A stretch of DNA of 64,000 nt from Phocaeicola dorei (GTDB taxonomy: Bacteria; Bacteroidota; Bacteroidia; Bacteroidales; Bacteroidaceae): contig NZ_CP046176.1 in the NCBI RefSeq assembly GCF_013009555.1, forward strand, positions 3,255,501 through 3,319,500. The letters are read 5' to 3'. Positions within the stretch are counted from its first letter, which is position 1; the number at the start of each line of letters is the position of its first letter. The notes under the pieces are model-generated. The model made no database searches. It had not been told where the DNA came from and saw only the letters and a list, made by a program, of their open reading frames with translations. The translations under genes were made by a program, and so were the position numbers. Below are positions 1 through 64,000 of the stretch, in pieces.

Positions 1-837
1 TGTGCTGCTCCCAAATTACTCCAGTATGCCTATAAGCATCAATTAAAACCTATTGCCATGGCAGAATTCTGGTGGGGAGATTCTCCAAAAGCAGAAATAA
101 GACATCATGGATACTACTATCCAGCATGTAAAGGGAAATGCGAACCTATCTTGAAACATATGTTACAAGGACTGGAAGTGGAAGAAAACCCCTTGTTGAA
201 AAAACATTATCATGAAATACCATTAGAGATAGTATATGAAGATAATTACCTAGTCGTAGTCAACAAACCAGCAGGAATGCTCTCGGTTCCAGGAAAAGGA
301 GAAATCGACTCTGTCTATCAACATATAAAGACACTTTATCCAGATGCCACAGGTCCTCTGATAGTCCACCGATTGGACATGGCGACTTCCGGTGTGTTAT
401 TGATAGCAAAAAACAAAAAAGTACATCAGCATCTGCAAGCACAATTCAAGAATAGAATGATAAAAAAGCGATATATTGCCTTATTGGATGGCAAGATTCC
501 CTCTAAAGAAGGGACTATAACACTCCCCCTCCGTATGAATCCTCTTGACAGGCCCAGACAAATAGTAGATCATGAACATGGAAAAACCGCTATCACACTG
601 TATCGGGTTTTAAACGAACAAGAAGGAAGAACACTTATTGCCTTTTATCCATTAACAGGACGGACACATCAATTAAGAGTACATGCCGCCCATCCGGAAG
701 GATTACATTGTCCTATACGAGGAGATGAACTTTACGGACGAAAAGCAGACAGGCTTTATTTACATGCTGAAAGTTTAGAGTTTGTTCATCCTATAACTAA
801 AAAAATAATTTTTGTAGAAAAGAAAAGTAATTTCTGA
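1..837 (+). CDS. RluA-family RNA pseudouridine synthase (5' end outside window)
   Basis: The reading frame is open from base 1, so the N-terminus lies before the window. It isomerises uridine to pseudouridine in RNA; which RNA cannot be told. The catalytic motif HRLDMATSG (Asp is the catalytic residue of the RluA family) lies near base 370, followed by GRTHQLRVHA near base 660, which is the second family signature. The part before the synthase domain contains a YPACKGKCEP segment, as in the long RluA homologues of about 550 residues that carry an extra N-terminal domain, so roughly half the protein is probably missing here. An ATG at base 58 is internal in my view because the frame upstream (with PKLLQYA) reads like the same protein family. 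It converges with the MATE gene. Confidence 0.88.
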   Translation, partial: CAAPKLLQYAYKHQLKPIAMAEFWWGDSPKAEIRHHGYYYPACKGKCEPILKHMLQGLEVEENPLLKKHYHEIPLEIVYEDNYLVVVNKPAGMLSVPGKGEIDSVYQHIKTLYPDATGPLIVHRLDMATSGVLLIAKNKKVHQHLQAQFKNRMIKKRYIALLDGKIPSKEGTITLPLRMNPLDRPRQIVDHEHGKTAITLYRVLNEQEGRTLIAFYPLTGRTHQLRVHAAHPEGLHCPIRGDELYGRKADRLYLHAESLEFVHPITKKIIFVEKKSNF

Positions 838-864
838 TAGTTATTGCTCAGAAAATTTATCTGT

Positions 865-893
865 AGGTGCCGAAAAAAATATTTTCAGCACCT
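865..893. terminator. Bidirectional hairpin between convergent genes
   Basis: AGGTGC at 865-870 pairs with GCACCT at 888-893, with an inner GAAAA/TTTTC pairing. It sits between the stop of the pseudouridine synthase and the stop of the MATE gene. The T-run is short, so termination is inferred from position and stem. Confidence 0.5.
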
Positions 894-912
894 CACACAC
901 TAAATTAGTATT

Positions 913-2265
913 TTACCATTCCTGAGGTGGCATCCGTTTTATTCTTCCATACACATATATAAATGCGGGAATCAAAAAAATTACTGCAAATATCCATGCC
1001 GTAGGGTCACCAAAACAAACAGCTAAATAGCCCAATGCTGGTACCGCATAAAGACTAACCATTATACGGGCAATCATTTCGGATACCCCCGACAACATAG
1101 CCAAATTGGTAAAGCCCGCCCCCTGAATGGAATAACGCAAGATACAAAGTAAACCCAAAACCGGAAAAAAAGAAACGGAAATATGCAAAAACAGTTCCGT
1201 ATCCTTCAGAATCTCCCATTCCACAGGGTCAACAAATAACAAGGCAAAAGTACGCGCTCCCAACATCAAGACTCCAAACATAAAAGCACTATAAATAGTC
1301 ATCATCAATACACTCGCCTTGATTCCCTGCCAGATACGCTTCGGCTTTCCTGCACCGTAATTCTGTCCACTATAAGTAGCCATAGCTATACCCAGACTCT
1401 CAAGTGGACACATACAAAACATCTTAATACGCATAGCAGCCGTAAAAGCAGCCACACAAGCAGTACCCAACGCATTATTCGCACTTTGCAACATAATACT
1501 GCCGATAGCAGTAATAGAGAACTGCAATCCCATCGGCACACCTATATACAATAAAGTCTTTGCCAACGCTCCTCGAAATTTATGTTCTGCCGAAGTCCCC
1601 TTCAGAATCTCAAAGTGACGCATCATATACAAATAACACAACACTGCCGAAACACCTTGTGAGAATACCGTAGCTAAAGCCGCTCCCGCAACTCCCCAAT
1701 CAAGTACCAAAATACAAAAAAGATCAAGCAAAATATTCAATATCGTAGAAAAAAGCAAAAACCAAAACGGAGTCTTGCTATCACCCAATGCACGAATAAT
1801 ACTTGAAAGCAAATTATAGAAAAAGGTACAGGGCACCCCGATGAAAGTAATCAGCAAATAAAAATAAGCATCTTCAAGGATGTTCTCCGGGGTCTGCATC
1901 ATCTGAAGAATATCCGAACAAAACATACTAGTCACAATAGCAATTACCACAGACATCACCACTGCCAATTGTAAACTAACTGCCACAAAACGCCGCATCA
2001 TACCATAATCCCTTGCTCCAAACTTCTGTGCAACAGGAATACCGAAACCACCACAACAGCCATTGCAAAAGCCTAATATCAAAAACACCACCGAAGTGCT
2101 AGCTCCTACAGAAGCCAAAGCATTAATTCCAAGAAACTTACCCACAATAGCAGCATCCATCAAGGAATAAGTCTGCTGAAGTAAATTACCCAGCAATAAA
2201 GGAAAAGCAAAATTCAATATCAAAGGGAACGGACGTCCCGAAGTCATCTCTCTCGAAGTTGCCAT
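913..2265 (-). CDS. MATE family multidrug/Na+ (or H+) antiporter
   Basis: This is an inner-membrane exporter of the MATE (NorM/DinF-like) family, which expels cationic drugs or metabolites in exchange for Na+ or H+. The protein is about 450 residues with roughly twelve hydrophobic segments in two halves. The N-terminal stretch REMTSGRPFPLILNFAFPLL and the following LLQQTYSLMDAAIVGKF are typical of Bacteroides MATE proteins. I chose the ATG at 2265, giving MATSREMTSG; an ATG ten codons upstream (2295) is also possible. No clear ribosome binding site decides it. It stands alone on the minus strand, downstream of trkH with a gap of about 130 bp, and the substrate is unknown. Confidence 0.9.
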   Translation of the reverse strand: MATSREMTSGRPFPLILNFAFPLLLGNLLQQTYSLMDAAIVGKFLGINALASVGASTSVVFLILGFCNGCCGGFGIPVAQKFGARDYGMMRRFVAVSLQLAVVMSVVIAIVTSMFCSDILQMMQTPENILEDAYFYLLITFIGVPCTFFYNLLSSIIRALGDSKTPFWFLLFSTILNILLDLFCILVLDWGVAGAALATVFSQGVSAVLCYLYMMRHFEILKGTSAEHKFRGALAKTLLYIGVPMGLQFSITAIGSIMLQSANNALGTACVAAFTAAMRIKMFCMCPLESLGIAMATYSGQNYGAGKPKRIWQGIKASVLMMTIYSAFMFGVLMLGARTFALLFVDPVEWEILKDTELFLHISVSFFPVLGLLCILRYSIQGAGFTNLAMLSGVSEMIARIMVSLYAVPALGYLAVCFGDPTAWIFAVIFLIPAFIYVYGRIKRMPPQEW

Positions 2266-2392
2266 AACATGAATGTATTGTAAATTCGAGCACAAATATA
2301 TACCATCCTTTGTAAAAATACATATTCTAGAACTTCATTTCAACGAATACCCATTAATTAAATGATACATATCAATTTTTCTCGGAGAACTA

Positions 2393-3898
2393 TCATCTTT
2401 CCCAAAATCCTGAATAGAAAAGCAACAACACAGCAAACAATTCCAAACGCCCTATCAACATAAGGAACGACAATACCCATTTAGCAGCATCGGGCAACGC
2501 CGCCCACGAAAAAGCAGGACCGAATGCCCCTAACCCCGGTCCTACATTGCCTAAGCTAGAAATAACCGTACTCATCGCCTCAGTCAGCCCCACCCCGAAA
2601 AACATCAGTAGTGTCCATCCGACCAAAGCACAAAACAAATAAAATACAAAGAATGTATTCACCGAAGCAATAATGGAAGGCGATATAACCTGACGGTTCA
2701 CACGAACAGGCAATACAGCCCTAGGATGCAGCATCCGTTTGAATTCATTCTTGATATTACGCGCCAGAATCATAAGGCGCATGTTTTTGATTCCCCCACT
2801 AGTAGACCCCGTACATCCACCCGACAACATAGCAAAAATAAGAAGCATCCATGTAAAAGATGGCCACAAGTTATAATCATCCGTTGCAAAACCGCATGAC
2901 GTATGTGCCGTAGCCACTTGGAACAGAGCCCTGCGGAATGCCTTTTCCCAATCATAATGATTCTGAAAAACTAAGGCAAGCGTGATAACAAGCGTCAGAA
3001 TACTTACTGATTTCATAAACCAACGGAATTCATCATCCTGAAATAGACGCTTGCCCTTCCCTTTCAGGCACATAAAATAGAGAGAGAAATTAATACCCGA
3101 AAGAATCATAAATATCGCTATTACATATTCTATAAACGGAGAATTCCAATAAGCCACACTGGCTTGTTTAGTAGAATAACCACCTGTAGCCGTTGTAGAG
3201 AATGAATGACATACCGCGTCAAAAAAACTCATTCCTCCTATCATCAGCAGCATAGTTTCTACAACTGTAAGGATAGCATATATCATCCACAGCCACTTAG
3301 CCATCACATCAATCCGAGGATGTGTTTTGTCGTGCGTCACTCCGATAGCCTCAGCTGAAAAAAGTTGTATAGTTCCTCCCCCGAAAATAGGAAGCACAGC
3401 AATAGTAAAAAAAACAATACCCAAGCCACCTATCCATTGTGTCAGGCTACGCCAAAATAACAGGCCATGTGAAAGAGATTCTATATCATCTAATATAGTA
3501 GCTCCTGTAGTAGTAAAACCCGACATGGTTTCAAAAAAAGCATCTGTCACTGAAGGGATTCCTCCACTAAAATAAAAAGGTAGCATTCCAAACAACGTAA
3601 ACAAAAACCAAGTAAAAGTTACAATACAGTACCCATCTCGTCGTGTTAGTCGATTCTCAGCACCTCTACTACAAATTAGCAAAACTCCACCGACCAATGT
3701 ATTCAAAAGAATGGTATATAGAAAATATTGATAATCTTGCTCGCCGTAACATAAGGAAATAGCCGCACAAAGCAGAAACATAGCAGATTCAATAAAAAGT
3801 AATACTCCCAATACACGGAATATCATTTTTTTATTTATCAAGCTATTATTTCGGCTTCCACCTTTATATAATTTATCTGGATTATAAAATTCTCCCAT
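2393..3898 (-). CDS. trkH: TrkH-type potassium uptake channel subunit
   Basis: This is the membrane pore subunit of a Trk/Ktr potassium uptake system in the inner membrane. The four pore-loop filter regions of the family are visible: SGFTTTGATI, STTATGGYST, AHTSCGFATDD and SLGNVGPGLG. The protein is 501 residues, slightly longer than E. coli TrkH (483). A later ATG at 3826 (MIFRVLGVLL) would remove 24 polar residues and may be the true start. The cytoplasmic TrkA partner that gates the channel is not in this window, so it must be encoded elsewhere. Confidence 0.9.
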   Translation of the reverse strand: MGEFYNPDKLYKGGSRNNSLINKKMIFRVLGVLLFIESAMFLLCAAISLCYGEQDYQYFLYTILLNTLVGGVLLICSRGAENRLTRRDGYCIVTFTWFLFTLFGMLPFYFSGGIPSVTDAFFETMSGFTTTGATILDDIESLSHGLLFWRSLTQWIGGLGIVFFTIAVLPIFGGGTIQLFSAEAIGVTHDKTHPRIDVMAKWLWMIYAILTVVETMLLMIGGMSFFDAVCHSFSTTATGGYSTKQASVAYWNSPFIEYVIAIFMILSGINFSLYFMCLKGKGKRLFQDDEFRWFMKSVSILTLVITLALVFQNHYDWEKAFRRALFQVATAHTSCGFATDDYNLWPSFTWMLLIFAMLSGGCTGSTSGGIKNMRLMILARNIKNEFKRMLHPRAVLPVRVNRQVISPSIIASVNTFFVFYLFCALVGWTLLMFFGVGLTEAMSTVISSLGNVGPGLGAFGPAFSWAALPDAAKWVLSFLMLIGRLELFAVLLLFYSGFWER

Positions 3899-4231
3899 CT
3901 TTTTATACCTTTTATATTTGACAAGTATATAGCGAATACTATGCCAAAATGAAAAAGCAGATTATAATCTCCTGATAAACAAATAGATACCATATTCAGT
4001 CATAAAAAAAGAAAAACACAACCCTTTTCAAAATGAAAGGGGGCGTGTTTTCAAAACAATAAGGTTGCAGATACGACGATCTCAAGCAAAATTTAAATTG
4101 CATACATATCTGCTAACACTATAACATCTTCCTCATTATAATGAATAGTGAATAAATATTTTAAGATTACCCACTATTTTACTATTTTTGCATCCAAATC
4201 GATAATCCTCTACTAAATTTAATTACGCCTA
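3899..4231. other. Divergent intergenic region between trkH and RND operon
   Basis: No gene seen. It holds a hairpin near 4019-4055 in which CCCTTT pairs with AAAGGG and the outer bases also pair (AACAC/GTGTT), followed by a short T-rich stretch. A TATTTTTG at 4183-4190 matches the Bacteroides -7 element, but I do not see a good TTTG 19-21 nt upstream. Confidence 0.5.
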
Positions 4232-4270
4232 CTGTGGAATTATTCTACAGCTGTTGCCTATTTTCCACAC
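4232..4270 (+). promoter_or_regulatory. Tandem dyad sites, candidate enhancer for an NtrC-type activator
   Basis: CTGTGGAATTATTCTACAG (4232-4250) is a dyad in which eight of nine base pairs match around a central T. It is followed without gap by CTGTTGCCTATTTTCCACAC (4251-4270), which keeps the same half-sites (TGTnG...CnACA) with one extra central base. The centres lie about 105 and 123 bp before the predicted start site of the sigma-54-like promoter, the usual position of enhancer sites for sigma-54 activators. The protein that binds is unknown. Confidence 0.55.
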
Positions 4271-4337
4271 TTTCCCTATCAACAAAAGACAGAAATAAAG
4301 CACTGATTATGAATAGGAAAGACTATTTACAATAGTT

Positions 4338-4353
4338 TGGCACGCTGCTTGTA
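4338..4353 (+). promoter_or_regulatory. Sigma-54 (RpoN) type -24/-12 promoter of the RND efflux operon
   Basis: TGGCACGCTGCTTGTA matches the consensus TGGCACG-N4-TTGCW at every fixed position except one (GT instead of GC at -12). The GG at 4339-4340 and GT at 4351-4352 are spaced exactly 12 bp. Transcription would begin near 4364, about 30 nt before the adaptor ATG at 4394. No housekeeping TTTG/TAnnTTTG pair lies in the 60 bp before the gene. Confidence 0.6.
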
Positions 4354-4393
4354 TTTCTACTGATGGCATCTTAAACAATAACAAAACTAAAGT

Positions 4394-5593
4394 ATGAAAC
4401 TATTTTTTACACACAAAGAAATTGCGCTAAAAAAGAAAAGAACAGCGCTTGTAGTAATAGGTATTGGACTAGTTATCGGGATTTACCTGATTGTTTCCCA
4501 TCAACCGGCAAAGATGCCGGAACTTCCAGTAGTTGCCATAGCACCAGCAACGCAAGACGATGTGGAAATATATGGTGAATATGTAGGACGCGTACGTGCA
4601 CAGCAATTCGTTGAAGTACGTGCCCGAGTAGAGGGATATTTAGAACAAATGCTTTTCGCAGAAGGTACATATGTCACTAAAAATCAAGTGTTGTTTGTTA
4701 TCAATCAAGATCAATATCGGGCCAAAGCTGACAAAGCGCGCGCCCAATTGAAAAAGGATGAGGCACAAGCACAAAAAGCAAAACGCGACTTAGAACGTAT
4801 CCGTCCGCTATATGAACAAAATGCTGCCAGCCAGTTGGACTTGGACAATGCTACTGCTGCATATGAAACAGCAGAAGCGTCGGTAGCGATGAGTAGTGCC
4901 GATCTTGATCAAGCAGAACTGGAACTAGGTTATACTATAGTTCGTTCTCCATTAGCAGGGCATATCAGTGAACGTCACGTAGATTTAGGAACATTAGTCG
5001 GTCCGGGTGGCAAATCATTGCTTGCTACCGTAGTAAAAAGTGATACTGTATTAGTGGATTTCAGCATGACTGCTCTAGACTATCTGAAAAGTAAAGAACG
5101 TAATGTGAACTTAGGTCAAAAAGACTCCACCCGCTCCTGGCAACCCAATGTATCCATTACTTTGGCAGATAATACTATTTATCCATACAAAGGACTAGTA
5201 GACTTTGCCGAACCGCAAGTTGATCCACGCACAGGTACATTCTCCGTACGTGCCGAAATGCCGAATCCAGAACGGGTATTACTTCCTGGGCAGTTCACCA
5301 AAGTAAAACTATTATTGGATGTCAGAGAGAGTGCTACGGTAGTCCCGTTAAAGTCCGTTATCATAGAAAAAGGCGGCGCCTATATTTATGTAATGCGCAA
5401 AGATTCTACAGTAGAGAGACGTTTCATTGAATTAGGTCCTGAATTCCAAAATCAAGTAGTGGTGGAAAGAGGCTTGGCCCCCGGAGAAGACATTGTCATA
5501 GAAGGATACCACAAGCTGAATCCAGGCATGAAAGTGAAAGTAAGTCCTGCCGTAGAGGACAAAAAAACGGAGGAAGAAGATACGATCGGATAA
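4394..5593 (+). CDS. RND efflux periplasmic adaptor subunit (AcrA/MexA family)
   Basis: This membrane fusion protein links the inner-membrane RND pump to the outer-membrane channel. It has 399 residues: a short cytoplasmic start, one N-terminal membrane anchor (about 18-35), then the split lipoyl domain (VEVRARVEGYLEQMLFAEGT and later YTIVRSPLAGHISE), an alpha-hairpin rich in Ala/Lys/Gln/Glu between them, and beta-barrel and membrane-proximal domains ending with PLKSVIIEKGGAYIYV. There is no lipobox cysteine, so it is anchored by the N-terminal helix. It is the first gene of the pump operon, 66 bp before the permease. Expression probably starts at the sigma-54-like promoter just upstream. Confidence 0.93.
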   Translation: MKLFFTHKEIALKKKRTALVVIGIGLVIGIYLIVSHQPAKMPELPVVAIAPATQDDVEIYGEYVGRVRAQQFVEVRARVEGYLEQMLFAEGTYVTKNQVLFVINQDQYRAKADKARAQLKKDEAQAQKAKRDLERIRPLYEQNAASQLDLDNATAAYETAEASVAMSSADLDQAELELGYTIVRSPLAGHISERHVDLGTLVGPGGKSLLATVVKSDTVLVDFSMTALDYLKSKERNVNLGQKDSTRSWQPNVSITLADNTIYPYKGLVDFAEPQVDPRTGTFSVRAEMPNPERVLLPGQFTKVKLLLDVRESATVVPLKSVIIEKGGAYIYVMRKDSTVERRFIELGPEFQNQVVVERGLAPGEDIVIEGYHKLNPGMKVKVSPAVEDKKTEEEDTIG

Positions 5594-5659
5594 TTTCACT
5601 CCCGAATACGAATTCCCCTATGGAGGAAAATTTACGCATTCAAAAAAACAATAGACATT

Positions 5660-8600
5660 ATGAAAGTTAGTTTCTTTATAGACAGACCGGTATTTTCAGC
5701 TGTCATCTCCATATTAATAGTCATTGTCGGTATCATCGGTCTCACGATGCTACCCATTGACCAATATCCGCAGATTACTCCGCCGGTAGTGAAAATCAGC
5801 GCATCCTATCCGGGTGCCAGTGCCCTGACAGTATCACAGGCTGTAGCCACTCCTATAGAGCAGGAATTGAACGGTACCCCAGGAATGCTTTACATGGAAT
5901 CAAATAGTTCCAATTCGGGAGGTTTTTCAGCCACCGTCACTTTTGATATCTCGGCAGATCCCGATCTAGCGGCAGTGGAAATACAGAACCGTATCAAGTT
6001 AGCAGAATCACGCCTCCCAGCAGAAGTTATACAAAATGGTATTTCGGTAGAGAAACAGGCTGCCAGTCAATTGCTGACCCTATGCCTTACCTCTACCGAC
6101 CCGAAGTTCGATGAAATATACCTTAGCAACTTTGCCACTCTGAATGTGCTGGACCTAATCCGCCGTATCCCTGGCGTAGGACGTGTTTCAAACATCGGAA
6201 GCCGATATTATGCCATGCAAATCTGGGTACAACCCGACAAACTGGCCAATTTCGGTCTGACTGTAGCCGACTTGCAGAATGCACTAAAAGACCAAAATCG
6301 AGAATCAGCAGCCGGTGTACTGGGACAACAACCCGTACAAGGATTAGACGTAACCATTCCCATCACTACTCAGGGACGTCTATCTACCGTAAGCCAGTTT
6401 GAGGAAATCGTAGTCCGTGCTAATGCCGATGGTTCCATCATCCGTTTACGTGATGTGGCCCGCATCTCACTCGAAGCACAATCATACAATACCGAGAGTG
6501 CCATCAACAAAGAAAATGCAGCGGTATTGGCCATCTATATGTTACCAGGAGCCAACGCTATGGAAGTAGCAAAAAGCGTGAAAGAAGCTATGGAGGAAAT
6601 CAGCAAGAATTTTCCCGAAGGAATGAGTTACGAGATACCTTTCGATATGACTACGTATATTTCGGAATCCATTCATGAAGTGTACAAAACACTGTTTGAA
6701 GCCCTGATACTGGTTATCATCGTAGTATACCTTTCACTCCAAAGCTGGCGTGCAACAGTTATCCCACTAGTTGCCGTACCTATCTCACTGATTGGAACTT
6801 TTGGATTTATGTTGATTTTCGGATTCTCGCTTAATATCCTGACCCTGTTGGGATTGGTACTTGCCATCGGTATTGTGGTGGACGATGCTATCGTGGTAGT
6901 AGAGAATGTGGAGCGTATCATGGAAGAGGAGAAACTATCTCCCTACCAAGCTACCAAGAAAGCTATGGAAGGACTTACAGGAGCCATTATCGCCACTTCT
7001 TTGGTACTGGCAGCAGTATTTGTTCCCGTAAGTTTTCTAGGTGGAATTACCGGACAACTTTATCGCCAGTTTACGGTAACCATCGTAGTATCTGTATTAC
7101 TGTCTACGGTAGTAGCTTTGACACTGAGTCCAGTCATGTGTTCACTTATTCTGAAACCGGAAGATCCGAACAAGAAAAAGAATATCATATTCCGCCGTAT
7201 CAATAAGTGGCTGGCTATCGGCAATCATAAATATGTAGGACTCATCAAGCACATTGTGAAACACCCGCGTCGGGTACTGAGCACATTCGGCATGGTATTG
7301 ATCGCCATCCTGTTAATCCATCGCATTATTCCCACCAGCTTCCTCCCCATCGAAGACCAAGGATATTTTAAAATAGAGTTGGAACTGCCCGAAGGTGCAA
7401 CGTTGGAACGTACACGTATCGTGACGGAACGTGCTGTGGAATACCTGATGGAAAATCCGGCAGTGGAATATGTACAAAGCGTGGCAGGAAGCAGTCCGCG
7501 TGTAGGGACCAGTCAGGCACGAAGTGAACTGACTATCATCTTAAAACCTTGGGAGGAACGTGACTCGCAAACTATTGACGATATTATGGCACAGGTAAAA
7601 AAAGACATGTCGCAATACCCCGAATGCAAGGTATATCTTTCCACCCCTCCCGTTATTCCGGGATTGGGCAGTTCGGGTGGTTTCGAGATGCAACTGGAAG
7701 CACGTGGAGATGCCACTTTTGAAAATTTGGTACAAGCTACGGATACATTGATGTATTATGCATCAAAACGTAAGGAATTATCAGGTTTATCCTCGGCTTT
7801 ACAAGCGGACATCCCCCAACTTTATTTCGATGTAGACCGTGACAAAGTAAAATTCGCAGGAGTACCTTTAGCAGATGTATTCTCGACCATGAAAGCTTAT
7901 ACAGGTTCGGTATATGTAAACGATTTCAATATGTTTAATCGTATCTACCGTGTATATATTCAAGCAGAAGCACCCTACCGGGAACATAAGGAGAATATCA
8001 ACCTATTTTTTGTACGGGGTACAGACAATGCCATGATACCGCTCACCTCGTTGGGTACCACTTCGTATACCACAGGTCCGGGCAGCATCAAACGTTTTAA
8101 TATGTTCAACAGTTCTGTGATTCGCGGTGAGGCCGCAGATGGTTACAGTTCAGGACAGGCCATGGAAATTATCGAACAAATAGCTCGCGAACACCTACCA
8201 GAAAATATCGGTGTAGAATGGAGCGGACTATCTTTCCAGGAAAAACAAGCAGGTGGACAGACCGGTATGGTGCTGGCATTAGTGTTCATGTTCGTGTTTT
8301 TGTTCCTTGCTGCCTTATACGAAAGCTGGATGGTACCGGTTGCAGTATTACTCTCTTTACCTGTAGCCGCATTAGGTGCCTATCTAGGTGTATGGGGCTG
8401 TGGGTTGGAGAATGATGTCTATTTCCAGATCGGATTGGTGATGTTGGTAGGACTGGCCGCCAAAAATGCAATTCTTATTGTAGAGTTTGCCAAAGAACAA
8501 GTGGACAGAGGAATAGATGTGGTACAAGCTGCACTCCACGCTTCACAACTCCGCTTTCGACCTATTTTGATGACTTCATTGGCATTCATCTTAGGTATGT

Positions 8601-8761
8601 TACCTATGGTTATCGCCAGCGGGCCAGGTTCAGCCAGCCGTCAAGCTATTGGTACAGGTGTATTCTTCGGAATGATCTTTGCTGTAACTGTGGGAATTTT
8701 GTTAGTACCTTTCTTCTTTGTACTGATATACAAGATGAAAGCGAAAATGAAACAAAAATAA
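5660..8761 (+). CDS. RND efflux pump permease (AcrB/MexB, HAE-1 family)
   Basis: This inner-membrane proton-driven pump exports hydrophobic or amphiphilic compounds. At 1033 residues it has the usual family length. The N-terminus FFIDRPVFSAVISILIVIVG is typical, the proton-relay pair of Asp residues is in GIVVDDAIVVVENV (about residues 408-409), and the partner Lys is in GLAAKNAILIVEFAKE (about 935). Two large periplasmic domains lie between the membrane helices. The gene sits between adaptor and outer-membrane channel, so the tripartite pump is complete. The substrate cannot be predicted; AcrB-type rather than CusA-type residues argue against metal export. Confidence 0.95.
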   Translation: MKVSFFIDRPVFSAVISILIVIVGIIGLTMLPIDQYPQITPPVVKISASYPGASALTVSQAVATPIEQELNGTPGMLYMESNSSNSGGFSATVTFDISADPDLAAVEIQNRIKLAESRLPAEVIQNGISVEKQAASQLLTLCLTSTDPKFDEIYLSNFATLNVLDLIRRIPGVGRVSNIGSRYYAMQIWVQPDKLANFGLTVADLQNALKDQNRESAAGVLGQQPVQGLDVTIPITTQGRLSTVSQFEEIVVRANADGSIIRLRDVARISLEAQSYNTESAINKENAAVLAIYMLPGANAMEVAKSVKEAMEEISKNFPEGMSYEIPFDMTTYISESIHEVYKTLFEALILVIIVVYLSLQSWRATVIPLVAVPISLIGTFGFMLIFGFSLNILTLLGLVLAIGIVVDDAIVVVENVERIMEEEKLSPYQATKKAMEGLTGAIIATSLVLAAVFVPVSFLGGITGQLYRQFTVTIVVSVLLSTVVALTLSPVMCSLILKPEDPNKKKNIIFRRINKWLAIGNHKYVGLIKHIVKHPRRVLSTFGMVLIAILLIHRIIPTSFLPIEDQGYFKIELELPEGATLERTRIVTERAVEYLMENPAVEYVQSVAGSSPRVGTSQARSELTIILKPWEERDSQTIDDIMAQVKKDMSQYPECKVYLSTPPVIPGLGSSGGFEMQLEARGDATFENLVQATDTLMYYASKRKELSGLSSALQADIPQLYFDVDRDKVKFAGVPLADVFSTMKAYTGSVYVNDFNMFNRIYRVYIQAEAPYREHKENINLFFVRGTDNAMIPLTSLGTTSYTTGPGSIKRFNMFNSSVIRGEAADGYSSGQAMEIIEQIAREHLPENIGVEWSGLSFQEKQAGGQTGMVLALVFMFVFLFLAALYESWMVPVAVLLSLPVAALGAYLGVWGCGLENDVYFQIGLVMLVGLAAKNAILIVEFAKEQVDRGIDVVQAALHASQLRFRPILMTSLAFILGMLPMVIASGPGSASRQAIGTGVFFGMIFAVTVGILLVPFFFVLIYKMKAKMKQK

Positions 8762-8782
8762 GGATATAAAAAGACGAAAGAA

Positions 8783-10156
8783 ATGATGAAACATACATTA
8801 TTATATATAGCCGTATCAGGAATGACTTTGCTGACTTCTTGCCAATTAGGTAAGCACTACACACGTCCCGACTTGCATCTGCCCCAACAATTAGATACGC
8901 TACGACAACAGGATACATTATCTATTGCCGATATGCAGTGGTGGGAAATCTATACGGACACAACCTTGCAAAGCTTGATAGAAAAAACGTTGGATAACAA
9001 CAAAGACATGAAAATTGCTGCGGCACGTGTAAAAGAACTTGCCGCAATGAAGCGCATAGACTTTGCCAACCTTTTCCCCCAACTGAACGGAGGCGCTTAT
9101 GCTCAAAAAGAAGGAAGTAATTATGGTGGTAACAACTATAAAAATGACCCCGAACTGGGTGGTAAACTTACCGTAACTTGGGAATTAGACCTATGGGGTA
9201 ACCTGCGTTGGGCAAAAGACAAAAGCATAGCACAATTCCTGGGAAGCATCGAGGCGCAACGTGCCTTGAAAATGAGTATTGTGTCCGAAGTGGCACAAGC
9301 CTATTTTGAATTGGTCGCATTAGACAATGAGCTGAACATTGTTCGTCAAACACTCTATGCCCGTAAAGAAGGAGTACGCTTGGCAAAACTTCGTTTTGAA
9401 GGAGGACTAACTTCAGAAACTTCTTATCAACAGGCACAAGTGGAGTATGCACGTACCGCAACTTTAGTTCCTGAACTAGAAAGGAAAATTTCATTGAAAG
9501 AAAATGATATTGCATTTTTAGCAGGCGAATACCCGCACCGCATACAGCGTTCCATTCTACCCGAAGAAGTAAAACTACCTGAAACATTACCAGTAGGTCT
9601 ACCCTCCACTCTGCTGGAACGTCGTCCCGATGTACGTGAAGCAGAACAGAAATTAATAGCAGCCAATGCCAGTGTAGGTATTGCCTATACCAATATGTTC
9701 CCACGACTTAGCCTCACAGCACAATATGGCGTAGAAAGTGAAGAATTCTCTGATTTCTTCAAATCGCCCATTCATTATATCAGTGGCAATCTTCTAACTC
9801 CTCTCTTCGCCATGGGAAAATACAGAGCAACCCTACAGGCCAAAAAGGCCGCATACGAACAGGAATGCTACAGCTATGAAAAATCAGTGCTGACTGCATT
9901 CAAAGAGGCCCGCAATGCCATTGTGGACTTCAATAAGATAAAAGATATCTACGAATCGCGCCTGCAACTGGAACGTTCCTCTAAAGCAACAATGGAACTG
10001 GCCCAATTGCAATACATCAATGGAGTAATAGGCTATCTAGATGTATTGGATGCACAACGTAGCTATTTCGACGCACAAATAGGATTAAGCAATGCAATAA
10101 GAGACAAACAGATTACATTAGTAAAATTGTATAAAGCATTAGGGGGTGGATGGTAA
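8783..10156 (+). CDS. Outer-membrane efflux channel lipoprotein (OprM/TolC family)
   Basis: This is the third component of the RND pump, forming the trimeric outer-membrane and periplasmic tunnel. The N-terminus is a lipoprotein signal ending in LLTSC (Cys at about residue 20). The family repeat is visible in two halves, and the signature LLERRPDVREAEQKLIAANA lies near residue 277, as in NodT/OprM proteins. Two Met codons start the frame (8783 and 8786) and either could be used. It follows the permease by 21 bp. The stop codon overlaps the foot of a hairpin that may terminate the operon. Confidence 0.94.
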   Translation: MMKHTLLYIAVSGMTLLTSCQLGKHYTRPDLHLPQQLDTLRQQDTLSIADMQWWEIYTDTTLQSLIEKTLDNNKDMKIAAARVKELAAMKRIDFANLFPQLNGGAYAQKEGSNYGGNNYKNDPELGGKLTVTWELDLWGNLRWAKDKSIAQFLGSIEAQRALKMSIVSEVAQAYFELVALDNELNIVRQTLYARKEGVRLAKLRFEGGLTSETSYQQAQVEYARTATLVPELERKISLKENDIAFLAGEYPHRIQRSILPEEVKLPETLPVGLPSTLLERRPDVREAEQKLIAANASVGIAYTNMFPRLSLTAQYGVESEEFSDFFKSPIHYISGNLLTPLFAMGKYRATLQAKKAAYEQECYSYEKSVLTAFKEARNAIVDFNKIKDIYESRLQLERSSKATMELAQLQYINGVIGYLDVLDAQRSYFDAQIGLSNAIRDKQITLVKLYKALGGGW

Positions 10157-10170
10157 CCATCCCCTCTTTT
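10141..10170. terminator. Hairpin overlapping the end of the efflux operon
   Basis: GGGGTGGATGG pairs imperfectly with CCATCCCC across the TAA stop, followed by TCTTTTCTG. It lies between two convergent genes. The stem is short and has a bulge, so confidence is modest. Confidence 0.4.
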
Positions 10171-10194
10171 CTGTATCTTCCTTTATCCGGAAAA

Positions 10195-11364
10195 TCAAAT
10201 TAAGATATATGCCTGATAGGACGTATTGTTCTCTACCGGTGTAAGTGACAAATAACCCGACTTCACTTTTCCATTCTCCAGATATAAAGGATACTTTTCT
10301 TGAAGCGCAAGATGAGAATGCCATGCCTCACCAGGCTTTGCATAATATTCTATAACATACCGTCCCTGCACGCCATCACACACATAGTTATCATATATCA
10401 AGCGTGCTACCACTCCCATATTCATACGAAGATTTATTTCCACACACGGATGAATGGCATACCCGCTATTTTGGGTACGGCATATCATCATATCCACCCC
10501 CAGATAGCCTTCGTAACTCCCTTTTATCACCTCTGCCAACTCTACCTGTAACGCCCTCCCAACCTGATGTAAGATTTCCGCAGAAACATAAGTGGATATC
10601 CTCGCTTCAATAACCCGATCCGCCGCCAACAAGTTTTCTTTATAAACACCTCTCTTATCCGTTTCAAATAAGGAATACCCTATAAAATGTACCTGTCCCC
10701 ACTCGTCTGCAAAAAACTCCATGGCAAAATCCAAAAGCTTATCATAAAAAGGTTCTCCTATCACCTCATGCTGAGTGGTAAGTATGTGTCGAATCCACCC
10801 TTCCAGAGGGATGGGAAAACTACCTGAAACATATTGTATCCCTCTTCCACTACCAGACCATGGCGCTTTTAACAAAGCACGAGAATGAGACAACACAAAA
10901 GCCTTCACTTCCTCTGTTGACGACAATACAAAAGCCTCCCCCAATATGGGAATATTCCCACCTATATGTCTACAAAGGCGGCGTAACACTTTTACAGCCG
11001 TCTGACGTCCGGATATTTGACGGATACGCTTCATACGCTCTACTGAAGGATATGCTGTATCAGGAAATCCAGCTTCCTGCAAACGACGCACCAAAGACGG
11101 ATTCCATCCCCAAGGAATCACCTTATTATAAATGGGTACGAATTCTAAAACCCAATTGACCGAAAGCGGCAAAAAAGATTGTCTTTCCATTGTTTTCATA
11201 CGCTGAGCAGAATCCAGCCACACAGTTCCTCCCTCTTCTGCATACCATGCAGGCAACATGGATAGCTCGGCCGCCATTCGTCGTGCACTGGCAGGTGCCA
11301 TATAATAAGGATCACCACAAGCTAATGCCATATCATTTTCCGGATTGAATAAATAAAGCGCTTC
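10195..11364 (-). CDS. ATP-grasp-like protein of unknown function
   Basis: I do not recognise a named family, but the architecture looks like an ATP-grasp ligase. LLKAPWSGSGRGIQ (about residue 160) resembles the ATP-binding lysine and glycine-rich loop, and YEGYLGVDMMICR followed by CVEINLRMNMG near the C-terminus resembles the Asp and Glu-x-Asn metal-binding part. The start at 11364 gives MEALYLFNPENDMALA, which reads as the natural N-terminus of this kind of protein; a frame extension of 14 codons to 11406 looks untranslated. It stands alone, converging with the efflux operon. The ligase reaction and substrates are unknown. Confidence 0.7.
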   Translation of the reverse strand, partial: EALYLFNPENDMALACGDPYYMAPASARRMAAELSMLPAWYAEEGGTVWLDSAQRMKTMERQSFLPLSVNWVLEFVPIYNKVIPWGWNPSLVRRLQEAGFPDTAYPSVERMKRIRQISGRQTAVKVLRRLCRHIGGNIPILGEAFVLSSTEEVKAFVLSHSRALLKAPWSGSGRGIQYVSGSFPIPLEGWIRHILTTQHEVIGEPFYDKLLDFAMEFFADEWGQVHFIGYSLFETDKRGVYKENLLAADRVIEARISTYVSAEILHQVGRALQVELAEVIKGSYEGYLGVDMMICRTQNSGYAIHPCVEINLRMNMGVVARLIYDNYVCDGVQGRYVIEYYAKPGEAWHSHLALQEKYPLYLENGKVKSGYLSLTPVENNTSYQAYILI

Positions 11365-11458
11365 CATTTCCGGACACAAAGATAAATGTTTTAGAGTACA
11401 AACCATTTCTCTTGTCCGTCTTTTAGTAGAAAAAAAAATAATATTTTGCTATCTCCAG

Positions 11459-11489
11459 TTTGCAATTTGAATTAGTATTGCTATATTTG
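11459..11489 (+). promoter_or_regulatory. Bacteroides-type promoter (TTTG-N19-TATATTTG) for the AAA ATPase gene
   Basis: TTTG at 11459-11462 and TATATTTG at 11482-11489 are separated by exactly 19 bases, matching the consensus of the main Bacteroides sigma factor. The ATG at 11510 lies 21 bases after the -7 element. Confidence 0.75.
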
Positions 11490-11509
11490 CAGCCGATAAA
11501 AAAGCAACC

Positions 11510-12688
11510 ATGGAAACCTTTTACAGAACACACAGTTATCTGGTGGAACATACAAATGCTCCTGTTCGCCGGGACTTGATGGACGAGATAGACTGGAATG
11601 ACAGACTGATCGGTATCAAGGGTACTCGTGGCGTAGGGAAAACGACTTTCCTCCTGCAATATGCAAAAGAAAAGTTCGGAACGGATCACTCATGTCTGTT
11701 CATCAACATGAATAACTTTTACTTCTCTAAATATACATTAGTGGAGTTTGCCGCAGAATTCGTAAAACGAGGAGGAAAAGTTTTGTTGATAGACCAAGTG
11801 TTTAAGTATCCCGAATGGAGCCACGACCTGCGTGCTTGCTATGAAATGTTTCCTACTCTGAAGATTATATTCACCGGATCATCCGTGATGCGACTGAAAG
11901 AAGAAAATCCAGAACTGAGCGGCATTGTCAAGGTATACTACCTGAGAGGTTTCTCATTCCGCGAATATCTGAATTTGCAAAGCGGCAATTGTTTCCGTGC
12001 CTATACCTTACAAGAAATTTTGGAGAATCACGAACAGATAGCGAAAACCATCCTGCGCAACGTGAAGCCCTTGGATTATTTTCAAGACTATCTGCATCAC
12101 GGTTTCTACCCATTCTTCCTGGAAAAACGTAACTTTTCGGAGAATCTGCTAAAAACCATGAATATGATGATAGAAGTAGATATACTTCTTATCAAACAAA
12201 TTGAGCTGAAATATCTTTCAAAGATAAAAAAATTACTATATTTGCTAGCTGTGGACGGACCCGTTGCTCCGAACGTCAGCCAGCTGGCCACGGAGATTCA
12301 AACTTCACGTGCCACGGTGATGAATTACATTAAGTATCTGGCAGATGCGCGTCTTATCAATATGGTTTATCCCAAGGGAGAGGAATTTCCCAAGAAACCT
12401 TCCAAACTGATGATGCACAACACCAACCTGATGTACTCCATTTATCCGGTAAAGGTCGAAGAACAGGATGTACTGGATACATTTTTCATGAATACCCTGT
12501 ATAAGGACCATAAACTATATAAAGGCGATAAAGGCACTTCATTTATGGTAGACAACGGACTGCATTTCCGTATTTGCGCAGAAGGGTGCAAGTTCAAAAA
12601 TAATCCAAACGTGTATTATGCCCTACACAAATTGGAATTAGGACACGGAAATATGATCCCATTATGGCTTTTCGGCTTTTTATATTAA
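11510..12688 (+). CDS. AAA family ATPase (AAA_14/DUF4143-like)
   Basis: It belongs to the group of stand-alone archaeal/bacterial AAA ATPases whose role is mostly unknown and which are very common in Bacteroides. The Walker A motif GTRGVGKTT lies at residues 38-46. The Walker B region reads KVLLIDQVFKYPEW, where most relatives have D-E: here residue 96 is Gln instead of the catalytic Glu. The sensor-1-like segment IIFTGSSVMRL follows. The C-terminal part includes a predicted winged-helix stretch (QLATEIQTSRATVMNYIKYL). It is transcribed alone from a well-formed promoter, 42 bp before the pyruvate oxidoreductase gene. Confidence 0.82.
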   Translation: METFYRTHSYLVEHTNAPVRRDLMDEIDWNDRLIGIKGTRGVGKTTFLLQYAKEKFGTDHSCLFINMNNFYFSKYTLVEFAAEFVKRGGKVLLIDQVFKYPEWSHDLRACYEMFPTLKIIFTGSSVMRLKEENPELSGIVKVYYLRGFSFREYLNLQSGNCFRAYTLQEILENHEQIAKTILRNVKPLDYFQDYLHHGFYPFFLEKRNFSENLLKTMNMMIEVDILLIKQIELKYLSKIKKLLYLLAVDGPVAPNVSQLATEIQTSRATVMNYIKYLADARLINMVYPKGEEFPKKPSKLMMHNTNLMYSIYPVKVEEQDVLDTFFMNTLYKDHKLYKGDKGTSFMVDNGLHFRICAEGCKFKNNPNVYYALHKLELGHGNMIPLWLFGFLY

Positions 12689-12730
12689 GAGATAGAGAAT
12701 AGATTTTATTACCTAATAATTAGTAATTGT

Positions 12731-15700
12731 ATGACTAAACAAAAAAAATTCATCACTTGTGATGGTAACCAGGCAGCAGCACATATCTCGTATATGTTCT
12801 CTGAAGTAGCTGCTATCTATCCCATCACTCCGTCGTCTACTATGGCTGAATACGTAGACGAATGGGCTGCCGCAGGTCGTAAAAACATCTTCGGCGAAAC
12901 AGTTTTGGTACAAGAAATGCAGTCAGAAGGCGGTGCAGCAGGTGCTGTTCATGGTTCTCTTCAGGCAGGTGCGTTGACTACCACTTACACTGCATCTCAG
13001 GGTCTGTTGCTGATGATCCCTAACATGTACAAAATTGCCGGTGAATTCCTGCCTTGCGTATTCCACGTATCGGCTCGTACATTGGCTTCACACGCATTGT
13101 GTATCTTTGGTGACCATCAGGACGTCATGTCTTGCCGCCAAACAGGTTTCGCCATGTTGTGCGAAGGTTCTGTACAAGAAGTTATGGATATGGCTGCTGT
13201 AGCTCATCTTGCTACTATCAAATCTCGCGTGCCATTCGTCAACTTCTTCGATGGTTTCCGTACTTCTCACGAAATCCAAAAAATTGAAATGCTGGAGAAT
13301 GAAGATCTGGCAGGTCTGATTGATCAACAGGCTTTGGCAGAATTCCGTGAACGCGCGTTGAATCCTAACAACCCTGTTGCACGCGGTATGGCTGAAAACC
13401 CCGACCACTTCTTCCAGCACAGAGAATCTTGCAATAACTTCTATGAAGCAGTTCCGGCTATCGTAGAAGAATACATGAACGAAATCAGCAAAATCACAGG
13501 CCGTCCTCATGGTTTGTTCGATTACTATGGTGCTGAAGACGCTGAACGCGTAATTATCGCAATGGGTTCTGTTACAGAAGCTGCCCGCGAAGCTATCGAC
13601 TACTTGATGAGCAAAGGTGAAAAAGTAGGTTTGGTTTCTGTACATTTATACCGTCCGTTCTCTGCTAAACATTTCTTGGCTGCTGTACCTAAGACTGCCA
13701 AGACTATCGCAGTTCTTGACCGTACTAAAGAACCGGGAGCAAACGGCGAACCTTTGTATCTGGATGTTAAAGACTGCTTCTATGGAACAGAAAACGCTCC
13801 GGTTATCGTAGGTGGACGTTACGGTTTAGGTTCTAAAGACACTACTCCTGCTCAAATCATCGCTGTATTCAAGAATTTGGCTCTGCCAATGCCGAAAAAC
13901 CACTTCACTGTGGGTATCGTAGACGATGTAACTTTCACTTCTCTTCCTCAAGAAGAAGAAATCGCATTAGGCGGTGAAGGTATGTTTGAAGCTAAATTCT
14001 ACGGATTAGGTGCTGACGGTACTGTAGGTGCTAACAAGAACTCAGTGAAAATTATCGGTGACAACACCGACAAGCACTGTCAGGCTTATTTCTCATACGA
14101 CTCTAAGAAATCTGGTGGTTTCACTTGCTCTCACCTCCGTTTCGGCGATACTCCTATCCGTTCTACTTATTTAGTAAATACTCCGAACTTCGTAGCTTGC
14201 CACGTACAAGCTTATTTGCACATGTACGATGTAACTCGTGGTTTACGTAAGAACGGTTCTTTCTTGTTGAACACTATTTGGGAAGGTGAAGAACTGGCCA
14301 AGAACTTACCGAACAAGGTTAAGAAATATTTCGCACAAAACAACATTACTGTTTACTATATCAATGCAACTCAGATTGCTCAGGAAATCGGTTTGGGCAA
14401 CCGTACCAATACCATCCTGCAATCAGCATTCTTCCGTATCACAGGCGTTATTCCTGTTGACTTGGCTGTAGAACAGATGAAGAAATTCATCGTTAAGTCT
14501 TATGGCAAGAAGGGCGAAGACGTGGTGAACAAGAACTATGCTGCCGTAGACCGTGGTGGCGAATACAAACAATTGGCTGTTGATCCGGCTTGGGCTAATC
14601 TGGAAGTTGAAGCTCCTGCTGCTAACAATGACCCTGCATTCATCAACGAAGTAGTTCGTCCTATCAACGCTCAGGATGGTGACTTGTTGCCGGTATCTGC
14701 ATTCAAAGGCATCGAAGACGGTACTTGGGAACAAGGTACTGCTCAATACGAAAAACGTGGTGTAGCTGCATTCGTACCTGAATGGAATGCTGAAAACTGT
14801 ATCCAGTGTAACAAGTGTGCATATGTTTGTCCTCATGCTTCTATCCGTCCGTTCGTACTTGACGCTGAAGAACAAAAGGGTGCAAACTTCGAGACATTGA
14901 AAGCTGTAGGTAAACAATTTGACGGAATGACATTCCGTATCCAGGTTGACGTGCTTGACTGTCTGGGTTGTGGTAACTGTGCTGATGTTTGTCCGGGCAA
15001 TCCGAAGAAGGGAGGCAAGGCTCTTACAATGAAACATTTGGAAAGCCAGTTGTCTCAAGCAGCCAATTGGGAATACTGCGCTAAGAACGTGAAGAGCAAA
15101 CAACATTTAGTAGATATCAAAGCCAATGTGAAGAACTCTCAGTTCGCTACTCCGTTGTTCGAATTCTCTGGAGCTTGTTCAGGTTGTGGTGAAACTCCAT
15201 ATGTGAAACTGATTTCCCAGTTATTCGGAGACCGTGAAATGGTTGCTAACGCTACCGGATGTTCTTCTATCTACTCTGGTTCTGTTCCTTCAACTCCTTA
15301 TACTAAGAACGAAAAGGGTCAAGGTCCTGCTTGGGCTAACTCATTGTTCGAAGATTTCTGCGAATTCGGTTTGGGTATGACTTTGGCTGACAAGAAACTT
15401 CGTGCACGTATCGAAGCTGCTATGAAGGATGCTATCGCCAGTGATACTTGTCCAGCAGAATACAAAGAAGCATTCCAGGAATGGATTGATGGTAAGGACG
15501 ATGCAGACAAGAGCAAAGCCGCTGCCGAAAAGATCATTCCAATGGTGGAAGCTGCTAAAGATAAATGTAAGAACTGCGCTACCATTGCAGAATTCAAGAA
15601 CTATTTGGTTAAGAAGAGCCAATGGATTATCGGTGGTGACGGTGCTTCTTACGATATCGGTTACGGTGGTTTGGACCATGTGATTGCTTCCGGCGAAGAT

Positions 15701-16276
15701 GTAAATATTTTGGTATTGGATACTGAAGTTTACTCTAATACTGGTGGTCAGTCATCTAAGGCTACTCCGCTGGGTGCTATCGCTAAGTTTGCCGCTTCAG
15801 GTAAGCGTGTACGTAAGAAAGACCTTGGTATGATCGCTACTACTTACGGTTATGTATATGTTGCCCAGATTGCTATGGGTGCTGACCAAGCTCAGACTTT
15901 GAAAGCTATCCGTGAAGCAGAAGCTTATCCCGGTCCGTCATTGGTTATCGCTTACGCTCCGTGTATCAACCACGGTTTGAAGGCAGGTATGGGTAAGAGC
16001 CAGGCTGAAGAGGCTAAGGCTGTAGAATGCGGTTACTGGCACTTATGGCGTTTCAACCCTGCTTTGGAAGAAGAAGGCAAGAATCCATTCATGCTTGACT
16101 CTAAAGAACCGAAATGGGAAGGTTTCCAGGATTTCTTGAAGAACGAAGTTCGTTTTGCCTCTGTAATGAAGCAGTATCCTGCTGAAGCTGCTGATCTGTT
16201 TGCTGCTTGCGAAGAAATGGCCAAGAAACGTTATGCTTCTTACAAACGTATGGAAGCAATGAATTGGAGTGAATAA
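12731..16276 (+). CDS. nifJ: Pyruvate:ferredoxin (flavodoxin) oxidoreductase
   Basis: This cytoplasmic enzyme of anaerobic metabolism oxidises pyruvate to acetyl-CoA and CO2 and reduces ferredoxin or flavodoxin. It is a single chain of 1181 residues, the normal length. Domains in order: pyrimidine-binding domain (AIYPITPSSTMAEYVDEWAA), gamma domain, two 4Fe-4S sites (CIQCNKCAYVC at about 690 and CLGCGNCADVC at about 744), and the TPP domain (CSGCGETPY near 818, GGDGASYDIGYGGLDH near 970, SNTGGQSSKATP after it). Codon use is strongly shifted to T-ending codons (GCT, GGT, CGT, TCT), unlike its neighbours, as expected for a highly expressed gene. A strong terminator follows. Confidence 0.97.
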   Translation: MTKQKKFITCDGNQAAAHISYMFSEVAAIYPITPSSTMAEYVDEWAAAGRKNIFGETVLVQEMQSEGGAAGAVHGSLQAGALTTTYTASQGLLLMIPNMYKIAGEFLPCVFHVSARTLASHALCIFGDHQDVMSCRQTGFAMLCEGSVQEVMDMAAVAHLATIKSRVPFVNFFDGFRTSHEIQKIEMLENEDLAGLIDQQALAEFRERALNPNNPVARGMAENPDHFFQHRESCNNFYEAVPAIVEEYMNEISKITGRPHGLFDYYGAEDAERVIIAMGSVTEAAREAIDYLMSKGEKVGLVSVHLYRPFSAKHFLAAVPKTAKTIAVLDRTKEPGANGEPLYLDVKDCFYGTENAPVIVGGRYGLGSKDTTPAQIIAVFKNLALPMPKNHFTVGIVDDVTFTSLPQEEEIALGGEGMFEAKFYGLGADGTVGANKNSVKIIGDNTDKHCQAYFSYDSKKSGGFTCSHLRFGDTPIRSTYLVNTPNFVACHVQAYLHMYDVTRGLRKNGSFLLNTIWEGEELAKNLPNKVKKYFAQNNITVYYINATQIAQEIGLGNRTNTILQSAFFRITGVIPVDLAVEQMKKFIVKSYGKKGEDVVNKNYAAVDRGGEYKQLAVDPAWANLEVEAPAANNDPAFINEVVRPINAQDGDLLPVSAFKGIEDGTWEQGTAQYEKRGVAAFVPEWNAENCIQCNKCAYVCPHASIRPFVLDAEEQKGANFETLKAVGKQFDGMTFRIQVDVLDCLGCGNCADVCPGNPKKGGKALTMKHLESQLSQAANWEYCAKNVKSKQHLVDIKANVKNSQFATPLFEFSGACSGCGETPYVKLISQLFGDREMVANATGCSSIYSGSVPSTPYTKNEKGQGPAWANSLFEDFCEFGLGMTLADKKLRARIEAAMKDAIASDTCPAEYKEAFQEWIDGKDDADKSKAAAEKIIPMVEAAKDKCKNCATIAEFKNYLVKKSQWIIGGDGASYDIGYGGLDHVIASGEDVNILVLDTEVYSNTGGQSSKATPLGAIAKFAASGKRVRKKDLGMIATTYGYVYVAQIAMGADQAQTLKAIREAEAYPGPSLVIAYAPCINHGLKAGMGKSQAEEAKAVECGYWHLWRFNPALEEEGKNPFMLDSKEPKWEGFQDFLKNEVRFASVMKQYPAEAADLFAACEEMAKKRYASYKRMEAMNWSE

Positions 16277-16294
16277 TTTCTAATACATGCATAT

Positions 16295-16329
16295 AAAAAA
16301 GGCTTGTTCATGAAGAACAAGCCTTTTTT
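16295..16329 (+). terminator. Strong intrinsic terminator after nifJ
   Basis: A perfect 15-bp stem (AAAAAAGGCTTGTTC pairing with GAACAAGCCTTTTTT) with a five-base loop and a run of six Ts lies 18 bp after the stop codon. Confidence 0.9.
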
Positions 16330-16366
16330 ATAACCTTTTCCTACCATTAGTATATATGAGGCCACG

Positions 16367-16376
16367 CATACGTATG
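16367..16376. repeat. Palindrome CATACGTATG upstream of the sulfatase
   Basis: The palindrome is part of GCATACGTATGC. The same ten bases recur at 18605-18614, on the other side of the sulfatase gene. Function unknown. Confidence 0.4.
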
Positions 16377-16453
16377 CACAAAATAAGACCTCAATTTCAA
16401 ATATTTCTACTTTTACCATCACTATTTATGGCTTAAGGTTACCAAAAATTTCC

Positions 16454-16461
16454 TACCTTTG
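16454..16461 (+). promoter_or_regulatory. -7 element TACCTTTG before the sulfatase
   Basis: TACCTTTG fits TAnnTTTG and lies 29 bases before the ATG. I do not find a good TTTG at the expected distance upstream. Confidence 0.5.
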
Positions 16462-16490
16462 CCACATAACATTATGAAAAACCTATAAAC

Positions 16491-18008
16491 ATGAATACTC
16501 TAACCAACCTGAAATACACATTGGCTGTCACAGCCGGACTGTGCTCCTCTTTTGCATACGCACAAAACCATCCTCATATCATACTGATAATGACAGACCA
16601 ACAGCGAGCCGATGCCATAGGCTGTATGGGAAACGATGCTGTTATCTCCCCTAACCTAGACGCACTAGCTGCCGAGGGAACATTATTTATGAATGGCTAT
16701 TCTTCTTGTCCAAGCAGCACTCCGGCACGTGCTGGTCTGCTGACCGGACTTTCTCCTTGGCATCATGGCTTGTTGGGATATGGAAAAGTATCTCCCGAAT
16801 ATAAATACGAAATGCCACAGATGCTAAAAGACGCTGGTTATTATACTTTTGGAATCGGGAAAATGCACTGGCATCCCCAACGGGTAAAACATGGTTTCGA
16901 AGGCACTCTGCTAGATGAAAGCGGACGCGTGGAAGACGAGAACTTCACCAGTGATTACCGCCAATGGTTCCAAACAAAAGCTCCCGGAAAGAATCCTGAC
17001 GCCACCGGTATAGGCTGGAACGACCATACGGCAAGTATATATAAATTGCCCGAAAACCTCCATCCTACCTATTGGACAGGAGAAATGGCCTGTGAACTTA
17101 TCAGCAACTACGATCCGACCAACAAACCGTTATTTCTGAAAGTTTCTTTTGCCCGTCCACACAGTCCGTATGATCCACCACAAAGATATCTGGACATGTA
17201 TGAGGATGCCCTAATACCCGATCCTGCTATCGGAGACTGGTGTGGCAAATACGCAAAAAAACTAAATCCTGAAAAGACGGCACAAGACGCTCCATACGGT
17301 AATTTTGGCAATGAATATGCACGCAATTCCAGACGTCATTATTATGCCAACATCACTTTCATTGACGAACAGATAGGCAGAATTATCCAAACATTGAAAG
17401 AAAAGGACATGTATAATGACGCATTAATCGTTTTCATTTCCGATCATGGCGATATGATGGGCGACCATTATCACTGGAGAAAGACTTATCCATACGAGGG
17501 CTCCACTCATGTGCCATACATCGTGAAATGGCCTTCCGTCGACCACGTTACACCGGGAAAAACAGACGCTCCTGTAGAGTTACGTGATATTCTTCCCACT
17601 TTCCTTGATGCAGCCGATGTGACCATCCCCACTGACATGGACGGCCGTTCTTTGTTGCCACTTGCCAAAGGCATGGAAACAACCTGGCGCAAGTATCTGG
17701 ATCTAGAACATGCCACCTGTTACAGTGATGACAACTATTGGTGCGCACTGACTGACGGCAAAATAAAATATATATGGCGTATCCACACCGGTACCGAAGA
17801 GTTATTCGACTTAACCCAAGACCCTCAGGAATTGCACAATGCCGTCAATGACAAAAAATACAGGAAGCAGCTGACGGAAATGCGTAATGAAATGATCCGT
17901 CATTTAAGTGAACGTGGCGAAGAGTTCGTGAAGGACGGTCGATTGGTGGTCAAGGAAAAGACCATGCTTTATGGACCTAATTATCCGGGGAAAGAAAATA
18001 AAAGATAA
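16491..18008 (+). CDS. Exported sulfatase, serine-type
   Basis: It hydrolyses sulfate esters, in gut Bacteroides usually from host or algal polysaccharides; the substrate here is unknown. A signal peptide covers about residues 1-24 (ends AYAQ). The metal-binding start is IILIMTDQQRADAIG (Asp36). The maturation motif C/S-x-P-x-R appears as S-T-P-A-R at residues 76-80 followed by AGLLTG, so Ser76, not Cys, would be oxidised to formylglycine, which needs an anaerobic radical SAM maturase encoded elsewhere. FISDHGDMMGDHYHWRK and TYPYEGSTHVPYIV are the conserved C-terminal active-site parts. No SusCD pair or glycoside hydrolase is next to it, so it is not in a visible polysaccharide locus. Confidence 0.92.
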   Translation: MNTLTNLKYTLAVTAGLCSSFAYAQNHPHIILIMTDQQRADAIGCMGNDAVISPNLDALAAEGTLFMNGYSSCPSSTPARAGLLTGLSPWHHGLLGYGKVSPEYKYEMPQMLKDAGYYTFGIGKMHWHPQRVKHGFEGTLLDESGRVEDENFTSDYRQWFQTKAPGKNPDATGIGWNDHTASIYKLPENLHPTYWTGEMACELISNYDPTNKPLFLKVSFARPHSPYDPPQRYLDMYEDALIPDPAIGDWCGKYAKKLNPEKTAQDAPYGNFGNEYARNSRRHYYANITFIDEQIGRIIQTLKEKDMYNDALIVFISDHGDMMGDHYHWRKTYPYEGSTHVPYIVKWPSVDHVTPGKTDAPVELRDILPTFLDAADVTIPTDMDGRSLLPLAKGMETTWRKYLDLEHATCYSDDNYWCALTDGKIKYIWRIHTGTEELFDLTQDPQELHNAVNDKKYRKQLTEMRNEMIRHLSERGEEFVKDGRLVVKEKTMLYGPNYPGKENKR

Positions 18009-18130
18009 TGTACGTTGTACAGAGGGATCGTCTCCAATTGTCCCACTTTTTCCTACAACAGAGTTTTATAATTCTGCTGTCACTGTTGTCACCTATTCCC
18101 TGCAACCCCTATAAACAGGAAGTTAGAGAG

Positions 18131-18178
18131 GTGGTGGCAGCACATTATTTTATGTACAAAAATGCCTACTGCCACCAC
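18131..18178. repeat. Inverted repeat GTGGTGGCAG / CTGCCACCAC
   Basis: The arms are 18131-18140 and 18169-18178, ten perfect pairs around a 28-base AT-rich loop. There is no T-run, so it is not an obvious terminator. It may end the sulfatase transcript or be part of the repeat region. Confidence 0.5.
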
Positions 18179-18184
18179 TTTATC

Positions 18185-18395
18185 CACCTTGTTACATGGT
18201 ACAAACCTACTTTGTTTGTCCACCAGACAGGACAAGCCTGTGCAATGAACACGATAGGCTTGTACGGTGAACACGGTAAACTTGTGCAGCCTCGAAACAA
18301 CGACTTTCCTTGCCAAAGTATTCAGAATCTTGATACAAGTTCTGTCGGATCCTGCAGCAAGTTCCACGAAATCCTGTACCAAGTTTTGCCGTTAC
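18185..18395. repeat. Degenerate tandem array, period about 22 bp
   Basis: Read on the minus strand, successive 22-base units start AACTTGGTACAGG, AACTTGCTGCAGG, AACTTGTATCAAG; further along come units with CGTGTTCACCGTACAAGCC and CGTGTTCATTGCACAGGC. The best pair on the plus strand is 18234-18255 and 18256-18277. About nine units can be traced. The period is not a multiple of three, so it is not a protein repeat. Confidence 0.6.
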
Positions 18396-18469
18396 ACCCA
18401 GCATCCTTCCCTTTCGGAGGAGAAGGATAAACCGATAGCCGGAAAGACTTAAACTAAAGGTCGGAAGAT

Positions 18470-18560
18470 ATAGATCTTTGAAACGAAACGTCTTGTTCTT
18501 TTTATCAGACGTCTTCATCTTTTTTGCAAACATCCTTGTTTTTTCCGAAAAGAATAAAGG
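18470..18560. repeat. Second degenerate array with AAGAACAAGACG-type units
   Basis: On the minus strand, A-rich units about 22 bases apart read AAAAAACAAGGATGTTT, AAAAAAGATGAAGACGT and AAAAAGAACAAGACGTTT. The last 18 bases (18486-18503) occur exactly at 49918-49935 in the opposite orientation, in the gap after clpB. Confidence 0.55.
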
Positions 18561-18604
18561 CTTTCGGAACGATACGGGACTGTGACCGGAAACAGATTTC
18601 TACA

Positions 18605-18614
18605 CATACGTATG
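18605..18614. repeat. Palindrome CATACGTATG downstream of the sulfatase
   Basis: The second copy of the ten-base palindrome seen at 16367-16376, here inside ACATACGTATGT. Confidence 0.4.
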
Positions 18615-18750
18615 TACGTGTAAAAAAATATCCTGCCACCTGCTTGCTATAATGACTGACCCCGAAACCAAATTCCCTTTTCCATAACTTATCGGGCAAG
18701 CTAATCAGAGCTCATTCCAATAGCATAGGAAAAGCGATGGAACATCAAAT

Positions 18751-18912
18751 TCACACCGCTTTATCTCTAAAAACAAGAAAATGAGTTTCCAAGTGAACCT
18801 CCATTTCACCCGACAGATTCTTCATTTCAGCAAGAAAGGATGCACGAGTTTCATCAAATTTCTGAAGCCCCTCTATCTTTCTATTTTCCAACAGTTCCTG
18901 CAGTCTGTTCAC
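18751..18912 (-). CDS. Possible 53-codon ORF after the beta-barrel gene
   Basis: Starting four bases after the stop codon of the beta-barrel gene, and in the same frame, a GTG begins a run of 53 codons. The product would be charged and probably helical (QELLENRKIEGLQKFDE, then FLAEMKNLSGEMEVHLE). The amino-acid composition looks like real protein, with regular Glu/Lys/Leu spacing. There is no ribosome binding site, so it would depend on coupling to the gene before it. It could be a small gene or the decayed end of a larger one. Confidence 0.35.
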   Translation of the reverse strand: MNRLQELLENRKIEGLQKFDETRASFLAEMKNLSGEMEVHLETHFLVFRDKAV

Positions 18913-18915
18913 AAA

Positions 18916-19692
18916 TTAAAATATAAAGCCTAACCCTAACGACAAATTGGAAAGAGCCAATTTATCTTTCCCTTCATTCTTCTCGTCAGTAATATTAGCC
19001 GATTTCAGACCTTTTTGATAAGCAACATTCAAAAACAAGCGCTTCCAATAGATGCTGCCCTGTATGGCAATTCCCCAGTCAAAACGGTTAATATTACCTT
19101 TAGGATCGTCCCCATCATCATTCTTGCCAAAGGAGGGACAATCATCTTTGGTTATGGTATGTTTATTTTCTCCATATTTGTCGGGGGATACTGTCAAATA
19201 TGTATCCGACTCATATTTAAACTTACCAAACAGCCCATAAGAGAAGTAAGGGCCCACTCCCAACTGAACCCTAAACGATTCTGACAAAGGTAAAGCATAA
19301 GCAAATAAAATAGGAACGTCCAAATAGCCCAGATTATGTTTTTGAGTGACACTAGTGCCGCGAGATTCTGTCACATCATATTTCTTATAAGAATCCAAAT
19401 CGACCCGATGCGATTTTTTAGTAGTAAATTTATCATATTCATAAGTGATACCTTTCATAGAAAGTCCAATAGCAGGCTGAATACTAAAGTTGCCAATCAC
19501 AGGAACATCTATAAAATAATGGACACTGTAACCCATATAGCTTTTATTATTATAATCTTGATCTGCCATAAGATCATTATACTTCCCTGTAGCACTGGTC
19601 ATATTTAACCCCACGCGAATACCGGAAGTAGTTTGTGCTTGTGCCATAAATGCACATACGGACATAGCCATGATAAAAAACAGTTTCTTCAT
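18916..19692 (-). CDS. Outer-membrane beta-barrel protein (PorT/OmpW-like porin family)
   Basis: The protein has 258 residues with a signal peptide ending AFMAQAQ (about residue 20). Alternating hydrophobic strands such as VPILFAYALPLSESFRVQLG and FDWGIAIQGSIYWKRLFLNV, and the final SLGLGFIF ending in Phe, are the marks of an outer-membrane barrel recognised by the Bam machinery. It resembles the outer_membrane beta-barrel proteins (porin-family or PorT-like) that are common in Bacteroides and mostly of unknown function. A broken copy of a related gene ends 15 bp before its start, and the promoter in front of that relic probably now serves this gene. Confidence 0.82.
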   Translation of the reverse strand: MKKLFFIMAMSVCAFMAQAQTTSGIRVGLNMTSATGKYNDLMADQDYNNKSYMGYSVHYFIDVPVIGNFSIQPAIGLSMKGITYEYDKFTTKKSHRVDLDSYKKYDVTESRGTSVTQKHNLGYLDVPILFAYALPLSESFRVQLGVGPYFSYGLFGKFKYESDTYLTVSPDKYGENKHTITKDDCPSFGKNDDGDDPKGNINRFDWGIAIQGSIYWKRLFLNVAYQKGLKSANITDEKNEGKDKLALSNLSLGLGFIF

Positions 19693-19707
19693 AATGCAGT
19701 ATTTTTA

Positions 19708-19947
19708 TTAAAATTTGTAATCTTGTTTTACTCCTTTCATAGTGAACAATAAAGAAAGACGGACAGACCAATTTTCATCAATAGCATACTCAGCTCCTAT
19801 TCCTGCATAGAAACCTGGATGCATTTTAGATTCCTCTACGCTAGACATGCTGCTCATATTGAGCAGCCTTCGCATTCCACATTAAACCCTGTGCATACGA
19901 TGTTAACGAAATTAGCATTAAAATGCTGCAATAATTGTCTTTTCCAT
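19708..19947 (-). pseudogene. Decayed beta-barrel gene upstream of the intact copy
   Basis: Reading the minus strand in three frames gives a recognisable but broken exported protein. It starts MEKTIIAAF in one frame, continues LMLISLTSYAQGLMWNAKA in another (signal peptide ending SYAQ), then shifts again to NMSSMSSVEESK and HPGFYAGIGAEYAIDENWSV, and ends MKGVKQDYKF followed by TAA at 19708-19710. At least two frameshifts and loss of most of the barrel are needed to explain it. The surviving strands (FYAGIGAEYAI, VRLSLLFTMKG) resemble the N-terminal strands of the same porin-like family as the next gene (compare IQPAIGLSMKG there), so this looks like a dead tandem duplicate. Confidence 0.7.
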
Positions 19948-19974
19948 ACTTCGTAACAATTGACTCTATAAGTT

Positions 19975-19990
19975 TACATTTGCAAATGTA
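19975..19990. promoter_or_regulatory. Palindromic promoter element TACATTTGCAAATGTA
   Basis: This is a perfect 16-base palindrome that contains a -7 element (TACATTTG) on both strands. On the minus strand it lies 28 bases before the start of the barrel relic and would give a leader of about 280 nt for the intact barrel gene. Confidence 0.5.
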
Positions 19991-20251
19991 TTGCAACTTT
20001 TATATTCAAAAAACTATCATTTGTCAAGATTTACACTAAACACACTAAAATAGATACCAAGCAGCTAAAATTAACGACTATATATACAATAAATAAATTA
20101 TGCAAATAAGACAAGCTTGAAAATATATAAATTTAGGCTTCACATTCCAGCTCTATATGATATGGAATCGGAAGAACCATCAAAAGCCCAGTTATACTTT
20201 TCACCACCTCTCCAGACTGGCAGTATAGAACTATAGAACCATTTAAAACAT
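19991..20251. other. AT-rich intergenic stretch
   Basis: No gene or clear element seen between the palindromic promoter and the terminator of the next operon. Confidence 0.5.
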
Positions 20252-20298
20252 AAAACAAACAGGCGTTCATTTCCGAGGAATAAACGCCTGTTTGTTTT
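20252..20298. terminator. Strong terminator at the end of the WG-protein operon
   Basis: AAAACAAACAGGCGTT (20252-20267) pairs perfectly with AACGCCTGTTTGTTTT (20283-20298) around a 15-base loop. It lies about 90 bp after the last gene of the minus-strand operon. The stem carries A/T runs on both sides and could act in both directions. Confidence 0.85.
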
Positions 20299-20385
20299 GA
20301 ATTTCACTATTCAGCCATATCAACAAATCTTTTTGGCAAGCAACCAATTTTCACTTCTGTTGACGAAGCCGGCTAACTTAAACAC

Positions 20386-21597
20386 TTATTTTATTTCACG
20401 AATCAACATTCCCGGATAAAAATCGCCACCCGACACTTTTCGGAAAGTGGTAAAACCAAAGTCCGAACCATAAGCCTGTTCCTCGGAAGCCATATAACGA
20501 TTATCCCAAATCAGATTCTCCTTAGGCTGAATCACTCCTACACGCTTATAAGTCATTTTGCCTTCTTTGCTCAGTTCGGCTTCCAGTACTTCAAATTTAG
20601 ACTTTTCAGTGACTCCCTCTTTCAAGCCAATATAAGCTTTAAGGGGAGAAACACTAATTAAGGGGGTATTTACTTTGAACTGGTCAAAATTCTTTTGCAG
20701 ACTCGCTATATTTTCATCAATGGCACGTTGGCATGCCTTTCGCACCATTTGCTGGGGCTCGTCCAAGTTAATACCCAAAAAGGAAGTGTTACTTCCATCA
20801 CTATGCTGGCTGCCCACATACTTCAACTTGAACATCTTACGGTTATTATTGAAAGCATTCACCTTCTCCTTATTATCCTTATCAGTATAATATTGAGTAT
20901 AGAATTTTGTTGCAGTCTCTTCATCCCAAACCAGTTGATAGAGATAAGTATCAATATTTACTTTAAACCCCTTATAGGATGCAACTATATCTCCCGTAGA
21001 ATTACCTAAATCCATATAGGATGTCTCACCGGTGTAAATGGCCGCTGCCGCACCCAGCCCTTTGACAATTCCTCCCCACACACTTGAACCTTTTGAACGG
21101 TCAATATAGCGAATATCATTCACAATAAGAAAAGTATTTCCAATCAAGTCCTCACCGGCATCTTCCAACAGAGCGTTTCCGCGTTGAGTCTTGGATGCCA
21201 AAGCCTTGTCCAGTTCGGAAGCATTGTACAGCCCTCGTTCTTTCACCAGTTCTACATCACAGACCCCTGTCATGTAATCACGGTTAAACCAGCGTCCTAC
21301 CATACGACTGGCAATACCATTATTTCTGATAAATTCATCTATCTCCTCATGGTTTTTATCCAATTTCTTTTCAGAAGTATAGATTACTTTTACACTTAAA
21401 TCATGATTATTGTATTTATCAGGAACAGGAATTTTGAGAAAAACATCCTTTATTTCATCACCAAATTCTCTTCCTTCGTGATTGATCATCATGCTATAAA
21501 GAGAACTGCGACGATATTTTATTTCGCCGTCTCCTTGGGCTTGAATTTGAGCGGCGAATACCACCGTCAACAACTGTATTATAATGAATCTTTTCAT
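20386..21597 (-). CDS. Exported protein of unknown function, last gene of the WG operon
   Basis: I do not recognise the family. The protein has 403 residues and a signal peptide ending AAQIQAQ (about residue 20). A glycine/alanine-rich segment, VWGGIVKGLGAAAAIYTG (about 170-187), is the only hydrophobic stretch after the signal and might insert into or lie on a membrane. The rest is polar with mixed helix and strand (for example YLYQLVWDEETATKFYTQYY). It follows the large WG-repeat gene by 18 bp and is followed by the operon terminator, so it is probably produced with the other exported proteins of the operon. Confidence 0.7.
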   Translation of the reverse strand: MKRFIIIQLLTVVFAAQIQAQGDGEIKYRRSSLYSMMINHEGREFGDEIKDVFLKIPVPDKYNNHDLSVKVIYTSEKKLDKNHEEIDEFIRNNGIASRMVGRWFNRDYMTGVCDVELVKERGLYNASELDKALASKTQRGNALLEDAGEDLIGNTFLIVNDIRYIDRSKGSSVWGGIVKGLGAAAAIYTGETSYMDLGNSTGDIVASYKGFKVNIDTYLYQLVWDEETATKFYTQYYTDKDNKEKVNAFNNNRKMFKLKYVGSQHSDGSNTSFLGINLDEPQQMVRKACQRAIDENIASLQKNFDQFKVNTPLISVSPLKAYIGLKEGVTEKSKFEVLEAELSKEGKMTYKRVGVIQPKENLIWDNRYMASEEQAYGSDFGFTTFRKVSGGDFYPGMLIREIK

Positions 21598-21615
21598 TTT
21601 TCAAACATTCAATAA

Positions 21616-23442
21616 TTAATAATCCCAATGTTTATCTGGAATGACAAAGGTTATCTTAAACATATTTGTATCCGGGTCAAAACGTGCAATCACTCGAAGA
21701 GCCTCTACTTCGGTCAAGCTCTTCTTGTCTTCCGCTAACATATATTGTTTGGCCAAGACCATATCCTCTTCTTTTTCGAACAAGCAAGGCACCAGTATCT
21801 TGCCATCCGGATCAATAATCCCCCACTTTCCATCGGACATCACATAAGCCATCTCATTATCAAAATTGGATGCATTGGCAAATCCCTGCTTCAGACGAAC
21901 AGACTTTTGCACCCCATCATAAAGGTAATACAGGTTATCCTTTTTCACCCATATCAATTGCGGATTGACTATAGGAGCTACACCTTGCCACTCTAAAGGA
22001 ACGACAACCCGGTTCTGCAAATCAATAGCCCCCCATAATTTGTTCAGGCATACGGATGCATACCCCCGATGAAAATTGCCTATACGGTCATACTTATCGG
22101 ATACGATTTGTCCTTTCATATCTACATAAAACCAAGAAGCATTTTTTTGTACTCCCAAGCGCCCATTGTTCACACTGGTAAGCGAATTAGTATATTCAAT
22201 AGGAATAACAACTGCCCCTGTAGAATCAATTGCACCAAAAGCCGATCCCTTTTGTACCACCCGGTATCCTTCATTGCTCAGGAAAGCCTTTGACAGGCCA
22301 CCAATCACCTTGTTCCCCTTTTTATCTATGAAATACAATTCATCATCCAATGAAACCGGAGCTAAATTATGGCTGAAAGCCCCAAACTTTCCCTTTTCTG
22401 AAGAAGGTATTCTGACCATCACTTCAGCATCCAAATCATAATAAGCTTTAGCTATTTGCTTCTTTTCCACTTTAGCAAGCCTAAGCATATTGTCTGAAGG
22501 AGGAAGAATAGCCTGATTGGCTGTTAAAGGAATAATAGTATTTCCATGGACATCTACCAACCCTTGGGATTTCTTATTAATGAAATAAAAATAATCTACC
22601 CTCGATGAAGGCAACTGGGACTCAGCAGCATGAGGCTTGGGAAGCAGCAAGCTCTGTATCTCCTGCTTGGTAGCAGGAAATGCGGACTGGTCTGCCTTAG
22701 TATAAAAGGCAGCCTCATCAAGCAAAGCTCCAGTTTTCTTATCTCGCAAAATAGGGAAGTTGCCCACATCTTCATATTTGGCAGGAATTATTTCCCGCCC
22801 ATTTTCATTGATTAACCCGAATTTACCTTTAGACACCATGTTGTTCTTTTTATCGTATTTGCCACCGATATTAACCCAACAGATTCCTTGGTCGTTGAAA
22901 CTGCCTATAAAATTATAAGTAGGCTTCACTATGATATTGCCAGCTGAATCAATGAACCCGAACTTCTTGCCTTTCAAGACATATATCAGTTTTTTATTTA
23001 AATCTCCCATTGCCTCATAATCAGTTTTCAGGATTTCCTTACCTGTCTTATCAATCAACCCCCATTTTTCACCTGTATTACTACTAGCTTTATTGCCTAT
23101 GAGTCCACCCGTTGTTAGCATTACTCCTTTTTTAGTATTTCCACCTTCAGCGACGGGGCAAACCCCGTTATAAAATTCACCGATATATGTATATTTCCGT
23201 TTTGTAATGATTTCACCATCTTCATTAATCAGACTGTATTTTCCATCTTTTCCTATTTTAGCGATACCGTCTTTAAAAGGGGTAGCTTCATCATATTTAT
23301 ACTTTATCACTACTGTCCCGTCTTCCGTCATAAAGCCATAACGCCCCTTTTCATTCTGCACGGCCTTCAACCTCTGAGCTTGCACAGAGCCACTGACCAG
23401 CACCAGCAGACATAGAATTAGGATAACTTTTTTATTTCTCAT
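21616..23442 (-). CDS. WG-repeat protein, exported (large)
   Basis: WG (KWG leptospira) repeats are beta-hairpin units of about 35 residues, thought to form extended binding surfaces. About nine to eleven can be counted here: for example GRYGFMTEDGTVVIKYKYDE, KYSLINEDGEIITKRKYTYI, KWGLIDKTGKEILKTDYEAM, KFGFIDSAGNIIVKPTYNFI, KFGLINENGREIIPAKYEDV, and near the C-terminus KWGIIDPDGKILVPCLFE. The start at 23442 gives MRNKKVILILCLLVLVSGS and a clean signal peptide ending VQAQ; an upstream extension to 23487 would overlap the previous gene. Its position in the operon and the shared repeat type link it to the first gene at 26.7-28.3 kb. Molecular role unknown. Confidence 0.82.
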   Translation of the reverse strand: MRNKKVILILCLLVLVSGSVQAQRLKAVQNEKGRYGFMTEDGTVVIKYKYDEATPFKDGIAKIGKDGKYSLINEDGEIITKRKYTYIGEFYNGVCPVAEGGNTKKGVMLTTGGLIGNKASSNTGEKWGLIDKTGKEILKTDYEAMGDLNKKLIYVLKGKKFGFIDSAGNIIVKPTYNFIGSFNDQGICWVNIGGKYDKKNNMVSKGKFGLINENGREIIPAKYEDVGNFPILRDKKTGALLDEAAFYTKADQSAFPATKQEIQSLLLPKPHAAESQLPSSRVDYFYFINKKSQGLVDVHGNTIIPLTANQAILPPSDNMLRLAKVEKKQIAKAYYDLDAEVMVRIPSSEKGKFGAFSHNLAPVSLDDELYFIDKKGNKVIGGLSKAFLSNEGYRVVQKGSAFGAIDSTGAVVIPIEYTNSLTSVNNGRLGVQKNASWFYVDMKGQIVSDKYDRIGNFHRGYASVCLNKLWGAIDLQNRVVVPLEWQGVAPIVNPQLIWVKKDNLYYLYDGVQKSVRLKQGFANASNFDNEMAYVMSDGKWGIIDPDGKILVPCLFEKEEDMVLAKQYMLAEDKKSLTEVEALRVIARFDPDTNMFKITFVIPDKHWDY

Positions 23443-23474
23443 ATTCTTTTTATTTAAAATCATTTGAACTTGAA

Positions 23475-24410
23475 TTAATGGAGCCAAGTAATATTAGTAG
23501 TAACCGGTTGCTGCCCATTACCAAATGCTACACCTATAGCTCTGGCAGCTTCTATCCTCTGCTTTTTCAGCCCCGCTTCATCCTTATATTTCTCACGATT
23601 CTCAAAATCCCAATCACTGGTCACCTTTTGCTTTATTTCATTATACAAAGCTTTAGCTTCACCTTCACAACTACTTCCCGGCTCAATGAAAACCAACCAG
23701 TCAAAAGCCCTTGAAGCACCTTCCGCATCGGGTGACTTTGCCCATTCGGATCTGGCGTATTGCATAATCAATTGACAATTATAATTCACATATTGAGTAT
23801 AATAAGTGTCTATCAGTTTACTAGCTTCCTCATAGCCGACACAACATTCAGGAATGGAGGTAACATAATACAATGCAGCATCATACTCATGCATAGAAGC
23901 ACTTTTTTGCGCTTTTATCAATATTTGCCTATAATTACTATTATACCAAGAGATAATTTTTTCTTTCCCTTCGCGTATAAATTCTTGCATTTTCACGTTT
24001 TTGCCATTTATTGCACGGAAAGCATTGATATATGCCCGGTTAATATTAGTACCTACTCCTTTTGCATCCACAGTGAGAGTAGAAAATACTTTCTGCCCTA
24101 CTGCATCTCCTATATACAAAGTCAATTGAACAGTAAGCGCTGTACTGACAGGAGGACCGGACAATGTTTCCTTATATAAAGTATTGGCCTTAGCTGTGAT
24201 AAAGAATGGTGTAAAATTGGAATTGGCAACACCCCCCTGAGCGGCCACTGCCGCAGCTAAACGATTTCCTAAAATCTCTTGTACCTGAGATGGAAGTTCC
24301 TCTTTCTGGGCAGCTTTAGCTATTGTAAGGCTTATCTCACAATCCTGTGCTGCCGCAGACATGGCACAACATGCACACCAAGCGGTAAATATCATATTCC
24401 TTATTTTCAT
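23475..24410 (-). CDS. Exported protein of unknown function
   Basis: The protein has 311 residues with a signal peptide ending AMSAAAQ (about residue 22). The N-terminal half (VQEILGNRLAAAVAAQGGV, FTPFFITAKANTLYKETLSG, LTVQLTLYIGDAV) resembles periplasmic proteins of the TolB/CsgG type that begin with an alpha/beta unit; this is only an impression from pattern. The C-terminal half is helical with four cysteines (ECC, NYNC, SSC), which could form disulfides. It follows the DUF6175-like gene by 7 bp, so the two are very likely translated together. Confidence 0.7.
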   Translation of the reverse strand: MKIRNMIFTAWCACCAMSAAAQDCEISLTIAKAAQKEELPSQVQEILGNRLAAAVAAQGGVANSNFTPFFITAKANTLYKETLSGPPVSTALTVQLTLYIGDAVGQKVFSTLTVDAKGVGTNINRAYINAFRAINGKNVKMQEFIREGKEKIISWYNSNYRQILIKAQKSASMHEYDAALYYVTSIPECCVGYEEASKLIDTYYTQYVNYNCQLIMQYARSEWAKSPDAEGASRAFDWLVFIEPGSSCEGEAKALYNEIKQKVTSDWDFENREKYKDEAGLKKQRIEAARAIGVAFGNGQQPVTTNITWLH

Positions 24411-24417
24411 ATCTTTT

Positions 24418-25368
24418 CTATTTTTCTCCGATAACCAATTCAGCTTTACCTAACCCTTTCGTCATTACTTTGCAGGTAAGATTGGCTTTCTGATTGAGAT
24501 ATTTGCGCAAATCATTTGCAAAGCTTCTTGTATCTCTAGCCATTCCATTTTCACGATAAAGCGGAATGCGTACCTGCTCAAAAAGCATCATATTCTCAGT
24601 TGCATCAGTTAAACTAAAACGATGAGTCACCGTATTCTGCGCCACCCAATCTTCTATGATTTCCTGTAGTTCAGCCCCCCCAAATTCACTTTCCAAATTA
24701 ACACCGCTCCCATTATCAAACACGTGGACTTCTAATGCTACTTCACGGCCATTAGCCATCAAATCATCAAAATGTTTCTGTAACTGACTTACGAAAGCAT
24801 CCATCTTGTCTACTACCGCTTCTTCCAACAATACTGCCACTTCAGCAGCCATAGAAGGTTCTCCCGTACCTTGCGTCGCTGCGACCTGCTTATTAGTGTA
24901 AGCATCCAAGCCTCGCAAAGTATAAGTAACAGAACGTTTGGGACCCATTGTATTAATATTCCAAACTACTTCAATCAGAATATCAGCTTTAGCTCTATTC
25001 ATTAACCGATCCAAAGGAGACTCTGCCAGTGAAGCTCCCGAAGTAGAACTGGTAGTCATCTCATGTTCCGCCGAACTCTGCTCTATGGAACGAATAGAAG
25101 ATGCCATATCTTTCAACGGAAAATCTTTTTCAGCCATCAACTCACCTATTTTCGTTATGACATTCACCAAGTTCAGATCATTATCCAACGCCTTTTTATA
25201 ATCCGGAAGTTCGGTAATAATGCCTTGATTGTTATATTTTTGTGTATAACCATTATGGGTACACCACACATTAGCAGGAACAACCATAATGGTGGGTTTT
25301 TTAGCCTGTCCATACACTCCGGTGTGTACAAGTGCTACAATAAATAAAATAGCATATAATTTTTTCAT
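24418..25368 (-). CDS. Exported DUF6175-like protein with CsgG-like pattern
   Basis: The protein has 316 residues with a signal peptide ending TGVYGQ. I think this is the family labelled DUF6175 in Bacteroides, from memory. The order of elements resembles the CsgG/LpoB fold: an opening strand KPTIMVVPA, a stretch ADILIEVVWNIN, then VTYTLRGLDAYTNKQVAATQ, and a helix before a final strand VALEVHVFD. In CsgG-like proteins this fold builds periplasmic or outer-membrane assemblies. A Ser/Thr-rich linker (TTSSTSGASLAE) separates the first helices. It sits 12 bp after the LPP20-like lipoprotein gene and 7 bp before the next gene. Confidence 0.68.
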   Translation of the reverse strand: MKKLYAILFIVALVHTGVYGQAKKPTIMVVPANVWCTHNGYTQKYNNQGIITELPDYKKALDNDLNLVNVITKIGELMAEKDFPLKDMASSIRSIEQSSAEHEMTTSSTSGASLAESPLDRLMNRAKADILIEVVWNINTMGPKRSVTYTLRGLDAYTNKQVAATQGTGEPSMAAEVAVLLEEAVVDKMDAFVSQLQKHFDDLMANGREVALEVHVFDNGSGVNLESEFGGAELQEIIEDWVAQNTVTHRFSLTDATENMMLFEQVRIPLYRENGMARDTRSFANDLRKYLNQKANLTCKVMTKGLGKAELVIGEK

Positions 25369-25380
25369 GTTTTTCTGTCT

Positions 25381-25866
25381 TTATGGTTTTAAAATTTTAT
25401 CTTCTATCAGTTTCTGCTGTAATTGAGAACGAAGCACACGCACCGTAGTGGAATAAGAAATTTGAGTCTTATTAGAAGTCTTCATGTTAGAATTTGTTTT
25501 CTTATCTTCCATACTTACATACTTCAGGTATTCCCCTCCGTCTCTAAAAAAGTCGTTAAAATAATATGCATACCGTTCCTGTGCATTCACTTCTGTTACC
25601 AAAGGGCGCACACTACATTCACGACTACCGGCAGCAACACCTTTGAACAAAACATCCCTTACTGCATTTTTCTTTGCCTGCTCTATAGCATCAGTACGAT
25701 TTTTCCCTCTGCCCCAAGCTCGAAGTGTCTCCGAACCATCCAGTTCTACTCCCAAACATTCACTCTCAAAGGAATGATAGGAAGAAACACTCTTTTTGCT
25801 GCTGCATCCGGCAAAGACAAGTAAAAGCAGACATCCCAATTTCCACGTATAAAATAGATATTTCAT
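25381..25866 (-). CDS. LPP20-like lipoprotein, paralogue of the gene at 26.1-26.6 kb
   Basis: A lipoprotein signal ends LLVFAGC, so Cys at about residue 18 would be lipidated. I chose the ATG at 25866 (MKYLFYTW) because an ATG eight codons upstream overlaps the relic before it and gives a charged N-terminus. The core RTDAIEQAKKNAVRDVLFKG, followed by Pro, YYFNDFFRDGGEYLKYV and a C-terminal helix, is shared with the protein of the second gene of the operon (AVHGVLFKG, DYFDVFFQKGGSYINFA). The Ala-rich helix before a beta-strand resembles the small LPP20 family. Function unknown. Confidence 0.72.
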   Translation of the reverse strand: MKYLFYTWKLGCLLLLVFAGCSSKKSVSSYHSFESECLGVELDGSETLRAWGRGKNRTDAIEQAKKNAVRDVLFKGVAAGSRECSVRPLVTEVNAQERYAYYFNDFFRDGGEYLKYVSMEDKKTNSNMKTSNKTQISYSTTVRVLRSQLQQKLIEDKILKP

Positions 25867-25879
25867 AATTTTTTCTTCT

Positions 25880-26134
25880 TTAAAATTCATAGCCTAATTT
25901 CAATAATACAATATTCTCAAAATGACGCTCTCCTCCACAAACTTCCACAACGACCAAAGGATACTGATAAATTTCACCATTGGATGCCTTTATTTTCACT
26001 ATCCGTACGCTTCAAGATAACTCCCTTCACTACGTACCATTATTCAGATAAAACACTTCATGAGCCTGCTGGGCAAAAGCAGGCAATAGTGCGCCAGCCA
26101 GTATCAGAAAAGTAACAATCAATCTCTTATACAT
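25880..26134 (-). pseudogene. Decayed exported-protein gene inside the WG operon
   Basis: The minus strand starts with a good signal peptide, MYKRLIVTFLILAGALLP then AFAQ, followed by QAHEVFYLNNGT. The frame then meets TAG, TGA and TGA. The sequence continues in a neighbouring frame as VVKGVILKRTDSEN and returns to the first frame as VKIKASNGEIYQYPLVVVE, ending LLKLGYEF and TAA. Two compensating indels explain it. The pattern EVxYLxNGxxxxGxIxx...G.IY.Y is that of a small exported Bacteroides family. It begins 3 bp after the stop of the previous gene and ends 13 bp before the next start, so the operon organisation has stayed intact around a dead gene. Confidence 0.68.
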
Positions 26135-26137
26135 AAG

Positions 26138-26632
26138 CTAAAATCCATTATTTAGTCCTTTAATAACTCCGGCTGATACCAGCTCTTGATAGAGGGCGTC
26201 TTTCGCAACGGAAACCACTGCTGAAATTCGATACTGCTTTCCCATTTTCACCACTGAAAGATTCTCTCCTATCATATTGGCAAAATTTATATAAGAACCT
26301 CCTTTTTGGAAGAAGACATCAAAATAATCCTGATGCTGCTGTTCTACCACCATACTTCCTGCCAAAGGTTTCTGCCGGGTACGTGAAGTCTGACTGGAAA
26401 ATCCTTTGAAAAGCACCCCATGAACCGCACACTTCTTGATCACATCGATATCCAATTTACTTTTCTTCTGGATTACTGTCACTTTTACTAAATAAGTACC
26501 CTGTACACCTACTCCTTCTCCCTCTATCTCATACTTTAAAAGGTCATCACCTGCGTACGCTCCAATACAGATGAATACAAAAAGAATCGTCATAATGATT
26601 CTACCGACAAATTTCACATTCATTACTTTCAT
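26138..26632 (-). CDS. Small exported protein, paralogue of the LPP20-like lipoprotein
   Basis: The protein has 164 residues with a signal peptide ending CIGAYAG; the ATG at 26623 (MNVKFVG) is an alternative start. There is no lipobox, so unlike its paralogue at 25.4-25.9 kb it should be soluble in the periplasm or secreted. Shared elements in the same order are AVxxVLFKG, a Pro-Leu, YFxxFFxxGGxYxxxxxM, and a C-terminal helix (LYQELVSAGVIKG against LQQKLIEDKILKP). It is the second gene of the operon, 22 bp after the TPR/WG gene. Function unknown. Confidence 0.7.
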   Translation of the reverse strand: MKVMNVKFVGRIIMTILFVFICIGAYAGDDLLKYEIEGEGVGVQGTYLVKVTVIQKKSKLDIDVIKKCAVHGVLFKGFSSQTSRTRQKPLAGSMVVEQQHQDYFDVFFQKGGSYINFANMIGENLSVVKMGKQYRISAVVSVAKDALYQELVSAGVIKGLNNGF

Positions 26633-26654
26633 AATTCTAATCTTTAATTATATA

Positions 26655-28343
26655 TTATTGTTCACACCCTTCTTTACTGGCAAACTGCAAATATTCATCC
26701 TTCACTTTCCGATAATACTCTCCCATCAATTTGCCTGTATTCTCCTGAATCTTTTCTTCAAGATCTTCTAACACATATTTCAAAAAATCGCAATGATTAC
26801 TGCCTCCTGCTATAGCAGTAGCTGTAGATCCACCAAGGGCATCTATCTCATCCATAGAAACCCCCAGACTAATTCCGGATGAAGGCTTATTTTGATTTCT
26901 GCTTTCATCCTTAAAAGAATTAGAGTTCGTAGATTCCAAATCATTATGCACACTTGCAATGTAACCAATCGTATTCAAAGTTCTTTTCTTCTTGTCCTTT
27001 TTGGCTTGCTTCAGCGCCAACGCTACTTCTTCATTATCCGGATCCAATTCTGCCGCTATCTTCAGATGCTCCATTCCCTTAGAATAAATGCCATCTGCCA
27101 CTTGTCCTTTTCCCATATAATAGTGGGCCATGGCATAGTCCGGAATCAAGTCTGTTAATAAATTAAACATACCCCAAGCACCTGCCACTCCCCTTTTTTC
27201 TTCTTTCAAAAAGGATTCTGTCACATCCTCTGCAAAGCCATCAGAGAGTTGTCCCTTCGTATCTATCCAACCAAGTACGGAATTCAGCCAAACAGGTGCT
27301 TTGCCATCCACAAAACTACCTATATAATCAATCCTTCCCGGTAGTAATAAAGCACCTTGACTATTATATAACCCCATTGCAAAACTTTTGGCAATCCAGA
27401 CCTTTGCCGATACATCATAATATACCCATTGATAAACACAAGGCAATATAGTACGCCCATATATATCCAAAACTCCCCATTTATCCCGCTTGCAAGCAAG
27501 AACGAATCCATCTTCAGCTATTATAAGCTCCTCATATTCTGTAGGAATTACAATTTGTTCTCCCACTATAAGGCCCATTTTACCATTATCTTCCCTTATT
27601 CTGAGAGAATCGGTTATAACTTCTGTTCCAGGATTATTAATTTTTTCATTGACCTCTCTGCTACATTCAGCGATTTTATCAAGCAAATCATCAAAATCAC
27701 CGTTCCCTTTCGCATTTTTCATTTCTTCTTGTTTCTGACGATATACCTTATTGGATATAGGAACGCTTATCATTGCTTCTTCTAGAATATATTTACATGG
27801 AACAACGATTTCCCCCCTCAAATTAATAGCCCCGAACTTACCATCTTGCTTGATTGTAGCCAACATGTTATCTCTAAAATTATCAGCGTAATCAAATTGA
27901 GGTTCAATGACAAATTCTCCTTTTTTATTTATAAAGCCAAATTTGCCATTCTTCTTTACCGCAGACAGTCCTAAATTAAACCCATGAACATCATCTACAT
28001 TTTCAAACTGCGGTTTAATTATAAAACGGTTGTGTATGTCTATAAAACCTACTTTTCCTCCTAAAACTACTCCCGCCAACTTTTCTGTAAATCTCTTAGT
28101 CACCTCTTCATATTGTGGAGAAATCAACCAATTTATCTCATAATCCTGATTTACTAAAGCCGCATCCCATTCACCAAACATAGAATTACCTCTATATTTT
28201 GAATTTTCCCACCATCCTTTATTTTCGGTCTGCTCATATCCCCATTTCTTTGTTGCAGCATTTTGGCGTGCTTTCTGTGCATAAAAACTAAAAGGTATAG
28301 CACAGCATAACAAAAACAATATTACTTTTTTTACTTCATTCAT
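26655..28343 (-). CDS. WG-repeat protein with TPR-like segment, first gene of operon
   Basis: The protein has about 562 residues with a signal peptide ending PFSFYAQ; I prefer the ATG at 28343 (MNEVKKVILF) to one two codons earlier. WG repeats include KVGFIDIHNRFIIKPQFENV, KFGFINKKGEFVIEPQFDYA, KFGAINLRGEIVVPCKYI, KMGLIVGEQIVIPTEYEEL and KWGVLDIYGRTILPCVYQW. After about residue 375 comes a TPR-like pair (LIPDYAMAHYYMGKGQVADG, HLKIAAELDPDNEEVALAL), then a polar Ser/Asn-rich linker and a helical end. It follows the response regulator gene by about 270 bp, a gap long enough for a regulated promoter. Role unknown; WG and TPR units both suggest protein binding. Confidence 0.8.
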   Translation of the reverse strand: MNEVKKVILFLLCCAIPFSFYAQKARQNAATKKWGYEQTENKGWWENSKYRGNSMFGEWDAALVNQDYEINWLISPQYEEVTKRFTEKLAGVVLGGKVGFIDIHNRFIIKPQFENVDDVHGFNLGLSAVKKNGKFGFINKKGEFVIEPQFDYADNFRDNMLATIKQDGKFGAINLRGEIVVPCKYILEEAMISVPISNKVYRQKQEEMKNAKGNGDFDDLLDKIAECSREVNEKINNPGTEVITDSLRIREDNGKMGLIVGEQIVIPTEYEELIIAEDGFVLACKRDKWGVLDIYGRTILPCVYQWVYYDVSAKVWIAKSFAMGLYNSQGALLLPGRIDYIGSFVDGKAPVWLNSVLGWIDTKGQLSDGFAEDVTESFLKEEKRGVAGAWGMFNLLTDLIPDYAMAHYYMGKGQVADGIYSKGMEHLKIAAELDPDNEEVALALKQAKKDKKKRTLNTIGYIASVHNDLESTNSNSFKDESRNQNKPSSGISLGVSMDEIDALGGSTATAIAGGSNHCDFLKYVLEDLEEKIQENTGKLMGEYYRKVKDEYLQFASKEGCEQ

Positions 28344-28349
28344 ATACAT

Positions 28350-28614
28350 GTCTTTTTTTTAACCTTATGTGGCTTCAAAGAAAAACAATTAACGCCATTT
28401 TACAAATTCACAAAACCAAGAGAAAGTATCAAACAGCCTAATAAGCATACTATTCTATCTAAATTAATGACTATATAACCTCATTTCCATATACCGCAAA
28501 GGAAAAATTAAGCACTAAAAGCAAAAAAGCAGCAATCTCACGACTCCTGCTCTTCCATTGTGATTTAAAATCACTTTCTATAAACTTGTATTTTCAATGT
28601 TATCAATAGATTCA
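28350..28614. other. Upstream region of the WG operon
   Basis: AT-rich, no gene. It must hold the operon promoter if the operon is not read through from the response regulator. I looked for direct repeats of the LytTR type and for TAnnTTTG on the minus strand and found no convincing match. Confidence 0.4.
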
Positions 28615-29379
28615 CTACAACAAATAAAACCTATCCTGTAATTCTTTTCTGAATTTCTTGGAAACCTGAAGTTCCGTAATATTCTCAAACGGGGGAAACA
28701 TGACACAGCGGTTCTCCTTAATCATCATCAGATAATTGATATTAATGATATACGACTGATGGATCTGGACGAAGCAGGGGTCATATCCCTTGATATGATC
28801 AGCCGTAGTATTTTTCTTCAGCAGCAGAGGCAGCTGGTTGTTCAGCACCACTTCCCACAGTTTCCGGTCGGAGTTATAACGGAAAAAACCAATGTCAATG
28901 GAACGTAGAATACGCAAATCATTGGTAGGCGTGGATATCATAAAGGTATGCTCGCCGACCGAATGCACACGCGCAGGAATAGCCAAAGATGCAGCTGCCG
29001 ACTCTTCCTCCTTTTTCATGAAGCGGTCGATAATCCCTTCCAGCTCCTTCTTGTCTATCGGCTTCAGCAAGTAGTCGAAAGCTGCCCCACGGATGGCATA
29101 AATCATGTATTTATCATAAGCCGTATAGAACACAATCTGCATATTCCAAGTGATTGCCCCCCTTATCTGTTCCAGCAGTTCCATGCCCTTCATGTCCGGC
29201 AGTTCCACGTCCAGGAACAGCAAATCCGGATGAACCTTTTCCAGCAGTTTCCGGCCATTCACACCGTTACGCGCCATCCCATCTATAGACAGCCTGTTAT
29301 ATTTCTTCAGTTCCAGACAAAGATTGTCCGCAGAGAACTCATCATCATCAATTATTACGACCCTGTATAGTTTATCCAT
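28615..29379 (-). CDS. LytTR-family response regulator
   Basis: It is a two-domain transcription regulator of 254 residues. The receiver has the acidic pocket DDDEF (11-13), phospho-acceptor Asp57 in LLFLDVELPDMKG, Thr86 in FYTAYDK and Lys106 in YLLKPID. The C-terminal LytTR DNA-binding domain covers about residues 145-254 (FVQIHQSYIININYL is its typical core). I start it at MDKLYRVVIIDDDE (29379); the 24 codons upstream do not fit the family. It follows the sensor kinase gene in the same orientation with a 127-bp gap, and it is the nearest regulator to the exported-protein operon downstream. Confidence 0.92.
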   Translation of the reverse strand: MDKLYRVVIIDDDEFSADNLCLELKKYNRLSIDGMARNGVNGRKLLEKVHPDLLFLDVELPDMKGMELLEQIRGAITWNMQIVFYTAYDKYMIYAIRGAAFDYLLKPIDKKELEGIIDRFMKKEEESAAASLAIPARVHSVGEHTFMISTPTNDLRILRSIDIGFFRYNSDRKLWEVVLNNQLPLLLKKNTTADHIKGYDPCFVQIHQSYIININYLMMIKENRCVMFPPFENITELQVSKKFRKELQDRFYLL

Positions 29380-29506
29380 AGTAAACAATCCTGCTTTAGT
29401 TATTAACGGAACAAAAGTATTAAAACATGTTTTAACGCACAAACCCGACACTCTGGTTATGGAACTATAGCGACCGTTTCGGACACTATTCTAGCAAAAA
29501 TAATGA

Positions 29507-31543
29507 CTAAACCATCTTTTTCAAATTATAATCATAACCATGGGGCAGGAAGACAGCAAACTCGCAACCGGTTTCTCCGTCTTCCAACTGCACATTGGTT
29601 ATGGATATATCGATATGCTTCTTATTGTTAGCGTTCAACAACTGTATGGTTTGAAGAATCACTTTTATACCGGTGCCTGTACCGTAGTTGGCACTGTTTA
29701 CCCGGTAACCTCCCCCGTTGTCACGCACCTTGACACAGATTCCTTCCCCGGTCTTTCTGATGTCAACCCACAGTCTTTTCATCCCCTCTTTGTCCTTCAG
29801 GGCATGCTTGATGGCATTTTCTATCGGAATCTGTATCATCATGGAAGGAAGTATTTCTTGGTCAAGATGGATGGCAGCATCTATGGATGTGGACAGTATA
29901 AAGCTATCTCCCAATGCTTCACGTTCCAGGTTGATAAACGTATTGACAAAGTCCAGTTCCTCAGCCATGGTAACACACAGTTGCTCGGTCAGTTCCAGGT
30001 TGCGCCGCATCAGTTTTACCAGCCCACGCATATTTCCGACTTGCTCGTCGGTGTAGTTACCCATCTCACGGTTCAGAATGTTAAAAATGAAATGGGGAGA
30101 AACCCGGTTACGGATATTCTCCATACGCAAAGTGGCAATCATATTCTGACTTCTCATTTGCAGCAAGAAACGCTGTCTCTTGTTGTATGTGTAGACAAAT
30201 ACAGCGAGCCCCAGAATACAGATGCAGGCAAACATCCACAGGTAAAGCGTCTGGTTCAGCGCCAGAACTTCATTCTCTTTTTGCTGAATGAAAATTTTCT
30301 GCTTCATCAGCGTGGTGTCCTGACTGTATTTCAGATCAATTTCAGCTGTACGCATTTTAATACGCTCATTACGTGTAGAATCATCAATACGCTGATTTTC
30401 CATTTGATAATAATAAGCTTGTTTGAAATCTCCCACCTCTTCAAAATAATGTTGTAGGTAACGGTTACGGATATGCTGCATATTCGGTTCCACATAATCA
30501 GGCTGGATAGCCTCAGACATACGTTTACGTGCTAAAGGCAAATTATTCTGCTTCAAGGCAAGTTCAATCAACTGGGTATCCAAATAATAGAGAGCTGTCT
30601 GATTTTCGATAGAACGAAAAAAATCACTACAAAGATTTAAATAGTATGCGGCAGAATCAACCTGATTCATCAACAGAAAAGTTTCTCCCAAATTCATTTC
30701 AGTCAGATGTTCCTCAAAAATCATATCTGGATAAGAACGAGCTAACAATAATGATTTTCTGAAAAATTCTAAAGCATTAGGATAATCAGCACGAAAATAA
30801 TAAGAATTACCACGATTATTCAAATAAATATGTTTCTCAAATGGAAGCATCTTATCATATTGCCGAGCCGCCAGTTCATAGTAATAATCACAAGAAGTAA
30901 AATCACGAAGTTCCATATAAACCTGTGCCAATCCGTAATAAACAGGAAAACGCTTTTCTTCAGGAATCTTCAATGAATCACAGTAAGACAAAGCTTTACG
31001 ATACCACATCGCACCTTTATCATAATGACCGGTACGGACAAAAGCATCAGCCAAATTAATAGAAATATCATGAAGCATATCTCTGTTACTACCCTTCAAA
31101 CGATAATCGAACGCTTTTTGAAAACATACCACTGAAGAATCTGTCAACCCTTGACGAACACATACATTACCCCGCATATTGTAAATCTCAGCATACAAAT
31201 CATTAATTAACGGTGACGGTTCAGCTCCATCGCAAAATACTTCCGCTCTATCCATGCTAAGTTTAGCCGAATCCATCTCGGACTTAAACATATATGCTTT
31301 TGCCAAAAGAACAAGATAATGGCAATACGCCACACTATCTGTGGTAAACGACATTTGCCTGGCAGTCCGGGTACATACATAATTAGGATTTTTTGACAGT
31401 GAATCAATTATAAAATCATAATACTGCATATAAATATCCATTTGAGTCTTTTTATAAGTTCCGGAACTTGTACAAGATACTCCCCATATACAAAATAATA
31501 TACTATACCATAAAAATTTAAATATCAAATGTATGTTCTCCAT
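29507..31543 (-). CDS. TPR-containing LytS-type sensor histidine kinase
   Basis: It is a membrane sensor kinase of the His_kinase (PF06580) plus HATPase type. The start at 31543 is fixed by a strong AAGGAGGA five bases before the ATG, rare in this genome; upstream ATGs are ignored. The N-terminus is a signal sequence ending GVSC, a possible lipobox. Residues about 30-400 form TPR helices (for example AYYLNLCSDFFRS, HIYLNNRGNSYYFRADYPNA) in the periplasm. A membrane helix spans about 432-453. The phospho-acceptor is His484 in RVSPHFIFN; N-box NAIKHAL and DNGGGY, GTGTGIK follow. It presumably phosphorylates the LytTR regulator encoded next. The signal is unknown. Confidence 0.9.
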   Translation of the reverse strand: MENIHLIFKFLWYSILFCIWGVSCTSSGTYKKTQMDIYMQYYDFIIDSLSKNPNYVCTRTARQMSFTTDSVAYCHYLVLLAKAYMFKSEMDSAKLSMDRAEVFCDGAEPSPLINDLYAEIYNMRGNVCVRQGLTDSSVVCFQKAFDYRLKGSNRDMLHDISINLADAFVRTGHYDKGAMWYRKALSYCDSLKIPEEKRFPVYYGLAQVYMELRDFTSCDYYYELAARQYDKMLPFEKHIYLNNRGNSYYFRADYPNALEFFRKSLLLARSYPDMIFEEHLTEMNLGETFLLMNQVDSAAYYLNLCSDFFRSIENQTALYYLDTQLIELALKQNNLPLARKRMSEAIQPDYVEPNMQHIRNRYLQHYFEEVGDFKQAYYYQMENQRIDDSTRNERIKMRTAEIDLKYSQDTTLMKQKIFIQQKENEVLALNQTLYLWMFACICILGLAVFVYTYNKRQRFLLQMRSQNMIATLRMENIRNRVSPHFIFNILNREMGNYTDEQVGNMRGLVKLMRRNLELTEQLCVTMAEELDFVNTFINLEREALGDSFILSTSIDAAIHLDQEILPSMMIQIPIENAIKHALKDKEGMKRLWVDIRKTGEGICVKVRDNGGGYRVNSANYGTGTGIKVILQTIQLLNANNKKHIDISITNVQLEDGETGCEFAVFLPHGYDYNLKKMV

Positions 31544-31669
31544 CTTATCCTCCTTCATAGTTTTATTGACAAACATAAGCAAAAATAAACACAAGCATAA
31601 GCTTTTATTAAAATTTATTTGATCCCAAAAAGCCTTTTAGATAAAATTTACACAAAGATGAAGATTCAC

Positions 31670-31700
31670 TTTGTCATGTCATGAAACATCCCTACCTTTG
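31670..31700 (+). promoter_or_regulatory. Bacteroides-type promoter (TTTG-N19-TACCTTTG)
   Basis: TTTG at 31670-31673 and TACCTTTG at 31693-31700 are spaced by exactly 19 bases. The aldose epimerase ATG is 26 bases further on. Confidence 0.8.
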
Positions 31701-31726
31701 AAAAAAGAATTTATAAATGAAGAAAC

Positions 31727-32602
31727 ATGGAAACACTATCTAATTCTGTCCTGACTGTACAAATAGCCGAACATGGCGCTGAGCTTCAAAGTATCAAAAA
31801 GGATGGCAAAGAATATCTTTGGCAGGGAGACGCTAAATTTTGGGGACGGCGCTCACCTGTCCTTTTCCCCATAGTAGGACGTGTGTGGAATAATAAATAC
31901 CGTCATGCCGGAAACACTTATGAAATAGGGCAACACGGTTTTGCACGTGATATGAATTTCAAACTAACCTATAAAGAAGACAAAGGAGCTGTATATTGGT
32001 TGGAAAGCACTCCTGATACATTGGGCAAGTTTCCTTTTCCCTTCCGCCTATTGGTGGGATATTTATTAGAAGAAAATAAAATCACCGTAAAATGGCGTGT
32101 AGAAAATCTGGGAGCTATGGATATGTATTTCCAGATCGGAGCACATCCAGCTTTCTATTTCCCCAAGTTCGATGCTGCTACAAAGGATCGTGGCTTCTTT
32201 GTTTTTGACCGAAAGTCTGATTTAGAATATATCATGCCAATAGAAAAAGGTTGCGTATCACCAGAACGTCATGTACTAAAATTAAATAAAGAAGGGCTGA
32301 TGCCAATTGATATTCATACTTTTGATTGTGACACTTATATTTTTGACAATAAACAACTGAAAAAAATAACCTTACTGGATAAAAAGAAAAAGCCTCATAT
32401 CAGTTTGGAATTTAATTCTCCGTTAGTAGCTTTGTGGTCTCCTACCAAAACACATCCCGATTGCCCATTTGTTTGCATTGAACCATGGTATGGACGTTGC
32501 GATTCTGTAGGGTATTCGGGCGAATTAAAAGACCGTGAATGGATACAGAAACTAGAACCAAAAGAAACGTTTGATGTAGAATATAAAATCATTATAGAGT
32601 AA
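31727..32602 (+). CDS. Aldose 1-epimerase family protein (LacX-like)
   Basis: It belongs to the galactose mutarotase-like superfamily, which interconverts alpha and beta anomers of aldoses; this subgroup of about 290 residues is closer to LacX/YeaD-like proteins than to GalM. Typical parts are QIAEHGAELQSIKKDGKEYLW at the start, the histidine region GAHPAFYFP and the acidic site VCIEPWYGRCDS near the end. It is a single gene with its own promoter, convergent with the EamA transporter gene. The sugar is unknown. Confidence 0.85.
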   Translation: METLSNSVLTVQIAEHGAELQSIKKDGKEYLWQGDAKFWGRRSPVLFPIVGRVWNNKYRHAGNTYEIGQHGFARDMNFKLTYKEDKGAVYWLESTPDTLGKFPFPFRLLVGYLLEENKITVKWRVENLGAMDMYFQIGAHPAFYFPKFDAATKDRGFFVFDRKSDLEYIMPIEKGCVSPERHVLKLNKEGLMPIDIHTFDCDTYIFDNKQLKKITLLDKKKKPHISLEFNSPLVALWSPTKTHPDCPFVCIEPWYGRCDSVGYSGELKDREWIQKLEPKETFDVEYKIIIE

Positions 32603-32649
32603 TCAAGAACAACGGGGTATGCACGATGAGTCACACCCCATCTTTTTTC

Positions 32650-33573
32650 TTATTGACTTCCCAAATACAGAAATATCATACCAATAAGTACTAGCACCAA
32701 ATCCACGGCCTTGCTTTTAAGATTCTTCTCACGGAATACCATCGCACCAAATATAAAAGAGACAAGCACACTGCCACGCCTTACCATAGATACAATGGAA
32801 ATCATTGCCCCGTCCAAGCTTAAGGCATAGAAATAAACAAAATCAGCTGCCGACAGAAAAATAGATATCAGAATAATACACCAATGCCAATGAAACGGAG
32901 TGGTAGATTTGCGCTTCGGCCACCATAACAATATTAAGATACCTCCCATCATAAACAATTGATAGATATTATACCATGACTGCACAATCATTCTATCTAG
33001 TCCGATACCTCCTTGATCGGCAGGCGCCATGAGGTACTTGTCATAAAGCCCGCTGACAGCTCCCAACACAGCCGCCATTACCACATAATAAATCCACTTA
33101 TTATGTTTAAAATCTATTCCCTCTTTCTTTCCGCTGCGGCTCAGCATAAAAAAAGAGAAGACAGCCATCAGCACACCAATCCATTGGTAAAAATTCAAAC
33201 GCTCACCAAAGACCACTAAAGCTCCTACCAACACCATCACCGGACGGGTAGCGTTTATAGGTCCCACAATCGTGATAGGCAGATTCTTCATTCCAAAATA
33301 TCCCAACATCCACGACGAAAGGACAATAACAGATTTCAACACCACATAACGATGCACCTCCCACCCAGCAACAGGCACATAAAAAATAGAATTCTCCAAT
33401 ATTCCCGGCCTCCACACTGACAATACAATAAAAGGAAGAAATATCAAACTAGAGAACAACGTATTAAGAAATAATACTGGAATAACCGCATTGTCCTTTA
33501 ACGACTGTTTCTTAAATACATCATAAAATCCCAGCAGTGCAGCCGAGAGAAATGCCAGAAGTAACCACATCAT
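32650..33573 (-). CDS. EamA/DMT-family transporter
   Basis: It is an inner-membrane transporter of the drug/metabolite superfamily with about ten hydrophobic helices in two repeats of five. I start it at MMWLLLAFLSAALLGFYDVF (33573), where the first membrane helix begins; the 56 codons upstream are not credible and contain the promoter-like TAACTTTG (minus strand, 33601-33608). Length is then about 307 residues, normal for the family. Typical parts are GPINATRPVMVLVGALVVFG and GAMISIVSMVRRGSVLVSF, each at the end of a half. Substrate unknown. Confidence 0.85.
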   Translation of the reverse strand: MMWLLLAFLSAALLGFYDVFKKQSLKDNAVIPVLFLNTLFSSLIFLPFIVLSVWRPGILENSIFYVPVAGWEVHRYVVLKSVIVLSSWMLGYFGMKNLPITIVGPINATRPVMVLVGALVVFGERLNFYQWIGVLMAVFSFFMLSRSGKKEGIDFKHNKWIYYVVMAAVLGAVSGLYDKYLMAPADQGGIGLDRMIVQSWYNIYQLFMMGGILILLWWPKRKSTTPFHWHWCIILISIFLSAADFVYFYALSLDGAMISIVSMVRRGSVLVSFIFGAMVFREKNLKSKAVDLVLVLIGMIFLYLGSQ

Positions 33574-33600
33574 ATCTTTCACCTTATTTAAAACAGAAGG

Positions 33601-33608
33601 CAAAGTTA
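33601..33608 (-). promoter_or_regulatory. -7 element TAACTTTG for the EamA gene
   Basis: It fits TAnnTTTG on the minus strand, 28 bases before the chosen ATG, and helps to decide that start. Confidence 0.5.
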
Positions 33609-33662
33609 CAACAAAAAATAAACAAAGAAGTGTAGATTTTGATATAAATGGCATGGAAATAA

Positions 33663-33705
33663 AAGAAAAGGGGATAGAGAAATACATCTCTCCCCCCCTT
33701 TTTTT
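33663..33705 (-). terminator. Hairpin after the phosphohexomutase gene
   Basis: GGGGATAGAGA pairs with TCTCTCCCC with one mismatch and a short loop; on the minus strand it is followed by TTTTCTTTTATTT. It lies 50-90 bp after the stop of the mutase gene. Confidence 0.65.
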
Positions 33706-33754
33706 ATTTATGAATGAATATTCTCCCAGACTTTCGCCCAACGCTTACCCTCGA

Positions 33755-35500
33755 TTAAATTCCCAGTGATTTTCTTACGGCTTCCACCTTTTCCTCAGCA
33801 GCTGCATTAGCGGCATCGAAACATTTGTGGCAACCCATTTCACCTTTTACTTCCACATAGAACTTGATTTTAGGTTCTGTTCCTGACGGGCGAACTGAAA
33901 TTTTAGTTCCATCTTCTGTAAAATATTGCAATACGTTACTAGCCTCCGGCATATCTATTTCTGTTATATTCCCATTACCATCAGTAGCCTTCAAAGTTTT
34001 AAAGTCTTTGACAAGAACAACCTTAGAACCGCCTATTTCTCTCGGAGGATTAGAACGGAAGTTTTCCATCATTGCCTTAATCTCTTCTGCCCCGCTCTTT
34101 CCTGGTTTCACAACATTCACAGTAGTTTCTTTTGAGAAACCATACTCCACATAAATATCAAGCAAAACTTCGAACAATGTTTTGCCCTGATCTTTTGCCC
34201 AAGCACAAATCTCTGCTAACAATGTACAAGCAGAAACAGCATCTTTATCACGGACAAAATCTTCAGCCAGGAAACCGTAACTTTCCTCACCACCACCGAT
34301 GTACTGCTGTTTTCCTTCACGCAAACGGATCTCACGTGCAATCCACTTGAATCCGGTATAGCAATCCAACATTTCGATGTGGTTCTTATCTGCGACAGAT
34401 TTAATCAGTTCCGTAGTAACGATAGTCTTCACAATGAAATCATCATCCTTCATCTTACCCATCGCAATACGATTCTTTATTATATAATACAAGAACAGCA
34501 AACAGGTTTGGTTACCATTGATCAGCACCCATTCTCCTTTGTCATTTTTACAAGCCATACCTACACGGTCAGCATCCGGATCACTAGCCATTACAATGTC
34601 GGCGTCAATTTTCTTAGCCAAATCAATAGCCATAGACAAAGCCTCGGCATTTTCCGGATTCGGAGAAATAACAGTCGGAAAATCGCCACTCTTCACCATT
34701 TGTTCAGGCACGGTATGTACATTTTCAAATCCCCATTGCTTCAATGCACGCGGAATCAACATCATACCTGTACCATGAATCGGAGTATACACAATTTTCA
34801 AATCCTTCTGACGCTTGATCACTTCAGGATCAATAGAAATTGTTTTCACTTTATTCAAATAGACGCTGTCTACCTCTTCGCCCACAATCTGAATCAGATC
34901 CTTGTTACCTTCAAACTTAATGTCGGTAGCCGATGAAATCTTGTTCACCTCATCAATGATACCTTTATCGTGCGGAGCCAATACTTGTGCACCATCATCC
35001 CAATAAGCCTTGTAACCATTGTATTCTCTCGGATTATGAGAGGCAGTAATATTGATACCGCTCTGGCAACCGAAATGACGGATAGCAAATGACATTTCAG
35101 GAGTAGGACGCATATCTTCAAACAAATATACTTTAATACCATTCGCTGAAAAAATATTGGCAGAAATTTCCGCAAACAAACGGCTGTTGTTACGGCAATC
35201 ATGACCTACCACTACAGAAATCTGATCGAGATCTTTAAAATTTTTATTTAGATAATTAGACAAGCCTTGAGTAGCAGCACCTACCGTATAAATATTCATA
35301 CGGTTACTACCCACGCCCATAATACCACGCAAACCACCTGTTCCAAACTCCAAATCTTTATAAAATGCTTCAATCAAATCAGTCTTATCGGGATTCGCCA
35401 ACATTTTCTTAATTTCAGCCTGTGTTTCGGCATCATAAGCAGGTGTTAACCATTTCTCTGCTTTCTCTGTCACTTGCTTTATCAATTCTTCATTTTCCAT
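33755..35500 (-). CDS. Phosphoglucomutase/phosphomannomutase family (phospho-sugar mutase)
   Basis: It interconverts hexose 1- and 6-phosphates in the cytoplasm, feeding glycogen, capsule and lipopolysaccharide precursors. At 581 residues it belongs to the long PGM2-like type. The phosphoserine loop is GINITASHNPREYNGYKAYW, the metal loop is ASDPDADRVGMA, the sugar loop is GGGEESYGF and the phosphate-binding loop is VRPSGTEPKIKFY. The enzyme acts alone here. A -7 element TACATTTG lies 53-60 bases upstream of the ATG. Confidence 0.94.
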   Translation of the reverse strand: MENEELIKQVTEKAEKWLTPAYDAETQAEIKKMLANPDKTDLIEAFYKDLEFGTGGLRGIMGVGSNRMNIYTVGAATQGLSNYLNKNFKDLDQISVVVGHDCRNNSRLFAEISANIFSANGIKVYLFEDMRPTPEMSFAIRHFGCQSGINITASHNPREYNGYKAYWDDGAQVLAPHDKGIIDEVNKISSATDIKFEGNKDLIQIVGEEVDSVYLNKVKTISIDPEVIKRQKDLKIVYTPIHGTGMMLIPRALKQWGFENVHTVPEQMVKSGDFPTVISPNPENAEALSMAIDLAKKIDADIVMASDPDADRVGMACKNDKGEWVLINGNQTCLLFLYYIIKNRIAMGKMKDDDFIVKTIVTTELIKSVADKNHIEMLDCYTGFKWIAREIRLREGKQQYIGGGEESYGFLAEDFVRDKDAVSACTLLAEICAWAKDQGKTLFEVLLDIYVEYGFSKETTVNVVKPGKSGAEEIKAMMENFRSNPPREIGGSKVVLVKDFKTLKATDGNGNITEIDMPEASNVLQYFTEDGTKISVRPSGTEPKIKFYVEVKGEMGCHKCFDAANAAAEEKVEAVRKSLGI

Positions 35501-35552
35501 AATTTTTTGTTATTTATAAGGTTTATAATTATATCCGATTTTTACGTCTTGA

Positions 35553-35560
35553 CAAATGTA
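35553..35560 (-). promoter_or_regulatory. -7 element TACATTTG for the mutase gene
   Basis: It fits TAnnTTTG on the minus strand, giving a leader of about 45 nt before the ATG at 35500. Confidence 0.5.
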
Positions 35561-35749
35561 AAAGAATTAAATTAAAAATCCTAGAAATTTGGAAGAAGAA
35601 AATTAGAGATATAAAGGATTATTCCCCAAAAATAATCTGTCATAAAAAAATAGAAGACCATACAAGGTAAAAAACACTATTATATAACAATCAGTAAAGC
35701 TCCTAGGCATCCTGAATACAATCTAAAAAACTATCTTATTATGCAAACA
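35561..35749. other. AT-rich intergenic stretch
   Basis: No gene seen between the mutase promoter and the hairpin after the C69 peptidase gene. Confidence 0.5.
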
Positions 35750-35772
35750 GGGGCAGAATTATAATCTGCCCC
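35750..35772 (-). terminator. Hairpin after the C69 dipeptidase gene
   Basis: GGGGCAGA pairs with TCTGCCCC around a seven-base AT loop, about 45 bp after the stop codon. There is only a weak T-run (TGTTTG) on the minus strand. Confidence 0.6.
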
Positions 35773-35815
35773 CTCCACTAATTAATCAGACTTTCAGAAC
35801 ATACAAAAATATATC

Positions 35816-37456
35816 CTATTTCATCTTATAACGTCCACCGGTGGCCTTTACCAGTTCTTCCAAAAATTCTTTGGGATATCCCGGACGTACCAAAGGAGCA
35901 CAATGACCGGTTTCAGGGCGAAGTATAGTTCCATCTTTTGCCATCTTTTTCACAGCACCATCATTATACTTCACAATCAAAAATTCACCCAACTTCTTCC
36001 AGCTGTCTATTGCCGATTCGGCTGTCATGCAACTATAGTTAGTCAAGAATTCTTTTGCTTTTACAGGATCTTTCTCATATAAACTCATGGCAGAAGATTC
36101 AATGCCAGCCTGTGCATTCGCATAAGTATCTTCCAAATTATTTTGAACGGCACGCATATCATCAATCATCAGGCTATAACGTGGACGAATCATATCGGCC
36201 ACCCAATTATAAATCCAGAATGCAGAATCCCATGAAAAAGTTACACAGTCGGCTTCTTTACCGCTATAACAATCAGGAATACGATCCGAACAACAATATA
36301 CAGGAGCAAACACTGTCATATTAGCATCATCTGTCCCAAACCATAATACTCCCCCTATTGCATCGGGCAGGCTAGCACGCATCTGTGCAACAAAAGTGAA
36401 AGCCGTTTGCTGAGTCGAGATGGGACGTTCATTGAAATATTCCTGATCTCCTACTTTAAAACTCAAGGGCGACAGACGATAAGGAGTTTTAAACGGACCT
36501 GCACCGGGATCATTAGTAATATCCAGTGGAGTACCCTCATAGTGATCGCGCATAGCTGCTTGTACATCACGTACTGAAAGTTTACGGGAAGGCTTGATAT
36601 AAAGAGGCATCGGTTCTTTGCTGTCCCCCTGGATATAAGGAAGATAGGTATCTCCCACCGACTTATTGAACATATTATAGAAACTCCATACACGCGCTTC
36701 ACAGAACCGTACACCACCAAAATCTAAAGGATTATATGCCGCCGAGAAACTGAAATCTTTATTCATACCGTCAAAATAGCCTTTTTCACGAGCGAAAGAA
36801 ATCACATCCGGAGAGTAAAGACAATTATCCTTGTCATTCATATTGAACTGATGAATCCGGCTCTGATTAGCATGTGCGGCAATACAATCATCCGGTATAC
36901 GGACTGCTACCCATACAGCACCTTTCACACCGGGACCCTTACCGATCATCTCCAAAATCCAGACTTCATTGGGATCAGCGATACTGAATGATTCGCCACT
37001 GCTATAATAACCATATTCTTTTACTAAATCCGTCATTACCTGTATGGCTTCTTTGGCTGTACGAGAACGCTGGAGAGCTACATAAATCAAACTTCCATAA
37101 TCCATAATACCGGTAGAATCAACCAATTCCTCCCGTCCACCAAAAGTAGTTTCACCTATGGTTACCTGAAATTCATTCATATTACCTACCACATTATAGG
37201 TTTGACGCGCTTCTTTTATTTGCCCTAAATATTTGCCCGAATCCCAATCATAGATATCACGCATGGTTCCTTTTTCATGCATACCGGCAGGATAGTGATA
37301 CAACTCGCCAAACATTCCGTATGAATCAGCGGAATAAGAAACGATAACAGAACCATCCACCGAGGCTCCCTTACCTACAATCAGGTTAGTGCACGCCAAA
37401 CTCTCCGTTATCGCTGCCAACAGAAAGGCAGCACCTAAAATCAGTTTATTCTTCAT
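35816..37456 (-). CDS. C69 family (U34) dipeptidase, exported
   Basis: It is an N-terminal-nucleophile dipeptidase. After the signal peptide (about 1-21, ending ESLA) the mature protein begins at CTNLIVGKGASVDGSV, so Cys22 becomes both the new N-terminus and the nucleophile, as in the family. The protein has 546 residues; FGGREELVDSTGIMDYG and ANQSRIHQFN are further conserved parts. It would clip dipeptides in the periplasm or at the surface. It is 42 bp downstream of the M23 peptidase gene and probably in one operon with it. Confidence 0.9.
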   Translation of the reverse strand: MKNKLILGAAFLLAAITESLACTNLIVGKGASVDGSVIVSYSADSYGMFGELYHYPAGMHEKGTMRDIYDWDSGKYLGQIKEARQTYNVVGNMNEFQVTIGETTFGGREELVDSTGIMDYGSLIYVALQRSRTAKEAIQVMTDLVKEYGYYSSGESFSIADPNEVWILEMIGKGPGVKGAVWVAVRIPDDCIAAHANQSRIHQFNMNDKDNCLYSPDVISFAREKGYFDGMNKDFSFSAAYNPLDFGGVRFCEARVWSFYNMFNKSVGDTYLPYIQGDSKEPMPLYIKPSRKLSVRDVQAAMRDHYEGTPLDITNDPGAGPFKTPYRLSPLSFKVGDQEYFNERPISTQQTAFTFVAQMRASLPDAIGGVLWFGTDDANMTVFAPVYCCSDRIPDCYSGKEADCVTFSWDSAFWIYNWVADMIRPRYSLMIDDMRAVQNNLEDTYANAQAGIESSAMSLYEKDPVKAKEFLTNYSCMTAESAIDSWKKLGEFLIVKYNDGAVKKMAKDGTILRPETGHCAPLVRPGYPKEFLEELVKATGGRYKMK

Positions 37457-37498
37457 TAATATATAACTTTTTAATTGTGTATAATACTTATTTTACCA

Positions 37499-39169
37499 TC
37501 AAAATTCATATTCCTCTCTTGTTTCATTTCCACAATAATCTGTCACCACCAATTCCAATTTATGGGCGACTCCTTTTTTTAACCGTTCAGGATGCTTCAT
37601 CCACAATTTCGCATTTTTGGAACTGAAACCAAACAAGGCAAATTCGCCGTCTATCTTCACCTTATAATCTTTGATACCCGTTTCCGCATCTCCTATTTTG
37701 AACTGAACCTTACCTGTCTTCCATTGCGTTTTATTTAATGGAGTTACTCGTGGAGACAAGGTATCTATAGCTACGGTATAAGTTCCCAGTTCACGGATGG
37801 AAGTCTTCATCCAACCATTCTCATAAGTTCCTCCTGCTGAACCTTTCCTTTTTCCCCACTTACGGGCTACATAATATTTCGACGTATCCTCTACAGGAAG
37901 ATGGCGTACCCCGATCATCAGCGTGCATCCAGCTTGCAAAGCTACTGGCTCATCGTGCAATTGGTACTCGTAAGAAATTGCGGCTGTATCTTTAACCACC
38001 TGACAGTTCAGTGCCACATCCTCATACAACATCCCTCGGGGGATAACCAGTTCCATACCCGGTTCCTGAACCACATTACCTTTATTCCATGCCAAATAAT
38101 GTTTTACTTGCGGATGATATTCCTCTATCGGCTGCCTATGGCCACGCACAATGAAACGATAAGTCGACTTATTACCATATAAATCAGCTAATTCATAACG
38201 AAAATGATAATCACGTTCTTCATCAATCGTAATCACCCCTCCTTCATCGTTGGCTTGTAACATGCGCAAACTATTTCCGGGAAGAATTTGTGAGCGCATC
38301 ACCCAATTATGCCTCTTTACATTCTCCTCATAGTCTGTCCAAGCATTAATCATCCGGTTCTCTTCAGGCAAAACGCCATCCACTGTACTGCGAAAAACTT
38401 CTGTCGTATCCACATAGAGTACCACGGAACGCACACCATAATTATTATGTGTACCATCCATATAGTCGTATGCCTTAATACCAGCGGCTATTTTCCCCCA
38501 AGCAGAAACCGGTTGCCCCAAAGAAGCAACAGGTATGGATTTTTTTCTTTGTGAGCCTTCCACAACCCCAGCGCCCCGCTGCGGATAAAGCATAATCATT
38601 GACGCACGTGGCGGAGTAGTGTCTTTGATTTTATCGGTATAGAATTGTAAGGGATCTATCAATTCACCAGTATCCGTACAGCGTATCTCCATATGCAGAT
38701 GCGGTCCGAAAGAATATCCTTCATTACCGCTTAAAGCAATGATTTCTCCAGCTTTGAAACTGACCTGATGAGGTTCGAATTTCAAATCCACAGCAAAAGT
38801 TTCATGCCGATATTGATATTCCTCCACTACTTTTGCCACTGCGGAAGCAAATTTCAACACATGCCCATACACTGAAGTATATCCATTGGGATGAGTAATA
38901 AAAATAGCCTGCCCATATCCGCCGGGAGTAACCAGTACACGGCTCACATATCCGTCGGCAATGCAATGAATAGGTTTTCCCACCTCTCCCTGGGTTTTAA
39001 AGTCCACTCCTCCATGAAAGTGGTTAGAACGCAGTTCACCAAAATTACCGCTCAGAGTAAGCGGAAAATCAAAAGGAGGACGGAATACAGGAGCAGCCGG
39101 TTCTTCCTGTGCCCGTACAGTGAAAATACTGCCCAAAGCTACTATGATTATATAATTTCGTAAAGTCAT
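37499..39169 (-). CDS. M23 family metallopeptidase, exported
   Basis: The protein has 556 residues with a signal peptide ending TVRAQ. The LytM/M23 domain lies in the first 180 residues: SNHFHGGVDF supplies the zinc ligands His and Asp, and GPHLHMEIR supplies the HxH pair, so the active site looks intact. It would cut peptidoglycan cross-links or glycine-rich peptides, or act as an activator. The long C-terminal part is beta-rich and of unknown role (for example IDTLSPRVTPLNKTQWKTGK). A -7 element TAAGTTTG lies at 39218-39225 on the minus strand. It is the first gene of a two-peptidase operon. Confidence 0.9.
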   Translation of the reverse strand: MTLRNYIIIVALGSIFTVRAQEEPAAPVFRPPFDFPLTLSGNFGELRSNHFHGGVDFKTQGEVGKPIHCIADGYVSRVLVTPGGYGQAIFITHPNGYTSVYGHVLKFASAVAKVVEEYQYRHETFAVDLKFEPHQVSFKAGEIIALSGNEGYSFGPHLHMEIRCTDTGELIDPLQFYTDKIKDTTPPRASMIMLYPQRGAGVVEGSQRKKSIPVASLGQPVSAWGKIAAGIKAYDYMDGTHNNYGVRSVVLYVDTTEVFRSTVDGVLPEENRMINAWTDYEENVKRHNWVMRSQILPGNSLRMLQANDEGGVITIDEERDYHFRYELADLYGNKSTYRFIVRGHRQPIEEYHPQVKHYLAWNKGNVVQEPGMELVIPRGMLYEDVALNCQVVKDTAAISYEYQLHDEPVALQAGCTLMIGVRHLPVEDTSKYYVARKWGKRKGSAGGTYENGWMKTSIRELGTYTVAIDTLSPRVTPLNKTQWKTGKVQFKIGDAETGIKDYKVKIDGEFALFGFSSKNAKLWMKHPERLKKGVAHKLELVVTDYCGNETREEYEF

Positions 39170-39324
39170 TTTCTTTATTTTATGGAGAACTCATCACAAA
39201 AATTTTGAATCTCTCCGCAAACTTACAAATAAAAAACAGAATATCCCTTAAAATAATGTTGCTAAACATACATTTATTACGAAAAAAACATATCCAGACA
39301 AAACCTACTTTTCTGACATTTTGT

Positions 39325-39332
39325 TATCTTTG
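39325..39332 (+). promoter_or_regulatory. -7 element TATCTTTG of the alanine dehydrogenase gene
   Basis: It fits TAnnTTTG and lies 30 bases before the ATG at 39363, so the frame extension upstream of that ATG is not translated. Confidence 0.6.
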
Positions 39333-39362
39333 AGGCAGTCAAACCCCTTAAATGTGACAATT

Positions 39363-40454
39363 ATGATAGTAGGAATTCCTAAAGAAATCAAAAACAACGA
39401 GAATCGTGTATCATTAACCCCTGCAGGAGCACACGAGTTGGTACAGAGAGGTCACACGGTGTATATACAACACACCGCAGGTATAAACAGCGGATTTTCC
39501 GACGAAGAGTATGAGAAAGTCGGAGCGCGTATCCTTCCTACTATAAAAGATGTGTACGCCATCGCTGAAATGATTATAAAAGTCAAGGAACCCATCAAAT
39601 GTGAATATAATCTGGTACGTAAGGACCAACTGGTATTTACATACTTCCATTTTGCCTGTGACAAAGAATTAACAGAGGCAATGATGCGTAGTGGTTCAGT
39701 ATGCCTAGCTTACGAAACTGTAACAGACAAACAAGGAGGACTGCCTCTGCTGATTCCCATGAGTGAAGTGGCGGGACGAATGTCCACTCAGGAAGGAGCA
39801 CGTTTTTTGGAGAAGCCTCAAGGAGGACGTGGTATCTTACTAGGTGGAGTTCCCGGTGTCAAACCAGCCAAAGTGCTGGTATTAGGCGGCGGCATTGTAG
39901 GAACCAATGCAGCTTTAATGGCTGCAGGGCTAGGGGCTGATGTCACAATCTGCGATATTTCATTACCCCGCCTGCGTCAGTTAAGCGAGTTCATGTCTAA
40001 AAATGTAAAAACATTATTCTCGTCCAGCCACAATATAGAAAAAGAACTGCCAACAACTGATTTGATAATCGGTGCGGTACTTATCCCCGGTGCAAAGGCC
40101 CCCCACCTCATTACACGCCCCATGCTGAAACTGATGAAAAAGGGTACCGTACTGGTAGATGTGGCCATTGACCAAGGAGGATGTTTTGAGACGTCCCATC
40201 CTACAACTCATGCCGAACCTATTTACGAAGTAGACGGTATCATCCATTACTGTGTGGCCAATATTCCGGGAGCTGTACCATGTACTTCAACCTTGGCATT
40301 AACCAATGCTACACTGCCATACGCCATCAGATTGGCAGATCTTGGTTGGAAAAAAGCTTGCGAAAACGATCCTGGACTAAAAAACGGCTTGAATATTGTC
40401 AACGGAAAGATTGTGTTTCCGGCCGTGGCAGAGGCCTTTGGCTGGAAGATTTAA
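39363..40454 (+). CDS. ald: Alanine dehydrogenase
   Basis: It catalyses the NAD-dependent conversion of L-alanine to pyruvate and ammonia in the cytoplasm. The protein has 363 residues, close to the usual 370. Family parts are MIVGIPKEIKNNENRVSLTP at the start, EPIKCEYNLV, the nucleotide loop VLVLGGGIVGTNAALMAAGL, and VDVAIDQGGCFETSHPTTH. The start at 39363 matches the family and lies just after a promoter-like element. It stands alone and ends at a good terminator. In anaerobic gut bacteria it could serve nitrogen assimilation or redox balance. Confidence 0.93.
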   Translation: MIVGIPKEIKNNENRVSLTPAGAHELVQRGHTVYIQHTAGINSGFSDEEYEKVGARILPTIKDVYAIAEMIIKVKEPIKCEYNLVRKDQLVFTYFHFACDKELTEAMMRSGSVCLAYETVTDKQGGLPLLIPMSEVAGRMSTQEGARFLEKPQGGRGILLGGVPGVKPAKVLVLGGGIVGTNAALMAAGLGADVTICDISLPRLRQLSEFMSKNVKTLFSSSHNIEKELPTTDLIIGAVLIPGAKAPHLITRPMLKLMKKGTVLVDVAIDQGGCFETSHPTTHAEPIYEVDGIIHYCVANIPGAVPCTSTLALTNATLPYAIRLADLGWKKACENDPGLKNGLNIVNGKIVFPAVAEAFGWKI

Positions 40455-40474
40455 TAAAGTATGGATCCTAATGG

Positions 40475-40510
40475 AAAAAAGGAAGGCCGTCACGAAGGTC
40501 TTCCTTTTTT
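40475..40510. terminator. Bidirectional terminator between ald and tatC
   Basis: AAAAAAGGAAG...CC pairs with GG...CTTCCTTTTTT around a loop of about nine bases. Both strands have a T-run after the stem, and both neighbouring genes end here. Confidence 0.85.
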
Positions 40511-40539
40511 ACGATATAATACTTATAAGGATTATCATC

Positions 40540-41370
40540 TCATGATTTTTCAAGCACTTCCTCCAAGGATTCTTCCTGCTGTTTTTTCCCTGTCCGACTT
40601 ACAATCCAAATGCTGACTTCGTAAAGCAAATACATGGGCACAGATACCATCATCAATGTAAAAACATCTGACGTAGGAGTGATAACAGCTCCAACTATCA
40701 GAATAATAACAATAGCATGACGACGATACCGCTTCATAAAATCAGCCGTAAGAAATCCCAGTTTGGCAAAAAGCCAACAAAGGACAGGGATCTCGAAAAC
40801 AATCCCCATCATCAGACTCATCATCATCAACGTATCCATATACGAGGACAAAGTAATCGTGTTCTCCACTTCCATACTGACCTGATAGGTAGCAAGAAAA
40901 CGGAAAGTAAGAGGAAAAATCAAAAAATAATTCAAAAGAACTCCCATCATAAAAAGAAAATAGCCCCATCCTACAACCCGGGTAGAATATTTCTTTTCAT
41001 TCTCGTATAAAGCCGGCGAGACAAAACGGAACAACTGATAAATAACATAAGGAGATGCCAACAAAAAACCCGCATAAAAAGACACACTCATATGAGTAAT
41101 GAATTGAGCCGCCAACTGGGTATTGATCATTTTCACATAAAACACTTCCGGACATAATGAAGGCATAGCCATAGAATCAGCTATCCGGCAAAAAAAATGA
41201 TAAATAATGAAATCAGCATTCTTAGGCGCTAGAACAATAGCAAAGAGCTCATCCTTAAACAAGAATGCTACCAACATTAGAAATACCACAGCCACTGCAA
41301 TGCGGAACAAGACATGGCGTAGTTCTTCCAGATGATCCCAAAAGGTCAGTATCTTCTGCTGCTGTTCCAT
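40540..41370 (-). CDS. tatC: Twin-arginine translocase subunit TatC
   Basis: TatC is the polytopic inner-membrane receptor that recognises the twin-arginine signal of folded exported proteins. The protein has 276 residues and about six membrane helices. The N-terminal motif FWDHLEELRHVLFRIAVA and LLASPYVIYQLFRFVSPALY are diagnostic. It follows tatA by 6 bp. The last residues (QEESLEEVLEKS) are acidic. Confidence 0.96.
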   Translation of the reverse strand: MEQQQKILTFWDHLEELRHVLFRIAVAVVFLMLVAFLFKDELFAIVLAPKNADFIIYHFFCRIADSMAMPSLCPEVFYVKMINTQLAAQFITHMSVSFYAGFLLASPYVIYQLFRFVSPALYENEKKYSTRVVGWGYFLFMMGVLLNYFLIFPLTFRFLATYQVSMEVENTITLSSYMDTLMMMSLMMGIVFEIPVLCWLFAKLGFLTADFMKRYRRHAIVIILIVGAVITPTSDVFTLMMVSVPMYLLYEVSIWIVSRTGKKQQEESLEEVLEKS

Positions 41371-41376
41371 TATTTG

Positions 41377-41580
41377 TCACTTTTTCGTTTCCCCTTTCTT
41401 ATCTTTCCCATCTATATCATCCTCCAACCCGTTCATCCCTTCTTTAAAACTCTTAACCCCTTTGCCCAACCCCTTCATCAGTTCGGGTATCTTCTTCCCA
41501 CCAAAGAACAAAAGAACAATCAATGCAATGAATAACACTTCCTGCATTCCTAATCCTAAAAATAATAATGTGCCTGTCAT
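41377..41580 (-). CDS. tatA: Twin-arginine translocase TatA/TatE family subunit
   Basis: It is a pore-forming Tat subunit of 67 residues: one membrane helix (about 12-30, [13 protein letters not shown]), the conserved hinge [20 protein letters not shown] (amphipathic helix) and a charged tail. It is encoded 6 bp before tatC. A separate TatB is not seen, as is usual for minimal TatAC systems. Confidence 0.93.
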
Positions 41581-41624
41581 TTTATCTATTAACTATTAAA
41601 TGATTTATCAAAAACCAAAGTCAT

Positions 41625-41732
41625 CTATTTATCGTGCTCTCCATCCATGACAACTACCAGGACATAACCAGCGCCACCATTTTCAGGTTGTTTCACAGTT
41701 TGCAACATTAACATCAAGTGTTTACAACTCAT
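41625..41732 (-). CDS. Small 35-codon ORF overlapping the ECF S-component gene by ATGA
   Basis: The ATG at 41730-41732 shares four bases (ATGA) with the stop codon of the ECF-type gene, the usual form of translational coupling. The product would be MSCKHLMLMLQTVKQPENGG followed by AGYVLVVVMDGEHDK. It has a compact hydrophobic stretch YVLVVVM and charged ends, and no signal peptide. It lies 44 bp before tatA. I do not recognise the family. The exact ATGA overlap and the position between two genes of the same strand make it more likely real than chance. Confidence 0.5.
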   Translation of the reverse strand: MSCKHLMLMLQTVKQPENGGAGYVLVVVMDGEHDK

Positions 41733-42238
41733 CTTTTTGCAATAGCTTTCAGCAATGCATAGCCGCCAAAAATCTGGAGCAACATGCCCGGAATCCCAAT
41801 CCGGAAATCCTGTGCCGCCAAATAGAAATCACCGACAAGAACCCATTCTATCAAGGTACCCACCACCTGATATGCCATAACAGTCCCCAGCAATGCAGGA
41901 ATTGTAATCTTACGGAAACGGTCTGCCATATATCCCGCCACCAACGCCAACAATACCGACTTTACCAATATAGCCGGCAGTATAGCCACAGAAGGCATTC
42001 CAAACAAGATGCTATTGGCAAGCGGAGAAAGAACAGCCGTCAACATCCCCACTTTGAATCCATATTTATAAGCACCTATTAATGTAAAGAAATAAATGGG
42101 TAACATAGCAGGACCACCCCAATGCACCAAATGACAAAGTTGCGGCAATACCACATTACCTACAATAAACACGAACGCAAATAAATAAGTATTTACGTTT
42201 GTGTAGTTTAACGAATAGAATTTTGTTGTTGATTCCAT
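41729..42238 (-). CDS. ECF-type transporter substrate-binding (S) component
   Basis: It is a small, very hydrophobic membrane protein of about 169 residues with roughly five to six helices (for example YLFAFVFIVGNVVLPQLCHL, VLSPLANSILFGMPSVAILP). This matches S-components of energy-coupling-factor transporters for vitamins or metals. I use the ATG at 42238 (MESTTKFYSLNY), since the ten codons upstream look untranslated. No ECF ATPase or T-component is next to it, so it would share a module encoded elsewhere. I saw no riboswitch before it, so the substrate is open. Confidence 0.75.
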   Translation of the reverse strand: MESTTKFYSLNYTNVNTYLFAFVFIVGNVVLPQLCHLVHWGGPAMLPIYFFTLIGAYKYGFKVGMLTAVLSPLANSILFGMPSVAILPAILVKSVLLALVAGYMADRFRKITIPALLGTVMAYQVVGTLIEWVLVGDFYLAAQDFRIGIPGMLLQIFGGYALLKAIAKR

Positions 42239-42371
42239 AAATACTAACCTTTCATTTAATTTCTGCAAATATAATCATTTCATAAAGCAAGCTCAATCTT
42301 TTTTTTCTCTTTTCTTGTTTATATTATCAAATATTCCTCTATCTTCGCAATAAATTGATAAAATTCCAACT

Positions 42372-42854
42372 ATGAAATATTATAAATTCATCTATTTTTT
42401 AGCCTTCGTCCTTGGAATATCAACATGGGCACAGGCACAAAGCACTCCTTGTACCGGAAATACATATAGTACAAATGCAGACTTCTTCCGTGCCTCGGCA
42501 TCAGCTCAGAGCGGTGACGCCACTGCCTCCAAAAAGAAGGCGATCATTACAGCCCGTACCGCAATAACTAACCAGATCAAGGCAAAAGCAGAAATGGCTG
42601 CCAAGTCTCAAAATAAATTCGGTAATGCAGAATGGGAACAATTTTTAGATCTGATCCAAATGGTTACCCAGCAAGAGGCTGCTAACTTAAAAGTAATTTG
42701 TGAAAACAGCCGACAGAACGGTGGTAAATATAAAACAGACGTTGTAGTAGAATTGCCCAAAGCAGGAGTTCTGTCCACAATCATCAACCAAATAAAAAGT
42801 GATGATAAATTAAAAGGACTTTTTGAAGAAAGCAAGTTTAAGCAAGCGTTTTAA
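42372..42854 (+). CDS. Exported LPP20-like small protein
   Basis: The protein has 160 residues with a signal peptide ending TWAQAQ (about residue 23). The core KKKAIITARTAITNQIKAKA, an Ala-rich helix after a short strand, and later YKTDVVVELPKAGVL resemble the LPP20 family of small envelope proteins, and in outline the two paralogues in the WG operon. There is no lipobox. It precedes the MgtC/DUF4010 gene by 27 bp, so the two are probably one transcript. Function unknown. Confidence 0.7.
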   Translation: MKYYKFIYFLAFVLGISTWAQAQSTPCTGNTYSTNADFFRASASAQSGDATASKKKAIITARTAITNQIKAKAEMAAKSQNKFGNAEWEQFLDLIQMVTQQEAANLKVICENSRQNGGKYKTDVVVELPKAGVLSTIINQIKSDDKLKGLFEESKFKQAF

Positions 42855-42881
42855 AACCATTTGAATCCATCAGAGGGGTCC

Positions 42882-44222
42882 ATGTGGTTTGAACAGAAAA
42901 ACCAATTACATCAACCTAATCTTGACAAATTTATGGAAAAGTTGTACGATTACCTTCCCCAGCAATTGGTTACTTTCATTCTAGTAACATTGTTCTCTTT
43001 ACTCATCGGTTTATCCCAACGGAGAATCAGTCTGAGACGAGAAGGGGAAACTACGCTTTTCGGCACAGACCGGACTTTTACTTTTATCGGTATTTTGGGA
43101 TATCTCCTCTATATACTTGACCCTAAGGAAATGCATTTATTTATGGGAGGCGGGATAATTTTAGGCATGTTACTGGGTATCAATTATTATGTCAAGCAAT
43201 CCCAGTTTCACGTGTTTGGAGTGACAACAATCATCATCGCTCTTATCACCTATTGTATGGCTCCTATCATAAGTACACAGCCTTCCTGGTTTTATGTCAT
43301 GATGGTAGTCACCGTGCTTCTTTTCACAGAAATGAAACACACCTTTACCGAACTTGTACAACGGATGCAAAATGATGAAATGATAACACTGGCAAAATTT
43401 TTGGCTATCAGCGGTATCATTTTGCCCATGTTACCCAAGGAACCTCTTATACCGGGTATCAATCTCACTCCATACACCATTTGGCTGGCTACTGTAGTCG
43501 TATCGGGCATCTCCTATTTATCCTACCTGCTGAAACAATATGTTTTCCGCGAATCAGGCACTCTAGTTTCGGGTATTATCGGTGGTCTGTATAGCAGCAC
43601 CGCTACCATTTCCATCCTTGCCCGCAAATGTAAACGGATACAAACGCATGAAATACCGGAATATGTATCTGCCATGATGCTTGCTATCAGCATGATGTTC
43701 TTGCGTTTCATGATTTTGATCCTTATATTCAGCACTTCCATCTTTCTGGATATCTACCCCTATCTGCTCATCATGTCTGTAACCGCCGCCGGCATCGGTA
43801 TATTCATCCATAAAAAGCATACTATAAAAGGCGAGCGCGAAGTTATTGAGGAGCCGGAAACGGAAAGTAATCCGCTGGAATTCAAAGTCGCTCTGATCTT
43901 TGCTTTATTATTCGTAGTATTTACATTTCTGACTCACTATACATTAATTTATGCAGGAACAGGAGGTTTGAGTATTCTCTCCATTGCAGCAGGATTAAGT
44001 GACATCACCCCTTTCATACTTAACCTGTTACAAGGCGGAAGCATTCCAGCAACTATCGTAGGAGCCTGCATCATGCAAGCTATCATCAGCAACATTGTGG
44101 TGAATATGTTCTATGCCATATTTTTTTCCTCCCGCAGAAAAGAAATACTGCCTTATGTATGGAAAGGATTCCTCACTGTCATTGGGATAAACGCTGTACT
44201 ATTACTCATCTATTACTTCTAA
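42882..44222 (+). CDS. MgtC/SapB-type membrane protein with DUF4010
   Basis: The N-terminal part (QQLVTFILVTLFSLLIGLSQ, RTFTFIGILGYLLYIL) is like MgtC/SapB membrane proteins, and the C-terminal half resembles DUF4010. About twelve helices are present in some 446 residues. The ATG at 42882 has GAGGGG five bases upstream and is my choice; an in-frame TTG at 42861 and a later ATG at 42933 (MEKLYDYLPQQ) are alternatives. It lies directly after the LPP20-like gene. The role is unknown; MgtC itself affects F-ATPase and survival in low magnesium. Confidence 0.78.
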   Translation: MWFEQKNQLHQPNLDKFMEKLYDYLPQQLVTFILVTLFSLLIGLSQRRISLRREGETTLFGTDRTFTFIGILGYLLYILDPKEMHLFMGGGIILGMLLGINYYVKQSQFHVFGVTTIIIALITYCMAPIISTQPSWFYVMMVVTVLLFTEMKHTFTELVQRMQNDEMITLAKFLAISGIILPMLPKEPLIPGINLTPYTIWLATVVVSGISYLSYLLKQYVFRESGTLVSGIIGGLYSSTATISILARKCKRIQTHEIPEYVSAMMLAISMMFLRFMILILIFSTSIFLDIYPYLLIMSVTAAGIGIFIHKKHTIKGEREVIEEPETESNPLEFKVALIFALLFVVFTFLTHYTLIYAGTGGLSILSIAAGLSDITPFILNLLQGGSIPATIVGACIMQAIISNIVVNMFYAIFFSSRRKEILPYVWKGFLTVIGINAVLLLIYYF

Positions 44223-44272
44223 ATTATATTCTCATAAAAAAGCATATGCGGATAACAGGATTTAAATCCCTA

Positions 44273-45259
44273 TCAGAAGAGTAGAATATAAGCCAATGAA
44301 CTAATACTAATCACTGCCCAAAGAGCAACACCTTGAACCAGAGGTTTCATACCGACTTGCTTCAGTACATCCATAGACAAGGAAGCTCCAATAAAAAACA
44401 TGGTAATAATCAATCCCTTACGTGCCAGTCCAGAAACGGCCTGCCCGAATTGAGGTACACCATCCAACACATAAGTATTCAGAACGATAGCTACAACGAA
44501 ATAAAGGATAAACCAAGGAATGCTTACTTTCTTACCACTCCCCTTGAAAATAAAAGATGTAGCGAATGCCAAAGGAATAATCCAAAGGGCACGGGTCAGT
44601 TTAATTGTAGTCGCCACTTTCAACGCTTCTTCACCGTATGCCGCACCTGCACCCACCACAGAACTCGTATCATGAATAGCAATAGCTGCCCAAGTACCAA
44701 ACTGTTGTTGATCTAACCCAAACGTATGACCTAACACCGGAAAAATGAACAAAGCGATAGCATTCAATACAAAGATAGTAGCCAAAGCCACAGACATCTC
44801 ACTATCTTTAGCTTTCAATACAGGCCCCACAGCAGCAATAGCGCTCCCCCCACAAATTGCAGTACCTGAACTGATAAGGTAAGCCGTATCACGGTCTACC
44901 TTCAAAAGTTTACGCCCTATAAACATACCTATAATCATTGTACCGATTACAGAAATGATCGTAAATTCCATTCCTTCCTTGCCGGAAGCCAAAGAAGCCT
45001 GAAGATTCATACCGAACCCCAATCCCACTACAGAATATTGCAACAAATATTTAGAAACCTTTTTATTGAATTTAGGATGGGCCTGTCCGCAAACTAATGC
45101 AAATATCAACCCCAGAAATAAAGATACGGGTGGAGTGACCCACCGGGAAAATGGAGCCAATACCGGAATATAGTCCATCAATAAAAAGACCGTTAACGTG
45201 GAAAGCAAGCCTACATAAATAATTTTGTTGTTTTGCTGTAAAGCTGTTACTGAAATCAT
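44273..45259 (-). CDS. YeiH/UPF0324 family putative sulfate exporter
   Basis: The protein has 328 residues with about ten hydrophobic helices. Family parts are QYSVVGLGFGMNLQASLASG, the glycine-rich GTAICGGSAIAAVGPVL and AAIAIHDTSSVVGAGAAYG. Proteins of this group are annotated as putative sulfate exporters, and in E. coli yeiH is next to the LysR regulator yeiE. Here too a LysR gene lies directly upstream (88 bp), transcribed in the same direction. A good -7 element (TACCTTTG, minus strand, 45299-45306) suggests its own promoter. The transported compound is not proven for the family. Confidence 0.88.
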   Translation of the reverse strand: MISVTALQQNNKIIYVGLLSTLTVFLLMDYIPVLAPFSRWVTPPVSLFLGLIFALVCGQAHPKFNKKVSKYLLQYSVVGLGFGMNLQASLASGKEGMEFTIISVIGTMIIGMFIGRKLLKVDRDTAYLISSGTAICGGSAIAAVGPVLKAKDSEMSVALATIFVLNAIALFIFPVLGHTFGLDQQQFGTWAAIAIHDTSSVVGAGAAYGEEALKVATTIKLTRALWIIPLAFATSFIFKGSGKKVSIPWFILYFVVAIVLNTYVLDGVPQFGQAVSGLARKGLIITMFFIGASLSMDVLKQVGMKPLVQGVALWAVISISSLAYILLF

Positions 45260-45298
45260 ATATTTTACTTTTTAACATTATTTCTCTATTTCGAGGTG

Positions 45299-45306
45299 CA
45301 AAGGTA
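45299..45306 (-). promoter_or_regulatory. -7 element TACCTTTG for the YeiH gene
   Basis: It fits TAnnTTTG on the minus strand, 40-47 bases before the ATG. A near-palindrome TTATAGGTTATAA lies about 35 bases further upstream and could be the LysR site. Confidence 0.5.
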
Positions 45307-45347
45307 GTATATGTTTCAATAACAATCTAATCGTTTTTAATTATAGG

Positions 45348-46244
45348 TTATAACTTTTCCTTATAATGATTGGCAAACTGCATGAACAGAGTCGGAAGCC
45401 CTGTATCCTGCCCTTGCAATTGGACAAAATCAAATTCACGAAACATCACCAGGTCTTTTATATCCAATACTTTAAACTTTCCTGAATACAGTTCTTTATT
45501 AATAGACCGGATAGACAAAATCCCCATGCACTCACTATTTTCCAAAAATAATTTAATGCTTTCTGTACTCCCCAGGTGCATACGGATAGTAAGGTCCGAT
45601 AACTTTATGTTGTGTTTATGCAAAGCGGTAATCAATACATCCAATGTTCCCGAACCTCTTTCACGAAGCACAAGAGGAACTTCTTTCAATTCATCCAAAG
45701 TTATCTCATCATAATCCATCCACTTACTACGAGTATGGACGATAGCCACCAGCTCATCTTGCAGAAAAGGAGTATATTTCAAATTAGGTTGCCGGGTATT
45801 GCCCTCTACCAATGCCAAATCTATGCGATGTTCTTGCAATGCCTTTTCCACCTCAGAGGAGTTCCCGCTGAAAAGTGATAAAGACACTTGCGGAAACTTC
45901 TCGATGAAACGAGCCAGCAAGGGAGGAAGCACATATTGGGCAATTGTAGTACTGGCTCCCAAGCGTAACTCACCGGTATGCTCATTACGTAATAAGTTCA
46001 TCTCGTACTCCAAGCGTCCGTAATCTTCCAAAATTTTCTCACAATGTTCCAACAACAACCTGCCTGCATCAGTCAGCAAGATCTTGTTACCCATTCGCTC
46101 AAAAAGGCGCGTCTGGTACATCGTTTCCAATTCCTGAATATGCTTGGTTATAGCCGGCTGGCTGATAAACAGCTCCTGCGAAGCCTTTGTAAAGCTGAGA
46201 TTTTTCGCAACACTACTGAATACTCTTAACCTGAAATCAGACAT
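45348..46244 (-). CDS. LysR family transcriptional regulator
   Basis: It has 298 residues, the normal length. The N-terminal winged helix FRLRVFSSVAKNLSFTKASQ, with ELFISQPAITKHIQELE as recognition helix, is typical, and the C-terminal half is the periplasmic-binding-like effector domain (LRLGASTTIAQYVLPPLLAR). It resembles CysB/CbbR-like LysR members. It lies upstream of the YeiH exporter gene in the same direction and 12 bp after the unknown gene before it, so the three may be one unit with the exporter as target. The effector is unknown. Confidence 0.9.
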   Translation of the reverse strand: MSDFRLRVFSSVAKNLSFTKASQELFISQPAITKHIQELETMYQTRLFERMGNKILLTDAGRLLLEHCEKILEDYGRLEYEMNLLRNEHTGELRLGASTTIAQYVLPPLLARFIEKFPQVSLSLFSGNSSEVEKALQEHRIDLALVEGNTRQPNLKYTPFLQDELVAIVHTRSKWMDYDEITLDELKEVPLVLRERGSGTLDVLITALHKHNIKLSDLTIRMHLGSTESIKLFLENSECMGILSIRSINKELYSGKFKVLDIKDLVMFREFDFVQLQGQDTGLPTLFMQFANHYKEKL

Positions 46245-46256
46245 GTTTTTTAATGA

Positions 46257-46838
46257 TTATAGTTCGTCTGCTTTAATTCCTAACGACTGTAAAACTGCGA
46301 ATCCAAACATCTCCCACTGATAAGCCACTTCACAGGCTGGAGGATTCATGCCGAATACTGTCATTTTTTCTTTTCCGTCCACCTTATTTAATATAGCAGG
46401 AACTTTATCCCCATATTCTTCTTCGGCAGGGACAATAATTACCCGTTTCACCTCTTTTGCATCAACCACCACTCTCAAAGACTCTAGAAACAACTCTTCG
46501 CGACTAGCCATATCCGACGGTTCGAAAGAATAAAGTGCAAACTCTCCCAACTGGCTTTTGAAAGCCACGTTATTTAATTCCTTTTCCAAATCCGACGGCT
46601 GAAAAGCATCCATTTTCTTACTTTCCTCGTCATAAATAAATAATACCTGAACTGCATTCTCCCCCAAGGGTATTCCACTATCCAGTGACAGACATTCCAA
46701 CAACACCGGCAAATCCGCTTTCGGCAACTTACGCCCCACCACGTCACCAAAATGTTTGGATAAATCACCCGCCACCCTATCTACATAGGCTACATCCACC
46801 AGAATTACAGTATCTGCAAACTTTATTTCATTTGTCAT
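46257..46838 (-). CDS. Cytoplasmic protein of unknown function (DUF6621-like)
   Basis: The protein has 193 residues, without signal peptide or membrane helix. It looks like an alpha/beta protein: strands ADTVILVDVAYVD, VQVLFIYDEE, GEFALYSFE and VKRVIIVPAEEEYG alternate with helices. I think the family carries the label DUF6621 in Bacteroides, from memory. It is 12 bp upstream of the LysR gene and probably cotranscribed with it, so it may belong to the same regulon, but no function can be assigned. Confidence 0.68.
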   Translation of the reverse strand: MTNEIKFADTVILVDVAYVDRVAGDLSKHFGDVVGRKLPKADLPVLLECLSLDSGIPLGENAVQVLFIYDEESKKMDAFQPSDLEKELNNVAFKSQLGEFALYSFEPSDMASREELFLESLRVVVDAKEVKRVIIVPAEEEYGDKVPAILNKVDGKEKMTVFGMNPPACEVAYQWEMFGFAVLQSLGIKADEL

Positions 46839-47011
46839 CTCGTTTTCATTTTATGATTTCGATGCTAAGATAGCAATTATCATCTGCCTGCAAAAAGAGT
46901 TATCTGCCTTTTTGTGTACAATTCGGACTTTTTTTCATTTAAAAGCCGGAAAGCCTGTCATTTTGTCTTCTTATTTTACTTCATTAGCTTTCTTTTTCTT
47001 TTTGGCAAACT

Positions 47012-47029
47012 ATTTGACGATTATCAAAT
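47012..47029. promoter_or_regulatory. Dyad ATTTGA-N6-TCAAAT upstream of clpB
   Basis: Perfect six-base arms lie about 85 bp before the clpB ATG. A short stem CACTG/CAGTG follows (47043-47059). It could be an operator or part of the leader; no CIRCE element is seen. Confidence 0.35.
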
Positions 47030-47112
47030 GAAATCGCAAAAGCCACTGAACAAAGCAGTGACAGTTACGTTTTCAATAGGTATTTGAATAATATTTAGAA
47101 AGGAGATACAAT

Positions 47113-49701
47113 ATGAATTTTAACAACTTCACAATTAAATCACAGGAGGCAGTGCAACAAGCGGTGAACGTAACTCAAGCCCGCGGACAGCAAGCTATCG
47201 AGCCTGTGCATCTGTTGGCCGGAGTACTGAAAGTAGGTGAAAACGTCACCAACTTCATTTTCCAGAAATTGGGAATGAACGCCCAGCAGATCGCATTGGT
47301 CATCGACAAGCAAATTGACTCGCTGCCTAAGGTTTCGGGAGGAGAACCTTACCTTAGCCGTGAAAGCAACGAGATATTACAAAGAGCCGTACAGTATTCC
47401 AAAGAGATGGGTGACGAATTCGTTTCACTGGAAGCTATTATCCTGGCCTTATTGAATGTAAAGAGTACTGTCGCTACCATATTGAAAGACGCGGGAATGA
47501 CAGACAAAGAGCTGCGCTCCGCCATAGCAGAACTACGTAAAGGTGAAAAAGTAACTTCACAATCCAGTGAAGACACTTATCAATCCTTAAGCAAATATGC
47601 CATTAATTTGAATGAGGCTGCCCGCAGCGGAAAACTTGATCCGGTTATCGGGCGTGATGAAGAAATACGTAGAGTATTACAAATATTAAGCCGCCGTACC
47701 AAGAATAATCCGATTTTAATTGGTGAGCCGGGTACTGGTAAGACCGCCATTGTTGAAGGTTTGGCACACCGTATCATCCGAGGTGATGTACCCGACAATT
47801 TGAAGAACAAACAAATCTTCTCATTGGATATGGGCGCACTGGTTGCTGGAGCCAAATACAAAGGTGAATTTGAGGAACGTCTGAAATCTGTTGTCAATGA
47901 AGTGGTCAAAGCCGAAGGCAGCATCATCCTGTTTATCGATGAAATCCATACCTTGGTCGGAGCCGGTAAAGGTGAAGGTGCCATGGATGCCGCCAATATA
48001 TTGAAACCCGCCTTGGCCCGTGGTGAGCTCCGCAGCATCGGAGCCACTACTTTGGACGAATATCAGAAATACTTCGAAAAGGACAAGGCATTGGAACGCC
48101 GGTTCCAAACTGTTATGGTAGCCGAACCGGACACGCTGAGCACCATCTCTATTCTTCGTGGATTGAAAGAACGTTACGAAAACCATCACAAGGTACGTAT
48201 CAAAGATGAAGCCATCATTGCCGCTGTAGAATTGAGTAACCGGTACATTACCGAACGTTTCCTTCCGGACAAGGCTATTGATCTGATGGATGAAGCTGCT
48301 GCCAAATTGCGTATGGAACGTGACTCTGTGCCTGAAGAACTAGATGAAATCTCACGTCACCTGAAACAACTGGAAATTGAACGTGAGGCCATCAAACGTG
48401 AAAAAGACGAGTCCAAATTACAACAGCTGAATAAAGAGATTGCCGAACTGAAAGAACAGGAAACCTCTTACAAAGCCAAATGGCAGAGTGAAAAGGAACT
48501 GGTCAACAAGATTCAGCAAAACAAGCAGGAAATAGAACAATTGAAATTTGAAGCCGAGAAAGCGGAACGTGAGGGAGATTACGGTAAAGTGGCCGAAATC
48601 CGTTATGGAAAATTACAGGCTTTAGAGAACGAGATTAAGGATATCCAAGAAGACCTGAAACACAAGCAGGGTGACAGTGCCATGATAAAGGAAGAAGTTA
48701 CCGCTGAGGACATTGCCGATGTTGTTTCACGGTGGACAGGGATACCTGTTAACAAGATGCTGCAAAGCGAACGTGACAAATTGCTTCATCTGGAGCAAGA
48801 ATTACATTTGCGTGTGGTAGGTCAGGATGAAGCCATAGCAGCCGTATCCGATGCCGTACGCCGTAGCCGTGCCGGATTACAGGATCCGAAACGTCCGATA
48901 GGTTCATTCATCTTCCTGGGTACTACCGGTGTAGGTAAGACAGAACTTGCCAAAGCATTGGCCGACTACCTGTTTGATGACGAGAGTCTGATGACGCGTA
49001 TCGACATGAGCGAATACCAGGAGAAACACTCTGTATCTCGCCTGATCGGAGCGCCTCCCGGATACGTAGGTTACGATGAAGGCGGTCAGTTAACAGAAGC
49101 CGTCCGACGCAAACCATACTCTGTGGTATTATTTGATGAAATAGAAAAAGCACATCCCGATGTGTTCAATATTCTGCTGCAAGTTTTGGACGACGGACGT
49201 CTGACTGACAACAAGGGACGTACGGTAAACTTCAAGAATACGATTATCATCATGACTTCCAACCTGGGCAGCGCATACATTCAAAGCCAGTTCGAAAAGA
49301 TTAATGACGAGAATCGCGAAGTGGTGATTGAAGAGACGAAGAAAGAGGTAATGTCCATGTTGAAAAAAACGATACGACCGGAGTTTCTGAACCGTATAGA
49401 TGAAACAATTATGTTCTTGCCTTTGAACAGAGAAGAGATAGAACAGATTGTGATGTTACAAATCAACGGTATCAAGAATATGCTGGCCGGCAACGGCATT
49501 ACTTTGGAAATGACCGATGAGGCCGTCCGTTTCATTGCCAGCACAGGCTATGATCCCGAATTCGGCGCCCGTCCTGTGAAACGTGCCATCCAGCGCTATT
49601 TGCTGAATGATTTGTCCAAAAAACTATTGTCACAGGAAGTAGACCGAAGCAAACCGATTATCGTAGAAACAGCTGGTGACGGATTAAAATTCCGCAACTA
49701 G
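47113..49701 (+). CDS. clpB: ATP-dependent chaperone ClpB
   Basis: ClpB is the cytoplasmic disaggregase that works with DnaK to resolve protein aggregates after heat stress. The protein has 862 residues with all parts: Clp-N domain (1-145), first AAA module with Walker [10 protein letters not shown] (about 203), the long coiled-coil middle domain (about 400-530, rich in Glu/Lys, e.g. [20 protein letters not shown]), and second AAA module with Walker [10 protein letters not shown] (about 602). Walker B motifs LFIDEIHT and VLFDEIEK are present. AAAGGAGA lies eight bases before the ATG, one of few clear Shine-Dalgarno sequences in this window. There is no ClpP-binding loop. Confidence 0.97.
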
Positions 49702-49716
49702 AATGTTACAAACAGC

Positions 49717-49744
49717 CAGGAAAGATAAGATCTTATCTTTCCTG
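49717..49744. terminator. Perfect 28-bp palindrome after clpB
   Basis: The sequence from CAGGAAAGATAAGA to its complement is a continuous palindrome with no loop bases, 15 bp after the stop. There is no T-run after it, so it may stop RNA decay rather than transcription, or need a second signal. Confidence 0.5.
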
Positions 49745-49772
49745 AGTAAAGGGGGGCTCATCACTTGTAAGA

Positions 49773-49970
49773 TATACAATCTTCCACCTGCAACATTACT
49801 AATCTTACAGCCCACGCATTAGTAACGTGTCACCCCACACGTTACTAACTTTCCGGCATGCACATTACTAACCTCTCAAACGTCCTGTTCTTTTCTGAAA
49901 AGAACAAGGTCTTTAAAAAAAAGAACAAGACGTTTTCATTGAAAGAACAAGAGCTTTTTAAAATTTGACC
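49773..49970. repeat. Degenerate tandem array, period 21-23 bp
   Basis: Five units of exactly 23 bp start at 49773, 49796, 49819, 49842 and 49865; four begin TTACTAA or TTAGTAA and all carry a C-rich second half. The array goes on with AAGAACAAG units at 49900, 49921 and 49943. Bases 49918-49935 are identical to 18486-18503 (inverted). Confidence 0.65.
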
Positions 49971-50066
49971 TGTTGTTTTTTCCATAATGGCATCTACATG
50001 CCGAAACTCCTTATTTTTCCTTCAGATCTTTCAGCTACTCCGCAAACACCCTGCCCGCCGACATTC

Positions 50067-50102
50067 CGGCTGAAAGATATACATCGCGAAATGTTTCAGC
50101 CG
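50067..50102. repeat. Inverted repeat CGGCTGAAA / TTTCAGCCG
   Basis: Arms at 50067-50075 and 50094-50102 with an 18-base loop. Part of a region where the GGCTGAA/TTCAGCC sequence recurs. Confidence 0.5.
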
Positions 50103-50152
50103 AAAAATATCCTTCAAGAAAAACGATTCCCTGAAAATCAGAGAAACACCGA

Positions 50153-50212
50153 TTCGGCTGAAGGATTCCAATCCCCGACTGAAGCATTCCCGAACCCAAT
50201 CCTTCAGCCGAA
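50153..50212. repeat. Inverted repeat TTCGGCTGAAGGATT / AATCCTTCAGCCGAA
   Basis: A perfect 15-bp pair (50153-50167 and 50198-50212) around a 30-base loop. The loop contains a half-site CTGAAGCATT. Further TGAAGGATTTGAAGGATTT follows at about 50244-50262. Confidence 0.65.
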
Positions 50213-50355
50213 ATGCCCACGAACAAGGCGTTTGCGGGAAGTCTGAAGGATTTGAAGGATTTTTCAGGGTATCCTTTATAGAGCACGATCTATGATCATA
50301 TTCCACTGAAAGAAGTAAGATATCCTACTTCTTTTACCAATAATGCCGATGAACA

Positions 50356-50397
50356 AAAAGCCCGTCAAGCAGATTGTAAACTGCTTGACGGGCTTTT
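50356..50397. terminator. Strong terminator after the DUF5606 gene
   Basis: AAAAGCCCGTCAAGCAG (50356-50372) pairs perfectly with CTGCTTGACGGGCTTTT (50381-50397), 17 bp, around an eight-base loop. It lies 20 bp after the DUF5606 stop and may also stop transcription from the other side. Confidence 0.9.
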
Positions 50398-50416
50398 CCC
50401 CTTCGCTTTATTTCAA

Positions 50417-50857
50417 TTATTCAGCAGCAGCTTCTTCCACTTTGTCGACAGATTCTGCCGGAGCTTCTACAAATTCAGTAATACCATTGTTTACCAAAAT
50501 ATTGTACCATGAAATCAGTTTCTTGATATCCCCGTTATGAACACGGTCACGATCATAATTTGGCAAAATTTCTGCAAAATAAGCATGCAACTCATCGGCT
50601 GATGCTTTTTTATAATTGATAGAAGCAACCGCTCCATTCTCTTTCTTCTTTACCGCTTCCAGCACTTCGCTCAAAGGCACTTCTTCCGCATCTGTGTACA
50701 TAGCAATATCCGCCAATGAGATAACTTTGTCATGAGCATAAGCAGGAACTCTTTTCTTAGCTGCGTCAACTGTTTCTACAATCAACATGTTCTTTCCTTG
50801 AGAAATCAATTTATATAATCCCGGTTTGCCCGCGATTGATAAAATGGTCTTTAACAT
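50417..50857 (-). CDS. DUF5606 domain protein
   Basis: The protein has 146 residues. The N-terminal LKTILSIAGKPGLYKLISQG followed by DKVISLADIAMYTDAEEVPL is the DUF5606 family, conserved in Bacteroidetes and of unknown function. The domain may be small and SH3-like near the N-terminus; the C-terminal tail is acidic (VDKVEEAAAE). It lies 66 bp downstream of coaE in the same direction and may be the last gene of the nusB operon. Confidence 0.85.
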   Translation of the reverse strand: MLKTILSIAGKPGLYKLISQGKNMLIVETVDAAKKRVPAYAHDKVISLADIAMYTDAEEVPLSEVLEAVKKKENGAVASINYKKASADELHAYFAEILPNYDRDRVHNGDIKKLISWYNILVNNGITEFVEAPAESVDKVEEAAAE

Positions 50858-50923
50858 ACTATTCTATTTTATATTTATGGTTTGAGGAAACAAAAGTACA
50901 ATTCACCAATGAAACTCCCAAAT

Positions 50924-51520
50924 TTATAGTATGAATTTTTCGGTTTTTAATTGTTCTACTATTCTGTTCAACTGGGGTATGAGCAATTGCACCCCGTCAT
51001 TCACCACCGTGAAATCGGCCCGCCGACGCTTTTCTTCATCATCCATCTGGGCAGCAATACGTGCCCGGACTTGTTCCTCGCTGGCTCCGTCACGATACAT
51101 GGCACGCTGTATACGCAGTTCTACAGGTGCATAGACCATTATTACCGCATCTACCGTATCCTGAAAACCAGCCTCATACAAAATAGCCGATTCCATACCC
51201 ACTATCTCACACTTTTCCTGACGTTCCACCCATACGGTAAAATCTTTCCGTACCCGGGGATGGATAATGGAATTGATTTGGAGCACATGCGCCGGATCGG
51301 AAAACAGATAGGAAGCCAACAACGGCTTGTTTAACAGACCATCCTTATAAACATCCTCACCTAACAAAGCGATCAGTTCCCCACGAATTCCGGCATCAGA
51401 AGCAGTGAGACGTTTCGCTTCATTATCCGCATTATACACAGGGATATGCATATTCTCCAACAAATGGGAAATGTATGATTTTCCACTGCCGATGCCACCG
51501 GTAACCGCTATCTTAATCAT
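50924..51520 (-). CDS. coaE: Dephospho-CoA kinase
   Basis: It carries out the last step of coenzyme A synthesis, phosphorylating the 3'-hydroxyl of dephospho-CoA. The protein has 198 residues; the P-loop is GGIGSGKS at residues 8-15, and MESAILYEAGFQDTVDAVIMV and QRAMYRDGASEEQVRARI (lid region) follow. The start overlaps the end of the ybbR-like gene by 8 bases, so the two are coupled. Confidence 0.95.
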   Translation of the reverse strand: MIKIAVTGGIGSGKSYISHLLENMHIPVYNADNEAKRLTASDAGIRGELIALLGEDVYKDGLLNKPLLASYLFSDPAHVLQINSIIHPRVRKDFTVWVERQEKCEIVGMESAILYEAGFQDTVDAVIMVYAPVELRIQRAMYRDGASEEQVRARIAAQMDDEEKRRRADFTVVNDGVQLLIPQLNRIVEQLKTEKFIL

Positions 51521-52526
51521 TGAATTTAATTCGTTGTTCTATCAAATAATCCACCTCTTTGGGATTCAAACGAACATGGTTCACATATCGGGGGATGGAT
51601 TTGAGATTGACCGGACACTTCTCCCCCTTATTGTTCAACAAAGACTCATAAGTCACCCCGATAAAGAAATCCTCGGAAGTGATGGACTTGAAATGACTCA
51701 GACCTACCTGAAAAGTCACCTGAACCTTGGAAGGAAAAGTACGAAGTACCTTGTCGGGCGGAAAATTGATGCCACGTATAGGCACCTCCACACTTTTCTC
51801 AGCGTAGATATCTACCAATAAAGTCACATCATCAAAAGAGGGAATAAATTTCGCTCCGCGTACATCGGCCAGATTCACCCTACGACGAATGGTATCTGCC
51901 ACATCTTCAAAATTCAATGCCTGTGTATAAGCAGCCGTGATGGTATCCAAAATCTCCTGAGGAGCATAAACCATCACTGAATCCGGCGAGTAAATGATAT
52001 CCGAGATATAATACTGGCGGTCTAAAGCCACCTTGCCTTGTAACTTCACGGGCACCTTCTTTGCCTTCCCTTTCGTATAAATAAACTCCACAGTATCCGG
52101 CCGTATGGTCAGCAATTTGGTTGTCTGATTCAACTGGACCGAAATCTTTTTCATTAAAGCTGAAACCGGAATCCGGACACGGCTCCCTTTATCCTCATAG
52201 TCCTTGAAGTCCACAACAATGGGATAAAATGTCTGCCCCAGCATATAGTTAGCCAATACAGTCCCCCTGTCTTTCACGCCAATACGCAGTTCATCAGGAA
52301 GTTCGGAGGTCAACACCACATCACTAGGTACATTCTTCAACCGTAACGGAATGGAAAATTCCGTTTCATAGTCATCATTTAACACCTGAAGCAACCAAAA
52401 GCAGAAAGATACAAATACAAAAAACAAGAAAATCAGGAACTCCCTGCTATTACGGCTAAGCAGGAAGCTTCTGATTCTCTCTAAAGTCTTTAAATAGTAA
52501 ATACGTATGTTCCTTTTGTCGAACAT
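51513..52526 (-). CDS. YbbR-like domain protein
   Basis: The protein has 337 residues: a cytoplasmic N-terminus, one membrane helix (about 30-50, LIFLFFVFVSFCFWLLQVL), then repeated beta-rich YbbR-like units outside the membrane (IPLRLKNVPSDVVL, VPVKLQGKVALDRQYYI, VPIRGINFPPDKVLRTF). In Firmicutes YbbR (CdaR) regulates the diadenylate cyclase CdaA; in Bacteroidetes the gene sits with yajC and coaE and no such role is shown. It is 13 bp after yajC. Confidence 0.85.
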   Translation of the reverse strand: MFDKRNIRIYYLKTLERIRSFLLSRNSREFLIFLFFVFVSFCFWLLQVLNDDYETEFSIPLRLKNVPSDVVLTSELPDELRIGVKDRGTVLANYMLGQTFYPIVVDFKDYEDKGSRVRIPVSALMKKISVQLNQTTKLLTIRPDTVEFIYTKGKAKKVPVKLQGKVALDRQYYISDIIYSPDSVMVYAPQEILDTITAAYTQALNFEDVADTIRRRVNLADVRGAKFIPSFDDVTLLVDIYAEKSVEVPIRGINFPPDKVLRTFPSKVQVTFQVGLSHFKSITSEDFFIGVTYESLLNNKGEKCPVNLKSIPRYVNHVRLNPKEVDYLIEQRIKFND

Positions 52527-52539
52527 GTTATCATGTCAT

Positions 52540-52854
52540 TTACTTTGCCTGTTGTTGGTTGGATGCAGCATTAGCGAAGATAGAATTTCTATCAATTTTA
52601 ATCTTAACGCCTGATGCAATTTCCAAAACAACTGTATTATCTTCTATTTCTTTTATCTTTCCGTATATACCACCTGCAGTAATCACTTCTTGACCCACTT
52701 CCAAATTCTTGCGGAAATTAGCAATCTCTTTCTGTTTTTTATTCTGAGGACGAATCATGAAGAAATACATAATAGCGAAAATGGCTACCATCATAATCAG
52801 GAAAGAGTAATCTCCACCACCCCCTGCCTGCAGAAATACAAATAATAAGTTCAT
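52540..52854 (-). CDS. yajC: Preprotein translocase subunit YajC
   Basis: The protein has 104 residues: one membrane helix (about 16-34, YSFLIMMVAIFAIMYFFMIR) followed by the family motif RPQNKKQKEIANFRKNLEVG and QEVITAGGIYGKI. It associates with SecDF at the Sec translocon. It is the second gene of the nusB operon. Confidence 0.95.
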   Translation of the reverse strand: MNLLFVFLQAGGGGDYSFLIMMVAIFAIMYFFMIRPQNKKQKEIANFRKNLEVGQEVITAGGIYGKIKEIEDNTVVLEIASGVKIKIDRNSIFANAASNQQQAK

Positions 52855-52910
52855 ACTTTCTATGTTTTTTAGTTTATAATGCTGTTATTCTTCAATAACA
52901 AACAAAGATA

Positions 52911-53837
52911 TTAATTTTTTGTTAGCTTATTCTCTTTTTTCAATGAATTAACGATTCCGTCCAAAGTTCCGTTAATAAAGCCACCGCTTTTCGGGGTGCT
53001 GTACAGTTTGGCTATTTCTACGTACTCATTCAGTGATACGCTGACCGGAATATTGGGAAAACTCAGAATTTCAGCCAAAGCGATCTGCATAATAACCACA
53101 TCCATGAAAGCCACACGGTCTAAATCCCAGTTCTTTGTATTTTCGCTAATCAGATGACGATAATAATCGGCATTCAAGATAGTACGACGGAACAAACGGC
53201 GTGCGAAGTCTTGATCCTCCTCATCTTTAAATTCCGGCAACAATTCCTGTTTTGCACCATTCTTCTCATCGAAACGCTTGATGGTCTTCAACACAAAGGT
53301 ATCCACTATTTCCTTATCATCATTCCAATACAAACTTTGGTCCTCCAAAACCTGATCTAGTTCGATATTATTAAAAATAATATTTTTATATAGCTTGCGC
53401 CACAATTCACGGTCTTCCTCATACGAAGAAGTCTCACTGGCCATATATTCCTTATATATATCGCTTTCTAAGATTTTATCACATAAAGTCTTTACGAAAT
53501 CAGCTTCATTCTCCCAAGTTTTCTTCTGATTGTTCGAAAACTCCAGCAGTTGTTTGTTTACCTCCAACTGTGCAATAAAGCGGTTTTCTACAAATTTAGT
53601 GTTGGGAAACAATTCTTCCTTAGTAGGAACCAGTTTGTTTTTCGCAGCATTCAGTCGTTTGTTAGCCTGTTTAGTTACCTCTACCATTAAAAGCAGCAGA
53701 TAGTTGTATAAGTCATACGCTTTAGAAAGGCTGAAAAATAACTCTTTTTCCGCTGTATCCAAGTTTTTGCCTCCGTTCTGATAATAAGCATAGACTATCT
53801 GAACTATCTTAAGACGAATAAGAACTCTATTTATCAT
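52911..53837 (-). CDS. nusB: Transcription antitermination factor NusB
   Basis: NusB, with NusE (S10), binds boxA RNA and supports antitermination at rRNA operons. This is the long Bacteroidetes form (308 residues instead of about 140): the N-terminal half has an added helical part (VNKQLLEFSNNQKKTWENEA), and the NusB core RTILNADYYRHLISENTKNW ... MDVVIMQIALAEILSFPNIP ... VSLNEYVEIAKLYSTPKSGGF ... NGTLDGIV is in the C-terminal half. It is the first gene of the operon nusB-yajC-ybbR-coaE; a -7 element TACTTTTG lies at 53865-53872 on the minus strand. Confidence 0.92.
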   Translation of the reverse strand: MINRVLIRLKIVQIVYAYYQNGGKNLDTAEKELFFSLSKAYDLYNYLLLLMVEVTKQANKRLNAAKNKLVPTKEELFPNTKFVENRFIAQLEVNKQLLEFSNNQKKTWENEADFVKTLCDKILESDIYKEYMASETSSYEEDRELWRKLYKNIIFNNIELDQVLEDQSLYWNDDKEIVDTFVLKTIKRFDEKNGAKQELLPEFKDEEDQDFARRLFRRTILNADYYRHLISENTKNWDLDRVAFMDVVIMQIALAEILSFPNIPVSVSLNEYVEIAKLYSTPKSGGFINGTLDGIVNSLKKENKLTKN

Positions 53838-53864
53838 AATTCACATAAAATTATTAAGGAGTTG

Positions 53865-53872
53865 CAAAAGTA
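53865..53872 (-). promoter_or_regulatory. -7 element TACTTTTG of the nusB operon
   Basis: It fits TAnnTTTG on the minus strand, 28-35 bases before the nusB ATG. No clear TTTG is seen at -33. Confidence 0.45.
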
Positions 53873-54032
53873 GGTATTTTCATTGATTTTACATAACATA
53901 ATTACATTTTTTAATGTAAAATTTACATAGAGCTATCTAAATCGCTTTTTTCATCGAAGTTTATCCGCAAATTTTTTGCCCATTTAAAAAAAATGTCCAA
54001 TTTTGAAGCCGATTTATAAAGATACTTAAGTT

Positions 54033-54416
54033 ATGGAAGATTATAAAAAGAAAAGTGTAGTGGATGGTGACAAAGAAATTGTTTTTTCAAAAGCAATTAA
54101 AGCCGGCAAACGTATTTATTATTTAGATGTGAAGAAAAATCGAAAAGATGAAATGTTTTTGGCTATTACTGAAAGCAAGAAAATTGTTTCGGGAGAAGGT
54201 GATGACTCGCAAGTAAGCTTCGAAAAACATAAGATTTTTCTATATAAAGAAGATTTTGAGAAGTTCATGAACGGTTTACAACAGGCTATACAGTTTATTG
54301 CCGAAGAGCAAGGTCCTATTGAACCTCATCACACTGAAAATGAAGAACAGGAAACAACCGAAGATGCGCACAAACCGCTTAGTCCGAATGAAATTAAAAT
54401 AGATATCGATTTCTGA
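54033..54416 (+). CDS. PUR-alpha domain (DUF3276) nucleic-acid-binding protein
   Basis: The protein has 127 residues. The PUR-repeat pattern is clear: VFSKAIKAGKRIYYLDVKKNR, then EMFLAITESKK, and KHKIFLYKEDFEKFMNGLQQ. Relatives are the single-stranded DNA/RNA-binding PUR proteins, of which Borrelia BpuR is the studied bacterial example. The C-terminal tail is acidic (ENEEQETTEDAH). It is a single gene followed by a good terminator, just before rplY. Confidence 0.88.
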   Translation: MEDYKKKSVVDGDKEIVFSKAIKAGKRIYYLDVKKNRKDEMFLAITESKKIVSGEGDDSQVSFEKHKIFLYKEDFEKFMNGLQQAIQFIAEEQGPIEPHHTENEEQETTEDAHKPLSPNEIKIDIDF

Positions 54417-54427
54417 TTCCAACTGAT

Positions 54428-54464
54428 AAAGAAAGCACAATGATAAAAAAATTGTGCTTTCTTT
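54428..54464 (+). terminator. Terminator after the PUR-domain gene
   Basis: AAAGAAAGCACAAT (54428-54441) pairs with ATTGTGCTTTCTTT (54451-54464) perfectly, followed by TTGTC; loop of nine bases. Confidence 0.85.
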
Positions 54465-54511
54465 TTGTCAAGTCGGAAATAAGCAGTAATTTTGCACCGC
54501 TTTTTCAAGCT

Positions 54512-54540
54512 CATCGTGTGATATACCACATCGTGTGATG
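54512..54540 (+). repeat. Direct repeat CATCGTGTGAT in the rplY leader
   Basis: Two copies (54512-54522 and 54529-54539) are 17 bases apart. They lie after a TAATTTTG -7 element (about 54487-54494) and so probably in the transcribed leader of rplY. Confidence 0.5.
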
Positions 54541-54596
54541 GCGAATTAAGCAATAAGATCAACTTAATTTAGAGTAACACAAAAAATTTAAAAACA

Positions 54597-55193
54597 ATGA
54601 AATCAATTGAAATTAAAGGTACTGTCAGAACAGACGTAGGAAAGAAAGCAACTCACGAATTGCGTAAGAACAATGGTGTTCCTTGTGTATTGTATGGAGT
54701 GCAGAAAGACGAAAACGGCTTGCCCGTAGCTACTCACTTCTCCGTTCCCACCGAAGGACTCCGTAACTTGGTATACACACCGCACATCTATGTTGTAGAC
54801 TTGAACATTGATGGTAAAATAGTAAACGCTATTTTGAAAGATATCCAGTTCCATCCTGTAACGGATGCAATCCTTCACGTTGACTTCTATCAGATTGATG
54901 AAGCCAAACCTATTGTTATGGAAGTTCCTGTTCAGTTGGAAGGTTTGGCAGAAGGTGTACGTGCCGGTGGTAAATTGGCATTACAGTTGCGTAAACTGAA
55001 AGTGAAAGCTTTATACAATGTAATTCCTGAACGCCTGGTTGTTGATGTAACTTCTTTGGGTCTGGGCAAGACTATCAAAGTGGGCGAATTAAGCTATGAA
55101 GGTTTGGAATTGATTAACGCTAAAGAAGCCGTTGTTTGCGCAGTTAAATTAACTCGTGCCGCTCGTGGTGCTGCTGCAACTGCCGGTAAATAA
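54597..55193 (+). CDS. rplY: 50S ribosomal protein L25/general stress protein Ctc
   Basis: The protein has 198 residues, the long (Ctc) form with an L25 N-terminal domain (about 1-95, which binds 5S rRNA) and a beta C-terminal domain. Conserved parts are GTVRTDVGKKATHELRKNNG at the start, KDIQFHPVTDAILHVDFYQI and VPVQLEGLAEGVRAGGKLAL. It is followed 24 bp later by pth, the usual pairing. Confidence 0.95.
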   Translation: MKSIEIKGTVRTDVGKKATHELRKNNGVPCVLYGVQKDENGLPVATHFSVPTEGLRNLVYTPHIYVVDLNIDGKIVNAILKDIQFHPVTDAILHVDFYQIDEAKPIVMEVPVQLEGLAEGVRAGGKLALQLRKLKVKALYNVIPERLVVDVTSLGLGKTIKVGELSYEGLELINAKEAVVCAVKLTRAARGAAATAGK

Positions 55194-55217
55194 TCAGTAA
55201 CCCTTTAATCCTTATCA

Positions 55218-55781
55218 ATGAAATATTTGATTACAGGACTGGGTAATATAGGTGAAGAATACCGAAATACCCGTCACAACATAGGATTCACAGTATTGGA
55301 CGCCCTTGCAAAGGCGTCCAATCTTGTTTTTACTGACGGACGTTACGGAGCCACTGCCACCCTCTCGCTCAAAGGACGCCAGCTTATCCTGCTGAAACCG
55401 TCTACTTACATGAACTTGAGTGGAAATGCAGTGCGCTACTGGATGCAAAAAGAAAACATTCCGTTGGAAAATGTGTTGGTAGTGGTGGACGACCTCGCCC
55501 TTCCTTTCGGTACATTACGTCTGAAAGGAAAAGGCAGCGATGCCGGACACAATGGTTTGAAACATATAGCTGCTACGCTGGGCACACAAGATTATGCCCG
55601 TCTGCGCTTTGGTATCGGCAACGATTTTCCCCGTGGCGGGCAAATAGATTTTGTATTAGGTCACTTCACTGATAAAGATTTGAAGACCATGGACGAACGT
55701 GTAGCAACGGCTTGCGACATAATTAAGAGTTTTTGCCTGGCAGGCATCAGTATAACAATGAACCAATACAATAAAAAGTAA
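55218..55781 (+). CDS. pth: Peptidyl-tRNA hydrolase
   Basis: It frees tRNA from peptidyl-tRNA that has dropped off the ribosome. The protein has 187 residues; conserved parts are [20 protein letters not shown] (His catalytic), [35 protein letters not shown] and [20 protein letters not shown]. The stop overlaps the next start by one base (TAATG). Confidence 0.96.
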
Positions 55782-56209
55782 TGGCTGAAGCAAGAATTGA
55801 TAAATGGCTATGGGCCTCACGTATATTCAAGACCCGCACTATCGCTGCCGAAGCATGCAAGAAAGGACGGGTTTCTATCAACGGCACTCAGGTGAAGCCA
55901 TCGAGAATGATAAAACCGGGAGAAGTGATACATGTAAAGAAACCACCTGTCACGTACTCATTTAAAGTTTTACAGGCAATAGAAAAACGTATAGGTGCCA
56001 AATTGGTTCCTGAAATACTGGAGAATGTAACGACTCCGGAACAATATGAATTGCTGGAAATGAGCAAAATCAGCGGTTTTGTTGATCGCGCCCGCGGAAC
56101 AGGACGTCCCACTAAAAAGGACCGTCGCAGTATGGAAGAGTTCATTACTCCTGAATATTTCGGTGACGATGACTTCGACTTTGAATTTGATTTCGAAGAA
56201 AAAGAGTGA
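55781..56209 (+). CDS. S4-domain RNA-binding protein (HslR/RqcP-like)
   Basis: The protein has 142 residues. The S4 motif ARIDKWLWASRIFKTRTIAA, then KKGRVSINGTQVKPSRMIKP and GEVIHVKK, matches the HslR/Hsp15 and RqcP families that bind 23S rRNA or tRNA on stalled 50S subunits. The C-terminus is acidic (DDDFDFEFDFEEKE). Translational coupling to pth (TAATG) fits a shared role in rescuing stalled ribosomes. Confidence 0.88.
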   Translation: MAEARIDKWLWASRIFKTRTIAAEACKKGRVSINGTQVKPSRMIKPGEVIHVKKPPVTYSFKVLQAIEKRIGAKLVPEILENVTTPEQYELLEMSKISGFVDRARGTGRPTKKDRRSMEEFITPEYFGDDDFDFEFDFEEKE

Positions 56210-56221
56210 TTAGTTAATAGT

Positions 56222-56286
56222 TAGTGATTAGTGGTTAATAGCGGATGCATACACCGCAGGCACTAATCACTAACCACTAATCGCTA
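56222..56286. terminator. Large inverted repeat between convergent genes
   Basis: TAGTGATTAGTGGTTA (56222-56237) pairs with TAACCACTAATCGCTA (56271-56286) in 15 of 16 positions. It is followed closely by the stop of the HIT gene. It lies between two converging genes and lacks a T-run. Confidence 0.5.
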
Positions 56287-56712
56287 CTACAGATTTTTCT
56301 TTATAGCTTCAATCATTTCTTGATATTCCGCATCAGCCAGATAAACTTTTCCCGGATTCATCTGAAATACACCTCCATAATCAGGTCCATCCACATACTT
56401 GGGGACCAAATGAAAATGCAAGTGAGAAAGTTTGTCACTATACGCTCCGTAATTTATTTTTTCAGGATGGAAAGCCTTGTCCATGGCACGGGTCACACGG
56501 GTAACATCTGCCATAAATGCGTTACGTTCTTCATCACTCAGTTCAAACAAGTCGTTTACATGATCTTTATAAGCAACAAGGCAACGTCCGCGATAGGTTT
56601 GTTCCTTAAAAAGGAATACACGTGAAACACTCAGTGGCGCTATTTCAATCATTAAATTGTGCAATGTCTCATTGTTCTGACAATACAGACAATCTTTAGG
56701 ATCACTTTTCAT
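56287..56712 (-). CDS. HIT family nucleotide-binding hydrolase
   Basis: The protein has 141 residues. The histidine triad is in KLSHLHFHLVPKYV (HxHxH), and the N-terminus has a Cys pair CLYC. The family splits nucleotide-phosphate bonds of AMP-lysine or dinucleoside polyphosphates. It is followed on the other side of the hairpin by the S4 gene; its own upstream neighbour is the antiporter gene (24 bp), so the two share a transcript. Confidence 0.86.
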   Translation of the reverse strand: MKSDPKDCLYCQNNETLHNLMIEIAPLSVSRVFLFKEQTYRGRCLVAYKDHVNDLFELSDEERNAFMADVTRVTRAMDKAFHPEKINYGAYSDKLSHLHFHLVPKYVDGPDYGGVFQMNPGKVYLADAEYQEMIEAIKKNL

Positions 56713-56736
56713 GGTTTTCTTATTTATTAAAATTAA

Positions 56737-59004
56737 TTATTCTTCCTCTTTTTCTTTCTTACCCAACAAACGGTACACATCATCCCGTTCGCCTACCACC
56801 CATACCACATCTCCTTCCGTAAAAGGTACATTGATATCAGGGGTCATCAGCGTACTATCTTCTTTTTCGACGCCTACTACCAGACATTTGTACTCATCCC
56901 GGATACCACTTTCTCTGATATTCTTACCCAAGAAAAATGAGTTACGATCTATAATGAACTGTTTCAGACTCATTTCACGCCTTTCCAAATCTTCCTCTTC
57001 GGCGGCGGCTGATACTCTTTCTGCTTGACGGGCAAACTCGCCCAACTGCTCATCCGTACCGATTACCTGTATGGTGTCACCGGGAAACAGACGTACATTC
57101 GCCCCAGGAATATTAATACGATGCATTCCACGAATGATAGATGCCACATGCACTCCGTATTTATGCCCTAAATTCAATTCTCTTAATGTATGTCCCGCCC
57201 ATAAGGAATCCGCAGGTATCTCAAAATCCGAAAGATGTAAGTCGCGGGACAACAAATGTCCTTCATACTCAGGACGTTTCTGGCCTGTAAATTCAGCATG
57301 CACATCTCTGAAACGCAAATTCTGAATAAAAGTACGCTCCATGAATATAGATTGTTTCTTTAGCCATCGCGAGAACATCATCATACCTACCAAAACAACA
57401 GCTATACCGATCAGCAAAGTCGTGGAAGCCTGAAAAAGTTTCTCTATCACAAACATCACAAACATGACAGCTATCATTATACGGAGTAAAATGGTAGAAA
57501 TCAAGGGTGCCCGGTTGAAACGATTATCCTGCCATAACGCCTGAAACTCTACAGAGTGGTTTTTCTTCATAATAATGGCACGCAAGAAAGGTGCGATGCA
57601 AACGATAGTAAAAACAGCTCCTGCCAGATTTGCCCAAAAGACAGGCAGACTAGCCCGGAACAATGGAATAATAAAATGGAATGAAAGTGTAATCATAGCT
57701 ATACACAATACGGAATAAACAGCTACAATCCTAGCTATGGCAACCAACAATTTCTTCCAATTGTTTTCATGATTCACCGTTTGCGATCCCGACGAATAAC
57801 GCTCAAGCATTTTTCTCCATTTGCCGGGCAGACGTTTCTCTACTATATGATAAGCAGGTATCGCCAAACGTATCATATACGGGGTCAGAAATGTGGTAAT
57901 GACCGAAACAGCCACCACAATAGGATACAAGAAATCACTGGTTACTTTCAGACTTACCCCCAATGAAGCGATAATGAATGCAAATTCACCAATCTGGGTC
58001 AGACTGAAACCACATTGCATGGCAACTTTCAACGGCTGTCCCGACAAAATCACGCCACCTGTACCAAAAATAACCTGCCCAAGCAGAATGGCCAATGTAA
58101 TAATCACAATGGGCCATATATATTCTACAATCATGGCAGGGTCTACCATCATTCCCACAGATACAAAGAAAATGGCTCCAAACAAATCTTTTACAGGGGC
58201 CACAAGCTTCTCTATATTTTCGGCCTCCACCGTTTCTGCCAAAATAGACCCCATTATAAAAGCTCCAAACGCAGCCGAAAATCCAACCTTGGCCGCTACA
58301 ACTACCATACCGAAACACAATGCCAGCGAAACAATCAGCAATGTTTCATTTGCCATCCACTTGCGGGAACGCTTCAAAAATGTAGGAATGATATAAATAC
58401 CTACCACAAACCATAATATAAGGAAGAATAATAATTTAGCAATGCTATAGACCATTTCACTACCCTCGAAATTCTGACTCACTGCCATTGTACTCAACAT
58501 AACCATCAAAACAATAGCCAATATATCTTCCAATATCAAAATACTAAGAACCAAACCGGCAAACCGTTGCTGCCTCAACCCCAAATCATCAAAAGCTTTG
58601 TAAATAATAGTCGTAGAGGACATGGCCAACATACCTCCCAAATACAGACAGTCCATGCGTTGCCACCCGAAAGACCACCCCACAAAAATTCCAACCAATA
58701 TCATACAAAATATAATGGTACACGCCGCAATGACCGCTGTCCCTCCTACTTTCACCAATTTCTTGAAACTAAATTCCAATCCCAGAGCGAACAACAAAAA
58801 TATCACACCAATCTCCGACCATGTATGGATATTGGCCACATCAATGACCGACGGAGTAAGAGGAACATGGGGACTTGCCAAAAAGCCGGCTACGATATAG
58901 CCGAGAACAAGAGGTTGCTTTAACCGTTTAAAGACGAGCGTCATGACACCGGCGCAGATCAGAATCAAAGCCAAATCACTTATCAATGGAGCCAATTCAG
59001 ACAT
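56737..59004 (-). CDS. Cation:proton antiporter (CPA2/KefB-like) with TrkA-C domain
   Basis: The protein has 755 residues. The first 400 form about twelve helices with CPA2 features (GYIVAGFLASPHVPL, LLFALGLEFSFKKLVKVG, VGFSAAFGAFIMGSILAET). After a further hydrophobic part (470-540) come soluble TrkA-C-like units: HTLRELNLGHKYGVHVASII...FPGDTIQVIGTDEQL and GIRDEYKCLVVGVEKEDSTL...EGDVVWVVGERDDV. It exchanges K+ or Na+ for protons, probably controlled by the TrkA-C parts. It lacks a TrkA-N (Rossmann) domain, as far as I can see. Confidence 0.88.
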   Translation of the reverse strand: MSELAPLISDLALILICAGVMTLVFKRLKQPLVLGYIVAGFLASPHVPLTPSVIDVANIHTWSEIGVIFLLFALGLEFSFKKLVKVGGTAVIAACTIIFCMILVGIFVGWSFGWQRMDCLYLGGMLAMSSTTIIYKAFDDLGLRQQRFAGLVLSILILEDILAIVLMVMLSTMAVSQNFEGSEMVYSIAKLLFFLILWFVVGIYIIPTFLKRSRKWMANETLLIVSLALCFGMVVVAAKVGFSAAFGAFIMGSILAETVEAENIEKLVAPVKDLFGAIFFVSVGMMVDPAMIVEYIWPIVIITLAILLGQVIFGTGGVILSGQPLKVAMQCGFSLTQIGEFAFIIASLGVSLKVTSDFLYPIVVAVSVITTFLTPYMIRLAIPAYHIVEKRLPGKWRKMLERYSSGSQTVNHENNWKKLLVAIARIVAVYSVLCIAMITLSFHFIIPLFRASLPVFWANLAGAVFTIVCIAPFLRAIIMKKNHSVEFQALWQDNRFNRAPLISTILLRIMIAVMFVMFVIEKLFQASTTLLIGIAVVLVGMMMFSRWLKKQSIFMERTFIQNLRFRDVHAEFTGQKRPEYEGHLLSRDLHLSDFEIPADSLWAGHTLRELNLGHKYGVHVASIIRGMHRINIPGANVRLFPGDTIQVIGTDEQLGEFARQAERVSAAAEEEDLERREMSLKQFIIDRNSFFLGKNIRESGIRDEYKCLVVGVEKEDSTLMTPDINVPFTEGDVVWVVGERDDVYRLLGKKEKEEE

Positions 59005-59138
59005 AGCTAATAAATTTTTGATTGCAAAATTAAGAATTATCTATTTATCATATTCTTCATCCTATTATTAATTTTGCATCAAAAGCTGTTTTTATGGAAA
59101 GGAACTAACAACAAATGTATATCAGCCATATAAAGAAA

Positions 59139-59173
59139 AACGCGAATATTCAAAAAATCTGAATATTCGCGTT
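59139..59173. terminator. Terminator after gcvT
   Basis: AACGCGAATATTCA pairs with TGAATATTCGCGTT, 14 perfect base pairs, around a seven-base A-rich loop. It lies 38 bp after gcvT and near the start of the antiporter gene. Confidence 0.8.
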
Positions 59174-59210
59174 ATATTTGTTATCAGCGTTCTCTTTTCC
59201 GGCTTTCGAT

Positions 59211-60296
59211 TTATTTTCTGAACGGGGCCTTTACTATTACAGCTTTCAGTTTGCGTCCGCGCACATCAATAAATATTTCAGTACCTAATGCTGTGTAAGC
59301 GGTCTGAACATATCCCATACCAATACCAATCTTACGCATTGGAGACATGGTACCACTAGTTACTTCACCTATTTTCTCTCCATCAGCATTTACCAGTTCA
59401 TAACCATGACGGGGAATACCACGGTCTACCATTTCAAAAGCAATCAGCTTGCGTTTCAATCCTTCGGCTTTCTGCTTTTCAAGTAAAGCGCGTGAAATGA
59501 AATTCTTTCCTTCAACAAACTTAGTAATCCAGCCCAATCCTGCTTCCAACGGAGAAGTGGTATCACTCAAATCATTACCATACAGGCAAAAGCCCATTTC
59601 CAAACGTAATGTATCACGAGCCCCTAGTCCGATAGGTTTAATCCCTTCAGGAGCACCTGCTTCAAAAATTGCTTTCCAGATAGCCTGACCGGCTTCGGGA
59701 TAAAAATAAAGCTCGAAACCACCTGCACCGGTATAACCGGTATTCGAAATAATCACATCTTTCTGACCGGCGAACTCACCTGTGGTAAAAGCATAATAAG
59801 GAATTTCGGACAAGTCGACCGGAGTCAGTTTTTGCAAAACTTCCATAGCCTTCGGTCCCTGAATAGCAAGCTGTGCCATATGGTCGGATGCATTTTCCAA
59901 TTCCGCACTCACTGTGTTATGACTGACACACCAGTTCCAGTCTTTCTCAATATTGGCTGCATTTACCACCAACAAGTATTTTTCGGATTCATAGTGATAT
60001 ACCAACAGGTCATCAACAATACCTCCCTCCTCATTAGGGAAACAAGTATATTGCGCTTTACCGACAGGCAAAGTTGCTACATTGTTTGAAGTCACTTGCT
60101 GCAAAAACTCCAACGCATTAAGACCTTTTACCCAAAATTCACCCATATGGGATACGTCAAAAACACCTACGGCATTACATACTGTAAGGTGTTCATCAAT
60201 AATTCCCGAATATTCAATAGGCATATTATAACCTGCAAATTCGTGCATTTTCGCCCCCAAGGCAATGTGTGTTTCGGTAAACGGAGTTGTTTTCAT
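59211..60296 (-). CDS. gcvT: Aminomethyltransferase, glycine cleavage T protein
   Basis: It transfers the aminomethyl carbon from the H protein to tetrahydrofolate, releasing ammonia. The protein has 361 residues; conserved parts are [33 protein letters not shown] (Asp and Met of the folate site), [26 protein letters not shown] and [19 protein letters not shown]. The other gcv genes are not in the window. I looked for a glycine riboswitch before it and did not see one. It is 35 bp after pepT. Confidence 0.95.
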
Positions 60297-60331
60297 GTTA
60301 TTACTTTACTATTTTAAGGTTAATAAATTAC

Positions 60332-61552
60332 TTATCTTGCCACCAACTCAGCAATTTTCACCACTACTTTCATAGCTTTCTCAATAGACTGGATTGGCAC
60401 GAACTCATATCTGCCATGAAAATTCAAGCCACCGGCAAAAATATTGGGACAAGGCAATCCTTTGAATGAAAGTTGTGCGCCATCCGTTCCGCCGCGGATA
60501 GCCTTCACCTTAGGTGTCACGCCCGCCTCTTCCATAGCCTTGAAAGCGACATCAATGATATGCATCACCGGCTCAATTTTCTCACGCATATTGTAATACT
60601 GATCTTTCAGTTCCAAGGTAACGGTACCTTCTCCATATTTCTTATTGATGATTTCCGCCCATTTTTTCATATTTTCCTTGCATGCCTCAAACTTGGCACG
60701 GTCATGATCACGGATTATATAAGAGATAGTAGTCTGCTCTACTTCACCCGTCATGCCAATCAAATGATAGAATCCCTGATAACCATCAGTACACTCAGGC
60801 ACTTCGTCCGTAGGCAGTAAAGCCACAAACTCATTAGCTACACGCAAAGAGTTGATCATTTTATCCTTAGCGTATCCCGGATGTACGTTACGTCCTTTAA
60901 TAATCACTTTTGCAGAAGCGGCATTAAAGTTTTCAAACTCCAACTCCCCTACTTCACCACCATCCATCGTATATGCCCACTCGCATCCGAATCTCTCCAC
61001 ATCAAATTTATGTGCACCCAAGCCTATTTCTTCATCAGGATTAAATCCCACACGAATTTTTCCATGCTTGATTTCAGGATGTTCTTTCAGATATACCATA
61101 GCTGAGATAATTTCAGCAATGCCCGCCTTATCATCAGCTCCCAACAATGTCTTGCCGTTAGTTACAATAAGATCCTCCCCTTTATGATCCAACAATTCGG
61201 GAAATTGCTTGGGAGAAAGTATAACGTTGTCTTCTTCACACAATACAATATCTGTCCCATCATAACCATAGACAATGCGTGGGGTGACTCCTGCACCCGT
61301 CATATCGGGACTGGTATCCATGTGTGCAATAAATCCGATGGCAGGAACCGGTTTATCCGTATTGGCCGGCCATGTAGCAAACAGATAACCATTCTCATCC
61401 AAAGAAATTTCCTGAAAACCCAATTGTTCCAATTCTGATTTTAAATATTGCGCAAACACCATCTGCTTCGGCGTACTAGGGGTAACTCCGCTATTCTCAT
61501 CAGACTGAGTGTCGAAGCTTACATATTTTAAAAATCGTTCTATTACCGTCAT
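60332..61552 (-). CDS. pepT: Peptidase T (tripeptide aminopeptidase, M20)
   Basis: It releases the N-terminal residue of tripeptides in the cytoplasm. The start at 61552 gives [19 protein letters not shown], the usual start of PepT; an ATG eight codons earlier is less likely. Zinc ligands sit in [43 protein letters not shown] and [16 protein letters not shown]. The protein has 406 residues, the family length. It precedes gcvT by 35 bp. Confidence 0.95.
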
Positions 61553-61659
61553 TTTTCTTTTTGTTTTAATATTCATACTTGCCTGTAAAAATAGAAAAAG
61601 AGCCGTGAATTGCCAAACAAATCACAGCTCTTTTTTATTAATATTTTATTATTTTGTTA

Positions 61660-63066
61660 TTAGAAGCAACTGGAGCCATCAAAACAATGGGTACATACCT
61701 TACATTTTGGTAATCCTATCGCTTCTACCAAAGTTTCCAAAGTATTGAACTTCAACGAACTCAGACCAAAGCGGTCGGCAATCATTTGTACCATCTTCTT
61801 ATATTCCGGCGAATCTGTTGTTGCATATTTTTCCAGATTCTTATTTTCATCGCCTTCAATCTCCTTAATCATCCGGCGGGTAATCAGTTCCAAATCACTT
61901 TTTGAAGAAGTGAAACCAATGAAAGGACATCCATAAATCAATGGCGGACAAGCAATGCGCATATGAACCTCTTTAGCACCATAATCAAATAAAATTTTCA
62001 CATTATCACGAAGCTGGGTCCCACGCACTATAGAATCGTCACAAAACAACACGCGCTTACCTTCCAGCATTGCGCGATTAGGTATCAGCTTCATTTTTGC
62101 TACCAGTGAACGCATTTCCTGATTGGCAGGAGTGAAACTACGAGGCCAGGTAGGTGTGTACTTGGCAATAGCACGATGATAAGGAATTCCTTTACCTTCA
62201 GCATACCCCAATGCCATACCTACCCCCGAATCAGGAATACCGCAGGCACAATCAACTTCCGAATCGTCCTTCTGCCCCATTTTATAACCACTCATAAAAC
62301 GTACTTCCTCTACATTTTTTCCTTCATAACATGAAACCGGAAATCCATAATATACCCACAAAAAAGAACAAATCTGCATTCCTTCGTTCGGCTTGCGCAT
62401 TTGTTCCATTCCATCGGCACGCAAGCGAATAATTTCGCCCGGTCCTACATATTTCTCTATTTCATAATCCAGATTCGGCAAACTGCTTGATTCACTTGTC
62501 GCAGCATACGCACCCTCTTTTTTACCTATTACAATCGGAGTACGCCCCCATTTGTCACGTGCTGCTATAATACCATCTTCCGTCAATATCAGCATGGAGC
62601 ATGATCCTTTGATTTTATTAAAAACATTCTCGATACCATCTACAAAATTTTTTCCTTGCACAATAAGCAATGCTATCAGTTCTGTCTGGTTCGTCTTGCC
62701 AAGACTCATTTCAGAAAAGTGCATATTAGCCGCCAACAAGTCGCATTCCAATTCCGTAATGTTATTGATTTTAGCTACTGTGACGATGGCGAACTTGCCT
62801 AGATGCGAGTTTATCACGATAGGCTGCGGGTCCGTATCACTGATAATGCCGATACCCGAACTCCCTTTGAACTTTGGAAGTTCAGATTCAAACTTCGTAC
62901 GGAAATAAGAGCTCTCCAAATTGTGGATAGAGCGCATAAAGCCCTCTCCTTGAGCATACGTAGCCAAACCACCTCTTTTTGTTCCTAAATGTGAATTATA
63001 GTCCGTCCCGTAAAATAAGTCGGTGACGCATTCAGCCTTTGAGACTGTTCCAAAAAAACCACCCAT
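61660..63066 (-). CDS. Amidophosphoribosyltransferase-like (PurF homologue) without catalytic Cys1
   Basis: The protein has 468 residues with the PurF layout: an N-terminal class II glutaminase-like domain, then a phosphoribosyltransferase domain with PRPP motif RVLFCDDSIVRGTQ (about 341-354). In PurF the protein begins M-C-G and Cys1 (after Met removal) attacks glutamine; here it begins MGGFFGTVSK, so the nucleophile is missing. Other parts of the fold remain (NSHLGTKRGGLATY). The C-terminus has a cysteine group C455, C458, C461 and C467. It may use ammonia, or have another role. The start follows a TAATTTTG -7 element (minus strand, 63096-63103). Confidence 0.85.
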   Translation of the reverse strand: MGGFFGTVSKAECVTDLFYGTDYNSHLGTKRGGLATYAQGEGFMRSIHNLESSYFRTKFESELPKFKGSSGIGIISDTDPQPIVINSHLGKFAIVTVAKINNITELECDLLAANMHFSEMSLGKTNQTELIALLIVQGKNFVDGIENVFNKIKGSCSMLILTEDGIIAARDKWGRTPIVIGKKEGAYAATSESSSLPNLDYEIEKYVGPGEIIRLRADGMEQMRKPNEGMQICSFLWVYYGFPVSCYEGKNVEEVRFMSGYKMGQKDDSEVDCACGIPDSGVGMALGYAEGKGIPYHRAIAKYTPTWPRSFTPANQEMRSLVAKMKLIPNRAMLEGKRVLFCDDSIVRGTQLRDNVKILFDYGAKEVHMRIACPPLIYGCPFIGFTSSKSDLELITRRMIKEIEGDENKNLEKYATTDSPEYKKMVQMIADRFGLSSLKFNTLETLVEAIGLPKCKVCTHCFDGSSCF

Positions 63067-63095
63067 TCCTTTTTGCGTATTTTTCGTTTAGGGTG

Positions 63096-63103
63096 CAAAA
63101 TTA
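63096..63103 (-). promoter_or_regulatory. -7 element TAATTTTG for the PurF-like gene
   Basis: It fits TAnnTTTG on the minus strand, 30-37 bases before the ATG. Confidence 0.5.
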
Positions 63104-63112
63104 CTAAAAAAG

Positions 63113-63146
63113 TTTGGCTCTGAATGAATAATCATTGCTATTTTTG
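63113..63146 (+). promoter_or_regulatory. Bacteroides-type promoter (TTTG-N22-TATTTTTG) for crcB
   Basis: TTTG at 63113-63116 and TATTTTTG at 63139-63146 lie 18 bases before the crcB ATG at 63165. The spacing of 22 is slightly long. The start of crcB follows too closely to leave room for a fluoride riboswitch. Confidence 0.6.
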
Positions 63147-63164
63147 CATCAAAATGTAGCATTT

Positions 63165-63530
63165 ATGAAATCACTATTACTCATCTTCTTGGGAGGAGGT
63201 ACAGGAAGTGTACTTCGCTACCTGCTTACCATAAGTATTTATCGCCAGGGAGCAACGAATTTTCCGTGGGGTACTTTCGCAGTCAATATTTTGGGTTGCA
63301 TACTTATCGGGGTATTTTATACCCTCACCTCACGCATTCATATCAACAATGATATAAGACTGATGCTCACTATCGGACTTTGCGGTGGCTTCACCACTTT
63401 CTCCACTTTTAGCAACGAAAGTTTGCAATTACTGAAATCAGGACTCTACCCCTCTTTTTTCACATACATCATTAGCAGTGTGGTATTGGGTATCCTCGGA
63501 GTAATGCTAGGGATATGGATGAGCGAATAG
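63165..63530 (+). CDS. crcB: Fluoride channel CrcB/Fluc
   Basis: It is a small dimeric membrane channel of 121 residues with four helices that exports fluoride. Conserved parts are LGGGTGSVLRYLL, WGTFAVNILGCILIG (central Asn) and GLCGGFTTFSTFSNES (the Phe box and Na+ site). I chose the ATG at 63165 because the frame upstream overlaps the promoter and starts with TTG. It diverges from the PurF-like gene. Confidence 0.94.
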   Translation: MKSLLLIFLGGGTGSVLRYLLTISIYRQGATNFPWGTFAVNILGCILIGVFYTLTSRIHINNDIRLMLTIGLCGGFTTFSTFSNESLQLLKSGLYPSFFTYIISSVVLGILGVMLGIWMSE

Positions 63531-63542
63531 AGCAAAATAAAT

Positions 63543-63579
63543 ATCCCTCCGGCTCTATACCACATAGAACAGGAGGGAT
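63543..63579. terminator. Hairpin between crcB and the NigD-like gene
   Basis: ATCCCTCC pairs with GGAGGGAT with an inner CTCTAT/ATAGA pairing. It lies between two convergent genes. Confidence 0.55.
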
Positions 63580-63605
63580 TGAAATTGCACCTCAGTTATA
63601 AAACC

Positions 63606-64000
63606 TTATTTTAATCTCAAGACACTTCGTCCGGTTGTAATGGCTGCATTGTTTGCAGGAGTTGACTTACGGGTACAATAATCAAATTCCGCTGTTTTCT
63701 CTCCGTTAAATGATTTCCATTTTAATTTCAGCTTCACTGTTTTTCCTTCAGTGTCAGGCAAAGAATCCAAATTAAATGCCACCAGTCCGTCGGCAGGTTC
63801 ACCGTATACATCACCAAAGGCATTATGGCGGAATTCTACCTCATAAGGATTTTCAGCATCTTTACTCATCAGCAAATTGACAAAATGAGCTTGACTGCGA
63901 TCCCCCCACATGGTTCTGAAACGCAAAGTCAAATAACCGTCCTCGGCAATTGTCACCCAATCGTTAATCATATCTACAGGGTCAGTACCATACACTTCAT
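63606..64000 (-). CDS. NigD-like protein (5' end outside window)
   Basis: The frame stays open to the window edge, so the N-terminus is missing. The visible 131 residues match the C-terminal domain of NigD-like lipoproteins: EDGYLTLRFRTMWGDRSQAH, VEFRHNAFGDVYGE and VKLKLKWKSFNGEKTAEFDY. NigD-like proteins are abundant exported Bacteroides proteins of unknown function; NigD itself is an immunity-like factor in the older literature. A GTG inside the visible part (63993-63995) is an internal Val, not a start. Confidence 0.8.
   Translation of the reverse strand, partial: EVYGTDPVDMINDWVTIAEDGYLTLRFRTMWGDRSQAHFVNLLMSKDAENPYEVEFRHNAFGDVYGEPADGLVAFNLDSLPDTEGKTVKLKLKWKSFNGEKTAEFDYCTRKSTPANNAAITTGRSVLRLK

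Follow-up and report, generated by a model that had tools for sequence, protein, structure and literature searches.

A conserved Bacteroidota gene cluster for exported proteins with FlgT- and CsgG-like predicted folds and a candidate C-terminal docking tail

FlgT consists of three domains in the order N, M (CsgG-like) and C (beta-barrel). In Vibrio, this periplasmic protein forms the H-ring together with the lipoproteins FlgO and FlgP (PMC7990780, PMC6375700). A putative operon of Phocaeicola dorei analyzed here resembles this ring in the folds predicted for one of its proteins (g7) and for a small protein fused to a DUF6175 protein, and in encoding exported proteins that include a lipoprotein. 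The likeness of fold does not make the operon an H-ring: its proteins have no detectable sequence homology to those of the ring, the genome lacks flagellin and with it the flagellar context, the domains are divided otherwise among the proteins, and the operon includes a putative WG-repeat client and DUF6175. With CsgG and PelC, the operon shares an alpha-beta domain predicted in DUF6175, but DUF6175 has an extra C-terminal region, the likeness is one of predicted fold, and no curli or Pel genes were noticed by eye in the vicinity. In related loci, LpoB/CsgG-like and LPP20 genes stand in for core members or accompany them, whereas the window proteins themselves match neither the LpoB nor the LPP20 family. 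The repeats of g1 and g6 score above the cut-off for WG-repeat proteins (PF14903), to which g6 adds a W-D-[F/Y] tail and a position before g7. In the literature searched, DUF6175 and DUF4412 were not mentioned and nothing joining LPP20 and CsgG with these bacteria was found; among the matches listed, no title on WG repeats concerned such an operon and none on TraT, CsgG or FlgT concerned such a system. In the one paper matched for FlgT homologues in Bacteroidetes, the matching passages named FlgT only in a reference title.

The window, the whole stretch of DNA analyzed, comprises 64,000 nucleotides (contig NZ_CP046176.1, positions 3,255,501 to 3,319,500) of a 5.63 Mb genome assembled as a single contig. 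A contig scan using one protein query found Phocaeicola vulgatus ATCC 8482, with a 98% identical DUF6175 protein, as the nearest named relative. Seven intact, tightly spaced reading frames, all on the minus strand, were designated g1 to g7. Each has a Sec-type N terminus as judged by eye. WG repeats (g1, g6) and DUF6175 (g4) were the only names above cut-off in Pfam and NCBIfam, neither of which gave a family above cut-off for g2, g3, g5 or g7. The features, in window positions, are as follows.

29507..31594, minus strand: histidine kinase with TPRs (PF06580), paired with the LytTR regulator
28615..29379, minus strand: LytTR response regulator (PF00072, PF04397), co-oriented with g1 and 271 bp upstream of it
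26655..28343 (start 28343 or 28349), minus strand: g1, exported WG-repeat protein, 7 repeats (PF14903, 5.4e-38)
26138..26632, minus strand: g2, small exported protein belonging to the core, without a Pfam family
About 25888..26134, minus strand: relic of a small exported-protein gene, with stops in all three frames
25381..25866 (start 25866 or 25890), minus strand: g3, lipidated paralogue of g2, lipobox-like ...VFAGC by eye
24418..25368, minus strand: g4, DUF6175 protein (PF19672, 1.2e-118; 396 bits versus a cut-off of 23)
23475..24410, minus strand: g5, exported core protein, second half helical and TPR-like
21616..23442, minus strand: g6, exported WG-repeat protein, 10 repeats (PF14903, 3.9e-70), C terminus I-P-D-K-H-W-D-Y
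20386..21597, minus strand: g7, exported protein of the core, from a large family without a name; its predicted fold recalls the FlgT M and C domains
20252..20298, minus strand: intrinsic terminator, a perfect 16-bp inverted repeat (arms 20298-20283 and 20267-20252)
18916-19692, minus strand: gene for an outer-membrane barrel (PF13568, 4e-22) that follows the operon terminator

The layout given by the first-pass annotation (seven minus-strand genes for exported proteins, gaps of 7-32 bp, one relic, a perfect 16-bp terminator) was confirmed in the sequence throughout, as were its WG-repeat proteins in first and sixth place, its two paralogous small proteins, one of them putatively lipidated, and its two proteins of no known family, g5 and g7. 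The gaps are 22 bp (g1-g2), 12 bp (g3-g4), 7 bp (g4-g5), 32 bp (g5-g6, assuming the g6 ATG at 23442) and 18 bp (g6-g7), with the relic lying between g2 and g3. The terminator RNA folds with -30.8 kcal/mol (z -8.45 versus 200 shuffles). In P. vulgatus, the seven genes, g1 included, stand in identical order, and a shorter relic occupies the same position between g2 and g3, so the gene decay probably predates the split. A gene for an exported protein of 190-193 amino acids lies between two small genes in three comparison loci (L072:8360-8941, L073:5790-6371, L074:5788-6360) and gave a very weak barrel match in L072 (0.064); the relic, tried as a copy of it, did not match. The barrel gene at 18916-19692 was not supported as an operon member, as it lies beyond the terminator and its distance from g7 is 0.7 kb here and 2.6 kb in P. 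vulgatus. No plasmid copies of the operon genes were found in a plasmid search.

The kinase/LytTR pair adjoins the operon in the window, in P. vulgatus and in L033, with no close match labeled in the other 56 of 57 comparison loci, and probably controls the operon. Scanning with the Bacteroides -33/-7 promoter consensus gave no match directly before g1 and two before the response regulator gene (29443-29412 and 29525-29495, minus strand).

WG repeats occur in the window genome in g1 and g6 only and so look dedicated to the system of this operon; their PF14903 scores are 129 bits (g1) and 232 bits (g6) at a gathering cut-off of 25.6. TPR matches mark a TPR-like stretch at about residues 396-451 of g1, and g6 gave no match to PDB sequences at 0.01. 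The paralogy of g2 and g3 was evident from cross-matches between the two species (P. vulgatus g3 to window g2, 3e-11; P. vulgatus g2 to window g3, 1e-10). Signals of surface lipoproteins in Bacteroidota consist of an acidic stretch behind the lipobox cysteine; g3 has no acidic residues there and thus probably faces the periplasm.

Conservation was examined in 18 loci from 18 genomes plus the P. vulgatus record, 20 further Bacteroidales loci and 20 loci of the same family, taken to be Bacteroidaceae; the 57-locus set is L027-L084 without L044. The operon genes cluster beyond their own genus, family and class, the recurring unit being the small protein(s), DUF6175 and g5, often with g7 before or after; some loci carry part of the unit, and g7 stands alone in L048, L058, L059, L061 and L062. 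Among 198 Bacteroidales genomes (own included), DUF6175 was present in 49, g5 in 47, g7 in 37 and small genes in 42, the last count being limited to matches in the small-protein portion of a model with one fused row (full tally 47). DUF6175 was also present in 45/47 genomes with g5, 36/37 with g7 and 41/42 with small genes, and of the 55 DUF6175 places in these genomes, 47 had g5 within 1.5 kb and 35 had g7 within 8 kb. The first-pass annotation had made its reading depend on co-occurrence outside close relatives, and it survived because the genes are kept together far beyond them across the 198 Bacteroidales genomes. Phylum-wide, the Pfam model detected DUF6175 in 13/296 genomes (own included); among same-family genomes, DUF6175 was found in 47/199 and g7 in 17/199, a patchy distribution that argues against an essential role. 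A second type of locus (L029, L030, L066, L068, L077), in which no g7 or small gene was labeled, has DUF6175 and g5 and behind them a longer exported protein. In L030, L068 and L077, this protein measures 417 to 444 amino acids; it matches FlgT_N/LPP20 below threshold in L030 and L077, and it gave no such match in L068.

As judged from gene content, the conserved heart is the small protein(s) g2/g3, DUF6175 (g4), g5 and g7, with the WG proteins outside it. A WG gene directly precedes g7 in 13/57 comparison loci, the rest having no WG gene there. The g1 slot is filled in the window and P. vulgatus only, with no counterpart before the small genes in the 57 loci; g1 is a local addition. Of the earlier interpretation, the undescribed, envelope-located assembly of several genes is supported and the CsgG-like DUF6175 stands, whereas the design centered on WG proteins as scaffolds is not supported, and g6 makes more sense as an exchangeable client of g7.

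Structure models were obtained for g7 and for a fused small+DUF6175 homologue and compared using Foldseek. For both, the best matches were FlgT or a flagellar-ring chain: in fold only, g7 is M+C-like and the fusion N+M-like, and no single window protein was shown with all three domains. When the DUF6175 domain was searched on a second pass, CsgG and PelC were best, so that the predicted fold of the fused homologue is that of a CsgG-type periplasmic alpha-beta domain, as the first-pass annotation had proposed from the order of strands, and the family of g4 is predicted to have a CsgG/PelC-like domain. The fusion model matched the LpoB C-terminal domain weakly (0.015). The g7 model is moderate (pLDDT 68.5), and its superposition on FlgT, at 11 A rmsd, reflects domains that agree in an arrangement that differs. 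The CsgG/TolB-N fold is common and shows neither a ring nor a function.

Sequence searches gave no corresponding matches. The FlgT_N, FlgT_M and FlgT_C models matched 0/90 members of the g7 alignment and 0/12 of the small-protein alignment at 0.1, and sub-threshold FlgT-model matches were confined to other genes of related loci. There was no FlgT, LPP20 or CsgG Pfam match in the small and g7 families and none in the g5 family among the matches listed (25 of 47 families); LPP20 (PF02169) was unmatched by the 12 small-protein rows at 0.1, and the window DUF6175 protein matched only PF19672 above cut-off, not CsgG (PF03783). A sequence profile search of the PDB with four alignments gave nothing below 1e-3, the lowest scores being LptE for g5 (0.0027) and a designed protein for DUF6175 (0.007). 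A profile search with g7 gave 3096 matches among 7999 candidates scored. Treating g5, g7 and small+DUF6175 as one family failed in profile-profile comparison (hhalign probability at most 6%), and a mixed small/DUF6175 alignment, which placed the small proteins on the wrong domain, was not used. Flagellin was absent from the window genome in a search that was positive in 4/14 reference genomes as a control.

Core members are fused to each other in several relatives. The small protein forms the N-terminal part of the DUF6175 protein in L028, L039, L040, L042, L043, L054, L064 and L084, a domain to which g2 is equivalent. The N-terminal domain of g5 turns up again at the C-terminal end of longer proteins, namely L039|4411 (2.6e-9), L040|8727 (1.9e-6) and L041|6454 (7e-5), the last also with an LPP20 domain. 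In 11/43 cases, g7 is extended at its C terminus by over 110 residues; the extensions in L041 and L063 matched barrel models below the Pfam cut-off, those in L054 and L028 gave no barrel-model match, and the other four tested matched barrels weakly. In L033 and L080 (above cut-off) and L027 (below), the barrel is encoded by a gene of its own behind g7. In some relatives, g7 probably includes an outer-membrane barrel. WG genes and barrels exclude each other (0/11 versus 13/32), a pattern that follows clades and is uncorrected for phylogeny. In L036, L081, L082 and L083, an LpoB/CsgG-like gene occupies the g7 slot before the small/DUF6175 genes, scoring above the LpoB cut-off in L081, L082 and L083 (3.5e-9, 1.7e-5 and 2.4e-9, each locus also with a sub-threshold FlgT_C match) and just below it in L036 (1.9e-4). 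ExbD/TolR-like genes, recognized by eye, lie one or two genes upstream of g7 (L051:2061-2534, L056:5482-5955, L063:1474-1947; families f125 and f73), and a link to a motor through them is conceivable.

Partners of g7 were defined as same-strand genes ending less than 140 bp before it, for which 24 g7 genes qualified in the 57 loci. A W-x-[F/Y] end was present in 19/24 upstream proteins and in 2/696 other ORFs of at least 100 amino acids. The five misses were L053 and L064, where another g7, of the barrel type, lies upstream, L062 and L063, where the upstream gene is unrelated and 74 and 130 bp away, and L079, whose upstream protein ends EWDDE. In 20 further loci, the tail was found in 4/11 upstream genes (3/3 WG proteins and a 338-amino-acid protein), with seven misses (L110, L116, L119, L120, L121, L124, L125), and in 0/78 others. 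W at -3, F/Y at -1 and I/L/V at -8 occur in all 17 WG partners, that of the window among them, and D at -2 in 14/17, the usual tail of a WG protein before g7 being [I/L/V]-x-[E/D/N]-[E/D/N]-x-W-D-[F/Y]. W at -3 and F at -1 were found in 7/8 non-WG partners, which were picked after the tail had been noticed and with L110 left out. Of these, the L072 partner matches DUF4412 above cut-off (1.4e-7), those of L031, L069, L073, L079 and L113 were linked to DUF4412 by blastp, and those of L048 and L059 were unlinked. The window genome contains 22 WD[F/Y]-stop matches, 14 with a true stop codon, and g6 is the only long frame among them, the others being at most 66 residues. The tail is missing from g1 and from a WG protein of L067, neither of which adjoins g7; the L034 locus ends within another such WG protein, which is unusable for this count.

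A g7 tree of 52 rows, in which L116, L119, L120, L121 and L124 were not placed, separated the barrel g7s (9 rows, 100/100), those without a tailed partner (17 rows, 100/99) and a tail-partner group (26 rows, 91/91; WG 17, non-WG 8, none 1). The partnerless row is L110, whose upstream protein ends AFYDF. Among the tail misses, L079 and L110 lie in the tail-partner group and L053, L062, L063, L064 and L125 in the other groups. The g7s of L072 and L073, with DUF4412-related partners, are nested inside the WG g7 set (100/99), indicating that the class of partner changed and the tail stayed.

These results are consistent with a conserved, undescribed Bacteroidota envelope module in which g7 docks clients by their tails onto an oligomeric core platform, a reading we hold at about even chances. 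Genome comparison shows that the core genes travel together and that some have merged with one another or with a probable outer-membrane barrel. The small protein(s), DUF6175, g5 and g7 would form an oligomeric, probably ring-like platform of FlgT/CsgG-type subunits at the periplasmic face of the outer membrane, with lipoprotein g3 as an anchor and, in relatives, a barrel as another. As the client-binding subunit, g7 would recognize the W-D-[F/Y] tail and plug the client, here g6, into the platform, so that the repeats would present a binding surface. The fuller proposal, a modular, flagellum-free FlgT/CsgG-type ring machine with exchangeable WG and DUF4412-related clients recruited through a g7-read tail, is put forward tentatively, as possible but doubtful.

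The tail could instead be a relic inherited from a common ancestor, or arise as a side effect of translational coupling to g7. Several partners overlap or almost touch the g7 start, and the last 90 residues of WG and DUF4412-related partners share one 24-residue match (E 0.001), but the two classes have no full-length match at E 1e-3, WG proteins away from g7 lack the tail, and the residue before W is free to vary. Tailed partners lie -38 to +36 bp from g7, and this variable spacing, together with synonymous variation in the D and F codons, speaks for selection on the peptide; we consider such an origin of the tail unlikely. A port that exports or assembles a surface polymer or protein, like CsgG or PelC and with the WG protein as surface product or receptor, would fit the top matches of the DUF6175 domain and the barrels fused or adjacent to g7, yet no fibre subunit, glycosyltransferase or polymerase was seen by eye as a constant neighbor, and this reading appears equally improbable.

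Rather less probable is an LpoB-type activator of a peptidoglycan synthase or cell-wall control complex, in which WG repeats would measure or bind the wall or a substrate and a ring would be incidental. The LpoB/CsgG-like genes in the g7 slot of L081, L082, L083 and L036 and the weak LpoB match of the fusion model point in this direction, but FlgT and CsgG fit better than LpoB, and no penicillin-binding protein or other wall enzyme was noticed as a constant neighbor in the loci inspected by eye. Least probable of all is an accessory set of separate exported proteins under shared regulation that form no complex: the patchy distribution would suit it, whereas the recurring core order, the fusions and the strong co-occurrence argue against it.

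The small proteins, g5 and g7 represent three protein families that have no Pfam match above cut-off. Parts like those of a flagellar ring in a genome without flagellin bear on the origins of such rings and on the roles that platforms of this kind may have on their own. If the docking reading is true, a tail common to exported proteins that are otherwise unrelated would amount to a new signal for sorting or docking, a short C-terminal address used in the periplasm.
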